From: Sipunculus nudus
Taxonomy: Eukaryota; Annelida; Sipuncula; Golfingiida; Sipunculidae
DNA length: 64,000 nucleotides
NCBI GenBank assembly: GCA_026874595.1
Contig: CM049307.1
Coordinates: 63,020,370-63,084,369, forward strand
Reading direction: 5' to 3'
Shown piece by piece: positions 1 to 64,000 of the stretch (positions are counted from its first letter, which is position 1; every line of letters starts with the position of its first letter). Position numbers and translations under genes: made by a program. The notes under the pieces were generated by a model. That model made no database searches, had not been told where the DNA came from, and saw nothing but the letters and a program-made list of their open reading frames with translations.

Positions 1-1643
1 CTCCTCTGTTTCTGTATCTTTCTCTTTATCTCTTTCTCCTCTGTTTCTGTATCTTTCTCTTTATCTCTTTCTCCATTGTTTCTGTATCTTTCTCTTTATC
101 TCTTTCTCCTCTGTTTCTGTATCTTTCTCTTTATCTCTTTCTCCTCTGTTACTGTATCTTTCTCTTTATCTCTTTCTCCTCTGTTTCTGTATCTTTCTCT
201 TTATCTCTTTCTCCTCTGTTTCTGTATCTTTCTCTTTATCTCTTTCTCCTCTGTTTCTGTATCTTTCTCTTTATCTCTTTCTCCTCTGTTTCTGTATCAT
301 TCTCTTTATCTCATTCTCCTCTGTTTCTGTATCTTTCTCTTTATCTCATTCTCCTCTGTTTCTGTATCTTTCTCTTTATCTCTTTCTCCTCTGTTTCTGT
401 ATCTTTCTCTTTATCTCTTTCTCCTCTGTTTCTGTATCTTTCTCTTTATCTCTTTCTCCTCTGTTTCTGTATCTTTCTCTTTACCTCTTTCTCCTCTGTT
501 TCTGTATCTTTCTCTTAACCTCTTTCTCCTCTGTTTCTGTATCTTTCTCTTTACCTCTTTCTCCTCTGTTTCTATATCTTTCTCTTTACCTCTTTCTCCT
601 CTGTTTCTGTATCTTTCTCTTTATCTCTTTCTCCTCTGTTTCTGTATCTTTCTCTTTATCTCTTTCTCCTCTGTTTCTTTATCTTTCTCTTTACCTCTTT
701 CTCCTCTGTTTCTGTATCTTTCTCTTTACCTCTTTCTCCTCTGTTTCTGTATCTTTCTCTTAACCTCTTTCTCCTCTGTTTCTGTATCATTCTCTTTACC
801 TCTTTCTCCTCTGTTTCTGTATCTTTCTCTTTACCTCTTTCTCCTCTGTTTCTATATCATTCTCTTTACCTCTTTCTCCTCTGTTTCTATATCTTTCTCT
901 TTACCTCTTTCTCCTCTGTTTCTGTATCTTTCTCTTTACCTCTTTCTCCTCTGTTTCTGTATCTTTCTCTTTACCTCTTTCTCCTCTGTTTCTGTATCTT
1001 TCTCTTTACCTCTTTCTCCTCTGTTTCTGTATCTTTCTCTTTACCTCTTTCTCCTCTGTTTCTGTATCTTTCTCTTTATCTCTTTCTCCTCTGTTTCTGT
1101 ATCTTTCTCTTTATCTCTTTCTCCTCTGTTTCTGTATCTTTATCTCTTTACCTCTTTCTCCTCTGTTTCTGTATCATTCTCTTTACCTCTTTCTCCTCTG
1201 TTTCTGTATCTTTCTCTTTACCTCTTTCTCCTCTGTTTCTATATCTTTCTCTTTATCACTTTCTCCTCTGTTTCTATATCTTTCTCTTTACCTCTTTCTC
1301 CTCTGTTTCTGTATCTTTCTCTTTATCTCTTTCTCCTCTGTTTCTGTATCATTCTCTTTACCTCTTTCTCCTCTGTTTCTATATCATTCTCTTTACCTCT
1401 TTCTCCTCTGTTTCTGTATCTTTCTCTTTACCTCTTTCTCCTCTGTTTCTGTATCATTCTCTTTACCTCTTTCTCCTCTGTTTTTGTATCTTTCTCTTTA
1501 TCTCTTTCTCCTCTGTTTCTGTATCTTTCTCTTTACCTCTTTTCCTCTGTTTCTATATCATTCTCTTTACCTCTTTCTCCTTTGTTTCTATATCTTTCTC
1601 TTTATCTCTTTCTCCTCTGTTTCAATATCTTTCTCTTTATTTC
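1..1643. repeat. 35-bp pyrimidine-rich minisatellite
   Basis: About 47 head-to-tail copies of a 35-bp unit that is almost pure C/T on the plus strand, with only one or two G and A per unit. Units begin ctcctctgtttctgtatc. They vary at a few fixed positions (ttatctc or ttacctc, tttctg or tttcta, tcttt or tcatt), which suggests unequal exchange. Because the unit has no stop codon on the plus strand, a long open frame with a 35-residue period runs through it. That frame is an artefact of the repeat. The array runs off the left edge and probably lies in an intron of the aquaporin gene. Confidence 0.95.
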
Positions 1644-1653
1644 TTTCTCCACT

Positions 1654-2226
1654 AGCATCATATTGACCCTCTGGCATTTCGACCAGAATACTGGCGCCAG
1701 AATGTCATGACATCTTCGTCTGAGGATCGCATTATAAGGCCTTATAAAGATGCAAATATTTTCGTCATTTCTGACAATGCTTCATGGGCTACAGGTACAC
1801 TGTCAATCAACATAAACCAGACCATTTGTTATCATTTTTTGTGTACTTTCTTATAATACCAAATATTAGCGAGAAATGTTCCTGTTTAACCCAGCACATT
1901 AGTAAACCCCTCAACATGTTTGTTGAATTTATGACCGCATGAACACAAGCATGGCTCGCACGGGTTACATGACGCAGGTAACTTGCAGGCGACACAGGAA
2001 ATGACCCGGGTCCATGGAGATGGTGTTTCAGTTTGGGTTGCGAGCTCACATATATACTATTGTGTTTATTCACCATTCTAAGCATAATATTGAGATTATG
2101 GGCCGTTTGCCACAATATGAATGCAAGACCACTGCGATACATTCCTCCATATAACTAGTATCATGACTCGAGTAGGCTTACCAGCCCAATTATCGAATTG
2201 CCTACTGAGTCGGGTTGTCACGGCTA
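1654..2226 (-). mobile_element. Non-autonomous DNA transposon, copy 1 (10-bp TSD, Mutator-like?)
   Basis: This 573-bp block interrupts the pyrimidine minisatellite and is an inverted relative of 20914-21497. It is flanked by an exact 10-bp direct repeat, tttctccact, at 1644-1653 and 2227-2236. Ends read agcatcatattgac on the left and gtcacggcta on the right. The ends are not clear inverted repeats. A TSD of 9 to 11 bp is typical of the Mutator superfamily, so a MULE-derived element is the best guess. A 111-codon minus-strand frame (1807-2142) resembles a frame in the other copy but has no recognisable domain. Confidence 0.8.
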
Positions 2227-2500
2227 TTTCTCCACTGTTTCTCCCCCTTTCTTTTTATCTCTTTCTCCTCTGTTTCTCTCTCTTTCTCTTTATCCCTGTC
2301 TCCTCTGTTTTTCATTCTTTCTCTTTATCTCTTTCTCCACTGTTTCTCTCTCTTTCTTTTTATCTCTTTCTCCTCTGATTCTATATCTTTCACTGTATCT
2401 CTTTCTCATATGTTTCTCTCTCTGTCTCTCTATCTCTTTATCTCTGTTTTTATCTTGTTCTCTTTATTTCTTTCTCCCCTATTTCTCTCATTTTCAGCTT
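2227..2500. repeat. Diverged continuation of the pyrimidine minisatellite
   Basis: The same C/T-rich repeat resumes after the inserted element, with ctctg-tttct-ctctttatctc motifs in degenerate units of about 35 bp. It shows that the element at 1654-2226 landed inside a pre-existing array. Open frames here are by-products of the composition. Confidence 0.85.
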
Positions 2501-2861
2501 CTATATTTGATATGTGTTGATTTCTTTGCTACATGCACCATAAACAAAAAGTTTTTTTCTCTTGAGAATGATAACTGCTCTTACTGGTATATGACATTCA
2601 TATATTGTCTTCCATATTTCCATATATTTATTCCTTTTTATTATTGCTCTTCATGATTGGACCCTAGTTAATATGTATTCAGTATTGCTATCTCCATTAT
2701 AAACTCTTTACTCCTGCTCAAATTTGAAAGTACTTCAAAGTCAGAATTGACAATTTCCCACCAACACAAATTAAGTATAAAAATTAAGTAAATTCATAAT
2801 ATTATGAACACCCAGTTAATTAGAATGAGTAAAAATTGATTTTTTGTCTTTTATCTTGTAG
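2501..2861. other. AT-rich intron sequence before the first visible aquaporin exon
   Basis: I see nothing functional here except the 3' splice site. A pyrimidine tract at about 2841-2856 precedes the AG at 2860-2861. Confidence 0.6.
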
Positions 2862-2988
2862 TGGTGGTCATTTCAACCCAGCTGTGAGTTTTGGTGTTGC
2901 CCTTGGTGGAGGGCTACACCCTTTGAAATGCTTCTTCTACCTCCTGGTACAAGTTGTTGGTGGTATTGTTGGAGCAGCTCTTACAAGG
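2862..2988 (+). CDS. AQP8: Aquaporin exon with first NPA box
   Basis: The acceptor is ttatcttgtag (AG 2860-2861) and the donor is AGG|GTGAGT (GT at 2989). The exon has 127 nt: one base completes a split codon, then 42 codons end in phase 0. It encodes the first NPA half-helix (HFNPAV) and the following membrane helix ([18 protein letters not shown]). Its last 15 nt are the source of the minisatellite that follows. Confidence 0.95.
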
Positions 2989-5900
2989 GTGAGTAGCAGC
3001 TCTTACAAAGGTGAGTAGCAACTCTTACAAAGGTGAGTAGCAGCTCTTACAAAGGTAAGTAGCAGCTCTTACAAGGGTGAGAAGCAGCTCTTACAAGGGT
3101 GAGAAAAGGCATTTACAAAGGTGAGTCGCAGATCTTACAAAGGTGAGCAGCAGCTCTTACGAGGGTAAGAAGCAGCTCTTATAAGGGTAATAACAGCTTT
3201 TACAAGGGTGAGTTACAGCTCTTACAAGGGTGAGAAGCAGCTCTTACAAGGGTGAGTAGCCACTCTTACAAAGGTGAGTAACAGCTCTTACAAAGGTGAG
3301 TAGCAGCTCTTACAAGGGTGAGTAGCAGCTCCTACAAAGGTGAGTAGCAGCTCTTACGAGGGTGAGTAGCAGGTCTTACAAAGGTGAGTAGCAGCTCTTA
3401 CAAGGGGGAGTAACAGCTCTTACAAGGGTGAGTAGCAGCTCTTACAAGGGTGAGTAACAGCTCTTACAAAGGTGAGTAGGAGCTCTTACAAAGATGAGTA
3501 GCAGATCTTACAAAGTGGAGTAGCAGCTCTTACAAAGGTGAGTAGCAGCTCTTACAAAGGTGAGTAGCAGCTCTTACAAGGGTGAGAAGGAGCTCTTACA
3601 AAGATGAGTAGCAGCTCTGACAAGGGTGAGAAGCATCTCTTACAGGGGTGAGAAGCAGCTCTTGCAAGGGTGAGAAGCAGCTCTTACAAAGGTGAGTAGC
3701 AGCCTTTACAGTGGTGAGTAGCAGCTCTTACAAAGGTTAGAAGCAGCTCTTACATGGGTGAGTAACAGCCCCTACAAGGGTGAGAAGCCGCTCTTACATG
3801 GGTAAGTTACAGCCTTTACAAGGGTAAGTAGACAAGAATATTCAAAATTAACAACATGAATACAATGCTGGTTTATATAAAATTTAGATGAAAATATCTT
3901 TATCAGTTGTTTTTAATTGTGAAAGCATGTAGTGCTTAAATCCAGGAAAAAAAGCATTGACTGAAAATCCCTTATAGTAATATGATTATTGTAAAACTTG
4001 TACAACCATGTGTATATTAAAAACTCAACATAAATGTTTTTCATCATGAAATGTTACATCCCTAGTGATGGGAGCTATGTAATTACAGTGTCTTACACAA
4101 AGATTATTTGTCCTGGTGTGCAGACTAGACACATATCTACGAGTCTGTATGTGCATCAGGTTTAGCTACACTCGCTTGTTCTGCCCATTCATTATTGTGC
4201 ACTTGAAGACCAGTTTAGGTTCATCCCAAATATGACAGATGGCACTCCAATATAATAAAGACTCATTTTTATGACTAGTGAACATTTTAATTCACAGGCA
4301 ATAGAAATGACATAACTGAAGATTGTTTCTAAATTAATAAGCATAAGTTAAGACAAAATATTATATCCAGTCCTACTTACTACATATTTTATTAATAGAA
4401 TCAATTTTGTTTGTTGATAGTATAGGAACAACTGAAAATTTTGTAATGTTAGATTCAATGAGTCTTGGATAATGTAAACGTATCACAAAAAAAGCCTTGT
4501 GCCTTTTTGCCTTGATACAGAATCATAATTGCCAACAGCGGGTGCTGCAATAGCCTCAACAGAGGGTGCTGCAATAGCCTCTTAAAAAATAAATTGAAAT
4601 ATCTCTCAACTTATGGAGTAATAAGTGAAAAAAAAAACCATAGGAAACACTTTGCCTCATTCCTGACAGTTCAAGACTAAAAATGTACATAGTCAAGACA
4701 TGACTACTCACAAGTTCTGAGACTAAAGTCTAGCACAACCACGATCAATTATTATATGTAGTGTGTGTACTGCTCACATTTCTACACACTTACACCTTGA
4801 TTTTAAATGGAACTGTGTAGACATATACATTGGAATCATTCTTAATAGGATATAAGCTATTATAAAAACAGTATAAGAAATACATATAAAAGTAATTCTA
4901 TCAAGCACTTTATGGTACAGCAATGTATAGTCATTGCAATAGGTAAGAGAGATTTAATCAGTTTTAATCAGACAAATAATATATGATAACATTTACCTTA
5001 TTATAACATTTTACTCAAATCAGTAAAAATGTACTCAAATTTAAAAATGTAGAGTAGAACTTACAAGAAGAAAATATGTATAGTACTATGAAAAAATATA
5101 GAAAAAAATAGTATTTAGAGGATATATATTTCAGAGCTCAATATATTTCAGGGCTGCATGGACATGAGTACATACAAGTCTGTGTTTGGTGGCTGCACCC
5201 TGCTGGGACCTAAAGCTACCATTGGTTCAGCCATCTTGGTCGAGTCTGCCATGACACTGTTACTGGTCCTTACAGTACAGCTTGCAGCCGTGGATACCAA
5301 AGGAAAGAACCTGTTAGCCCCTCTGATGATCGGCTTTACTGTTCTGGTGGATATCATTGGAGGGTGGGTCACTTTAAGTGTAAATAAATTATATGTTTGT
5401 AATCATAAGTTTAAAAATGGCATAATGTTGAAGACATATCTGATAAACAGGATTGTTAAAGCCAGATATTCACATATATTTTTTTATAGATTTTTTTTTA
5501 TTTCTGGCATACTCTGTGTTCATATTAATGAGATGTAGTTAATTCCTGCTAAGAAACGTTCATATAACGCCTCTGTGAAGGATGTATATGATCTTGTTTA
5601 TCTACAAGGTGTTAGTAAACATATCAATATTGACCTAAAGCTAAAGTGTTTGGTTGCAAATCTGCGGAAGTTGAAGGGCCACTGCTTGCAAACCACCCAT
5701 TACAAAACTCTTGTTCATCTGAGATGCTAGTAGATGTCCCTGTTGAATGTATTTGAAATATCTTTGTGGGCCCCCCACCTGTTATAAACATGTGGATAAA
5801 AAAATGAACAGCCTGTGTGGGATGGAATGGGCATTTTCTGGCCTATTTTTTATAAAAGATTCAAGATATTACCTTTATTTAATAGACATCAGATAACGTA

Positions 5901-7736
5901 ATAGACATTTTCTACTACACTAGTGACATGTTGAGGGGATGACTGACCCTAAGATCAAGTGTTCAGGTCTGTTATATCAACAAAAGGGTTGTCCTCGTTA
6001 CATATCTCAAGCTAAGCTAATTTTAAGCACCATACATTTCCTGAGACAATAATCATTTGCACCATCCTGCTGCGGACCCATAGTGTGTTAGCTTTTATGA
6101 AACATCAGTATAAACTTTCAAATCATGCACGCCTACTTGGAGTGAAAATATTTTGACCAGAAACCCACCTCTTTTTGAAAGATAGGTCCATGGACTTTAT
6201 GGCACTATCATTGAATGAGTGAGAAGGTAACTCTGTGATAAGAATGATATATGCTGTTGTTCAGCCTTCAGTATTTTATATGCACAAGTCTTGAAATAAT
6301 TCAAAGGTGATATAATCCTGTGACAAAAACAATAGAACTCATGAGGTTAATTCTATTGTAAAGGGTTTTACCATTTTTTTCTTTGAGGCACTGATGGGGA
6401 AATAACTGGGGTCACCTTCAGCTCCGAAACCTTACGTCTAAACCACAAATCTTTCCTACATAAATACGAGCCTGACAGTTACAGCTAATGCTTTCATAAT
6501 ATTTTAGTTGTAGTGTAAACAGTTTAGTTTTTTTTCAACAGTGGGAGTATCAGCGGAGCTTCCATGAACCCTGCCCGCAGCATTGGTCCGGCCGTGGTGT
6601 TCTCCTCCATCAAAGATGAATATATCTGGGATGATCACTATGTCCACTGGGTGGGGCCTCTCATTGGCTCACTGTTTGCTGCCTTCTTCTTCAGGTGAGT
6701 TGCAGAAACAGGATTCCTTCTCCCTCACTGGACAAAATTTTATTATTATGTCATAATGATAATTAATAGAAATACAGTGAAACCTGTGTAATAGGACCAT
6801 CTGTGGGACTGGCAAAAAGTGGTTAATTCACAGGTGGTCTTATTAGACAGGTCAGTTATAACCAGTGTGAATGCATTCAGTTCACTCAAGGGTAGTCTTT
6901 ATAGACAGGTGGTCTTATTAGAAAGGTAGACTTTCAGAGAGGTTTCACTCTACACAGCAATATTTTTTTTAATTGAGAGAATGTTGAATATGTCTTATCC
7001 TTTGTGAAAGACAAATCAGGACTAAAACATTATTTGTCACTCGATATACAAATTTTAATAATATGTTGTGAATGTGGACCTGAATCTGTTGTGAGTTGTG
7101 ATTTTTTTTAAATAAAAAAGCATGTGAACAAAATCTGTCTTCAGTGCAGCCTATATCACCAAATTTAATTTTTGGTCTTGTGTTATGTTATATTTGGCTT
7201 TTGAATCAAACAATGTTACTTTTGTTAACCTCTGATATTAATCTAAATATATTCATTGTTTTGAATCACATATGCTTTAAATCTAATAAGCTGCATTAAC
7301 AGAATTTGTATTTATGCTGTGTTCCTTAATGAACCTTCTTGGTTTATCCATGGACTTTGATAATTTTATTATTTCAACTTAATCATTACAAAATTCACTC
7401 TGCCATGTGTTTCATTGATTGAACAGTGTCTGTGTAACTTGTTATTAATTCATATAAAAAGTTCTTGATTACAATTCACTGGAAACAATAAATATTATGA
7501 AGTTATTCCATGATATAAAACAATTGCAACAACTGCTCTTTCACTGTTTTAAAGCTTTCATATGATTTTACACATAAAAACATTAATTTACCATTTTGAT
7601 TACATATTAAACATTTGAATAGATTCAATTAGTTTATATCCTGTGGTGCTTATTGTGGTTATACTGATTAAATTTAATTTGTTTCAGAATTTTCTTTGCT
7701 GCTGGAGACAGGAGAGCAATTGACAGGGACAACTAA
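2862..7736 (+). CDS. AQP8: Aquaporin-8-like channel, 3' part of gene (four exons)
   Basis: Joined coding exons are 2862-2988, 5152-5363, 6542-6694 and 7688-7736 (stop TAA 7734-7736), giving 179 codons plus a split first codon. The product is the C-terminal two-thirds of a major intrinsic protein, a plasma- or inner-membrane channel for water and, in the AQP8 group, ammonia and peroxide. Both NPA boxes are present: GGHFNPAVS in the first exon and [10 protein letters not shown] in the third. The frames join cleanly and the order [43 protein letters not shown] follows AQP8. The aromatic/arginine filter shows Ile 12 residues before the second NPA (where AQP1 has His), Ala 3 before it and Arg 3 after it. 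Ile at this site is an AQP8 trait. The first transmembrane helices (roughly 85 residues) must be encoded before the window. Family membership is very sure; the AQP8 subgroup is likely. Confidence 0.93.
2974..3833 (+). repeat. 22-bp minisatellite made of the exon end plus 5' splice site
   Basis: About 38 imperfect tandem copies of gtgagtagcagctcttacaa plus ag. Each unit equals the last 15-16 nt of the preceding aquaporin exon followed by the first nucleotides of its intron, so each carries a near-consensus donor (GTGAGT, GTGAGA or GTAAGT). Only the first donor, at 2989, keeps the reading frame. Reading through meets a TAG at 3016-3018. Units vary by single substitutions. Confidence 0.95.
3834..5151 (+). 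other. Aquaporin intron, unique AT-rich sequence
   Basis: No coding potential or clear repeat was recognised. A short duplicated phrase (gtgctgcaatagcctc) occurs twice near 4540-4582. The acceptor is atatatttcag at 5141-5151. Confidence 0.7.
5152..5363 (+). CDS. AQP8: Aquaporin exon, helices 4-5
   Basis: The exon has 212 nt, enters in phase 0 and leaves in phase 2. It encodes the extracellular loop ([14 protein letters not shown]) and two membrane helices ([20 protein letters not shown] and [15 protein letters not shown]). Ile in VDII occupies the H5 selectivity-filter position. The donor is GGAGG|GTGGGT, with GT at 5364. Confidence 0.95.
5364..6541 (+). other. Aquaporin intron
   Basis: AT-rich sequence with no recognisable gene. 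It ends in a long T tract and the acceptor ttttttttcaacag (AG 6540-6541). Confidence 0.7.
6542..6694 (+). CDS. AQP8: Aquaporin exon with second NPA box
   Basis: The exon has 153 nt and is phase 2 on both sides. It encodes [19 protein letters not shown], a short loop ([13 protein letters not shown]) and most of the last helix ([16 protein letters not shown]). The Arg after NPA is the conserved filter arginine. The donor is TTCAG|GTGAGT at 6695. Confidence 0.96.
6775..6950. mobile_element. pogo/Tigger-like MITE with TA target duplication
   Basis: This 176-bp block begins cagtgaaacctgtg and ends agaggtttcactc, an inverted repeat of about 11 bp, and is flanked by TA on both sides (6773-6774, 6951-6952). 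The inside repeats the phrase cacaggtggtcttatta. Related copies lie at 18304-18447, 25247-25351 and probably 60683-60866. TA duplication and a CAGTgrAACCT start fit the pogo branch of Tc1/mariner. Confidence 0.75.
6951..7687 (+). other. Last aquaporin intron, distal part
   Basis: AT-rich sequence with no feature other than the acceptor aatttgtttcag at about 7676-7687. Confidence 0.6.
7688..7736 (+). CDS. AQP8: Aquaporin terminal coding exon
   Basis: The exon has 49 nt. After completing an Arg codon it encodes [15 protein letters not shown] and stops at TAA 7734-7736. The short basic cytoplasmic tail is normal for AQP8-like proteins. Confidence 0.93.
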
Positions 7737-9440
7737 TACAGTTTTCCATGGAAAGATTATTATGAACTTTTTTTAAACAATTACAGGCCATAACATATTG
7801 CTTTGTTTAGAGAAAATTAGCAGGGAAAAAAATTTCCAAATCAATGAGAAGATTGTTTTAAATCAATATAAGACCCATTAAGTATACATTATTTTAAACC
7901 TGGTACCATGTTCTTTCTGATGATTTGCATATTTTAAAATATTCGTTTTCAACAATTATTTTTTTTTATTTTAAACAGTAGGCTATTTTAAGCACCCAGT
8001 AACAGTTAAATTACTAGACAATATCACAGACATGTTTTCTTTTTACTCTCATGTCTCTGTCTGCCTTAAATATGAAACTTTAAATTTCGATTCTGTACAA
8101 AACTTAAAATTTCGTTTTTACTCAAGAAAAACATGTGATAGTGGGGGAAAAAAAGGCTTTTGATATATTGTTAAGTAGTTTAATGTTAACCCATTAAAAA
8201 GTGGTTTGCTGTTACTGGGTGATTAAAATATTTTACTATTTATATTTTTTTAAATCAAATGTTACAGTGAGTGAAAATTTGAAAAATATGTATACCATCA
8301 GCACAAAAACTGTACCAGATTTAAAATGATAAAACTTAAGGGTTTAATATTAATTTTAATGAGTTATTGGTTGATTTTGAATTGGGTTTTTTTTCCCTCT
8401 GCTGTTACCTTAATTTCAAATGAAAGTGCAATACAAGTATGTTAATGTGACATATCATTGTCAGTTCATAATGTTCCTATAATCATATATTACATGTTTG
8501 CATTATATCATAAGAAACACTTTAGAATATTGATCATGTGAGAGAAAAATGTTCAACTAAGATTTAAATTAAATATATTAATTTACTTAAGTTTTCATGA
8601 CTAGTTTCAATCGGTATATCAGTAAACAAAATTTTGAATTTTATGGGGGAAAAATCAGTAGGCTCTATGAAATGACAAACATGAAATAATAAACAAAAAT
8701 ATAAGTTCAAAGTGAAGATGACAAAACACCAGAAGAGAAAAGGTATTATTCTATTCTGCGACAGACACGGATGCATTTTCACTAAAGGTACGGCATTTTC
8801 TCATGACCTACTGTGCAGTACACTTCATTTCTTTAAAGAAATTTCCGAATACCTAGGGCTAAATTTCAATGAAAAATTGTGATTCAGGGGATCAATTTCT
8901 TGCACGTGGTTCCTGAAAAACAACAACTTTTTTGGTTGCCTATGATGCATTAAATATATAAATATGAAATGTTTCCTTATTGCAATCCAGCATACGTAAA
9001 TATTGGCACTTCATAATGATTCAGCTAAGAGATTTGGATTCTTGATGCATAATGACATTGTTATTTTAAATATATTTATGTATGTACATTTTCTAGTATT
9101 TTAATACTCAGCTTATGTATTATACCTAAACTGACCGAGTCTTTGTATGATGGCTTCTTTCAAGTGGTATATATTGTTACAGCATGGCTTCCATTTTCAA
9201 ATTTACATAAAATAAAACATTTTTTTTTGTATTTATAATATAATTAATTCAAACAAATATATTTTATTTCAGGTTTTATATTTTACTCGTATACCATGCG
9301 GGAGTGGGCTACAATTTGAATTTGAATGTGTTTACTTGTTTTGTCCTATTTTAAGCTGGTTGATATTTCGATAAAACACGTATGAGGATTTGTCTATTTA
9401 TTGTTAAACTGTAAATTTTGTTTCAGTCTTGAATAAAATG
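7737..9440 (+). other. Probable aquaporin 3' UTR and downstream sequence
   Basis: AT-rich, without coding signal. AATAAA hexamers that could define the transcript end are at 8688-8693, 9211-9216 and 9432-9437. I cannot tell which is used. Confidence 0.45.
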
Positions 9441-9639
9441 TGTATAAATGGAGTTTACAAATTTTAAGTTTTTTCATCTTATGACATAACATGTATATAA
9501 CATTTTAGGGGGCTTTTCATCTAGTTAATATTTAATAAAAAATAAAGTAAAATGAAAAGAATCAAAGGACATATATTGGCAAGTCATGTCTCTACGCACT
9601 GCATAGCCTTCATAGATCAACCAACAGGAGCCTTATTCG

Positions 9640-10020
9640 AAAACTGTGGAACATTAACTAAGGACTATCCCTTGAACATTTCATAAGAAAATAGCCCAGA
9701 AAACGCCGATCCCCCCGGATGTCCATTTTGTTTATACCCACGTGGTTATAACCTCAAAAATATTTCAAACGCATTTAACAAAGACATGAGACCGCAAGTC
9801 AGATGCCCCAAAGTTTAACAAAGGCGTTTTGCAAAGACTGCCCTTTCAGCTTCCGCATAAATGTAACCAACCATTCCAGGTTCATTTTTTTCTGTTTTTC
9901 TTCATTTGCGCCTGTACCGTGTTTACCAACAGCTGGCACATAAACAAGCTCATGCATCATTCACAGATTCATTATAAGAACTTTTATTAATCGGTGAATA
10001 GCTGGCTTTAAAGCATGTTG
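9640..10020 (+). repeat. Dispersed repeat family B, copy 1
   Basis: It shares an ordered set of phrases with 10660-10945 and 33980-34290: aacaaagacat, ccaaagttt-caaag, ctttcagctt, accaacc-ttccaggtt, ttattaacagc-type text, cattataagaacttt and gaatagctggctt. The leading part (aatagcccagaaaac) is also echoed near 56920. There is no coding frame, and termini and class are not resolved. Confidence 0.6.
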
Positions 10021-10225
10021 AATTAACACAAAAAAAAAGCTTCTCCCCTTTAAAATAAATCGTACACTGACAAAATATTTCCATGAAACCGTTTGCTTAC
10101 TCCTGTAAACTAGTGTTTAAACCAGTGGACCGGGCGCGGTCACAGGTGTAAACATGAACACAGCGCGTGGGGTCGTATGCATCGCGGAGCCACAACACAT
10201 GTCAATCAGGAAATGCCCTGGCTGA

Positions 10226-10627
10226 CTAGGCCAAAAAATGTAATGCATGTTCCCGCTTGCTGAAACACCGCGTGTTGCGGCTCACAATCGGACCTCTGGT
10301 CATGCTGCCTTGTTTTGGTAAACAGAGACACGTGGACTGTGTATGACCTTTATGTGAAAAAATGTAAGATAATTCTTTCATTATCAAAACAGAATAAAAA
10401 AAATATATGGTTATTTTAATATATATGGTATATGCCAAATTAAATACATGTAATGCGTATATAAATAAAAGACTTAAAATCTTGACATTGTTAATCTTTC
10501 TAATTCCGATTGATAGTTTTGGTTTTGATACTGATACTGTTATTGAAAGGGCATATTCCAGTATCTGACGTCTAATAGCTAAAGATAATCTCTTGACTCT
10601 TATAAACGTAGGACAGAAAACCGCCAA
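10226..10627 (-). other. Intergenic spacer, no gene recognised
   Basis: A 133-codon minus-strand frame exists, but it has low-complexity, AT-driven composition, no domain, and overlaps the flanks of family B repeats. I do not regard it as a gene. Confidence 0.3.
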
Positions 10628-10659
10628 GTTGTTCCTTTTGTTTAATTTAATTTATGGTG

Positions 10660-10945
10660 CCAGGAAAAAAAACTTAACACAAAGACATCTGGTGGCAACT
10701 CAGATGAACCAAAGTTTTGCAAAGAGCGTTCTGCAACTGGTGACCTTTCAGCTTTCATACATATGCAGTAAACCACCTTAGGTTACTTTTATTTTCGTTT
10801 ATCAACATTGCTGTGTTTATTAACAGCCTGTAGATAAACTCACACATCCGTCGCTGATGCGTTATAAGAACTTTTCTCAACATGAATTACCTACAGATTA
10901 CCTACAGGAATAACCTACAGGTAGACGAATAGCTGGCTTAACTGC
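10660..10945 (+). repeat. Dispersed repeat family B, copy 2
   Basis: It has the same orientation as the copy about 950 bp upstream and is closer in sequence to the third copy in the last MKK4 intron (ggtggcaactcag, agttttgcaaag, caacattgctg, ttataagaactttt). It contains a small internal duplication, attacctacag. Confidence 0.65.
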
Positions 10946-11529
10946 TCCTCACGGATTTGAGAGAGGCGAGGTTTCACTCATGATGAAGTGGACATTTGAA
11001 TGGTTATTTTTGTGGGTGCACAGCACCATATATGTACGTATGTGTAAATGTATAACATGGGTAAAAAATAAATACTTACAACGTTGACATGCAAATATTT
11101 CTGTAAATATAGCGACACTTTGTTGCTTGCTAAAAGTATGCTAAACTTTCTACATTATCCACTCTTCAGTAATGTTCCGTAATATCCTCATTAAATATTT
11201 TCGTTTGGTTGCCAAGATTTTATATTAGTGAATAAGTTATAATCAGTTTGTGATTAATTTAGTTAATGATTAATTTAATTTTAATCTGACTTTATATTGG
11301 TAAGGTAGAACTACACCATACTTTCTTAACAATCAGAGCCATGAATTAAAAAGTGCTCCAAGTACCGGTAGTTAACAATCTCGCAAATAGAGGGCGCTAA
11401 ATATTGGAATGGCAAAGGTGAGGTCTCGATCTTTTCGTTGAGATTCCCGAACGCTCCTCGGTTTTGTCCAGACTGGCCATCATTAGACTAGATTAGCACT
11501 TCTAAATACATGTGCTTGCACTTGTGTGA
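10946..11529. other. Intergenic spacer
   Basis: AT-rich sequence with no recognised feature apart from a short GC-richer stretch from about 11385 that leads into the small open frame at 11530. Confidence 0.5.
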
Positions 11530-11625
11530 ATGGGGAACATTTCCTATCAAGTAACATTAAAAAATGTAGTGACTTCAGAATCTGCGTGGAGCGAAAACCT
11601 GATGGGACGAGGACTGGGAGAGTAA
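11530..11625 (+). CDS. Possible short first exon or small ORF (uncertain)
   Basis: ATG 11530 opens a 31-codon frame, MGNISYQVTLKNVVTSESAW followed by SENLMGRGLGE, then TAA. A usable 5' splice site (GGGAGA|GTAAGA, GT at 11622) lies just before the stop, so it could be the first coding exon of a spliced gene, ending in phase 2. Codon use looks more balanced than the surrounding AT-rich DNA. I do not recognise the protein and found no convincing second exon before MKK4. Chance or a gene relic are equally possible. Confidence 0.22.
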   Translation: MGNISYQVTLKNVVTSESAWSENLMGRGLGE

Positions 11626-11639
11626 GATTTTTTTGCTGA

Positions 11640-12290
11640 TATTGACCATTTTCTAATTCCATTAGAATTGAAATCAGTTATAATAGACTGATAATGTTTT
11701 ACTTAACACCCTTTTATTAAAATTTAAACTATAATTTTAAGTGTTTTTATTCAAAAATTCCATTACCATGGCAACTATTCTCCATAATCTTTCTGAATCA
11801 CCCAATCATCAATTTGACATGCAGCAATTACCTCTGTCACCGTCATATATTATTCCTTGCGGAAACAATTATTAAAAAACAGCCTTTATAGCAGGCAGAA
11901 GGTTGACTCTCGTATTATATAATGGACCAGATGTCTGAATCAACCTGAATCAAGTCTGGCAAATTATTTTTTCAACCTTTGACATCATTCTATTAAACAA
12001 AACACTGAGTTACTATTCATGAATATTCATGAATATCACCACTGTGGCGACTGAGTCACGATATTAGGACATCTGGTTGCTCGGGCTTGGAAGGTCAGCG
12101 GTAAAGGTGCCTGCGTATTGTGAGAGCCCTGTATTTATAACATGACATGGTTCACTACCAGCTCCTTTGATGAAAGTCATATAAAAAGTGTGAATAATGT
12201 AATAAGAATGTTTGAATCATCCTACGGTTGATTTCTCGTGAATTAAGCAGACAATAACTGAATGAACATACACATCCTGAAAATATGAGG
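11640..12290. other. Intergenic spacer
   Basis: No gene or clear repeat was recognised. Confidence 0.5.
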
Positions 12291-12296
12291 GAGAAT

Positions 12297-12475
12297 ATTT
12301 ATTATTATTAATATTTATTATTTTTATTATTATTATTATTTTTTTATATTATCATTATTATTTTATTCAAACACTATTGAACTCAGATGAACGAAAAAGT
12401 GGAGTCGGGGTTCGAACCGATCACGTTGACTCCAGCAGGCCGTGACGGCATCGGCTTCCTCACCAACTACTACTA
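12297..12475 (-). mobile_element. tRNA-derived SINE
   Basis: On the minus strand a tRNA-like head has box A (TGGTGAGGAAG, 12455-12465) and a perfect box B (GGTTCGAACC, 12409-12418) separated by about 36 nt, the spacing of RNA polymerase III promoters. A short body follows, then a tail of TAA/ATA repeats (12297-12365). This is the order expected of a tRNA-derived SINE. The acceptor stem is not paired well enough for a functional tRNA gene. I saw no clear target duplication. Confidence 0.65.
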
Positions 12476-12479
12476 GTAC

Positions 12480-15030
12480 AAAAGTTAGTTTTCCTGTTGA
12501 TTGGATATATTCATAATCTTCATAATATTAACTACTCTAACTAGGCCTTATTGTTTGGACTAAAATTTTTCAGCGTGGATTATTTTAACTTTTCTCAATA
12601 TATTTCGTACATTTATAAGATTTTCCTGATTTGTCATAGAGTATTTCATTTCAGTGCACAGTGGTGGTATGTCATGTTTTAATAGCTTCCCCCTGCTGGG
12701 AAACTCATGAACTAATGTTGGAGCAGATAGTACCTTTCTCTTTTCACTGCAGATGTCGCTCTGTTCTTGCTGGCAAAACGCGTTCCCCGAAACATTTTTT
12801 GTTTCCCCCCAAGGGGGGTGGGTTCAATGTTATCATCCCCCTGCTATTTAGAGAATAATATTTATATATTGGAAGTGAAATATATTAATTATTTATATTG
12901 CTGACTTTAATTACATTGACTTTACTTTGAAATATTATGTATATTTAAAAATGTTCATTCGAAGTTATATAAAATTTTAGCAATATCTTAGAAATTTATG
13001 TATAAACAGGGGTCAGTATTGTTTAAGAAATCAACAAGAAGTAAAACCTTTGACCTAAATAATAATTATCTATAAAACCTTCTTGAACTTTTTAATTGTG
13101 CGTGTAATGGCTGGGTACCAAAATGTCATGGAAACAGATAAATATAATCATTCTATTAGCCATAAGATTTAGTCATTGTATAATTTGTATTTTGAAAATC
13201 AGCTATACCTGTTTTATGTTTATTATTGTATAAAAAATGACAGTGTACATTGTAAAGCACTTTTGAACACTCTTTGGGTGAAAAGAGTGATATATAAATA
13301 TGATATAATAATAATGATTATGGTATTTTAATAATTTCTGAAAGAGTGCAGTTTATTAATATTTGAGGAATTTTGGTAACCCGTGGCACATTTTTTTGTA
13401 AATGTTCAAACTGTAGTCTCTCCTCAATATTACAATTAGTCGATCAATTCGTGATCGGTCAGGCTGGTCTCAAGAAACATAATGATTTTTAAAGAATACA
13501 ATTCAAACGCCGTTTCTAATATTAGCAAAGGAAATGGATTAGGTATGCTTCTGAACAAATAATATTGATTGCATTGGTTTGGTATTGGAAAAAAATTAAG
13601 TATAACTTTGCAAAAGTCTTGGAATTCCTCACAGGGGGTGCCGAGTTCGCTCATACAGTAATTATTATGAAGGACCATAATATTTTTTATGCAAAGATCA
13701 CACGTAACTTTGTTCATTTTTATAACAGATATGTTCTATCTTTATTTAATTATAAAACACAATTACATTATTAATTATAACTTTTATTAATTTTGCGCCA
13801 CTTTCTCTGATAGCCCCTCCCCCCCCCCTAAAAAAATAAATAAATAAAAAAGCTATGACGATGACGATAACGTAAGATAACATTTATCAGCCTACAGTTC
13901 CAGGAATTTGTTGTTGACTTGCAATTCATTACATAAAAATAAACGAATACGTAAAACCAGAAAAAAATCTCGGCCTGGCAACTAAGGAAATATGTTTTTT
14001 TTTCTGTTAAAGCATTAAGTATATTCCAATAGAGAGGTCTCTTTGTAAAATACATACCGGTATTCCAATTTATTCTATCGGATATATGTTGAACTTAAAT
14101 ACAGGATGGTCAAGAAGGCCAGGTCTACCAGTACGTGATTACCAGTATTGCGAGTATGATAACGCTAATAATATAAATTTATGGTGTATAATATGCCTGA
14201 AGCATCCAGGAAAATTGTCGTGGTCACGAGTTGACATACCTTGCACAAGTTACATCCATACAACGTCGTGGACGACTGAACCAGCAATGTATCTGCAGGC
14301 GCCCGCTCAAACTAGGAGCGGAATGACCGGAATCAAGTCTTATCTGGTGCACATAATAAACAAAAATGTCAAATATGGCTTTAATAAATATCATAAAACA
14401 CACTACTTGAATCTTCCTTGAATCCTCCATTATTGTACACATAAACGGAGGACCCTTGTATGGGGAGTTAGCACTATAATAAGTGACACGATAATATGCC
14501 AGACATGTCTGGTATTCTAGGTAATTATCATAAATACTGCGTTATATGAAGATGTTATTTTGCCACCAAAATGTCATATACCATTTGGTCTTTCCATCGC
14601 AGTAAATTATCCAGTCTGAACGGTTCAGAATTTTCGGTTTTTCTTTTCATTATGCGCGACCATGGTTTGGGGTCGCGCTGCAGATACCTTTCGTTACGTA
14701 GCGTGCATGACTGAGTCGGGGCCCGTCTCAGTCATGGTACAGGACACCCAGGAAAATAATAAACGTGTGAGATAATTACAAATTTACGATTAACCTAAAT
14801 TTATACAAACAGTTATAAAATGTCATATTATCCCTAATGATTGGCGATATTGACTTTAAAAACATTCTTGAGAAAACCGCACACTCGTTGAATGGAAGTT
14901 CACGTTTAATAAAGTTTTATTGGAGACCTTGAAAAAAAATGCCATTGCGGCAATGATGAGCTGGTGCCATCTGTGCGCCGACTTTAAAACTAACGGGACA
15001 TCTCGCGGAAATATCGCATTTTCTCGCAGG
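12480..15030. other. Intergenic region upstream of MKK4
   Basis: Mostly AT-rich. A frame at 14086-14421 and others here have no recognisable domain. Sequence becomes GC-richer from about 14600 toward the MKK4 5' end, as expected for a promoter region. Confidence 0.5.
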
Positions 15031-15036
15031 TGCTCG

Positions 15037-15044
15037 TGACGTCA
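15037..15044. promoter_or_regulatory. Palindromic CRE (TGACGTCA) upstream of MKK4
   Basis: This perfect 8-bp CREB/ATF site lies 203 bp before the MKK4 start codon in the GC-rich upstream region. Members of the ATF/Jun family bind this site. Activity here is inferred from the motif and its position. Confidence 0.5.
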
Positions 15045-15046
15045 CT

Positions 15047-15056
15047 GGGATTTTCC
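15047..15056 (+). promoter_or_regulatory. kappaB-like site (GGGATTTTCC) upstream of MKK4
   Basis: It matches the consensus GGGRNWYYCC at every position and starts 3 bp after the CRE. A Rel/NF-kappaB role is possible, since MKK4 acts in stress and immune signalling, but this is motif evidence only. Confidence 0.4.
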
Positions 15057-15242
15057 CGAGTATTTTCATTGATGAGTCATCCTGGAGAAATGAACACCGA
15101 GCCTCAGTAATCCCTACTATAGTACACACTGCCGGTCGAGCTTGTTCTGTACAGCTTCAAGAACCAAGAGGACAACAAATCCGAGTCAACTGTCCATCTG
15201 GACGACCAAGAAAGGCACTTTTCGCCCAGGTCCATCCGTCTC

Positions 15243-15254
15243 CAAGATGGCGGC
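15243..15254 (+). promoter_or_regulatory. YY1-like motif spanning the MKK4 start codon
   Basis: CAAGATGGCGGC matches the YY1 core AAGATGGCGGC and contains the ATG. In animals such motifs sit just after the transcription start of TATA-less genes and overlap the start codon. The same bases give a favourable start context (A at -3, G at +4). Confidence 0.5.
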
Positions 15255-15280
15255 CGAGGGCTTTTCTTCAGAAAATCAAG
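15247..15280 (+). CDS. MAP2K4: MKK4 coding exon 1
   Basis: Encodes MAAEGFSSENQ plus one base (phase 1). The start is chosen because MAA begins vertebrate MKK4, the context is strong and the donor CAAG|GTAAAC follows at 15281. The downstream frame joins the docking-site exon. It is the least constrained exon, so the start could be moved by transcript data. Confidence 0.8.
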
Positions 15281-18200
15281 GTAAACTGTAACGGAGCATG
15301 GAATTCCCCTGTCAACGTGTGTCAAAGTTTGTGTTCTGGCTGTCAGCAGAGCCGTGAGTCACGCTGACTCCTGGTTATGTCGAAATTGTGTGAATAATAA
15401 TATTCTGTTTGATAAGACTAATTTGTGCACTTCCTGAACCTTGGCAAAGAGAGGTCGCACTTGCCAGGAAGCAATTGTTCTATTCCACTCTTACAACAAA
15501 GCCACTTACCTCTATTATTAATTATAGTTATGTTGATGTGTGATCTTGCTGTATATAGGTGTTACAGGGGCAGTCCCTTTCAATCAATGCAATACACAGT
15601 CAGTACTTGTAGTTGTCATTGTTGTAACCTTCGCAGTTCTAGGAGTACATATTTATTAATGAAGCCAACTCCAAAGTGGGCAAGTCTTTCTTTTGCAGGA
15701 TTAGGAATAAGACGGATATATTTATTAATAACCATAATAATGACATAATAATCAGGTAATTAATTTCTTGACATGTCTGATGCCACAATTGAATGGATGG
15801 ATTATTAAAATTCCCCATAATTATTAGAAATTGGTGTCATATCAAAAATAAAAGATACTGCCTTACTGATATTTCGGGATGATAAACTGGAACTAATTTA
15901 TTTTATTGATGTACCAAGAAGTATGTCAACTGATGCACATATCAGAGCTGGTATGAGCCCAGTCCATAAGGCATAACTCCATGCTGATGCTCTCTTACCC
16001 CCCCCCCCCCCCCCACCCCATTAAGCTCTGGCCTGTCTGCATCCAGCACAAAAATGATACATTCCATTTTCTCAGCCCTCAGATCATGCTGGAAGGCTTG
16101 TCCCCGCTAAATGCTCAAATCCAAGCTTTGCAAACGGTAAATTTTACATTGGAATTATGAAATGTAGCTGACTTTTCCTTCCAACAGCAACATCATGCTT
16201 GCTCCTGAACCATATTTCCAATAATTCCCTCAATTGTACATGCCCTCATACCAAAATACTGTGGAAGTGGTTAATTTTTCGCGTCTGAATTTTCTCGCTT
16301 TTTCCATTTTACAGTGCTCATTAGTGCAGTTTGAATTTTCACACAAATCAGTATGTATGGGATTTCCAACTTGTATCAAATTATGAAAATATTTAAACAG
16401 TTACATAAAAGATAGGTTTGTGAAGCAACATACTTTCCTGGTTCAATCTAACAAGCTTTGGGTAACTGCACACATGCTACCTGGCTATGAGTTAGTGAGT
16501 ACTGTGATTTCACTGGGTAAACAGTACATAATTACCAGGACTAATTACGTTTGATGTTGCTATGGTAATGCACCCAGAAACGCTGTTTGACATATGAGTA
16601 AACTGTAGAATTGCTCACAACAGCAACTGTGATTACTAACTACAAGCAGGCTGCTATGTTTGAACAACAAACAGAGCTGACCATGATCGCAGCTGGCTCT
16701 CAGTCGTACTTCCAAGACATTTGGAGGGCGGTTCTGAAGGTCTTGAAAAGCTATTTGTTTCACATTTGTTTCTACAAATCATTCTTAACTGAAGTGGTTT
16801 TCAGCTGAAATATCAGTTTCCTTGAAATCTTATTACAAGCAACATGACTACTCTAACATCCTGATTGAGGACGCCTCAACTCAAGCGACCATGCAAGGAG
16901 GGGTTCCCAGACTCGCGTAACTGTCAGGCAAGAATTCTGCAGTCTTCCAAGTGGCGAACAATTGTATTGCTCAGCTAGTGACATCACAACCTGCCAAGCA
17001 CTGCTTGTGTGAATACCAAAATTACAATGATAACACTATAAAATAAAAAGTATTGTTCAATTTTTCAGTGCCCCATTAAACATTAACAGTCTATATCTAT
17101 ATAATATTGTGATATACTTGAAAGGAAAGTTATCCTGGAAAAATTAAGTTGACCCATCTACAATGATGAACAGTTACGCATCATGTTTGTCATGTGTTCC
17201 TGTAGCTCCAAAAAAAGTAAACAATTAATTTTATAAATTATAACAGATCTTTTATATTAGCCGTTAATTAAAAATATGTTCATATCTTTTATGTTATCTG
17301 ATAATGAGCAAGAATTTTCTGCCAGTTGTTTATTCCTTTAGGGCTTCCCTGGTCAAATTTTAAGGTTTTGTGCATATAGTTATTGTCCAAATAAATGAAA
17401 TAATGATATATATATATAAATAAATAAATACTGTGGTTACCTTTTTATTCACCAGGGTTTTATTTTTCAAGAATGTGAAATTATCACAAATATGAAACCC
17501 TTTGGAATAAGATGCCCCATCAAATAATATAATGAATAAAAGGGGCAGATGCATCTGCACAAACACATAATTAGTTATCACACCTCTGGAAATAACCTAA
17601 CCTGAGCATGGAATCAAAACTGGCCCGTTCATATAAGCATAAATTATTGTAAAACGTGGTAATCACTGGAGATGAATCTACTGTGACATAAATCACAAGT
17701 GAATGACTGAACAAGAAATGAGTGGGATAGTGTTGGATTCATTCTGAAATTTTAAAAAATACAATTACTTCTTGAATTTATTGTATCTGGTGCAATCGCA
17801 AAAAAATAAACCCTCCTGAATAATTCTAAACTTAGAAATCTCGATATTTCAGGCCCGGGCATATTAAGCCAGCCACAGTATATAAATATAGTTGTGAGAT
17901 CATGAAAATTGAACCCTATGAAACTCTGTAAAACTGAAAAGGCAAAAATTTAACAGTGACAAAGTTATGTTTCAGAGCGGAACCTCCAAATAACAGTGGT
18001 CACCCACTGGTGGAACAGACCAAAGCCTGATATAGTAAAATTATATACGAGAGGGGACATGACAAAGCACTAGTAACATCATACACACCAGAATTAATGT
18101 GTCATTCAAGATAAAGCACCAGTTCTGACATGTCAGGATGTTGTACCACCATGGGCATGTCTTAATGTGCCTTATCTGATATTGCAAAATCAAATTTATA

Positions 18201-21200
18201 TAATGGAACAGATGTGCAGGGGCATGTCAGAGTGATGTACTTAAAATGACATGTCATCAATAGAACTCATGATCCACCACCACTGACATGTGAAATTTAA
18301 ATAAAGTGGAACCTGTCTGAAAGACCACCCTTGGGTGATTTGAAGCATTCACATTGGTTTTAACTAACCTGTCTACAATAAGACCACCTTCAAATTAAGG
18401 CACTTTTGGCCCAGCCCACAGGTGGTCTGATTACACAAGTTTCACTTTACCAGTTATCACATTTCAAGAAATTATTATTCTGTACCAATTAGTGATCATG
18501 TTCCTGCAAGTATATATCAGTATCATTTTCCCGGGAGATGTTTATAATTTAGTGTTTAAGCTATTGTGTCATTATTATATGCCCGTCATATGACTGGAGT
18601 ATTATGGTATGTATACCATCCGTCTGTCCGTCCCTTAACTTTTAGGGTCGCTACAGTAACTTACTAGGGCTTTGATGGATTTTCACGAAACTCACCATAA
18701 CTAATAACCAACAGATTATCTTGGCTGAGTTCGGTTATGGGCAAAATTCATTCATATTTTATAAGGTCACGAGTCACTAGGATACTTTGTGGTGGTTCTG
18801 TGATAATTTGCAAGGAATATGAAGGATTTTGATAAACTCTTCAGAAATGTAAATCAATAAAATATCTCTTCTAAGTTGGATTTCCAGCAAAATCCATGTA
18901 TATTTAATGAGGTCAGAGGTCACTGCACTTTAGAGGCACCTTGGTGACTTACTTATTATTGATATTCATGAAAATCATTATGCATATTTACCAATAGAGT
19001 TTCTCACCTGAATTACCTACTCATCAAATTCACTCATATCTTATGAAGTCAGAGATCACCAGATACAAGACAGACGTTTTATGCACATTTGCAATGCTCT
19101 TGTTATTCCTATGCATTATCGCTGATTCTTTTGCACAACTACTCTGCAGAATGTGATTGTTAAATTTCACAGTGAAAGCCAGGACCATAAAATTATTTTC
19201 ATATTATAAACATGTATAGAGTGGCTGGGATTTGAGCCTGTGGCCTGAAATAAATCACCTGAGCAGTGTGGTAGTCATAGCTGGATGACACACCAAATTT
19301 CCAGATATAGAGATTGTATAGAGAACCGAGTCAGGATTTAGCTATAACTAATCAGTTTGAAATTTCAATAGTGGAGGTGAATTGTGTCCCCATAAGTGGA
19401 TAGATAATAAATTTTCATATATTTTCAAATATGCAGCTGCCCTCAACTACCTTGATTAATGTGTTTTGATCATATGGAAACTGGATTTCTTATGGTACTT
19501 TGTAATACTGATAACTACTACCATACATTCTCAGTATTAATAATATTAGGCTATTAAGTGCCTCTGTTCCATGTTATTACCTTTTCCTTAGGTTTGTAAA
19601 AAGAAAGGATAAGTCAGCTACCTCCAGGTTAAATCTGCAGCCCTCGGTGAAGCATAATGAAGCAAATATATAGTTAACCAGTTGCTATCAAGTGAATTTG
19701 TGAAACAGTAATGACATCTAGAACTTGCAAGTAAACTGTGTTATTTCAAGGGATCATTAGTCACATTTTGATAAGTAAAATAAAATGAATTACGGGATAT
19801 CTCAGATAACTTGAGGATGTTCTACAATAAACCAATGAAGTAATCACTGTTAAATTATGCTATATCTCATATTTGAATTTTAGTGGAAACTGCTAAAAAC
19901 TTGATTACTTTTAATTCATATAAAAAATTGTGTTGAGTAGAATTTTAGGAGAGACCCATTTAGACCCAAGTGTTCTCTGGCATGTGCCATTGTCATAGTC
20001 AGATTTGCTGCTATGTATATATGATAATTTATTTTACTTGTATTCTCAGGGAATCAATCTGTACATATACACCATTTTCAACCAAAAATTGAAATCAGTT
20101 CAATTAAAGTGATAGCTGCTTATGTGAAGTATTTGAAGTTTTTTAATATATATCTCTGTCAGCAGCAAGAAGAAAGAACCTGAAATTGACATTTGATGGC
20201 CAGTCGAAACCACAACAGTCTGCCACAGCAAGCACTGGAATCCTGGCCAACATGGGTCACCCCACACAAATGTGAGTACTGCTTAACAGCATCATTACAA
20301 AAATGATCACTCCTTACAATTATGAGTACTGTAAAACACAACAATGACAAACACAAGTTACCTTCACACAAATTGTAGTACTGCTTTACACAACACAAAT
20401 TACCTAGCAAATTATGTGGACTCTTGACATGCTCAGGTTACTTCCCACAGATATGTCAGCCTTACACAATGGGGACCAGAAAAAAATCACAGGAAAATGC
20501 CCATAAAACAAAGTCACAATTTTTTGTAGGAAATAAAATCATTGGGAAAAAAGACACAGCTAGGGTAGGAATGAAGTCACAGGTTTGTGAAGGAAGAAAG
20601 TCATAAATCTGTGACTTAATTTCCTACACCAAATTGTGAATTTTTTCCTGTGACATTTGTCCTTGTAAAGAATCTTGTACACAACGGTCTGTACACCACA
20701 TACGTTAATTCAGACAGCAGGAGTACAGCCTTGCAAAACTTCCTAACCTGATTTCGTTACCCCACACTAGTTAAGTATATAAATAAAATATTAAATATAA
20801 ACTTTGAGGAGAGAGCCCAGCGTTTTACCCACTCAGCTGCCCAGGCCCCATATACTTGTATCATCCAACTGACTCAAGTTCCTGGCAAGCATATAAACCT
20901 GACACAATCCAAATAGCCGTGACCAAATTGACTCAGTAGGCAAAAGGATAATTTGGCAGGTAAGCCTACTTGAGTCATGATACAAGTAATATCAAGGAAT
21001 GTATCCCAGTGGTCTTACATCAGGTTGCATTCATATTGTGGTCAACGGCCCATAATCTCAGTATTATGCTAAGATCGATAAATTTTAAAAAATAGTATAC
21101 ATGTGAGCTCACAGCCCAAACTGAAACACAGTCTCCATGGACATTGGTCATTTCCTGTATCACCTGCAAGTTGCCTGCATCCTGTAAGCCTCGCTAGCCA

Positions 21201-24200
21201 TGCTTGTGTTCATGCGGTCATAATTTCAACATACATGCCAAGGGGTTTACCAGTGTGTTGGGTTAAAACAGAACTGTTCTTGCTCATGTTTTGTATTACT
21301 AAAAAGTACATAAAAAATGGTAACGATTGGTCTGGTCTATGTTGATTGACAGTGTACCAGTAGGCCATAAAGCATTGTCAGAATGACGAATATATTTGCA
21401 TCTTCATAAGGCCTTATAATGCGTTCCTCAGACTTAGATGTAAAGACACTCTGGTGCCAGTGATCTGGTCATAATGCCAGAGGGTCGATATAACTCTACA
21501 ATCCAAAAGTCATAAAGCACAACAACATGGCTCACTGGCATCATATAACCTTAATGAGAGTACAACCAAAGATAACTGCTTGGTCTGTGTACAGTGGTCC
21601 CTGGTTTGAGAGACCACCAGATCAAAAGACCACATGTTGCAAGGATTGTCCTGGCCCTTTATTATGGCCTTATTTCTGCCCCTAAGTCCCCCCTTTTTTT
21701 CTGGAGAGAAGGCTCCAGTTTTGAAAGAAATAATAATACATGTATTGTTAATGACAATTTTCCCCTGTCATTGATAGTTTACCTTTAAAATAAAGCAGCC
21801 ACCTGCCATAAAGAACCATGATGATGATTTATTGTGAAATGGGCAGTTTCATTGAAGATGAAAACCAACAGAGACAGTCTGAATGAAAAAGAAAAGTGAG
21901 ACAGCTAAAGTGATGGTGAACAGGTACAGAAACAGCTGATCATGAGTAACAGTGAGAGACAGCTAAGATGATGAACAGGAACAAAACAGCTGATCATGAG
22001 TAACAGTGAGAGACAGCTAAGATGATGAACAGGAACAAAACAGCTGATCATGAGTAACAGTGAGAGACAGCTAAGATGATGAACAGGTACAGAAACAGTT
22101 GATCATGATGAACAGTGAGAGACCGCTTAGATGATGATGAACAGGAAGCTAGTGACAGCTCATATGATGATGAACAGTGAGAGACAACTTCGATGATGAT
22201 AAAGTGAAAACAGTTTAGAAGATGATGAAAAATGACATAAACATCTGAGACAATGAAGAACAGGGAGTTACAACTCGATGATGAACATTTATTAAAACAG
22301 CTGTGATGTAAAAATATAATGCTCATTTCAAGGAATTTTAAGTTGATCCAGATTCCAGACTGATATGGAAGTGTTTGACCAAAGGTGAAAAGTGAATGGA
22401 AATTAATGAGGCTCCAGTGGACAACATGAATACATGTATGCTCAATGTAACACAGACCTAATTTTAAAACAGTACAAATATCATGTTTGTGTTGTGATTT
22501 CTCAGCTTTCTTTTATTTGAATTTATATGTAAGGTGTAAATAAGATTAATGCTCTGTATTACAGGCCATGAAATCTTTTGATTATAGATGATTTCAGTAT
22601 AATAGTAATAAGGGGTAATGGTAGGAAACGATTAACCTATCCACCACAATGCTCTGCCCTTTTAACCTAATTATTAAAATGAGTCCCAAAAACGCTCCTA
22701 CACAGGTCTTCCATGCCCATGATAAGAGCTGCTTACAACATAATGATGTCACAAAGGCCAATGTCGCATGAAGTTGTGTGGACTGACAGCATCAACTGGT
22801 ATCCCTGTCCCCCATTGTTTAATATATATCGCAGTCATTATGAACTGTCTTGTAATATTTTGGTTTGCTTGTCTCATACAATTTATGTGCCAGGTAAGAG
22901 ATTATTATTTACTCTAGGGGGGGAATGGCTCCAGCAATCTTTAGCCTAGAACTTTTTATACTGTCTCCTTTGCATAAAAAAAAAAATATCCCAGAAAACA
23001 TGCGGACATGGGTACAGGTACAGACTACACTTGTTTTGTTTGACAGAGCTCTGTCAAATTATGCAAATTTTGTTTTTGTCGGATGATTGAGGCTTACAAT
23101 GTTTACTGTCACCTGATTGGTTGCTCATTAGTCCAATGCTTATAATTGTTCATTTAATAAATATGCGTTCAAGGTCACATAGAGTTCATAGATAGGTCAA
23201 TTATCAGATGGTCCTCGACAGCCAACTATTTATTCCTGACCAACCAACAGATCTGCATGGACTAAGCTCTTGCATGCACTTAGAACTGACCCATGTGATT
23301 CTGATTTACACAGAATAAACTCATGTTTTGGTTTTGTGTGGGTTGATAAAGAAGAACTCTCCTAAATACAGTTCTTATGAAGGAATGAGACACTGAAGGG
23401 TCCAGGTGTAGGACTTCCCAGCATAATCTTATAAATATTTTCAAAGTATCCTAAACTAGTATAAATTTGTCATCTTTGCAGATGCCTGTTTGTACCCTAC
23501 TCCCTTCCATTATGGGTCCAATCACTGCTAAGCTCTCTTCTGTGAGAGGTTCATGCATTGACACTCCCTTTTGAGCATCTCTGACGTCATGTCCTATTTC
23601 TGTTTGCATGTCAAACCCTCACTGATTCACTTCTCACAAGCATTTGAAAGTTTTCCTTTATTTCTTTGGCATGAGCTAAAACCTGGATGTTGCAAGTCAA
23701 ATGCTGAATTGAGATTGTCATGTTGTAATGATAAGTTACAGAAAAAGGTGTAATGGACATAAATTATTAAAAAAAGCTTCAAACCTGTAGAAACCTGAAG
23801 AAGATTGTAAATGAAATCAAGGTGGAATAAAAAGATAGTTCAGAAGTGAACAACATTTTGTCATAAACTGATAAAGATACAGAAAAAAAATATATACTTG
23901 ACAGGGTTGTCATTTACATAGAATACTGCCAAATTTATGTGGTTTTCATTATGTTGAGTGGATTGATATGATTTATCTTTAAAGTACCAGAGAGTGATTA
24001 ATAAAGACTGATAAATTTATATTGACTGATAACTAATGATTTAATTTTTACGGATAAACAGTTTCTGCAGTCATGCTGTTGGAAATATGTCCATAATTGT
24101 TCTTACCCAGGGTGAAAGTGTCATCTTCATGTGCAAAACAATTAAGACACTCCTGAAAAAAAGATTAATAAGTTTAATAAAAAGTTTAATATCCATAAGA

Positions 24201-27200
24201 AATACAATTCTTCAGTTTCACTTCATGTGTACATTAAACTTATATTTTATTTTATTCTTTTCCAAGTTTTATTTTCTTGTTTGAGCAGCCAGGATGTTAC
24301 ATTTGTGTACCAGCTGATATAGTAAGGCCTGGCAGATGGCTGTGGCTGTTCAAGTTAGCTTAGTTCTGTCACATGAAAGACTATGGCTGACTGGTTTATA
24401 ATTAATCATTAATGGACTGCTCTTGTATTTGTACAGAAAATTACTTTTATCATGTGTAAGGGCATGCTGATAAGAAAAAAATCTCCTCACATCGATGACT
24501 CATGTTGTTAGTCATACCTTAGCAGCTGAGTGGAATTTGTTTTCATAAAGCACCCCACATCTTCCCCAGTTCTTGTCACTTCAGGATTGTTAACATCATG
24601 AGTGAGTTGTCACAGTAATCATTTTTATTTCCCATGAATGGCCAGACCACAGAAAGTGATCTTGTTGGCCCTGCTGTGGCAATGCTGCCACTTCGTAAGT
24701 GGTGACTGATTAGATCTCCAGAGCCACTGGGGGCAGCAGTTGTCCAGATATTGTCTCATGTGTATTGCTTTCTATAGGGGATCATGTAGAGCCAACCTGC
24801 TGTCACTTTAAACATACTGTTGTGGGCCACATGTGGTGGTATGACTGGTTGCATTGTGTGGGTGCTTTGAACACAAACATGAGTTGGCATTCTTTTTAAA
24901 AGTCATTGTTTGTTTATGAGATAGCATTTATGTGTTTTGACAACTGATCTAACAGAAGTGAGTTGCTTTATATTAACACACATAAAAAGTAGAAGTATTT
25001 ATTATACAACAAAACACAGTATTATAATATATTGATTATTTTGTCGAGCGAGGCATTCAGTAGGAAAAATAATAATAATGTGCACAGTTTGTCATCTTTT
25101 GTTATTTTGTACTTTGGCATCTTTTAATAATATTTCTATGTAAGATGACAGTTCATGTAACTTATTTTGTAATGAAGTGATCATTTGAAAACAGTCATGC
25201 AGTTAAACTTGTATGGTAATAATGTTGTTGAGATCATGATAATGTAGTGTGGGACCTGTGGGGAAGACAGTAGGTAGTCTTAATTCATAGGTGGTCTGTT
25301 TATACAGGTCAGTTTTAACATGTGAATGGCCTTAATAAACAGGTGCCACTGTAATTGAATATGTAATTAAGTAAAACAGGAAAAGAAACACTCCTGTAAT
25401 TAAATATATGACTAGAATAGCAATATCCACAAAAACAATACATTGCTACTGGGTCCACACCTGTACTTGTATCTGCACCAAAAATTGATGAGATCTTTCC
25501 TGCCAGTGTTTGCGTGCAGAACAGCACTAGTTTAATGGAATGTGTTCTGTAGGTTTTTGCATAATCCTGCTGACATTAAACAGACACACTTGGGGAAACA
25601 TAACCTCTCTTAGCTAGTTGAAAAGGGCATCACAATATTGGAGTATAGTAAAAGTGAATACTAATCATTTGTAACAGATTGGTGGCAAGACTTTTCTCCT
25701 GATGGATGCTTTTGTGTTATTAAAATAAAATTAGAAAAAAAACAACATTAAATTGAAAGCAGTTAGATTTGGAATAAACTTATGATATAAACATCAAATC
25801 TCAAGTTATTTAATGATCCTCTCAGGACTATTGCTACTTTAAATACTGTTATTTATTTATTTAATTTTTGTTGACAGTGAACGCCTCAGGTCACATGGAT
25901 TAGAATCTACAGGAAAACTGCAGATATCACCAGAAAGGGTAAGCAAGCACATATACCTCCACAGCATACATCATTTTCACCTGGTCATTGTAATAATTTA
26001 AGCACCAAATTCCACTGATACTTCCATCCATCATCTGCTTCTGTTGGGTCCACATTTGAAATTATTTATTTCCACCAACCATCATGTTTTGTACTGTCTG
26101 GATGTTACATATGACCTTCCTATGGTCATTAAACATGATACAAGATTTCTTCTTTTTTTTCAAGAAAAAAACACATTCTAGGTTTATCCATTCTAATATA
26201 ACCTTTTCCTTAGGGTAGGATACTTGGCAAAACCCCTATATTAAAAAATCAATAAAAAATTGGGATTTTTTAAGTCAATGAAAAAAAAATTACTTTCAGT
26301 TTTAAGGTACAGAGAAACATGATTGAGGAAAAATAAAATCTTGAGATTGAGGTATTGTCATTTAGTTTCATATAGATCCAACTAAAATGTGGATAAATGT
26401 TAGTAGATTCTTCAAATGGTGTGATACATCAATGAAAAATTTATATACCCTCGGAAAGTACACTGTGCCAGGTTTAAAATAATGAATACTAAATGGGTCT
26501 ATCATGAATTTAAAAAGTTTTTTAATTGATTTTAGATGTAGGGCTTCTTGCCAATTGTCCTACCTTAACTGACACTGTTAATCTTATGTGGCTCTCACAG
26601 GACGTTACAGTCAGGAGATCTTGTGTTCATATCTTAGGGGGGACAGGGGGATTTTTCAGAGTCAGGGCCCCCACCCAGGGTGAGCACTCTGCAGGCTTAA
26701 TGGGCAGTCTGTCCCCATGTTTCAAAAGCTAGTGCACATTTCAGGGGTCCTGGGTGGTATGACAGAGCAAAGGGGACAATTACATAGCCAGGGCCCATAG
26801 GTAAAGTAGTCACTGGACCTTGTTAACACCAAGATACAGAATGAGAGGAATCGTGTAATACGGCCCTGTCATGTATTCTGAAACTGGAATGGAATTTTGC
26901 AGAAAGTGCATATACTTAAAGATAAGCTAGCATTAAAAAGTAGAGGCATTTATATTTAAAACAATGTTCCATCCTTGCCTAGTGCCAGTATTTTTGTGTT
27001 CCTAGTGTTGTCATTAACAAAGGTTATACAATAGTTTATATATGCCAGCATTTTTTTTAACATTCATTTTTCAGATTCAGTCGTCTAATATCAACTGTCC
27101 ATATGTAATAGGGGTAACAGAAACTGGTAAAATACTTATATTTTCTTTGTTGTAAATTTACACATGATATTTTCTTTGTGTGAAACTATATTTTATATAC

Positions 27201-30200
27201 TCATTTGTCTGTAATATTGGGATGCTTTTGTACTATTGCCATGAGAATTCACTTGAAAAGTGACCATTTGCCATCCACAATGTGGAAAAGAAACATTTGA
27301 TGGAGTCATTGCTGTGGAATATTTATATATTGATCTGAAGTTACTACAATGTAATGAAATCTTCAGATCTTAGTATTTTCTTTAATGATTTATGATATGT
27401 AAAAAATATATTTTTAAATCATTTATTTACTATATATGTTATTACAGTTATGTATAAAATTAACCCTGACTATCTTCAGATATTTGACTTCACTGCTGAT
27501 GACCTTCAGGACCTTGGGGAGATTGGGCGGGGAGCTTATGGCACTGTAAACAAAATGTACCATGAACAGAGCAACACTGTAATGGCAGTCAAGGTCAGTT
27601 CCATACACACAAGGTCACTGCCTTAAACACTCAAGGTCAGTACCATAAAAACCTGAGATCAAGCTTTTTCTTAAGTACCTTAAAAAATTTTTGTTTTAGT
27701 TATAATTGATTGATTTTTCAGATTTTTTTCAGTTTCAACTATAACATATCTTCACTAATTGCGTTTCTTAACAAACCTAGTGACATGCAACACAAACAAG
27801 ATGCCACACAAACTTTGAACAGAGCTCTAGTTGGTGTCTGTGTCCTGTTTCACTCAGATACCTTCCCAAAGTGGTTGTTATCACTGGTGCATGAGAGTAA
27901 ACAGCTCTACATCAAGTTAAAAAAATTCAATTCACTTTACAATTCTCAAAGCATATACTACAGCCTTGTGGGGATTTCAGATCTGAACATTTTCTAGTTT
28001 CAAGTATACCCAGCTGAGGAATTTATCTGGTGTCAGGGGTCTGAATTCTGGTGTAGTACTCTTCAACTGTATGTTGAACTTGAAATAGCAGTGTAGCATG
28101 CTTGCTTTACATGGTGAGAAAATCCTGAGCGTTAGGCAAAAATAATAAAAAGGAATGGTTCTCAGGCACTTTTTTTCAGAAATCAATGCAGGCGGGCAGT
28201 TTATTTATTTTTATTATTTTAGGATGTTTCAATAAAAATGTCAAATGATAAGGGAAAGGCATGATAATAACAGATTTATTTTGCTAAACAAGCAAAAGCA
28301 CTACATAAAAAAGGAAATTGTATGATTTTATCTACTTGAAAGAAATATCGGAGCAGCTGCAGCTCAAAATCGATAAGTTTCTGTTGAAAATCGAAATAAA
28401 AATTTTTGATGCGGGAGGTTAAAATTGATGCGGGGAGTGCCTGAGGACCATACCTTTAATTTTTTTTGGCCTTACTTCATTAACTTAACTTGACCACAAA
28501 CATAGGCCATATCCATCAAGCTATGCCATCAATGGGCATAAAATGTCAGAACTTCAAAGAAAGTCAGGGGGATATGACATCAGTTCTGATCATTTACCTT
28601 AACTGACATTTCAAATCAAGAAGTGCATGGGTATTGCTGTACCTTAAATATGTGATACCAATGAAAGTCAACTAATATCAGATGGAAGTATGCTTCCACT
28701 GAATGTTTTCTTGTGAGACCAGGATGATGAATAATATGAAATCTCAGCCTTAGAACACTAACTAATCCTTTTGATGTATGATGACAGGTCTAGTTTTGCA
28801 TTAAATCTCTGACTCCCATTGCACAAATCAAGTCTATTGCTGAGACCGGGTGCTGGTTGTCCCAGTGCACTGAGGCGTAACTGGTCTTGTGACCCCTCCC
28901 CTGTTGTATGAAGGATGGCCTTTTCCTAATGGTACTTGCTATAGGGGTGTTCACCGAGACCTGATATATATGAATATTAATGTTGTTACAGAGGATACGT
29001 TCTACGGTGGACGAGAAGGAACAGAAGCAGCTGCTGATGGACCTGGAGGTGGTGATGAAGAGTAACGATTGTCCATGTATTGTACAGTTCTTTGGAGCGC
29101 TCTTCAAAGAGGTCAGACACAACTTCCTTGTTCCTAAAGTGTCACTTATCTAAAATAAGATAAATCAGGTCAAAGGTTGGCAGACTGTTTTCCCAGAGGT
29201 CCACATGACACATCCGCCACTTCCTGATGGGCCACAATTGACAAAAATAAAAAATATTCTCTCTAAAATTACTAAGTATTCCATATAAAACTCCATTGAT
29301 TGTTATAATCTGTTACTGTTTACAACGTTTCACTTTAGTCTCAGTCAGGGCATTTTTCTATATGGATATGCCTGGGACTGCACAACTACTGCCCGAAGTA
29401 AATTCAAAACTTGATAGAAATAAAGAAATAAGGTTTGTAAATGTAAATTAATGGTAGTATCACTTGGGACTTTACCTGTTGGTGAAAAGATGGGTAGTAT
29501 CATTTCCTTTACCATATATTCCTCATATAGGTATGTTTCATTATTTAAAGTGAATTATTATAGTTATTTTCTTATGATTTTACAGGGAGATTGCTGGATC
29601 TGTATGGAGCTGATGTCGGTGTCATTAGACAAGATATACAAGTTTATTTACGGGCCTTTAGCACAGAGCATACCAGAAGAAATATTAGGAAAAATAACAG
29701 TAGCAGTAAGTACTTAGTACAGTTTCATGTACGTGTAGAATCAGTCTGTGGATATTCTTTTAGTTCAAGACTTCTAATCAAGATAAATAGCTATTGTAAA
29801 AGTTAAAGTGATGTTTTTGAGAATGAGGAGACCTCATTTGACCGTGTGCAAGTCCAAAGCAACAGCATCTGCCTGTTGTTGGTGTCTTGTATTTTCATTA
29901 AATGTAACAAATATATCAAGGCTTGATATAAACTTTTGAAAGTACTTGCCTTGTCTGGCAAGTAACATCTAGCTTTTACTTGCCCATCATGAATTTTTTA
30001 CTTTCCCCACAAATATTTTTTATTGTATTCAAGAACACAAAGATCCTTTTTCAAGCCTTTACTTGGATTAAGGTGTATGTTGGACCCATTTGCCCAGTGG
30101 GGCAAGTAGGAGGAGACTTTTAGTTGCCCTACCATTTTTCTGGAACATTCACTTGCCCTGGGCAAGCGGTTAACGATTTAATGTTGAGCCCTGTACATGC

Positions 30201-33200
30201 ATAAAAGGCCTTTTATCTTTTTGAATACAGAATAGAATTTTGTATGTTCTTAAACTGTAAAATTGTTTAAGTGTTTTCATTGCTACAAAGTAATACCTGC
30301 AAATTTATAGATATACATGAAAGTGTTTTGAAGGTTTCTGATTGTATTGGCAGTTTCAGGCTGTTTTATTTAAACCTGGTAAAACATTTATGTTCATTTA
30401 TCTTCCACTTTTCCTTTTGCAGACAGTTAAAGCATTGAATTATTTAAAAGAAAAATTGAAAATTATTCATAGAGGTAAGTAAAGTATAATTAATTTCTTA
30501 TTATTGTGAATACTTGTGTAAATAACAGACTGATTAACAATTTTATCTATTGTTAGCTGTACAGTATACACAATTCCAAATGACCTGGATTGTGTTGAAA
30601 ATATATATAAATCCTTAAATCAAGATAAATTTTCATGATTATTATATTGATATATATATATATATATATACATTATTATTAATATTTAATATTAACATTT
30701 ATTTCATCATCTTAATACTCATTTGGTTATAAATTGAGGTTTGAGGCCCATGTAGAATTGATACTGTGTTCACCATTAAGAGATCAGAACTGACAGCAGT
30801 TCATATGATGGATAATTTCACAAAGGTTTCAATAGAGGGATTTAACACTAAAAAAAAATGTTGTAAAAGCAAAATAAACCATTGCTGAAAGGAAATATAA
30901 TCTGTAATGTGCGTGTACTGTATTCAGATGTGAAGCCCTCCAACATTCTGCTGGACAAGTCGGGGAACATCAAACTTTGTGATTTTGGTATCAGCGGACA
31001 GCTGGTGGATTCCATAGCCAAGACCAGGGACGCAGGCTGCAGGCCATACATGGCCGTCAGTACCTCTTGTATTTATGTTCAGGCAAACATTATGCAGTTG
31101 GGGTAAAAGACATTACAGGTTCTTGTGTTGGGACAGGTCTGCACACTATCATAGAGGACAGGTTTTCCATGGGCCAAGTTCAAACATGGCCAGGTTTTCA
31201 ATGCGCCAAGCTAGATAGGTAGATGGTGCTGGGGTAGACCCTTTGCAAAATAATGTTAAATTTCTTGGGAATATGGGGGAAAATATTGAAAAATTAATCT
31301 TAATGGGATACACTTGGCATGTTTCCCGCCCTGTTAAAATGGTAAACCATTGCCAAATTGTATTGAAAATTGGTTATTGACCTCATAATATCTACTTGGG
31401 CATCACATGAAATAAAGCAGTGGCTATTCAAAATTTTTCAGAGTTGTGGCATTATAATCTTGTGTTTTAAAAAACACTCATAGCAATGTTAATCAGGGTT
31501 GCATATTGAGTCTGTTAGATAGAAAAGTAGAATATTTCTGTAAATCAGATCTTCAGTAAAGCTATGATCCTCAGAGAAAGCAATATGCTGGAGTATGCCT
31601 GTTCTTAAAACAAATCTGCTGAATGTCTATTATTTTGTGAAGATTTCAAAGTACATTTTGTGAATTGTAATAAAGTCATCATTAACTATCATAAAGAAAT
31701 ACCTTGCACTTGGTATATGTTAATTAAAACAAGTCACCCATCTTATTCAAATCTAAAATGCTTTGCCAGCTTTACTTCTCTAGCAAATATTTAGATTAAT
31801 GGTCATATGTGAGCTTTACAATAATAGAATTTAGTAAATAAATTTTCAGAGAAACTACATACAGGTTATTGACATTCCATTGAATGTGATTTAAATTTAC
31901 TTGCAGCCTGAAAGGATAGACCCTAAATGTTCACAAAGGGGGTATGATGTGCGATCTGATGTGTGGAGTTTAGGCATCACTCTGGTGAGTCTTAAATAGT
32001 AATACAGAAGGATAACATAGTAAAAGTTAAGGCTAAGGTTAAGATCTGATTGACTATCATATTCTATAAACTCTTTAAGTTCTCATTACAAAACTATGAA
32101 TGGATTTTGAATTATCTTGGTTTTCTTGCTCGCCAGATAGTTGTTTATTATGTTTGAGTCTTATTTGTGTACTCTGTTAAGTAAATATTTTGTTCAGAGG
32201 AAAATATTTGACTGATTCTGGATTCAAAACAAATGTTGGTGGCACACATGTCTGGCAATCCTACCGCTTAACTAGAAAAACAAGCTTCGCCAGCTAGACA
32301 GTTCAGTCCACTTTAAAGTGCAGCCTGTTACAACTGAAAGAAGTTCTAGTCCATGTGTTGTTGTATGCAAAATGTTCATTGGAAGTATACAGGGTTATGG
32401 TTTTTTGGCACTGAAATTCCATTTAAGGGTTTTAAGACTTACAAGATTCATACAATTTTACCTTCAGGTGGAACTTGCGACTGGTAGATTTCCATATCCA
32501 AAATGGAACAGTGTATTTGACCAACTGACCCAGGTGGTGCAAGGAGCACCACCTCAACTCCAAGAGAATGATCCACGATTTTCTCAAGACTTCACCAACT
32601 TTGTAAATACATGGTGAGGAACATTATGTACATTTGAACCATAAGTATACAACCACATCAATTTTACAAGTGTTCATGTGACCTGTAATGCTGTAAGGCC
32701 AGAATTTATTCTTTGGTTTACAAACATGTTTGACAAAAGTGATAGGTAGGAGGTAGGGAAAAAAAATTGGAACAAACCTGGATACTGGTGTTCGTGAATC
32801 CTGTATTCTACAGTTGGGTTTTAAATTTATTTTTATATGGCACTATATAAACCTATATAAAATATATAAAATAATATATAAGCATTAAAATATTATCATT
32901 ATCCTCCTGACAAATGTCCACTGACAAACAAAAGCAAGCTAAAATGAGTTTATTAGCCAATCATAAGGGTCTAACGTTTGAGGTGATCTAATACACATGG
33001 TCACTCAACATTTTATTTGTCAACAACTGTTTTGGATTCGGTGACGCAATATAAAAGGAAAAAAAGTCAAAATGACAATTTTTTTTCTGAAATGAGGAAA
33101 TCAGAGGTTGGTGGGTTCGTAAACCGAAAAATTTAAAAAACTCTGGCCTAACTTAGGTGGAATACTGCAGCACCTCAGTTTGAAGCTTTGCTGTAGACTG

Positions 33201-34507
33201 GTTTAGCATACTAATGGTTGTAGATATATTGTCATGAAGGCTGTCTTTTTAACAAAGTTTAAATAACCTGGCCTGCTTCCCTTTAATATTAGAGCCATCA
33301 GTTTATGAAGGATGCTACATCATGCTTATAAAAACTGCTACAATTCTCCATTGGCTGATAACTGTTTTCTTTCTTGTTTTCAGTTTAACAAAGGACTATG
33401 AAATGAGGCCCAAGTACAACAAGCTGTTGGTGAGTGGAGTATTATTGATCTGTCAGATTTAAACCATGTAAATATGTTAAAGCTGTTTAAAAACCTGCTA
33501 ATCAATATCAAATATTGCAGTCTCAGGAAAACAATAAGAAACTAGAAATTTGCATTCTGAGAAATGCAAGCCTCCGCCATGTTGGAGGTCCATATGGATG
33601 CCCCCAAAACTCTTGTTTGCATTCACTTATTCAGCCCATATTCCCAGATTCATTCATGCATAAGTGACTGTACATTTGTGAATTATCCTTGATGATGTTC
33701 CTGAATCTCGATCATGTGCCAGATCCACACCAATATCTTAATTGATTCTTCTTGGGCCAATTGCCAAAATGTGTTAAGTTGTGAACAAACACACACACAC
33801 ACACAAACAAACGGGGATGAACTCATACCCTTCTGGTGGAGGCAAATATAGCGCACTCTGGAATACAATAATAAACAAAACTTGTTTGTAACAGTATCAG
33901 TATTCTTGGCTTTTTAACGGTCTAATTTAATAGTCAATGATATTATTTGTGTAATAACCTGCTAGCTTTTGTTGACAGTTCTCATGCAAACACATTCAAC
34001 AAGGATATCTGGTGGCATGTCAAACAAACCAGAGTTTTGCAAAAGGCGATTTGCAACTAGTGACCTTTAAAATTCCACACATATTTTACCAACCACCTTG
34101 GGTTAATTTGTTTTCCTTTTGTCAACATTGCTGTTTTTACTTACAGCTTGTAGATACGTCTGTCACAGAGGCATTATAAGAACCTTTCTTAATAGGAATT
34201 ACCTGGAGTTCATTAATATTAATGCACAGAAATCAAGAAATCACATACATTCAAAATAAAAGGTGGGTTAACAGCTAGCTTTAGCACATTTGTGATTAGA
34301 ATGCCAATTTTTTGTGAAGGCACATGCTAACTTCTGCATTTAAGTTTCCAATGTTGATGATGTTGCGTTTGTTTTTAGAGACACCGTTTCATCAGGAAAT
34401 ACGAAGATTCTGATGTCCAGGTTGATGTGGCGGGATATGTCAGTCAGGTGTTGGCAAAAATGCCTGCCGACCGATACACCACAGATCAAAGTAGTAGTAA
34501 CTCATGA
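15247..34507 (+). CDS. MAP2K4: Dual-specificity MAP kinase kinase 4 (MKK4/SEK1), 12 exons
   Basis: Joined exons: 15247-15280, 20163-20271, 25878-25938, 27480-27593, 28992-29111, 29586-29705, 30423-30474, 30928-31055, 31907-31984, 32468-32613, 33384-33429 and 34379-34507. All introns are GT-AG and every phase agrees, giving 378 residues (human protein 399). The cytosolic kinase is activated by MAP3Ks and phosphorylates JNK and p38 on the activation-loop Thr and Tyr. Visible motifs: JNK docking site RRKNLKLTF (14-22), N-lobe link IERLRSHGLESTGKL, glycine loop GRGAYGTV (84-91), catalytic Lys106 in MAVK, HRDVKPSN (202-209), DFG (222-224), activation loop SIAKT with Ser232 and Thr236, APE start (246-248), and a C-terminal DVD-type region (about 340-362). 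No key residue is missing. Identification is essentially certain. The N terminus is shorter than in mammals. Confidence 0.97.
18304..18447. mobile_element. pogo-like MITE, second copy
   Basis: 144 bp, starting aagtggaacctgtctg and ending cacaagtttcactt, flanked by TA (18302-18303, 18448-18449). It shares the phrases on diverging strands with the element at 6775-6950, including gaccacc, ggtggtct and ttaacc-type text. It lies in MKK4 intron 1. Confidence 0.7.
18579..19090. repeat. Dispersed repeat with degenerate internal units
   Basis: Starts near tatgcccgtcatatgac and then has the phrase ccatccgtctgtccgtcc. Loosely repeated blocks follow (tttcacgaaactcacc, aatattcatgaaaatcat, aggtcacgagtcac, aggtcagaggtcac, agtcagagatcac) at roughly 130-bp spacing. 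The phrase ccatccgtctgtccg is shared with the element beginning near 52200. No coding frame; class unknown. Confidence 0.5.
20163..20271 (+). CDS. MAP2K4: MKK4 coding exon 2 (JNK docking site)
   Basis: Encodes AARRKNLKLTF then a Gln/Ser/Thr-rich linker ending GILANMGHPTQ. It aligns with the D-site exon of vertebrate MKK4. The acceptor is a tandem CAGCAG (20160-20165). Using the second AG starts the exon at 20166 and removes one Ala next to the docking site. The donor is CAAAT|GTGAGT at 20272, phase 2. Confidence 0.9.
20805..20850 (-). repeat. Possible tRNA-derived SINE head fragment
   Basis: On the minus strand cagctgagtgggtaaaacgc resembles a tRNA D-arm and box A, but no box B follows. It may be a truncated SINE head. 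It lies just before the transposon at 20914. Confidence 0.25.
20914..21497 (+). mobile_element. Non-autonomous DNA transposon, copy 2 (10-bp TSD)
   Basis: 584 bp, starting tagccgtgacc and ending gatataactct, flanked by the exact 10-bp repeat acaatccaaa (20904-20913 and 21498-21507). It is the inverted counterpart of 1654-2226: the end tagccgtgac is identical, the other end matches with substitutions, and similarity runs through the whole length. An 80-codon plus-strand frame (21103-21345) corresponds to the frame in copy 1. No transposase is visible. Confidence 0.85.
21592..21830 (+). mobile_element. Possible Tigger-like terminus
   Basis: TA (21590-21591) is followed by cagtggtccctggtttgaga and gaccacc...gaccac, resembling a pogo/Tigger terminal repeat. 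I could not place the other end confidently, so the right limit is a guess. Confidence 0.3.
21895..22230. repeat. 54-bp minisatellite
   Basis: About five to six copies of a unit containing agtgagagacagctaagatg, atgaacaggaacaaaacagc and tgatcatgagtaac. The central two to three copies are nearly identical and the outer ones diverge. It is A/G-rich on the plus strand, in MKK4 intron 2. Confidence 0.85.
25247..25351. mobile_element. pogo-like MITE, third copy
   Basis: 105 bp with imperfect inverted ends (gtgtgggacctgtgg and acaggtgccactg), flanked by TA. The interior carries aataggtggtct-like text as cataggtggtctgtttatac, as in the copy at 6775-6950. Confidence 0.6.
25878..25938 (+). CDS. MAP2K4: MKK4 coding exon 3
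   Basis: Completes an Ile codon and encodes ERLRSHGLESTGKLQISPER, very close to the vertebrate linker before the kinase domain. 61 nt, ending in phase 0 at AAAGG|GTAAGC (GT 25939). The acceptor is tttgttgacag. Confidence 0.95.
25939..27479 (+). other. MKK4 intron 3
   Basis: No additional exon is clear. Vertebrate MAP2K4 has an optional small exon near here. A pseudo-exon-like stretch after the AG near 27074 contains an in-frame stop in at least one phase and was not accepted. The frame at 26526-26732 has no domain. Confidence 0.55.
27480..27593 (+). CDS. MAP2K4: MKK4 coding exon 4 (glycine-rich loop, catalytic Lys)
   Basis: 114 nt, phase 0 on both sides. Encodes IFDFTADDLQDLGEIGRGAY, then GTVNKMYHEQSNTVMAVK, containing the ATP-binding glycine loop and Lys106. 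Acceptor tatcttcag (AG 27478-27479); donor GTCAAG|GTCAGT at 27594. Confidence 0.97.
27594..28991 (+). other. MKK4 intron 4 with Harbinger-like MITE
   Basis: The TIR element at 28135-28471 occupies the middle. The frame at 27710-27997 shows no domain. The rest is unremarkable. Confidence 0.65.
28135..28471 (-). mobile_element. PIF/Harbinger-like MITE, intact copy
   Basis: 337 bp with terminal inverted repeats of about 35 bp (left ggcaaaaataataaaaagga then atggttctcaggcac; right the complement, ending ttttttttggcc). It is flanked by the 3-bp direct repeat TTA (28132-28134, 28472-28474). A GG-start TIR and a TTA duplication are hallmarks of PIF/Harbinger. Reverse-complemented, it aligns with both outer parts of the element at 38986-40762 but lacks that copy's tandem core. 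Confidence 0.8.
28992..29111 (+). CDS. MAP2K4: MKK4 coding exon 5
   Basis: 120 nt, phase 0 on both sides. Encodes RIRSTVDEKEQKQLLMDLEV, then VMKSNDCPCIVQFFGALFKE (alpha-C helix and following strands). Acceptor attaatgttgttacag; donor AAAGAG|GTCAGA at 29112. Confidence 0.97.
29112..29585 (+). other. MKK4 intron 5 with a hAT-like relic
   Basis: At about 29166-29235, caggtcaaaggttggcagac and the following cagaggtccacatg and gggccac resemble the terminal part of hAT (Charlie-type) elements. No matching second end was found. The acceptor is gattttacag. Confidence 0.4.
29586..29705 (+). CDS. MAP2K4: MKK4 coding exon 6 (hinge region)
   Basis: 120 nt, phase 0 on both sides. Encodes GDCWICMELMSVSLDKIYKF, then IYGPLAQSIPEEILGKITVA. 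CMELM is the hinge. Donor GTAGCA|GTAAGT at 29706. Confidence 0.97.
29706..30422 (+). other. MKK4 intron 6
   Basis: Mostly occupied by the hAT-like repeat at 29917-30195. It ends in ttccttttgcag. Confidence 0.6.
29917..30195. mobile_element. hAT-like MITE
   Basis: Inverted ends are caaggcttgatataaa on the left and taatgttgagccctg on the right, whose complement starts cagggctcaacatta, a typical hAT terminus. The interior repeats acttgcc/ggcaagt phrases on both strands, so it may fold back. An 8-bp target duplication is not evident, so the copy is old or the edges are slightly off. Confidence 0.5.
30423..30474 (+). CDS. MAP2K4: MKK4 coding exon 7
   Basis: 52 nt, leaving in phase 1. Encodes TVKALNYLKEKLKIIHR and splits the catalytic Asp codon of HRD with the next exon. 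Donor AGAG|GTAAGT at 30475. Confidence 0.96.
30475..30927 (+). other. MKK4 intron 7
   Basis: Contains a (TA)10 tract at 30651-30670 in otherwise AT-rich DNA. The acceptor is actgtattcag. Confidence 0.7.
30928..31055 (+). CDS. MAP2K4: MKK4 coding exon 8 (catalytic and activation loops)
   Basis: 128 nt ending in phase 0. Encodes DVKPSNILLDKSGNIKLCDF, then GISGQLVDSIAKTRDAGCRP and YMA. It holds the catalytic Asp204, the DFG motif and the two activating phosphosites, Ser232 and Thr236, with the same spacing (SIAKT) as in vertebrate MKK4. Donor GGCC|GTCAGT at 31056. Confidence 0.97.
31056..31906 (+). other. MKK4 intron 8
   Basis: Nothing recognised. The acceptor is ttacttgcag. Confidence 0.6.
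31907..31984 (+). CDS. MAP2K4: MKK4 coding exon 9
   Basis: 78 nt, phase 0 on both sides. Encodes PERIDPKCSQRGYDVRSDVW, then SLGITL. Pro-Glu completes the APE motif and DVWSLG is subdomain IX. Donor CTCTG|GTGAGT at 31985. Confidence 0.97.
31985..32467 (+). other. MKK4 intron 9
   Basis: Nothing recognised. The acceptor is ttaccttcag. Confidence 0.6.
32468..32613 (+). CDS. MAP2K4: MKK4 coding exon 10
   Basis: 146 nt, leaving in phase 2. Encodes VELATGRFPYPKWNSVFDQL, then TQVVQGAPPQLQENDPRFSQ and DFTNFVNT. The intron splits a Cys codon, TG|T. Donor ACATG|GTGAGG at 32614. Confidence 0.96.
32614..33383 (+). other. MKK4 intron 10
   Basis: AT-rich. No repeat or exon recognised. Confidence 0.6.
33384..33429 (+). 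CDS. MAP2K4: MKK4 coding exon 11
   Basis: 46 nt. Completes the Cys codon and encodes LTKDYEMRPKYNKLL, with the conserved Arg-Pro of subdomain XI. Donor CTGTTG|GTGAGT at 33430. Confidence 0.96.
33538..33853 (+). mobile_element. Short RTE-tailed dispersed repeat, copy 1
   Basis: Begins aaactagaaatttgcattct, with gcaagcctcc, and ends in caaacaaacggggatgaact followed by ggtggaggcaaata. The (caaa)n plus gggg and ggagg tail resembles 3' ends of RTE-type LINEs and of the non-autonomous elements they move. The shared phrase tgattgtacatttgtgaat-type text also occurs at 48426-49110 and, inverted, at 51235-51500. Confidence 0.6.
33980..34290 (+). repeat. Dispersed repeat family B, copy 3
   Basis: Same order of phrases as the copies at 9640 and 10660 (gatatctggtggca, agagttttgcaaa, ctagtgacctttaaa, accaccttgggtta, gtcaacattgctg, gcattataagaac). 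It sits between MKK4 exons 11 and 12. Confidence 0.65.
34379..34507 (+). CDS. MAP2K4: MKK4 terminal coding exon 12
   Basis: 129 nt including TGA at 34505-34507. Encodes RHRFIRKYEDSDVQVDVAGY, then VSQVLAKMPADRYTTDQSSS and NS. It contains the C-terminal DVD-type helix used for MAP3K docking and ends in a Ser-rich tail. Confidence 0.96.
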   Translation, partial: RHRFIRKYEDSDVQVDVAGYVSQVLAKMPADRYTTDQSSSNS

Positions 34508-36217
34508 CACACCTGGTGTCTAATCATGCAACACTGCACTTATACTTTGCCATTTCCAGCTCAATTGGCCCCATATTTTGCCACCCGCAATGATTTGGCA
34601 ACTTCAAATCCTGCAGGAAACCTTCCATGTATATCAGCGTTGGCCGGCAGTGCACTTGTACGCTTTATGATATGTCTGGTCAGTGACCCTAATCTTATGT
34701 GATCCTGTCGATATTCAAGTAATGCATGCAAAATTTGAGCCATTTCATATATACTACAGAGCCAGAAAGTAACAATAATACATTATTGAGACAAACACTA
34801 TTAAAGACAAGCTTTATTAAACTTAACTCATTTCCCGTATTTGTACAACATTGTATATGATAAGTAAATTTGAAATTACAATCCTGTTATTCCATAATAT
34901 ATTTGGTTTTGCATGTTTTGCATGTTTTGATTTTTTTTTTAGAATTTCCTGGTCACACCCTATTCACATTAGTATTCAATAATGCTTTTTTCTGTTTTCC
35001 AAAATTTTCTCTGTAGAAATTTTTTTCCCTATAAACCAAATAGGTTAAATGCATGTCATCTAAAGATTATTGGAAATTTCTTCCCCTTCTTAAAAATGTC
35101 TACACTATATCAGCAACTTAAACGTATGTAGTATGAAACATAAGGGCAGTGATATGTGCCTCTTATATATGACTGCATATTTGCATTATTGGATGGTGAA
35201 AAAATTCTTGTGTAACCTCTGAGATTGAGAACAAGGCAATATCCACCAATCTTTTGAATTTATTCTTCATATATTGATACATTAGATATGCCAGTGGAAT
35301 GGGTTATGTTGAGTACAAATGGCAAAGTACAAGTGCTTTATAAAGGGCTGTTAATATGCCGGAATATGCAAGTATGAATTGTTCTTATTCCATATGTTTT
35401 ATGTACTGTAGATTTTGGGATCATTGTTAGAACTAGTTGCTCAAGGTGTCCTAGTGTTCTGTCTGTCCTTGTTATAAATGTCAATCTGTTCATCGTGATC
35501 GTGTACAAGCTGAGCTCATTAATAATCAGAGGAACTAGTTCAGTCATCCTTTCATTTAATCACACCATCAACCATACCTGCTTAACATAAAATATATACA
35601 TAAGCTACATTTTCAGATTTTAGCATGAACAAAATTTAAAGCAAACACATGACACTGCTTTTATAACAAGTTATTTTCACTGCACTCAATAATAATATTA
35701 ATATTATTAAGTAAGGTTTCATTAAGAGAATGCCATATGACAGCAAAGTAGATGCATTGAGTAGTCTGAAAAATGTTATAACATACTGGCATGCAGATCA
35801 TTTGGAAAAGAAACCTTATACATCTTAAAAACAAGGCAAGAATTCTTCATCAGAATGCTTATTTTTTTAACCCCTACATCAGTAAAATGATTTAGAAGCT
35901 GATCTGATCTTTTGTTTGAAGCGACCAGCTTTTTCCTCTGGCCTGGACTATAAATGAGACTTATGTTGCTACAACTGCGGACTTTTTTCTCATGCTCGTA
36001 TGAATAGTCTGTAAGATTGCCTAGGCACTTGTATTGTCAATTTACACATTCAGTGAAAGTAAAACTGGAACGCTCTTACAACTTGCCTGTGATTCTTTTA
36101 TTCAGGAAAATCATTTATTGCAGCCAGTTTGATCTGCCCCTTCAGCAAGCATTCTCAAGGACTTTGACTTTCAAGCTGTTAGATGAACAGATGTGAACTA
36201 GCAATACACAGTTATGC

Positions 36218-36273
<56 letters not shown>

Positions 36274-38416
36274 AACATGTCCTGTCATACACTGAAATAA
36301 AAATGTAGGGTTTAAAAGCATGCAGGCAGTTGCTAAAACTTTCACAGGATTCAGGTAATGTGGCATGCATTTCATCCTCTGGAGTATAAGGGCCCCAAAA
36401 CTTGTGCATGTACTGAAGTATTTTTGAACAAGGCCTGATTTTTTATGAGTACCATTTTTATCAGGTCATTGAAAATAAAAAAAAAGAGCTACATACATGT
36501 CATAAAAGTGTGATATGTAAATAGTCTTTTGTAACTGGATCATTTATTGTATGCTTTATGTAATATGGATTGTCTCTGTAATATGCTAGTAAATTTATGA
36601 CATCATGACATTTATAGTGGTTTGAAGTTGAAATGAATTTATAAGAAAGAATTATTACATTTTAAGGGTTTAAATGAGGAAATAAAAAGCAGTTATCCTG
36701 AAAGAGGGAAAAATCAAATCTTGGAGTTTCCAGCATATATTACTTGCACAGAGAATTTAATGATATTCTGATGGATTTTCTATTATCAGCATGTTATTTA
36801 CCCAGAAATGCCAGATTATTTTGTGCCATTTACTGTATATATTGTCTTTATAGATTATTGTGCATACACTCCTACAAACACACTTACATACCATTTACAT
36901 ACATGATCAAAATGTCAACTTTGAATGAATATGTTCATACTCACCATCCTATCTTCATTGTATGTTTAAATATTAGGATATCCCACAAAAAAAAATGAAT
37001 TAAATTAGTATTATGTTGAGTTTTTGCAGTCAGTTTTACATCAACACTTATAATTCCAAAATCTGCCACCAGATGTCACTAGTAATATGAGACTTTTGGA
37101 ATCGTCAGCTTCAGCTTTCTTATTATATCAGTGTTTTCAGCATATTGATCAGAGGGTAAATTAATATGTATTAATGTTACACTGTTCAAGTCTGCATCAC
37201 TAGAGGCCACCTAATGATAGTTTACCAGATATATACCTCATTAATAATACAAGTTCTTCACAAAAAAAATAACATGTTTTTATGTGTAAAAACTATGAAA
37301 AACAAAATCGGTTAAATATTAGTTGAGTGAAATGTTGCAGACACATATGGGGGTAACAAAAAATGTATACAAAAATAAAGTCTTTAGTGGTCTTATACTG
37401 ATACAGCGTATAGTTATAGGTGATTGAACAGATGATATGCCATATAAGTTAGGCAGCCTGATGATACCGGTCCAGTGTGGAAGAAATATTCAAATATTCA
37501 CACCTGACTGGACTGCATACCCACTGTTGTCCCTGTGCAGTTTATTTGAAACAGTCCATTGATTTGCAGGCATTACTGTTTATGGCTAACTTAACCAGTC
37601 TCCACAAGAGGGCGCTCTAGTATACCACGTCTATCACACTTTCAGATTGTATAAACATTTAAATTATTTTTCATTTGTTTACGTCCTTAATTGTGGTTTT
37701 ACCATGTGTGAAAACAACAAATAATGTTCTATTTGAGTATGCATGCCTTGGTTTGAATATATACAAGATGAGTTCATGTATTTAAATTAAGATAGCGCCT
37801 TATTATTGTTTTCTCAAAAAATGTCCCTACAAATGACAATTCAAGCTACTGGAAGTTCAGTATTAAGCATCTGACAGTGTACAAGCTTTTGTAAAATTCA
37901 AATATGTTGTGAGACCAGGAACTTTTTTGTGTAAAATTTAATAAGATCTAATATTAAACAGTTGCATTAGTATTTTTTGTGCATGTATGGTACCTGTATA
38001 TGAATATAAATGAGCATATATCATGCCAATCATGACATGATGTAAAGGTCATACAGCGTCAAAACAAAATATTCAGGCAAGTGTGGCAGAGGTGAAAGTG
38101 GGATAGTACAGCGCCCTCTGGGGGGAGAAATCAACATTGTGTACAGTGACAGTGACATTCTTTGTACATATGTGATATGTGATAGGATGAGTGATCAGTA
38201 CATGTTTTACAAACTGTTTGCATGTGTACTACATGTTTAGCTAAGGTATATTTGTATAGAGTTCTGCTCATTCACTTGGCTTAGGGCCATGATGCAGTTT
38301 TGAATTCAAGAGTTGTACATTTTGTACAGAACTAAATTATGCCAAATATGTACAGAGAAGTTATGATGATAAAGACAACCTGACAAGTTGTTATACCTTT
38401 ACAAAATAAAAATAAA
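34508..38416 (+). other. Probable MKK4 3' UTR and downstream region
   Basis: AT-rich with no coding signal and few dispersed repeats, in contrast to its surroundings, which fits a long 3' UTR. It contains an (AT)n tract at 36221-36265. Overlapping AATAAA signals at 38405-38410 and 38411-38416 are candidates for the end. Earlier signals may also be used. Confidence 0.4.
36221..36265. repeat. (AT)n microsatellite
   Basis: About 22 uninterrupted AT units within the probable MKK4 3' UTR. Translating it gives meaningless Tyr-Ile repeats. Confidence 0.95.
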
Positions 38417-38985
38417 AATCTACAAACTGTAATGTCTTGCAACTTTTCTGTTTTATTGTCCAAAATATGCAAATCTGTTCTGTCTTTGCTGTTGCTCATT
38501 TGGTGACACTATATAGTCATAAATAGCATAAGTTAACAAGTCTCAAATCAAAACTATAACAGTCTGGGATATAAATGGACATGATCACAGGCCCTCTGGT
38601 TTATAATCTTACCATTGATTTTGATCCGTACAAAACTGATGGCGTCATCTACAGTTCTTCATTCTTCTTCATTATACTTTGCCACTACGACGCTGAGATC
38701 AAATCATTCCAATGGAATATTCCGAGAGCTTTTAATTTCGTCAACTTGAGCATCTTACATTTTGTATTTGCATACACATTATGTACATATCCAAGCAGCT
38801 GCTGAACAAAAAATAAACTCGGTTTTTCTAGGAATCTTTATTATACGACTGGTTGAAAGTTTTTAACATACAGATTGCGCCACCGATGTAGAAGACCGAC
38901 GAAACGGAAAAAGAGAGGCCGACTGTGATAAACTGTTTTTGACGCATTATCGTGTGACTTCTTTATAACGGGCATCTTCTTGCTA

Positions 38986-40762
38986 GGCCAAAAAAAATAA
39001 AAGGTATGGTTCTCAGGCACCGCCCGCGTCAATTTTAACCCCCCGCATCAACATTTTATTTTGATTTTTATAGTTTTACCCATGTCCGTCATTCCGAAAT
39101 AAAACAGTTGTACGGACTTTTTTTCGCAATGCCTGCAGATATTGGCCTGATTTTTGGTGTGTGGCCAGATAATGACCAGATACAGATCAAGTTCGCGTTT
39201 CGTCCCAGTTGACCTACTTTTGACCGTTTTACGGCTCCTTAACTTAGAAAATTTCATGAAAAATAGAAATTTTCATGACAAATACACAGGTACGGACCTT
39301 TTTTTCGCAATGCCTGCAGATATTGGCCTGATTTTTGTTGTGTGGGCAGATAATGACCAGTTACAGATCGAGTTCGCGTTTCGTCCCAGTTGACCTACTT
39401 TTGACTGTTTTACGGCTCCTATATTTAGAAAATTTCATGAAAAATAGAAATTTTCATGACAAATATACATGTACGGTTTTTTTTCGCAATGCCTGCAGAT
39501 ATCGGCCTGATTTTTGGTGTGTAGGCAGATAATGACCAGTTACAGATCGAGTTCGCGTTTTGTCCCAGTTGACCTACTTTTGACCGTTTTACGGCTCCTA
39601 AATTTAGAAAATTTCATGAAAAATAGAAATTTTCATGACAAATATACATGTACGGACTTTTTTTTCGCAGTGCCTGCAGATATTTGCCTGATTTTTGATG
39701 TGTAGGCAGATAATGATCAGTTACAGATCGAGTTCGCGTTTCGTCCGAGTTGACCTACTTTTGACCGTTTTACGTCTACTTAACTTAGAAAATTTCATGA
39801 AAAATACAAATTTTAATGACATATACACATGTACGGACTTTTTTTCGCAATGCCTGCAGATATTGGCCTGATTTTTGGTGTGTAGGCAGATAATGACCAG
39901 TTACAGATCGAGTTCATGTTTTGTCCCAGTTGACCTACTTTTGACCGTTTGACGGTGGTCTAACATAGAAAATTTCATTAAAAAAGTGCACATGTACGGA
40001 CTTTTTTTCGCAATGCCTGCAGATACGGGCCAGAGTTTTGGTGTGTAGGCAGATAATGACCAGTTACAGATCAAGTTCTTGTTTTGTCTCAGTTGACCTA
40101 TTTTTGACCATTTGACTGCTCCTGAACAAGTTTCATGAAAAATAGAAATTTTCATAACAAATGCATATGTACCGACTTTTTTTCCTCAATGCCTGCAGAT
40201 ACCACCCTGATTTTTTATGTGTGGGCAGATAATGACAGTTGCAGATCGAGTTCGCGTTTCATCCCGGTTGACCTACTTTTCATTGTCTTACGGCTCCTAA
40301 ACATAGAAAATTTCATGAAAGACAGAAATATTTATGGAAAATGCACATGTATGTACTTTTCTTTCACAGTGCCTGCAGATACTGGCCTGATTTTTGGTGT
40401 GTTGCTTGATAATGACCCGTAACAGATCGAGTTTGCATTTTGCCCTTGTTGACCTACTTTTGACCATATGACACCTCCTGAACTTAAAAAAATTTCAAAA
40501 TTTAACAAATGTTTCTAATTTGCCCCAGGCGGGGGCATTCGTGTCGTTCCGACACATCTAGTTATCTTTCAAGAAGATAAATAATACAATTTATGTAGCG
40601 CCTTTACCTGTTTAGCAAAAAAAGACGTTTAATTTATGCTTTTCCCTGATCATATGACATTTTTATCAAAACATACATAAAAAGGTCAAAAATAAAATAC
40701 CGCCCGGCCGCACTTATTTCTGAAAAAGTGCCTGAGAACCATATCTTTTTTTTATTTGGCCT
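38986..40762 (+). mobile_element. PIF/Harbinger-like MITE carrying a nested tandem-repeat element
   Basis: Terminal inverted repeats (ggccaaaaaaaataaaagg then tatggttctcaggcac; right complement ggccaaataaaaaaaagata) match the intact copy at 28135-28471. The flanks are CTA (38983-38985) and TTA (40763-40765), consistent with a TWA-type duplication after one mutation. Outer parts 38986-39099 and 40563-40762 align with the reverse complement of the intact copy. The 1.46 kb between them is absent there. Confidence 0.8.
39100..40562 (+). mobile_element. Nested element: about eight 180-bp repeats with a 3' hairpin
   Basis: Eight tandem units of about 163-182 bp are marked by caatgcctgcagata near 39127, 39308, 39487, 39669, 39848, 40011, 40188 and 40366. 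Units diverge toward the right end. The segment ends in a 15-nt hairpin, gtgtcgttccgacac (40541-40555: 6-bp stem, 3-nt loop), then acatctagt. Tandem core repeats plus a near-terminal hairpin resemble the Helentron-derived pearl/HINE elements described in bivalves. That class is inference. The 60-100-codon frames here are artefacts. Confidence 0.7.
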
Positions 40763-40765
40763 TAG

Positions 40766-41960
40766 GCCGTGTGGTTTTACGGACCCTTAGGTCACATTGA
40801 CAAAATTTAGATTTCATAGCCCCATTCATGCGCCCGTGGGTACATATACATACCAGGCATGTCATTTCTCATGGACAAGAAGCGAGACAACGCAGTTTTG
40901 CATTGCTTCTCCTTTGAATCACGGCAGAAAATGTGCATTTGTAATTTTTTTGGCAGCTTTATCTGTTTTAGTTAAATATTACAGTTCAGCAATTAGTCTT
41001 GTGATAAACAAGGGTATCATGCACTTTATAAAAGTAATATAGTAGTATTGCTTTCTGGCTATTAAAAAAAAACATCTTTATAAAAAAAATATAAACAAAT
41101 TGTCTTCGAAAAAAGGATATTTCTTTATTCAGCCGGTGAATACATTTCTGCATTCAGTCGGTGCCACAATATTCATCAGATTTCACGCTTACTTTATAAT
41201 ATTCAAAATTCCTGGGTCAGCATGTCCTTTGAGAGTGAGCACTCCCCCTCTTTTTGGTCGTACCAGTTTTGTATCTCAGTTATTTACGTCATGTTTCAAT
41301 CTGAAGAATTTTAAAGTGTAATAGGACAAAGTACAACGAACGCAGGTGGCAGAGTTCCTCTCATCAGTATAGCATTGATAGGTTCCCTGATTAGCCGCCA
41401 GATGTCTCTTCCTGTCTACAGAAAAAGCATTTGTATGAACGTCAGACTTTCAAAACAAAATAAATTAGTATCATTTAAAATCAAATTGAAGACTTTAAGT
41501 GACGACCAGGCGAGCACAGGTGTATCGAAAGGTCCCGAGTATCCAGTATGTAGTTACGTACCTATGTATATCAGTGAACATTACATAAATATCTTTGCTT
41601 TTCCAGACTGTTTGAATTTATCTGAACAATAAATGTGTGTGTTTGTATTTATAGTCTAGATGCAAGAAGGAAACCAGTCATTCTTTGAAAATAAAAAAGC
41701 GATTTGGGTCTAAATTACTCTCATAATATAACATGGGTCCTCATCTCCCTAATGATATTTTCGCGCCATCAAAGAGGGCGAAAGACTGGCGTTTACCTGT
41801 CACTGGACTGAATGCGTGTAGAAACCTAACTGCATGGATTCACATGATTTTATGTGCTGGGATCCACATACGTTAAAGTTGCAATGTTCATGAAACGGTC
41901 TATCATAATTTGAGCAATCCACATCGAGGAAATGCATCGTGGGCTTGCAATGATACCACA
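40766..41960. other. Intergenic spacer
   Basis: No gene recognised. Several 70-90-codon frames lack domains. Confidence 0.5.
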
Positions 41961-41963
41961 CCT

Positions 41964-42067
<104 letters not shown>

Positions 42068-43147
42068 GTGGTTACCGTGGGGTCAAGATAATCCACGAAT
42101 TCATGATTCAAACGATCGAAAATTCACACGGGTCAAAGAATATCTTAACGGCTGCTGGTGGTCGACTTCATCTATAGTTATTATCGCTGGCTGAAAAGTT
42201 TTCAATAAAGGTACATTAAATTGTTTATTACTATTTAATGAATGCCATTTGTTGCTGATTAAATGAGCTGCATTGCTCTTCCTGTAAAATACTAGTAAAA
42301 CCAGGTGATTTATAATTGAAACGACGATTAATGTGTACAAAAAAATATCAAAACTTGATTTTAAATTAGCTTTTGTCACCAATCCTTTTTTCAACATTTC
42401 GGTTGAAATATTTAAGGACCATACTTCACTTCTTTCGTTATGACAATAATACACATGCTGCAATGTTCGTATAACTACACTTAACGGGACACGGCTTGTC
42501 AGAAGCTTCAAAGACAATGGCCGTGTAAACTCATTTTTCACCACACAGTCCACACTTGACTTGATATAAATTTACCTAAAGTTAGGTGATGATATACGCA
42601 TATTAATATTTCCTTTCTCCTAGTAGTCACGCGCATTTTGAGAAAATGATATGTCATTGTGTTTAATGTATTTACGTGTGGGTGATGTAGTATGTGACAT
42701 ATGTTGAGACTATAAGGCGCGGATCAAGGATGTTTTTTACGGGGGGTCAACGCAAGTGTAGATAAACATTGGGAGAATATTCCGAACAATTTACCTGTAA
42801 AGGTTTGAAATTGGTCTAAAAAAATATTGTTGGTTGAGAGCAGGGAGGGGGGGGGGGGTATCAGTTTCAGTTACTCGCTCCAGTGAACATTCAGAGAGTA
42901 AGTACCTCCGCCAGCGTGAGTACGTCACTGTTCACTCCATGCGCATCCAGATCCGGTCCACAGCGTTACTTCTGACAACCTATATATTGCCTTACCCGGA
43001 ACCCACGACTCGTACACCTTTCAACATAAACTCTCTGAAATCGACCTACACCTTACATCATTCGTCATGTGATATATATTTCACACAGACTGTTTACAAT
43101 AACTAGATCTGTGTGTAGTCGAACGATCTACCTGATACCCCCGTAAG

Positions 43148-43175
43148 CCCCCCCCCCCCCCCCCCCCCCCCCCCC
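43148..43175. repeat. Poly-C tract (28 C)
   Basis: An uninterrupted run of about 28 C followed by acacacac. Such a tract is length-unstable and hard to sequence, so the exact length is doubtful. Confidence 0.9.
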
Positions 43176-43324
43176 ACACACACCAAGTTTTCCATGCTTT
43201 GCCAAATGTTACTCTTCTGTAGTCAGCTGCTAACAAGAGTTGGTCCTATTGTATCTATGAATACAATAGTATTTAATCATTTGAATAAAAAAAAAGAAAT
43301 ATATTTCTGTTATCTAGATCACCT

Positions 43325-43372
43325 CCAAAATTTAATGGGCTATTCCTTGGGTGTGACCTAGCGGATGGTTCT
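43325..43372. repeat. Possible fragment of a widespread retroelement tail
   Basis: The phrase ccaaaatttaatgggctatt then ccttgggtgtgacct resembles a motif common near 3' ends of RTE-like elements in invertebrates. The identification is from memory of the motif and is tentative. Confidence 0.3.
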
Positions 43373-44239
43373 TTTTAGGCGTGGTCTGAGATGTGCCTGA
43401 TAACGGATGTACCGGCTTCCGGGTTGTACCTGTGGGTGCTGTTGCACTCCGGTCTCCTCATATCCTTCTCTTGCTTGCCCTCTGTGCACGCTGATGCATG
43501 GCTGAAATGACTCGATCTCTGCTTTGATTGGTGGCATCTGCGGCTTCGACTCTAAAATTTTACGCCTATAGGGAGCGCCATGGGAACGGGTCTAAGGCCC
43601 TTCTAACTGGGGCGCTCCGAGGGCCATTTCCTTAAAAACAACAATTCAACAGACTCCACGGTCTTCGGCGCAATATTAAAAAAAACCACCGCATGTAGTT
43701 TTACAATTTTACATATAGGTAAGTTGACATGTAATCTAAACTGTGTTTTTTTTTCTTTTTTTTTATATAAATATATATGTTTTAGTTTAGCAGTTATAAA
43801 CCATTATAAAATATACATTGTTTGTATCATAAGATTTTTTTTCAAATTGAAAATTCAATAAGAAAAAAAGATTAGAAACACACAATAAAAAAAGATTAGA
43901 AACACACAATAAAAAAAAACCGCTGGAGATATTTGTATATGTACTTCAATGTGATATAGTTTTTACATTCATGCATACTGTTTGCCTAATGAGAGATATA
44001 TCCCGTTAAAAAATATAAAATAAATTATTTAAAGTTTTAAATCTTCAAGTAAATTCTAAAACAATGTTCTTATATCTCATCTAACAAAGGATATTCTAAG
44101 GATTCCAAATATATATATATCATTGTGGCTAATATTAATTTTAATATGAATTCTAAAGCTAGATTAAACCAAGGTTATTTGACGATCATAAGACCTTAAT
44201 AGGCCTACATCTTCAGTTTAGCCTAGTTACCCAAACCCT

Positions 44240-44310
44240 CTACAACATTTCATTGAAATCCGTTCATAAATTTGCGTGAATTTCCCTAAAGACAAACAAA
44301 CCAACCAACC
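44240..44310 (+). repeat. Possible RTE-like 3' end
   Basis: acatttcattgaaatccgtt then gacaaacaaaccaaccaacc. The order (ttcat-gaaatccgttca, then (caaa)n) is typical of RTE-type 3' tails. Only the tail is visible. Confidence 0.4.
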
Positions 44311-45419
44311 TACGCGAAAAAGACCTTTTTGAAACCTTGTGCGGCTCCTGCGAATTGTGAAGTCCTAAGCCTATATAAGCTTCGTCAGTAAATCACTTTA
44401 ACCCAGCACTAACCAAATCACTTTAACTCATCACGTAATTAAAGTGAATTTATTAATGCAATAAATTGATATCTTACACATACACACATAATAAGGATAC
44501 CTGGAAGACGGACACAGCCATGTCAGGTTCCAATCGATATATACTGTAACGTATTTGAACACTATACTTCCGGTCCCTTTCACAAAATTCCACGGAAACC
44601 CAACCAATATCTGTCATATATTAATTATATAATCAAGTGAGACGGACAAAGATGAAGCCATATATAACCTCCATACATCCTTATTTTCTTTTCTATTACA
44701 TATATACACCAGAGATATATTTATCGTTAGACTACTTTCCTCGTCGCTTTTACTCTGATACAATCAAAAGGTAAATTTCGGAATTCCCAACTTATCTTAC
44801 ACGTTATATATAGACCTACACTTGTGTTTGAAGTTTACACGGCATGTTAGGACATATATCAGGTTCATAGTTTTCACTTTATATTCAGTTTTCATTGAGA
44901 ATTTTTTAAGTATAAAGATTGAAATCTGTATACACATAAGCCTGTCAGCCTTGGCTTTATTTGGAATAATGCATCCATGAATAGGTCTACTTATCATGAG
45001 CGATCGCATCGTAATTATTATCACGATAAAAGGCCAAGCAAATAATTCTCTTATATAATCCTTAGGCCTGCGTAATAAACATTTAAATAAAGCCGTGATT
45101 TTTAAATTTATCAGTTTTATATTAAACCTACACGGTGAACAGGATTAAGGAGACTTCCCGGTCTGTTGTTGTGTCGTCCTTGAACTATTGAAAATATTGA
45201 GTTCGTCACTACCCGTGTTCGGCGGGCAAACATGAGCGCAACAAATTATATACCTGGTGCGTCCCCTTGCGTGCATGTTTACAAAACCAGTCATACCTAC
45301 ATGCTCCAAGCCCATTAAATCTACAGAATACAACTCATCTCCCCTTGTATACCTTCCTTTCATTTTATATAGGAAGGGGGGAGCCGCATGAATAGACTTT
45401 CGGGTCCTTCCGCCCGCCT

Positions 45420-45619
45420 TTGTCACGCTTGACTGACGCCGTGTGCGGGAGGGGCGTCGCCCGTGACTTCACGGCGTGACGTCACGAGGTGAAGGGTCAT
45501 TGAGAGATACATGTCAGTACGCGAGCGATGGGAGCGAGGGGAACTGGCTTGGCCTCCAGCTGAAGTGAACAGTTTGGTTATACACGTTAGTAGATAGTGG
45601 TGTGTTGTGGCCGGCCATC
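45420..45619 (+). promoter_or_regulatory. GC-rich promoter region of the prominin-like gene
   Basis: A locally CpG-rich stretch in AT-rich surroundings, directly upstream of the ATG at 45620. It includes gaggggcgtcgcccgtg-type sequence and a full CRE. No TATA box is evident. It probably contains the transcription start and 5' UTR. Confidence 0.5.
45477..45484. promoter_or_regulatory. Palindromic CRE (TGACGTCA) before the prominin-like gene
   Basis: A perfect CREB/ATF site inside the longer palindrome cgtgacgtcacg, 136 bp before the start codon in the GC-rich region. Confidence 0.5.
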
Positions 45620-45860
45620 ATGGGGAGTTATACTGTGTGTTTTGGTGCTAAACTATTACTTGTTGCTTTGTTTGTGTTTATAATTTGTATCGTGCCAAGC
45701 AGTGCTGCCGACAACAGTAACACCACTTCAGATCAAAATACACAAAGTGAGGAAGAACCCTTACAGCGGGGCATACAGTGGTTGTATGATCTGACCAATG
45801 GATTTATCAATAGAGTACAACCAACATCATCCAAAGAATTACTAGAGAAACTGCAGCTAG
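45620..45860 (+). CDS. First coding exon of a prominin-like membrane protein (partial)
   Basis: ATG 45620 is chosen over the upstream non-ATG frame start. It opens 80 codons and the exon ends in phase 1 at CAGCTAG|GTGAGT (GT 45861). Residues 1-30 form a clear signal peptide: MGSYTVCFGAK, a run of Leu/Val/Phe/Ile, then a likely cut after SSA. A short Ser/Thr/Asn/Glu-rich stretch follows, then RGIQWLYDLTNGFINRVQPT and SSKELLEKLQL. The pattern LYDL..GFI..VQP....ELL.KL resembles the N terminus of prominins (LFELVHIFLYVVQP in human PROM1) just before the first transmembrane helix. Prominins are five-pass cholesterol-binding proteins of plasma-membrane protrusions. The signal-peptide exon is convincing. 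The prominin assignment rests on about 25 residues and is moderate. I could not identify the next exon. Confidence 0.6.
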
Positions 45861-47038
45861 GTGAGTAATTGCTTTTGTGCTGTCGATCAATACCTTAAAC
45901 AACCGCTGAAGGAAACATGGCGCACTTTGTCTAATGGCCCTCAGGGAAATATACATTGAATGTACAAAAAGGGGATGTCAATTTCAGGTCAACCGGTGCG
46001 CCGTAAAGACCCAAGTCCCCACACCTGAATGGGTTGGTTTGGAATGGAAGAGCGTTTCCCATGAAACTTCCGAAGTGAGTTATTCAGGGGCAGATGTTAT
46101 TAATGTTCTTTTTATACACGTGTTGCCTGTCACATGGTGAGCTTTTATACCTGAATGGAGCACACTGAAATTTGAATTGTTTCTTCCTGGGAACTTGTGT
46201 GTCCAGGAGCCATGAAAGTGAATCTTTGATTAAATCGTAATGTTTTCTATTTGCATTTCAGATATTCTACATGACATCCTCAAAACAACTTCCCACTTAG
46301 GCCACAAGTTTGTGTTTAATTTTAGTATCATATTCTTTAATATATGACTCATTTTCTAAAGTAAGTATGTTATTTTGTGAAAACCTGAAATATAATTTTT
46401 TATTAACTCGAATTTTTTTTCAACAGTCTGTTGGACGTTACAAGCAAATAATAATTTTTTAAAAATAATGAAAAAAAATTGAAAATGGGAAGTACCATAG
46501 TCCATCCCACCAAGGGGTTCCCATCAGGTTTTGGCTATATAATTATAAAATGTGAACATTTCTGTACAGTAGGTTACAATGGCAGGACATTACGTGAATA
46601 CCGGTAGTAAAGAATGAAACATTGGTTTAAAATTTATCAAAAATTTAATTTGCAATTTTCTTAATGTTTCCTAGTTACATGACTGACAATATTATGAGCC
46701 TGGCGTCTTTTAGCTGACTTTGTCTTATCATATTTAACATCTGTCAAAGGATGTCCTTGGCCCTGTCAGGCTGTCACTTCAGTTAACCTGTTTTACTCAG
46801 ATATTTAATTTAATGTTTAACTCTAATTCTATGTAGGGTATGGTGGTGGGTTCCTATAAACAATTAACTACTGTCAGAGTAGCTATTTTATTTACTAATA
46901 GGTATTTTTCAAAATAATAAAATATTGGCAAAAACTGATGACCACCCCTAGTTGGACTCTTTTATATTTTTAGGACGTACAGGTCTTTCTGAACATTTAC
47001 CAAATTCCACCTTTAAATGACAGAAACAGGAAAGAGGG

Positions 47039-47043
<5 letters not shown>

Positions 47044-47111
<68 letters not shown>
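47044..47111. repeat. (TA)n microsatellite
   Basis: About 34 uninterrupted TA units in the probable first intron of the prominin-like gene. Confidence 0.95.
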
Positions 47112-47116
<5 letters not shown>

Positions 47117-48425
47117 ATGGTTGGTATAAGGCTGTAGTTGTGCTAAGATTCAGAACAAGAAAGAGTGTGAAACTTAAATCTTTTTAGGATCTTAATTTTC
47201 TCTTAATTTAAACCAGTTACCAAAAGATTTTTAAGAGTCACCCTTTTTTTTACAGTTTTCCTGCAGATCAGACAGGCTTCTTGGAGAAAATAGTTGGGTT
47301 ATCTGCGACTCTTCATCCATGCTGAAAACATGTCGGTTCAAAAAGCTTATTATAAGTCATTGGTCTTTTAATAAGTGGAAAATCAATGCTTTATTTGCTA
47401 GAAAATATATTATGTTGCAGAAGGGATACATAAAATGATCTGATAATATTTACTTAAAAGTACATAAAAGAATAAAAATTGATAACTTCTTTTTATGTAT
47501 TGATTCCAGCATTATTAGGGAAGGACAGGTCTGTTCATTATAATAATGATAAGTATAAATATCATTTACTGTTCCTGTGTTAAGGAAATTTCATTTTGAA
47601 TTGACAAATTATGATCCATCAGGTCCATAATGTGTCATTCATTTTCATTAACCACAATGACTGCTATTCAGTATTCATAAATTTATGAAAGATTACATTA
47701 TAGTTCATACATGTGTGTGTATTTCATTGAAACTCTGTCATGAGGAATAAATTGGTCACAATGGAGATTGTTCATATATTCACAAAACCATGTAATTATA
47801 ATTAATAGTTGTCCTACCAGTAAGTGCGTAATTGTGTATACCATGAATCAGGTTGTACAAGGAAGTAGGTATGACATGATTCAGTTTCCTACATGAACAG
47901 CACCTAATGATGTGGAACGTTTAAATTTTACTCAATTCATTATACATGACAGTGTCTTCACTGTCTTGTTTCCTCAGGGTATGTCATCAAAATTTTAATT
48001 CTGCTTCATCACTCTTAAAGCCTCATAACAGTACTTCATCATCAAGTCCTCATCTACTTTTTTTACTCTCCGTACATTATTAATGAACTCTATTACTCTA
48101 GGTGATTCTTTTTCAGATAATTTCTTGATATGCCTCTGTGATGGAAATATGAGCTTGTTTATCTACAAGCTATTGGTAAACACAGCAAAGTTGGGAAAGG
48201 AAAAACCATGGTACCTAAGGTGGTTGGTTGCATATGTGTGGAAGTTGAAAGGTCACTGGTGTGCATCATCAAATAATTGGTGTATAATGTTTGAATCAGC
48301 ACAACCAGTTCTTCAGAAATATCACCTACCTTAATATTTTTTGTCCAAAGAGGCAAGAACACAACTTGTAATTAAAATGTGATAAATTACTGTCAGCTGC
48401 CCTCATTACTTGAAAATGTCACTTT

Positions 48426-49110
48426 TTGAAACTAGAAATCTGTATTCCAAGGAATGCAAGCCTCTTCTCTTTTGTATTCACTGTTTCAGCCCATATTACC
48501 ACATTCATTAGTGATTGTACATTTGTGAATATTCCTTGATGACATTCATGAGGCCACACCATCATCATCATCTTGGATTGCTATTAGTATGGATTTCGGT
48601 TGAATTTAGGCCTGTCCACCATGGCACATCGGTTTCAAGCTTAATTTGAAGTACATGCGTGATTGGCTGAACCATTGTTTCGTCAGCAGTGTAACCATCT
48701 GAAGACTCCAGTAGTGGACAAATCAACCTATCAGAAAGCGCATCCTCGGTTGCTATGCCATGGCTGTCTGACCCAACTACGGGGGCTTCTTGCCTGCCTA
48801 TCTCATATATTAGGCAAATAAAAAAGAGTTAGACCATATAGTGTGGAAAATGCTAGAAAATGTCAGATAAGTAATAGTTATAAGGAAATGATCCTGAAAA
48901 GTAACAAATATAACCAAAATCTACACTAATAGCAATTCAAGCTCCTGTGGTGAGGCTCTATTCACAGGAAATTCTAATTAAACCTTCATTGGCCCACTCC
49001 TGTAATATCCTGAAAATTTCATGAGAATCTGTTCATGATTGCATCAGTAATGTTATGAACAAACACACACACAAGCAGGGATGAAGACATATCCTCCTGG
49101 CGTAGGGAAG
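48426..49110 (+). mobile_element. RTE-tailed dispersed repeat, copy 2 (longest)
   Basis: Starts tgaaactagaaatctgtatt then gaatgcaagcctc and ends with cctgaaaatttcatgagaat, gttatgaacaaacacacac and gggatgaagacatatcctcc. It matches the short copy at 33538 at both ends but has about 370 bp more in the middle. A frame at 48083-48362 just upstream is unrelated. Confidence 0.6.
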
Positions 49111-49995
49111 TGAATACATGTACCAGAGGCTCACAAAGAGCTGAGGTTTTGTTGCTGGCATTGTCTCATATGAGCCTTGCTGCCATTTGGGAGGTGTGAC
49201 AATACAGGCATGGCCTGTTGTAATATCGGAATAAGGCTGGTGCACAGTATATAAACATAGATAAGTAACAGCTGGCCAGGTGTTAATCCAGGGATGTGCT
49301 TATTGTGCTGGCAAGGATGTAAAAGTCGGGCTTAATTATTCAGCAGAAGGCTTGCAGAACAGTTATTCATTTTTCTTTTGGTTTATTTACAGTACCACAC
49401 AAAAATCCATGTCATAATACAATATTGGGAAGTCTCAGGTTACTTGATATGTTGTGGCAAGTTGTTTTGTCAGCCTGATGAAATTCACCATTATATATAC
49501 ATTGATTGTTATGGTAGCCAAATTAATATGTACTTTCGGTCACCATTTCTTATGGTGCAAGTTATTCCAGACTTCTATTAATAAGTGAAAAATATTGTTT
49601 TATACATATAGATTTTTTTAATTATGTTTACAATAATAACATTAACATCATAGGCAAGTTAATGAGACTGCATGAAAATTTTACTTGATGTCCTGGCTTA
49701 TAGAAAACATTATTTACTGGAAAACTTGGAATATTTTGCTAAAAAAAAACACTTTGGAAACTTGGCTTAAAGCTAAAAATTCCATTTTAAAACAATTCTC
49801 TATGATGGAAATTCTTTTAATTTATATGTTAAAGTGTAGAATTCCAGCCGTATAATGACTGCATCTACATACCATGTCATGATACAACTTTAGTCAAGTA
49901 ATTTTCTCAAATTGTCTATACCATAAATTTTTTGTGTATTGATATTATAAAGTTACCATTATCTGTAAATCCCATGTTAGATGCAGTGTCATCTT

Positions 49996-50011
49996 GGGGG
50001 GGGGGGGGGGG
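49996..50011. repeat. Poly-G tract (16 G)
   Basis: A simple G run; its length is likely variable. Confidence 0.9.
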
Positions 50012-51234
50012 TGTAAATCATGATTTACATGAGACATGACATGAGTCAAGGACCAAAATGGTGGTTATCGTGGCTGGGTGGTCATGACAGTGGGGTAGAG
50101 GCAGTTAACCTGTTATGTATGGTATCATCACTAAATCATAGTGACCTTCCATATCCATAAGAGATATGATATGTATTTTAATGTGATAACCCTGGCACTG
50201 CTAATATTTCAGCACAGTAAATTGTCGTAAAATGTGGATTAAAGTAGATTATACAAACTCACATTCATGAGGCATAGTATCACAAGGTGTGGAGGATATT
50301 TTGTACTAGGAAGTGTTATTTAGGAAACTTAAGGGTTGATATTGCACCCTATAACCCTGGCTCAAATATTGACTCACATGTATTTATCATGTTTGGTGAA
50401 AATCTTTACTTAACAAATGGTTGGAAAAACTATTTCAAACATATGGGGTACATTTGCAAATACTGTGATATATTATGTGAGTGTTGGTGTCATATTTTAT
50501 TGTTTGCCATGTAAACATGAGAGGGCAGTAACCTTGAGGTTTTTTTCACCTGTTAAGGTTGTAACTTAAAAGCAAGCAAAGTCTTTAGTCAGCCTGTCAT
50601 ATGTCACCTTTGACCTCTTTCTAAATATTCCCATAAACTTGATATGAAGCAGACACAAGTTCCTTTCACTCGAGCATTATTATTTCAGCAATATTATCAA
50701 ATGTCATCCTTCCATCCACATGTATATAATTGATAAAAAACAATGTAATTTTGGCTTATTAGTTGTGCGTACACACAAGAACTTAATGAAAATCCATCAA
50801 TACTTCAGATTTCTAATGCAAAGATAGGGACACATAAAAAAATATGGCCATACATGGTGAGGTACAAGAATATAAGTACAACTATATCTAAAATAAAGAA
50901 CCTGGAAATTCTATGTGTCATTCTCTTTAGAGCTGATCAGTGGCCACTGGCCAGACTACTAGGTAATATCCCTATCAAGGTAATCACACCATGATCAATA
51001 TCTACTGAACAATTCTCATGTACAGTACCAGTACACTGACTTTGCTAACCATTATTGCCTTAAGGGAAGTTGTACTCCAAGGCCTGCACAGGGCGCATCA
51101 GGTTTTATGTACCATGGTAACTTGTCATTAGGGTGCAAATCAATTTAAAATTGCTGTGACCTAGTGTCCGTAGTAATACTAATGAGGCTGTAGCCTCTGG
51201 CAGGAGAGTATGTGGTCATCCCTGATCATGTGTG

Positions 51235-51500
51235 TGTTTTTGTGTTGTTCACAACATATCTCAAGCAATCCTGAACAGAATCTCATGAAATTTTCAGGGC
51301 ATTTTGGGAAAAAACCTATGAAGAATCGTTAGATTTTGGTGTGGATCCAGCATATGTTCAGGATTCAGGAATGTCATCAAGAAATATTCACAAATGTACA
51401 ATCACTTGTGTCACTTATGAACCTGGCAAAATGGACCTAATAAGTGAATGAAGAATAGGGATCTAGCCACCACAAGGGGGAGGCTTGCATTCTATTGTGA
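51235..51500 (-). mobile_element. RTE-tailed dispersed repeat, copy 3 (inverted)
   Basis: The complement reads gcaagcctcccccttgtgg, gattgtacatttgtgaatat, gatgacattcctgaatcctg, gtggatccacaccaaaatc, ctgaaaatttcatgagattc and a (caaa/cacac) tail. It matches the copies at 33538 and 48426. Orientation is opposite to both. Confidence 0.6.
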
Positions 51501-52199
51501 AAGCTTTTGAAGAACCTTTTAAAAATTGGACAGAATTTAGTGCATCCACTATCACAAAGTACGGGTATATCATATGAGATCAAAATTAAAAGGGTTGTGC
51601 CGTCTTTCCTCCGATATCTGCATGGTTGCAGTATAATTCAATTTCACATAAAATTAATGTTTAAGAAACACCTCCCAATGCCACAGTAATTACACTGTTA
51701 ATAAGGCTCATTGATAACTGAAAGGTCATTGAGGGTAAATCTTAATCATGGTCAATTCAGTTGTTTTTGCAGCTGAATTGGACCAGTTGACTGGCATGCT
51801 TTGAAGAATTTAGTTCAAAGCATAATTAATTCTTTCACCCTTGATCAATCTAATTATGATAATTGTATTTGTCTGAATCAACTACTAATTGGATTTCAAT
51901 GTCGTCCGTTTTCTGCTGATGATTGTTTAAGGAAATTATACTTGTGGTTATATGTGGTTACATATTTTATAAGAATAAAAATTTGATTAAAAGAGGTTTG
52001 TTAAATTGAGATCCCATGCTTGTAAAACACAATCCTTTATTACTATAAAACTAACTATTTCAGCTCAACACATTGGAGTAAACAGAATTGTAGGATTTCA
52101 TTTATCAATTTTGGCAATCTGTTAATTTAATTCCAAGCCTTGCACAGATAAAAAATTTAAAATTATGTGATTGAATGAAAAAAATATATAATAATTAGC

Positions 52200-53725
52200 T
52201 CAGCTGACTGTAAGTCATCTGTGCTATAGCGATCACTCTTTGTCCATCCGGCTATCCATCCGTCTGTCCGCTAACAAAGCACAAATTGTAACCACTGGAC
52301 CTGGAATCTTCTAACTTTATATCCAGAGAGGTCCATGAAAAATCTCCTTGGAAACCTGGAATTAGGTCTCTGTTACCCATATTCTTCAAGCTATGGAGCT
52401 CCGAAGTACCCACTCCCCCCAGAATAATGAAAAATTTGATACAAAAGCTCAAGTATCTGAACAACTAATGCATTGATCACCATGGTTCTTTGCAAGGATA
52501 TTGATAATGGGGTGTTACATCAGTTTTTGCAGAATGGTGGCGCCACCTGTATTTTTTCATGATTTTTTTTCTCTATCTTTGAGACCATAAAAGATGCTGT
52601 CATCTGTTAACTAGACCTAGAACCTTCTTTCCTGACAAGCAGGGAGGCCCATGAAAAGTCTCCTTGGAAACCTGAAATTAGGTCTCTGTCACCCATATTG
52701 TCTGAGCTATGGGGCTCAGGAGTACCCCCCAGAATAACTGAAATTTTGATACAAAAGCTCTGGTATCTGAACAACTAGTGCATTGATCGGCATTATTCTT
52801 TGCATGTATGTGCATCATGGAGTGTTTCATCAGTTCCTGCAGACTGGTGGTGCCACCTGGACTTCTTTGAATTTTACACATTTTTATCTTTATTTTTGAG
52901 ACCTTCAAAGATGTGGTTGTCATCCTGGGAGGTCCATAAAAAACTCCATGGAAACCTGAAATAAGGTCTCTGTTACCCATATCCTCCCAGCTATGGGGCT
53001 TAGAAGTACCTCCCGGAATAACTAAAAATTTGATACAACAGCTCCAGTATCTGAACAACTATTGCATTGATCACCCTGATTCTTTGCATGCATATTCATC
53101 ATGGAGTACATGTTTCATCAGTTGTTGAGGACTGGTGGCACCACCAAAATTAAAAAAAAATTTTAACACATTTTTTTTCTCTATTAATGAGACCTTCAAA
53201 GATGCAGTCATCCCTTAACAGGGCTCAAATTGTAACCATTGTTCCTAGAATCTTCAAACTACATCCAGGGAGATCTGTGAAAAGTCTCCTTGGAAACATA
53301 AATTAAGGTCTCTGTTATCCATATTTTCTGAGCTATGGGGCTTATAAACACCCCTCAGAATAATTGAAAATTTGATACCAAAGTAGGGCACAAATCATAA
53401 CCATGGGGCCCAGAATCTTCTAACTTGACATCCTGAGAGTTCCTCAAAAGTTCTCCCCAGAAACCTGAAATTGGGTCACAGTGACCTGTATTCTCAGAAT
53501 TTTGGGGTATGTTTGAGCACCCTAGAAACAATGCAAAATACACACAAATTGCCAGACTCCTTATGAAAGGCTGGTTGGATTGTCATCAAATTTGTTGGCT
53601 TATGGGTCTTGATGAAATTAAGCTAATATACATGAACAGTGATGCCACCTATCTTAATTAGTTGTCTGTGCAAGGACATATTATCAACATGTCAGTCGGC
53701 TGAGCGTCATGACCCATGGGTCACT
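52200..53725. mobile_element. Element with about five 310-bp tandem units
   Basis: The unit marker is an aatcttct-like phrase followed by ccagggaggtccatgaaaa and tccttggaaacctgaaatta. It recurs near 52302, 52616, 52920, 53245 and 53408, so the period is about 310 bp with a shortened last interval. The left edge carries agctcagctgactgtaagtc and the right edge gtcagtcggctgagcgtcat, a short inverted repeat (gctcagcYgactg). A last block, ctgcagactggtggtgccac, recurs in each unit. Frames read through it on the minus strand are repeat artefacts. Confidence 0.7.
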
Positions 53726-55496
53726 TTTTTTGAAATTATGGCCAGTGAAATGTCTAATTTATGGCAAAAATTTTAGAAAAATAATAACATCATTGTTTAT
53801 TTATGTACTGTGACATCAGCATTATTTAGGCCCATATAACTGTAACCACATCAGTCATACAAGCCCAGTATTTCACATGAGATGACGGAGTACTTGGCAT
53901 TGCATAGCTGATGTCTTGCCATTACTTATACATAGAGGTACATTGTTCAAACAGCTGTGTTTTAACAAAAAAACCTCACGATTATATATTTGTTTTGTTG
54001 CTGAAGATGATTCAAACCAGCAGATTCTAAATGTTGTTTTGATTTCAATAAGGTACAACTCAGTTGAATGGAAAGTTCCCAAAGCAGGTCACATGATGAG
54101 AATTCAAATTTGGTCACATGACTGACAAATATTCTGCATATTCTTGACAAAATTTGAAGTTTTTGTATATCACCCGTAAATCAAAGATAGCATTACTAAA
54201 TTATATCAAATCTTTCAAATAATTGATCTGCATATAATTTTTGCTCGTTCTATATTCCCTTGGGTTCCCGTCCAATTGATACGATTTTGTGTATATTTTA
54301 TTTAATATGATCAATTAATGATGAAATTGGGGGAAAATGGAAGGCTTGTGAAACGAAGTAAAAGTGAAAATGGTGAAATTTAAACCCTTTGATTGTGACA
54401 TGAACTACATAAACCTGCTTGGTAATAATTATGACAAATTTAAATAAATTATTAATTAACCATGCTTTCAGTTAGATTAAATGTGGGCTTCAGTTAAGTT
54501 GAATATGACATTCCACAAGATTAAACTGGTATGATAACTTCAATATTGCACACATATATCAGATCTTGTTAAATATAGAACTTATTAATAGCACAATGTT
54601 ATTTTTAACGTTACTGTATAAAGAATATTAACTGTAGTAATGTTTCAGTATGTTTTATACTGGTATTCATAATTTCCAGTTGGGTGTGTGTCTAAGATAA
54701 AATTTCCCAAATGATTACTGGGTGTATCATGAATTAACCACACTTAAGGATGTTATATTTAAAAAAAAATGAATGCCCTGTGTCACCTCAGACAAGGCCA
54801 CAATAAAAGCACATGCTCCATTCCAGTCATTTTATTTGAATGAAAATGTGATATTCTTGTGTAGTATAGTATATATTGTGAATACCACAGGGTATACATG
54901 CTATCTCTGAGTCTAATGATGGTTTCAGTAACCATGTGGGTGTCTTCAGTGTGTTTGATAAAGTTTGTCCCTTTCAGTAACAAAAACACCATCAAGTGTT
55001 GAAGCCATGGACTTTTTATCTTGTTCATGCCTTGGTGTATGTGGTTGATTATGATAACGTGTAGAACCAAGAAATAGACTTGTGCCTGTTCACCTCAGGG
55101 ACAGCTTTGATGGCTTGAAGATATTATTTACCTGATAAAACTCATGATGGTTAAGTGGCAAAATATCTCGAAACAGAGGTGATGTCTTAGATTAAATCTT
55201 TTCGAGTCAAATAAAGCAAGGTTATAATAATAATGATATATTCATGTATCCAACTTTTACCACCCATCAGTTAGACAACTTCATTACCATCATGGTAATA
55301 AAAATAAGATGAAATTTAGGATTCAGATTTTGTGGGGGTTGGGGATGGACAGCTCCATTTGACCAGGGTACAGGACGGGATTTTGACCAGGGGTCTGGAG
55401 GAGGAATGGAGTATACACCTAACAGTGATTAAAATTAATATTTAATTTATATTTAGAAAAAAAATGACCTTGATTTATATGCAGATTATTGTTTTC

Positions 55497-55530
55497 AGCT
55501 GAGCACCATGACCTATGTGTCACTTGGTCT
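55497..55530 (+). repeat. Solo end fragment of the 52200-53725 element
   Basis: gctgagcaccatgacctatg then tgtcact matches the right end of that element (gctgagcgtcatgacccatg then ggtcact), about 1.8 kb away, with no tandem core beside it. Confidence 0.5.
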
Positions 55531-56867
55531 TTTACCTATTTTGCTTTGGTAATACCCATCCCTTCTACTCGTAAACCTTGACTTTTAATTCCACTCGATC
55601 AGCATGGACTGAAAGGCAGAATGCAGATGTTAAGGGTTTGAAATTTGTTTTCAAAGTTACCGACCAGCAGGGCCTTGGGCTCATTGGTGTCACATTAAAA
55701 TTTCAGACCCTGGATGTCATCAGACATTTCACTCTCACCCTGTAAACTGCAGTAAGTGACCTGATGATCATGAACCTCTGCCTGGGGGACATATTTCAGC
55801 ATCCCCTGAGGATGTAAACGGGATGTTAGTAGTCATGTTCAGACTGTGGTTCAGCATCCAGCATGGTGGCTGCTTCTTACAGCTGTTCAGGATGGGTGTA
55901 GTTGCTTTCTTAATGACAGCTAGTGGTCAGACAGAGTGGTGGTGCCTGTTGCCTGTCCATGCAGATTTATCAACAACAATCACATACTGTACTGACAGAA
56001 ATACAAGGTCAATGACCTTCAACCTTGTCCACTATATAAAGTTACCTAGGCTAGTCATTCACATGTATTCCAAAGGAGAAATGTTTAAATGAAAATTAAA
56101 TTTTATTTCATGTTGTTTAAAAGTCACTCATATATTTGTCTGTCAAGTGAGTAAAAATGAGAAAAAATTTGATTGGTATGGTCTGGTTTGGTCAGTAACT
56201 ATCACTTAAAAGATCTAAAAAGAATTTTTTTCTTTCAAGGTTAGGGCAGTATGATTTGTAATTTATTTTCTTATTTAAATTTAATAAAAATTTTATATTT
56301 TGAAAATAAGCAATTTGATGCATTATGTTTTATCATGAAGTCTACTTAAATTCAGGTTTGATTAGCTTTAATTAGGCCAATTATCATAAGTCAGGAAAAC
56401 ATCAGTCATTTAGTCAGAATAAACATTGGTGACAACATGCAGCTTGGCAGAAAATGAAAATTGGCCATACAGCTCTGCAGTTCACTGCTGTGACACAACC
56501 AGAAGGGTACCCTGGTACAGCGTCTTATCATGTATGAACCACAGAAGTACTGACTTTTGTCAATTCAAGAGCACCAAGCTGGATTTAGTGTTTTTCTCTA
56601 CTTGTGCTGTATGAAAACTGCCTCACACTCTGGCCTTTTATCAAATAATCACTTTCATTGTGTGGTGTATCTTATGTTACATAATCTCTATCACTTTCGT
56701 TTTTCAAGAAGTAGAGGATGATGCTCAAACTGAGGATGGCTGAATCCCTACAATTTGCTCCCACAGCCATGTACTAGTAAAAGTTAATAGATTTAAAGTA
56801 AAGAAGCTTATGTGAAAGAAAGGAGAAAAAAAGGTTTTGAGAGACATGAGAGATAGGACATAGATTA

Positions 56868-56965
56868 AAGGGGCCTATTCCAATAAATGACACAGATCTT
56901 TTTAAGTTTTCATAAAAATAGACCAGAAAACACTGACCCCACAGTACACAGACTGTTTGTTTTGT
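56868..56965 (+). repeat. Fragment related to the left part of family B
   Basis: aaaggggcctattccaataa and taaaaatagaccagaaaac match the phrases near 10538 and 9690 (aaagggcatattccag and aaaatagcccagaaaac). It is short and lacks the rest of the family B order. Confidence 0.35.
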
Positions 56966-59900
56966 TAATATTCACCTGTTTTCCTTGAAATGTAAAAAAA
57001 AATTTTAAAGTTTAACAGTTGAGACATTAGTGCAGTGCAGCTCTCCTACACTGCCTATAAGAAAGAGGTTCATTTTGAGTATTACCTCTGGTAGAAAGGT
57101 GTCTTGGAGTATGTACCGTAACTGCTTTCTTGCTGTATCCTTCACACTGCTGAAAACATGTCAAAGTGACTCAGTATGAATGATCTATTAGCAAGTTCCT
57201 GAAAGTGATGTGGCATGATTTAAGTTACAGTAGTCTGTTTATCATTAGTGTAACCCTCAGATTTATTCCAATATCTGTGTGTGGTCTTAATCAACATAAA
57301 CCTCTGAATCTGGCCTACTTTAGGGAAGTTAACGTGCATTTAGTCTTTGAGCACTGGACATATTTTTGGCAGCATGCTGGAGCAGCCAGCAGTGACTCCC
57401 AAAAACCGTCTACAGGCTGTGACAGCCTGTGATCAGCTACTGATAAACATGACAGTGTAAGTGAAGTGGTCTACACTCATGGAGATCATACACCCTGTCA
57501 CAACACCCATTTCAAAGATACATATGAAGGGGAGGTTTCATTCTGTATTGTTTTCTGTGTCATAAGAGGGGAATTAAAAAGGAATGGGAACTAGGGCAGG
57601 GTCTGGTGTGCTTTGTCAGACAATGTGTTGATTATCTGATGGGGTTATGGGATGTCAGCGTGATATGTCTGGACATTCATGATATATATTGTATATATAT
57701 CTTGTCTGTGTTTATTTCTTCATTATGCTCTAGGTTTAGACATGTAACCCACAGCTGTAATACAGGGTCAGACTTTCATACAAAGGGCCAGGGAACCTAT
57801 ATACCTGTTAAAATTACCAGGGTTACTGTGGCCAGGGTACCTGTATACCTGTTCTTAAAATTACTAGGGTTACTGTGGTTTGCTACATATTCACGAAGTT
57901 AAAATTTCACAATTTTCATTTTTTTATTGGAATTAACCCCCAGGATCTTGCCATACAATATAATCTACACAGAGAATATCCACTATTTTATGAATAAATT
58001 ATAATCATATAATATGTGCAAACATTTGTAAAGATAGGATTAGAACCTAAGTGAACATCAAATTAGGCGAAATTACTGCCCATTTTCTCAGATAATTTCA
58101 TAGATTTGACATAATTTATAATAAAAATCTTTTTCCTTTTTGAAAAGGAGCCTTTTTCTTCATGAAGGGTTTACTTTTATGATAATTCCTTTTATGGGAA
58201 AATCATGAAAATCAGAACCCTCACAAGCAAAAAGGCAGTCAAAGTATGCATTTCTGCAGAAGATAAAATTATTGTTTTGTACTAATAGTTTACTTGTTTC
58301 ATGATATTATTAAATAAATACTAAGCTTTTCTTTGATTCATTATTTTAGTGGTGATACACAAAGAAAACCAGTCATTTTATGGGAATAGTTGTAATATAA
58401 GTCATGCTTGGTGCTTATGCAATAAATTATTTGTGACCTGAGTCCAAAGATAAAACGTTGTGGTGGAAAGAGGGGCAATTACTCACAGGGTGAAAATGAG
58501 ATCATATACCTGTTTTACCCTAAGCATCCCATAATCTGTATGATATTATTATTTTTACATTTCCTTGCATACCAGTATAATAGGTTGACTAAATTCCAGA
58601 AAATTACAATATATTTCTGTTTTATAGCTGTGTATAACACTTTTTCATGTGTTAAAGAGTAAAACATCTTTGAAAATATTCTTGTAAAGGTTGTCTTGTT
58701 TTAAGAACAAACATTGAAGTATTTGTACCCAAAACTTCAACATGCAACCTGTGACCTCCAGGTTTTAGTGTATGCCCAAAATGGCAGCCCCTATGAGTAG
58801 TTAAGAGAAACTTGGACAGTAAACCTGTCAAGGTTTGATAAGGGTGTGGGGATGAGACACAGTACTCTTGAGGACAGGGTCTAGGGGAGAATCTATCAGA
58901 GAATGTGGTGGCAAGGGAACGTGTATCGGTCAAGTTTAGAGAGGAATAATGCTCTCTTTGGACCCCGTCCAAACCCTTAAATTATAGCAGCTAGGATATA
59001 CTTTGAACATTGCATACTGTGGTTGCCTACTTGTTTGTGATGGTTTATTATTTGAGATTTCATTAATAGATAATTATAGTTAAAATTAGATATCCCCAAG
59101 TATAAGAAGAACAATCATAGGAAGCAGTTGAAGGGAAACAGATTGTTGTTATACATAATGATAGATCTCATAAGTTATATACTCATAAATCAGAGATTTC
59201 TGTTATTAATGATAGCAGATCTTTCACATTATCTGGTAATAGTCAACATTTCTACTTGTTCAGGGTATATATTATTCAGTATAACTAAATTATTAAACAA
59301 TGGCTGTGTGTAGGTCTAGCGTATATTGTAGAAATAGTTAAATTATATAGTGCAATCATGAAAATGGAACCCACTGGAAACTGAAAATTTATAATTGAAA
59401 CCTCACAAATCTTAAGCCCACCACGGTACATGTTACATGAATATTTTTACTCAGACAATGCTTTGAATAGCAGGGTTAATCAGTTAACTGTTCTTGTGTG
59501 TATCACCATAGGGGAGGTGTGACAGAGCCAAGAACTTTTTAACCAAGGAGATTAAGTATTGCAAGTTAGAAATTATGCAAGAATCTATGAGATCATGATC
59601 CTGGGAAGAACTGCTTTTAGAAAGGAAATTTAGGTGCAAATCCAGATAAAGGGGTAGATCAAGAAGTTTTGTTTTGCCTTGGTAGAGGTCAGTGCTCCAA
59701 TGAGTGTAAGTCTGCTATTGAAAGCAGAGCCCAGGGACACATCTGAATATGAACAAAGGAATGAAATTGCCATTCAGCTCTGATCAACAAAATAAATCCT
59801 TTTCCAACCATTCTAAACCATATATTATTCATTGAAATCTGACTGATGAGCAAATTGTTATAACTTCATCAAATGTGAATATTATGGTAACAGATAATTT

Positions 59901-60682
59901 GCATCATTTGAAATGATGTTGGGGAAAGAGTTGTAGGAGATGCTTGAACATATGTTACTTGCTGTCCTTGACCTATGGAATGTATGCAAATTAGACAAAA
60001 AGTTATGTTTTTTTTTTGGTAAGTTTAAATCTGCTATTTCCTGTTGATTGTCATCTCTTTGCATCATTGCCTTTGTGGTCCACATGTAGTGGCACCATCA
60101 TTAAAATCATCAGATACTAACACAGACACCAGGCCTTCTCTTTTTCTTCCAAACTTGAGCCTGAGAGAGTAACTGATGTGTATGAAATGACAAACCTGAT
60201 TCAGCATTTCTTCAACTGTATGATGATTGTTATCAAGCTGCTTGTAAAGAAAAAACAAAAAGGAATGTAACTTTATGCCCAGTGACAAAACAGTTAATTA
60301 ACAGAACCACTCAAAGTCTAATTAATCAAATAAAAGTGTGATTCTATCTTGACATGGATACTAAAACATTTCAAACATAACATGTAGAAGGTCTCAAATG
60401 TTTAGCAAATTTTACATCACAGCCTGTCATTGGACATTCAAGCAAACTAATTTATATCAAAGAATTCTTGTGACAGCTGCCCTGCACAATAGGTTCTCTG
60501 GGCTTTTTTGTTGCATTCCTTGTATAGGAAATCTTTATGTAGGAATGACGGTGACTTTTGTCCTTGTTTTTGCAACTGAATTATTTATACACCTAACGAT
60601 CCTAACTGATTTGAATATCCCCTGTCGGAGTGAAAGTTTTTACATTAATTCAGGAAGTGATGTGATAAGTAGGTTCATTTAT

Positions 60683-60866
60683 CAATAACCTCTTTAATAC
60701 GGCTGCTGACACCTTTTTTTAACATTTGAGGCATTTCTTTGGTAAGTTGGTGTATAAGTCCATAACCTCTATAATATAGACGCCTCTCTTTAACTCTTGT
60801 CAGTACTCTCTGCCACCTCTCTGTTACAAACAGGTCCAGGCTGTCTATAATTTGGAGGTTCTACTG
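60683..60866. mobile_element. Probable pogo/Tigger-like relic
   Basis: Ends are caataacctctttaata on the left and taatttggaggttctactg on the right. The complement of the right end is cagtagaacctccaaatta, a Tigger-type terminus. The interior has repeated cctct and ctgt-tata phrases. The left edge is less certain. Confidence 0.45.
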
Positions 60867-63800
60867 CATATTCATTGTATTTGTGAGATTCTAAATATGT
60901 ACCTTTCAAAGGCAAATTTCAGTCTTAGTTTTATCTAGATATATATGAATAAGATAAGGTGATGCTTTGTACCTTCTGGTCAGTGAAGGTCAGGGATTAA
61001 GGTTTAGATTAAATGATATCAATTATTTTTATTGCAGATACAAATATTTTTTATTTCACTAATTTTAATAAAGTGGGGCTGACAAAAACAAAATCGCTTT
61101 GCCATTGCATGACCACTATGGAACAGGGAAACTTTTTGAGTGATCTTTGTATACATGATTGGTGAATTTACCCAGAGAACGTTCTTTACCAGAGAATGTG
61201 AACAAATGAGATCCCTGCAGACATAAATTTACCATCGTGACTGTGCACGAATCCCTGTCACGAACTTGTGTGTGTACAAATGTACTTGTCCACAGTACTT
61301 GCGATGGGAATGAGCCTGAGCACATAATGGTATTTGAACTGCTGCTCAGTGATCCGGAGAGTTACATGACAATTTAGTCATTACCTAAGGTTTAATATGC
61401 AAGGGGGTTCAGCTGTTGTTAGCACATCATGACAAAGTCTACTTCTGAGCGATTCATGTGTGATGCTTACCTGCATGATGACATACTCTAACTTACAAAG
61501 GAGTCATTTTAGGTTTTTATCTAAACATGAATACTTGCAATTTTAAAGGAGCCATTTAAAAATTTCTTTTCATCAAACTGCCAATATTTAAAATTGTTTC
61601 ATTTTCTATGCGCCATATGTTCATGTTCAAAACATTTACTGACAAACCCAACTTTTGCCTATCTTTTTGTTCCTTTATAAATATGAATGACCAAGGGAAT
61701 ACCATGAAGCAGTATCATTTATAGAATGATTTACTTATGTATTTAGGACCAGACATAATGACTACAATAAAGTAAAAAATGGTTTTAGGTCAAGTGAAAG
61801 TCAATTCCTACTTGTCCGACTAAATCTTAATCATAGTTAATGATTTTCATCCACTGAGAAATGAATTAAACCAAAAAGCTTAAATTTATCTTAAATTACC
61901 TGTCTTTGTTTGTCAAATATTAAAATAAATACATAACTGAAAAACAAACATTAATTGTCATACATGCAATGAAACATGCAAAACAATGTGGGACAAGTGA
62001 AAGCTTGATGTTACTTGGCTGATTTGGCTACAACAATGTAGAGCCCTGGTGTATGCTCTGTTTGTGGCTCTTCCTTGTGGTGTATTGGTAACCACTCCAA
62101 ATAAAATAGGGGCCAGGGAGGGCAGTTACACAGTGGCTTATTTGTACAGAAAGCTGTAAGACCAAAGGTAACCCATAGGTGTTGTGTGGGTGTGACAGGG
62201 ACACCTACAGGACTCTGAGCCTTCTGAAGACTTCACACCTGAATGATGCTGAACTAAAATGAGTGGGAGGACGCTTCCTCATAATGACTCAATCAAATTC
62301 TTATCACATGCAGTCATGCAAAAGTTGAATATAAATTAATTTTTGACAACTACATGCTTGAAAATTGAATTCATAAAATAATCAAACTCTGTTTTGGAAG
62401 ATACATTTTAAAAAAAGCATCCATTATAGGGATGAAAACCTTGCACAGAGGTAACTAGTTTCCAAGTTGGTACCTTGGAATGTTAATTAACCTGTGTTAT
62501 TTCTGTGAACTTTTTAATTGAAAATATGTTGAAGACAACCTTGGACATGGTGATATTGCTGCACTGGACTATAAACACAACAGACAGCAACCATGCACCC
62601 CTATCGAATGCATGTTGTTCACTGTTAACTGATGCCTTTCAGGGAAATGGCACATTAGCCTCTGTGACATCATGACTCACACTTCAAAGATGGTCATATT
62701 GTCAAATGCTATGTTCTTGTGTAAAAAAATATGCTATAAAACCCATAGAACACACACTCTGTGGCTATTTACAATTGAATTTACACCAAAATTCAGTTAC
62801 ATGGAGATTGTTATAATACTAATCTATATATAATTAATTTCAATAACATCCGTGATATCTTTCTTCAGATATCTTTAGGACACCCACACACACAGAATCA
62901 AGTAAAAACCATAATATTAATTCACAGAGGGTTAATCATATTTCTCTTATACTATTATACCTCCTACTTTATGTCTGTCACCGTGTTAAAAACATTTGTA
63001 ATGGGTCAGTTGTGTCAATGATAAATTTGATAAACAGTTTTCTGTTTCAAATTGTTTGATATTAGAGGATTATTAGGGTTTATATAATGTTATAGTTTGG
63101 TGCTCTGGTTGTGCATAAACATTTGACAAAACAAGACAGATTAAAATTGGCAGTACATAGACCTTTCTCATGAAAACGACAGCTGTGACAACTGGAAGAA
63201 ATTTGAGTCTTTTGCAGTTTTTTTTCAAGGCCAGCTAGTTCAAGTTGCCTCAAGTCTGAGGGGGTACCAACGTGGGTGTTTATCTTACACATGAAGGACT
63301 GAAAGTGGTACTTTAACTTTTTAGCTCAGAATACTTAAATTGACTTTTGAGCTGCAACAGTTTCCCACATTCCACAATCCAGTTATTTAGGTACTCAAGT
63401 GCAAGTTGGAGGTCTTTCCTATCCCTGGCAAGAATTACCATATATGAAAACCCAAGTACATCTAGAGCCTATTTGTGTGTAAAGCATGTTTCATGTTGCA
63501 TGTTTTAATAATTTCATACTAACTGTTTGGGAAGTACTAAGGTTCAAAGGGGGGGGGGGAACAATGAACTATTATTACAAGTCTTGAAATTATTTTTTAC
63601 AAAGCTACAAATATTGTAAAATATATTCATTTTAGTTATTCTGTAAAATTATAAGTAAATTACCTGTTACTGTTTTTTTTTACTTGTAATAAAGGTTCTC
63701 TTTTTAAAGAATGTTTTGTGACCCTTTTCATGGGTCAGCCCTCTGAGCATCCCCCCCCCTTAAAGGTATCTTGGATCTAGACCTACTATATCATTCAACT

Positions 63801-64000
63801 CATTCACACTAAATTTTCATCCAGGATATAACTTAGAATATTCTCATAATCTGTGGGAGGAATGATAAATCACCTTTTCTAGCTAGTAAAGACGTTCCTG
63901 TAACAAGTCCTACATGTTCATATTTTATTCCCACTTGCCTTTGTATAATAAAATTTCCCATTGACCCTGGGAAGATTCCAAAAGTTCTATTCTTCTTCCT

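Follow-up and report, generated by a model that had tools for sequence, protein, structure and literature searches.

It has long been asked how the spliceosome settles on a single 5' splice site when several nearly identical ones lie side by side. The question is raised by an aquaporin gene of Sipunculus nudus, located in a stretch of 64,000 nucleotides that was analysed as a whole (hereafter the window), in which the end of an exon and its donor site form the first unit of a tandem repeat that extends into the intron. Which of the many donor copies serves the gene, how the array arose and how such a structure is borne by a working gene are the questions considered here. The answer that we regard as probable is that a duplication across the exon-intron junction has grown into a minisatellite, that splicing takes the most upstream site, and that tolerated arrays of this kind recur in the genome. 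Coordinates of the features discussed are collected in Table 1.

Table 1. Features of the aquaporin locus, the kinase locus and a Kunitz-domain locus; positions are those of the window unless a contig is given
Feature	Position	Strand	Basis and remarks
Aquaporin exon, SGGHFNPAV...GAALTR	2862..2988	+	Pfam MIP, E 4.2e-13; AG acceptor 2860-2861; ends in phase 0
22-bp x 39 minisatellite	2974..3830	+	Copy 1 (2974-2995) spans the aquaporin exon end and its predicted donor
Predicted real 5' splice site GTGAGT, copy 1 of the array	2989..2994	+	Phase 0, the phase of the acceptor before 5152; spliced product open
Array-bearing aquaporin intron	2989..5151	+	Acceptor 5150-5151 outside the array
TAG stopping the frame for donor positions from copy 3 on	3016..3018	+	Frame reading
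Next aquaporin exon, ends DIIGG	5152..5363	+	Donor GTGGGT at 5364; Pfam MIP and alignment
Third aquaporin exon of the window	6542..6694	+	Donor GTGAGT at 6695; Pfam MIP and alignment
Kinase exon, ends LGEIGRGAYGTVNKMYHEQSNTVMAVK	27448..27593	+	Donor GTCAGT at 27594; start inferred from AG 27446-27447
Second exon-end array, 22 bp x 2.9 copies	27589..27649	+	Tandem Repeats Finder; copy 1 contains the donor with the 5 exon bases before it
Kunitz-domain exon (L046)	G000:C3:77612131-77613080	-	Pfam, E 4.1e-20; a 39-bp donor array (at least 7.7 copies) has the exon end as its copy 1

The gene model rests on three spliced exons, which can be aligned with the best-matching aquaporins of solved structure over residues 1-163 of 164; the second of them, searched alone with Pfam MIP, scores 24.1 bits, narrowly below the cut-off of 25. 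Altogether 54 distinct solved-structure sequences were matched, and the junction was inspected in four alignments, in all of which the join of 2988 to 5152 is ungapped, with a one-residue gap four residues further on. Because of this ungapped alignment with solved aquaporins the exon end GAALTR is considered old, and therefore the array most likely grew from exon sequence. The sample of 284 kb contains no tandem aquaporin beyond the window.

The window contains other repeats as well. A 35-bp pyrimidine-rich minisatellite, with 47 copies in the window at 1-1650 and an upstream continuation in L017 (9808-10000), presumably lies one intron further upstream in this aquaporin gene, and a related 35-bp array is present at 2227-2489. 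A satellite-like repeat of 181 bp occupies 39109-40497 (7.8 copies, 84% matches).

Tandem Repeats Finder places the 22-bp array at 2973-3831, with a period of 22, 39.1 copies, 84% matches and a score of 1137. By direct reading copy 39 occupies 3809-3830, and the units are 22 bp long in 38 of 39 cases, the remaining one (3172-3192) being 21 bp. The array begins 15 bases 5' of the exon end, and copy 1 comprises this exon end and the first seven intron bases; an earlier note on this DNA, which had described the unit as the last exon bases joined to the first intron bases of the aquaporin gene, was correct in this respect. The consensus of all 39 copies is identical to copy 1. No clear continuation of the unit was found upstream of 2973 or after 3831, and the exact 22-base pattern has eight matches in the 1.43-Gb genome, all within this array, in a search that would miss diverged copies elsewhere. 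Neighbouring copies are not detectably more similar than copies in shuffled order (lag-1 identity 18.58 of 22 versus 18.44 +- 0.15, a level reached by 19% of shuffles). An assembly artefact seems unlikely, because the array is 0.86 kb in length, consists of many distinguishable units and lies within a 98.5-Mb contig.

The donor site has been retained to a variable extent. Among the 39 copies GT is present in 35, GTRAG in 33, GTRAGT in 23 and AG/GTRAGT in 12; leaving copy 1 out, GT is found in 34/38 and GTRAGT in 22/38. The statement of the earlier note that each copy carries a GTGAGT-like site is thus true of most copies but not of all.

The consequences of using a later copy can be read directly from the frame. 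Splicing from donor 2 would add 22 nt and shift the frame, leading to a stop in the next exon after 69 codons (counted from the first full codon of the exon), while the 37 donor positions of copies 3-39 would all include the TAG in the array, reached after 51 codons. A premature stop is therefore the outcome at all 38 downstream donor positions, 34 of which have GT. Since every later position breaks the frame or hits a stop, the first donor must make the protein. The reading frame, together with the ungapped aquaporin alignment of the 2989/5152 splice, upholds the claims of the earlier note that downstream donors would break the protein and that only the first one keeps it intact, and the TAG and the last donor, GTAAGT at 3824, lie exactly where it had located them. 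Exclusive use of the donor at 2989 is predicted from the sequence.

Stronger donors than the first are present in the array. The 5' end of U1 RNA, ATACTTACCTG, is the usual one and is identical in the eight U1 loci read, of at least 42 listed; in pairing with this U1, 12 of the 38 later copies are better than copy 1 and five more are equal to it, so that U1 strength alone would not select the first donor. By the general textbook donor consensus, copy 4 matches at 8 of 9 bases and copy 1 at 6 of 9. As copy 1 is the only one that gives the protein, yet is not the strongest, a working gene needs either a rule preferring upstream sites or definition of the short exon. The U1 RNA loci themselves, all over the family cut-off and with the same score, number at least 42 and are found in two regions, G000:C6 50.26-50.37 Mb and 88.24-88.30 Mb (L009-L016 and others), mostly at a spacing of 2.8-2.9 kb.

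Arrays of the aquaporin kind are already known. In intron 7 of the human F7 gene, which contains 37-bp repeats, only the most upstream site is normally used, a behaviour termed 'oriented scanning' in the account of PMC6627357 (citing Borensztajn 2006). According to that account, the tandem repeats are many and nearly identical and the first of them contains the real 5' splice site, as is the case here, where the first repeat has the real exon end with its donor and most later repeats carry donor-like sites. The F7 unit is 37 bp and its number variable, whereas the aquaporin array is 22 bp x 39 in one assembly, and use of the first donor is reported there but predicted here. The minisatellite of human IFI6 (6-16) 'provides multiple splice donor sites', in the words of the title of Turri 1995 cited in PMC4526556, and is thus likewise a minisatellite supplying several splice donors; as presented in PMC4526556, however, two downstream units act there as donors giving protein variants, while the downstream donors all break the frame here. 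An IFI6-like array with several productive donors was accordingly rejected for the aquaporin gene, a premature stop following from 38/38 downstream positions. Tandem duplication that copies splice-site sequence has also been described as a source of intron gain (PMC4974935). The copying of splice-site sequence is common to that account and the aquaporin locus, but here no new intron is formed, and the array lies inside an intron with an outside acceptor before 5152; the position of this acceptor at 5150-5151 led us to reject the duplicated segment as a new intron itself. The remark in the earlier note that the arrangement has no standard name is fair, but F7 intron 7 and IFI6 are precedents for it. 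We noticed no genome-wide survey of such donor arrays in the open-access literature, which is weak evidence of absence.

Starting from the observed array, gene model, frame consequences and recurrence of donor-motif arrays, the favoured explanation may be put as follows. Tandem duplication across the aquaporin exon-intron junction would have produced a 39-copy minisatellite within the intron. The most upstream 5' splice site, the sole one leaving the aquaporin intact, would be chosen by an upstream-first mechanism such as that reported for human F7, and the remaining copies would be spliced out together with the intron. As long as the first site prevails, growth and drift of such arrays would cost little, and the genome has several of them at likely exon ends.

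Spare donors of any importance would be expected to show less variation than the remainder of the unit. Across the 38 later copies no conservation of the donor columns beyond the rest of the unit was found: columns -3 to +6 have a mean of 5.1 departures per column versus 2.9 in the other columns, a difference due mostly to columns -2 and +6, each of which is divided between two states, and a permutation test for lower variability of the donor columns gives P 0.88. The array is therefore taken to be neutral. This bears on an explanation by regulated unproductive splicing, in which downstream copies are used, leading to a premature stop and decay, and array length tunes aquaporin output. Such regulation would fit the stops at all 38 downstream positions (in the next exon for position 2, at 3016-3018 for the remaining 37) and the better U1 pairing of 12 downstream donors, but the donor columns lack the conservation in question, and a frame break is unavoidable with a 22-bp unit and is not evidence of regulation; we regard this explanation as improbable. 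Still less credible is a role for the array as a U1 decoy or in telescripting, binding many U1 particles and so starving the real site or shielding the intron from early polyadenylation. There are indeed 35 GT sites within 0.86 kb, the U1 5' end is the usual one in the eight loci read, and the intron downstream of the array, where GTRAGT is absent from 3834 to 5151, contains AATAAA at 4254 and 4588 and ATTAAA at 4016. However, with at least 42 U1 loci titration by one intron is unlikely, and two AATAAA in a 2.2 kb intron look unremarkable. Both U1 titration and allele-length-dependent decay are thus unlikely roles of the array.

A further proposal is that the RNA masks itself, CUUAC of each unit pairing with its own or a neighbouring GUGAG and folding the spare donors away. 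CUUAC is present in most units, where it can pair with the adjacent GUGAG donor, and it also occurs within the U1 5' end. All five pairs of this hairpin are possible in 30/39 copies, and the 874-nt array stretch folds better than 20/20 dinucleotide shuffles (z -7.1). The ten hairpin columns are somewhat less variable than the others (one-sided P 0.02, or 0.06 without the two most variable columns, a post hoc choice), which is not predicted by neutrality. Nevertheless, a small inverted match within a repeat can by itself be enough for a low z; for two single units the fold is no better than that of shuffles, and for three units only slightly better, the same level being reached by 16/200 shuffles. 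Furthermore, the first donor carries the same hairpin and is predicted to be the least accessible of the 39 in one local-fold setting, and accessibility shifts with the settings, that predicted for the first donor with all 39 copies ranging over three orders of magnitude. The fold evidence is conflicting and setting-dependent, and we give RNA masking very little credence.

The explanation by junction duplication and upstream-first splicing also holds that such arrays recur, and a second exon-end array was found in the window, at a kinase exon that we take to be MAP2K4-like. Its NTVMAVK continues in frame with RIRSTVDEKEQKQLLMDLEVV in the next exon, and the two kinase exons joined match Pfam Pkinase with E 7.8e-10. 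The self-similarity of this array is 18/22; of 20,000 random positions, 0.7% show as much. When four donors of the window were scored, those at 2989 and 27594 gave at least 18/22 and those at 5364 and 6695 gave 10/22; donor-spanning self-similarity at two of four scored donors is no more than suggestive. In the 284 kb sampled, neither a second kinase gene of this type nor relatives of the aquaporin or kinase-exon array were found outside the window. A survey of the same 284 kb with Tandem Repeats Finder gave 190 rows of period 10-100, of which two contain the donor motif, both in the window, and one the reversed motif. Donor-motif arrays are thus not common in the 220 kb adjoining the window.

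On the scale of the genome, three AAGGTRAGT/MAGGTRAGT motifs in close succession gave 448 matches (147+301) versus 40 for the motif read backwards, and the donor-motif matches cluster in arrays. Grouped by hand, the matches listed, to C4:24.48 Mb, comprise at least 11 arrays including that of the window, with one control locus in the same stretch, which corresponds to about 332 of 1427 Mb if the matches are in genome order, as appears. By the same grouping the whole genome has 18 control loci. The reversed-motif control is small and imperfect, as its locus on C11 (8/40 matches) itself has CAGGTAAGT copies; this array (G000:C11:1109681-1110037), found by the control motif and with units containing CAGGTAAGT, is possibly another donor array. 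For the single motif the background in the sample is 16 versus 12. Some arrays can lie across exon ends by chance alone, and a bias towards exon ends is indicated only by the excess over the reversed motif.

For the other ten arrays the 5' side was read, and the edge was not reached in two (L040 with L049, L048 with L050). A third, L041 with L051 (G000:C1:74849500-74851520), was rejected as a donor array: it is a 33-bp, apparently coding repeat (DKVSQESQPSE), in which the motif AAGGTGAGT is just codons. At four of the seven array edges read (L046, L047, L039 and L045) the first donor is directly preceded by an open frame of 186 nt or more, compared with 99, 12 and 90 nt at L042, L043 and L044. 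In the 284-kb sample, which takes in the window, 10% of 710 GTRAG sites have at least 186 nt open, so that four of seven has a chance near 0.003, with a threshold chosen after the values had been seen (lowering it to 141 nt raises the background to 19%). Measured in this way, the kinase exon has 198 nt and the exon of the aquaporin 156 nt, which would miss the threshold of 186. Since the threshold is post hoc and the aquaporin exon gives 156 nt, the open-frame test is a rough guide.

Among these four loci L046 carries a Kunitz domain (Table 1). Pfam detected nothing at E up to 1 on the candidate exons of L047, L039 and L045, and their status as exons therefore rests on open frames and acceptor-like sites. 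L045 is the weakest candidate, with 15/26 of its last exon bases identical to the next copy, and at L039 the coding status is only putative, the ATG-starting reading (141 nt) being in a different phase from the longest one. In all four the repeat includes 17-38 bases of the candidate exon end, as in the aquaporin gene. The exon-end arrays found here have units of 22 to 42 bp and from about three copies upwards.

Tandem duplications spanning donor sites thus appear to be repeated in this genome. The simplest account of them would be ordinary tandem duplication, tolerated at a 5' splice site since splicing can go on from the upstream copy, as in F7. A bolder possibility is that exon ends are hot spots, at which duplications across the 5' splice site are generated or retained more frequently than elsewhere, being made harmless by upstream-first splicing, giving long donor arrays in many unrelated genes and lengthening their introns; this reading is tentative, and we lean somewhat against it. 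If true, it would define a class of long donor arrays that test donor choice in nature.

The likely recurrence within one genome raises the interest of the aquaporin array. Several donor arrays in unrelated genes of one genome would be natural replicates for upstream-first choice of a 5' splice site, and they would illustrate the unnoticed growth, inside introns, of a duplication that looks harmful.
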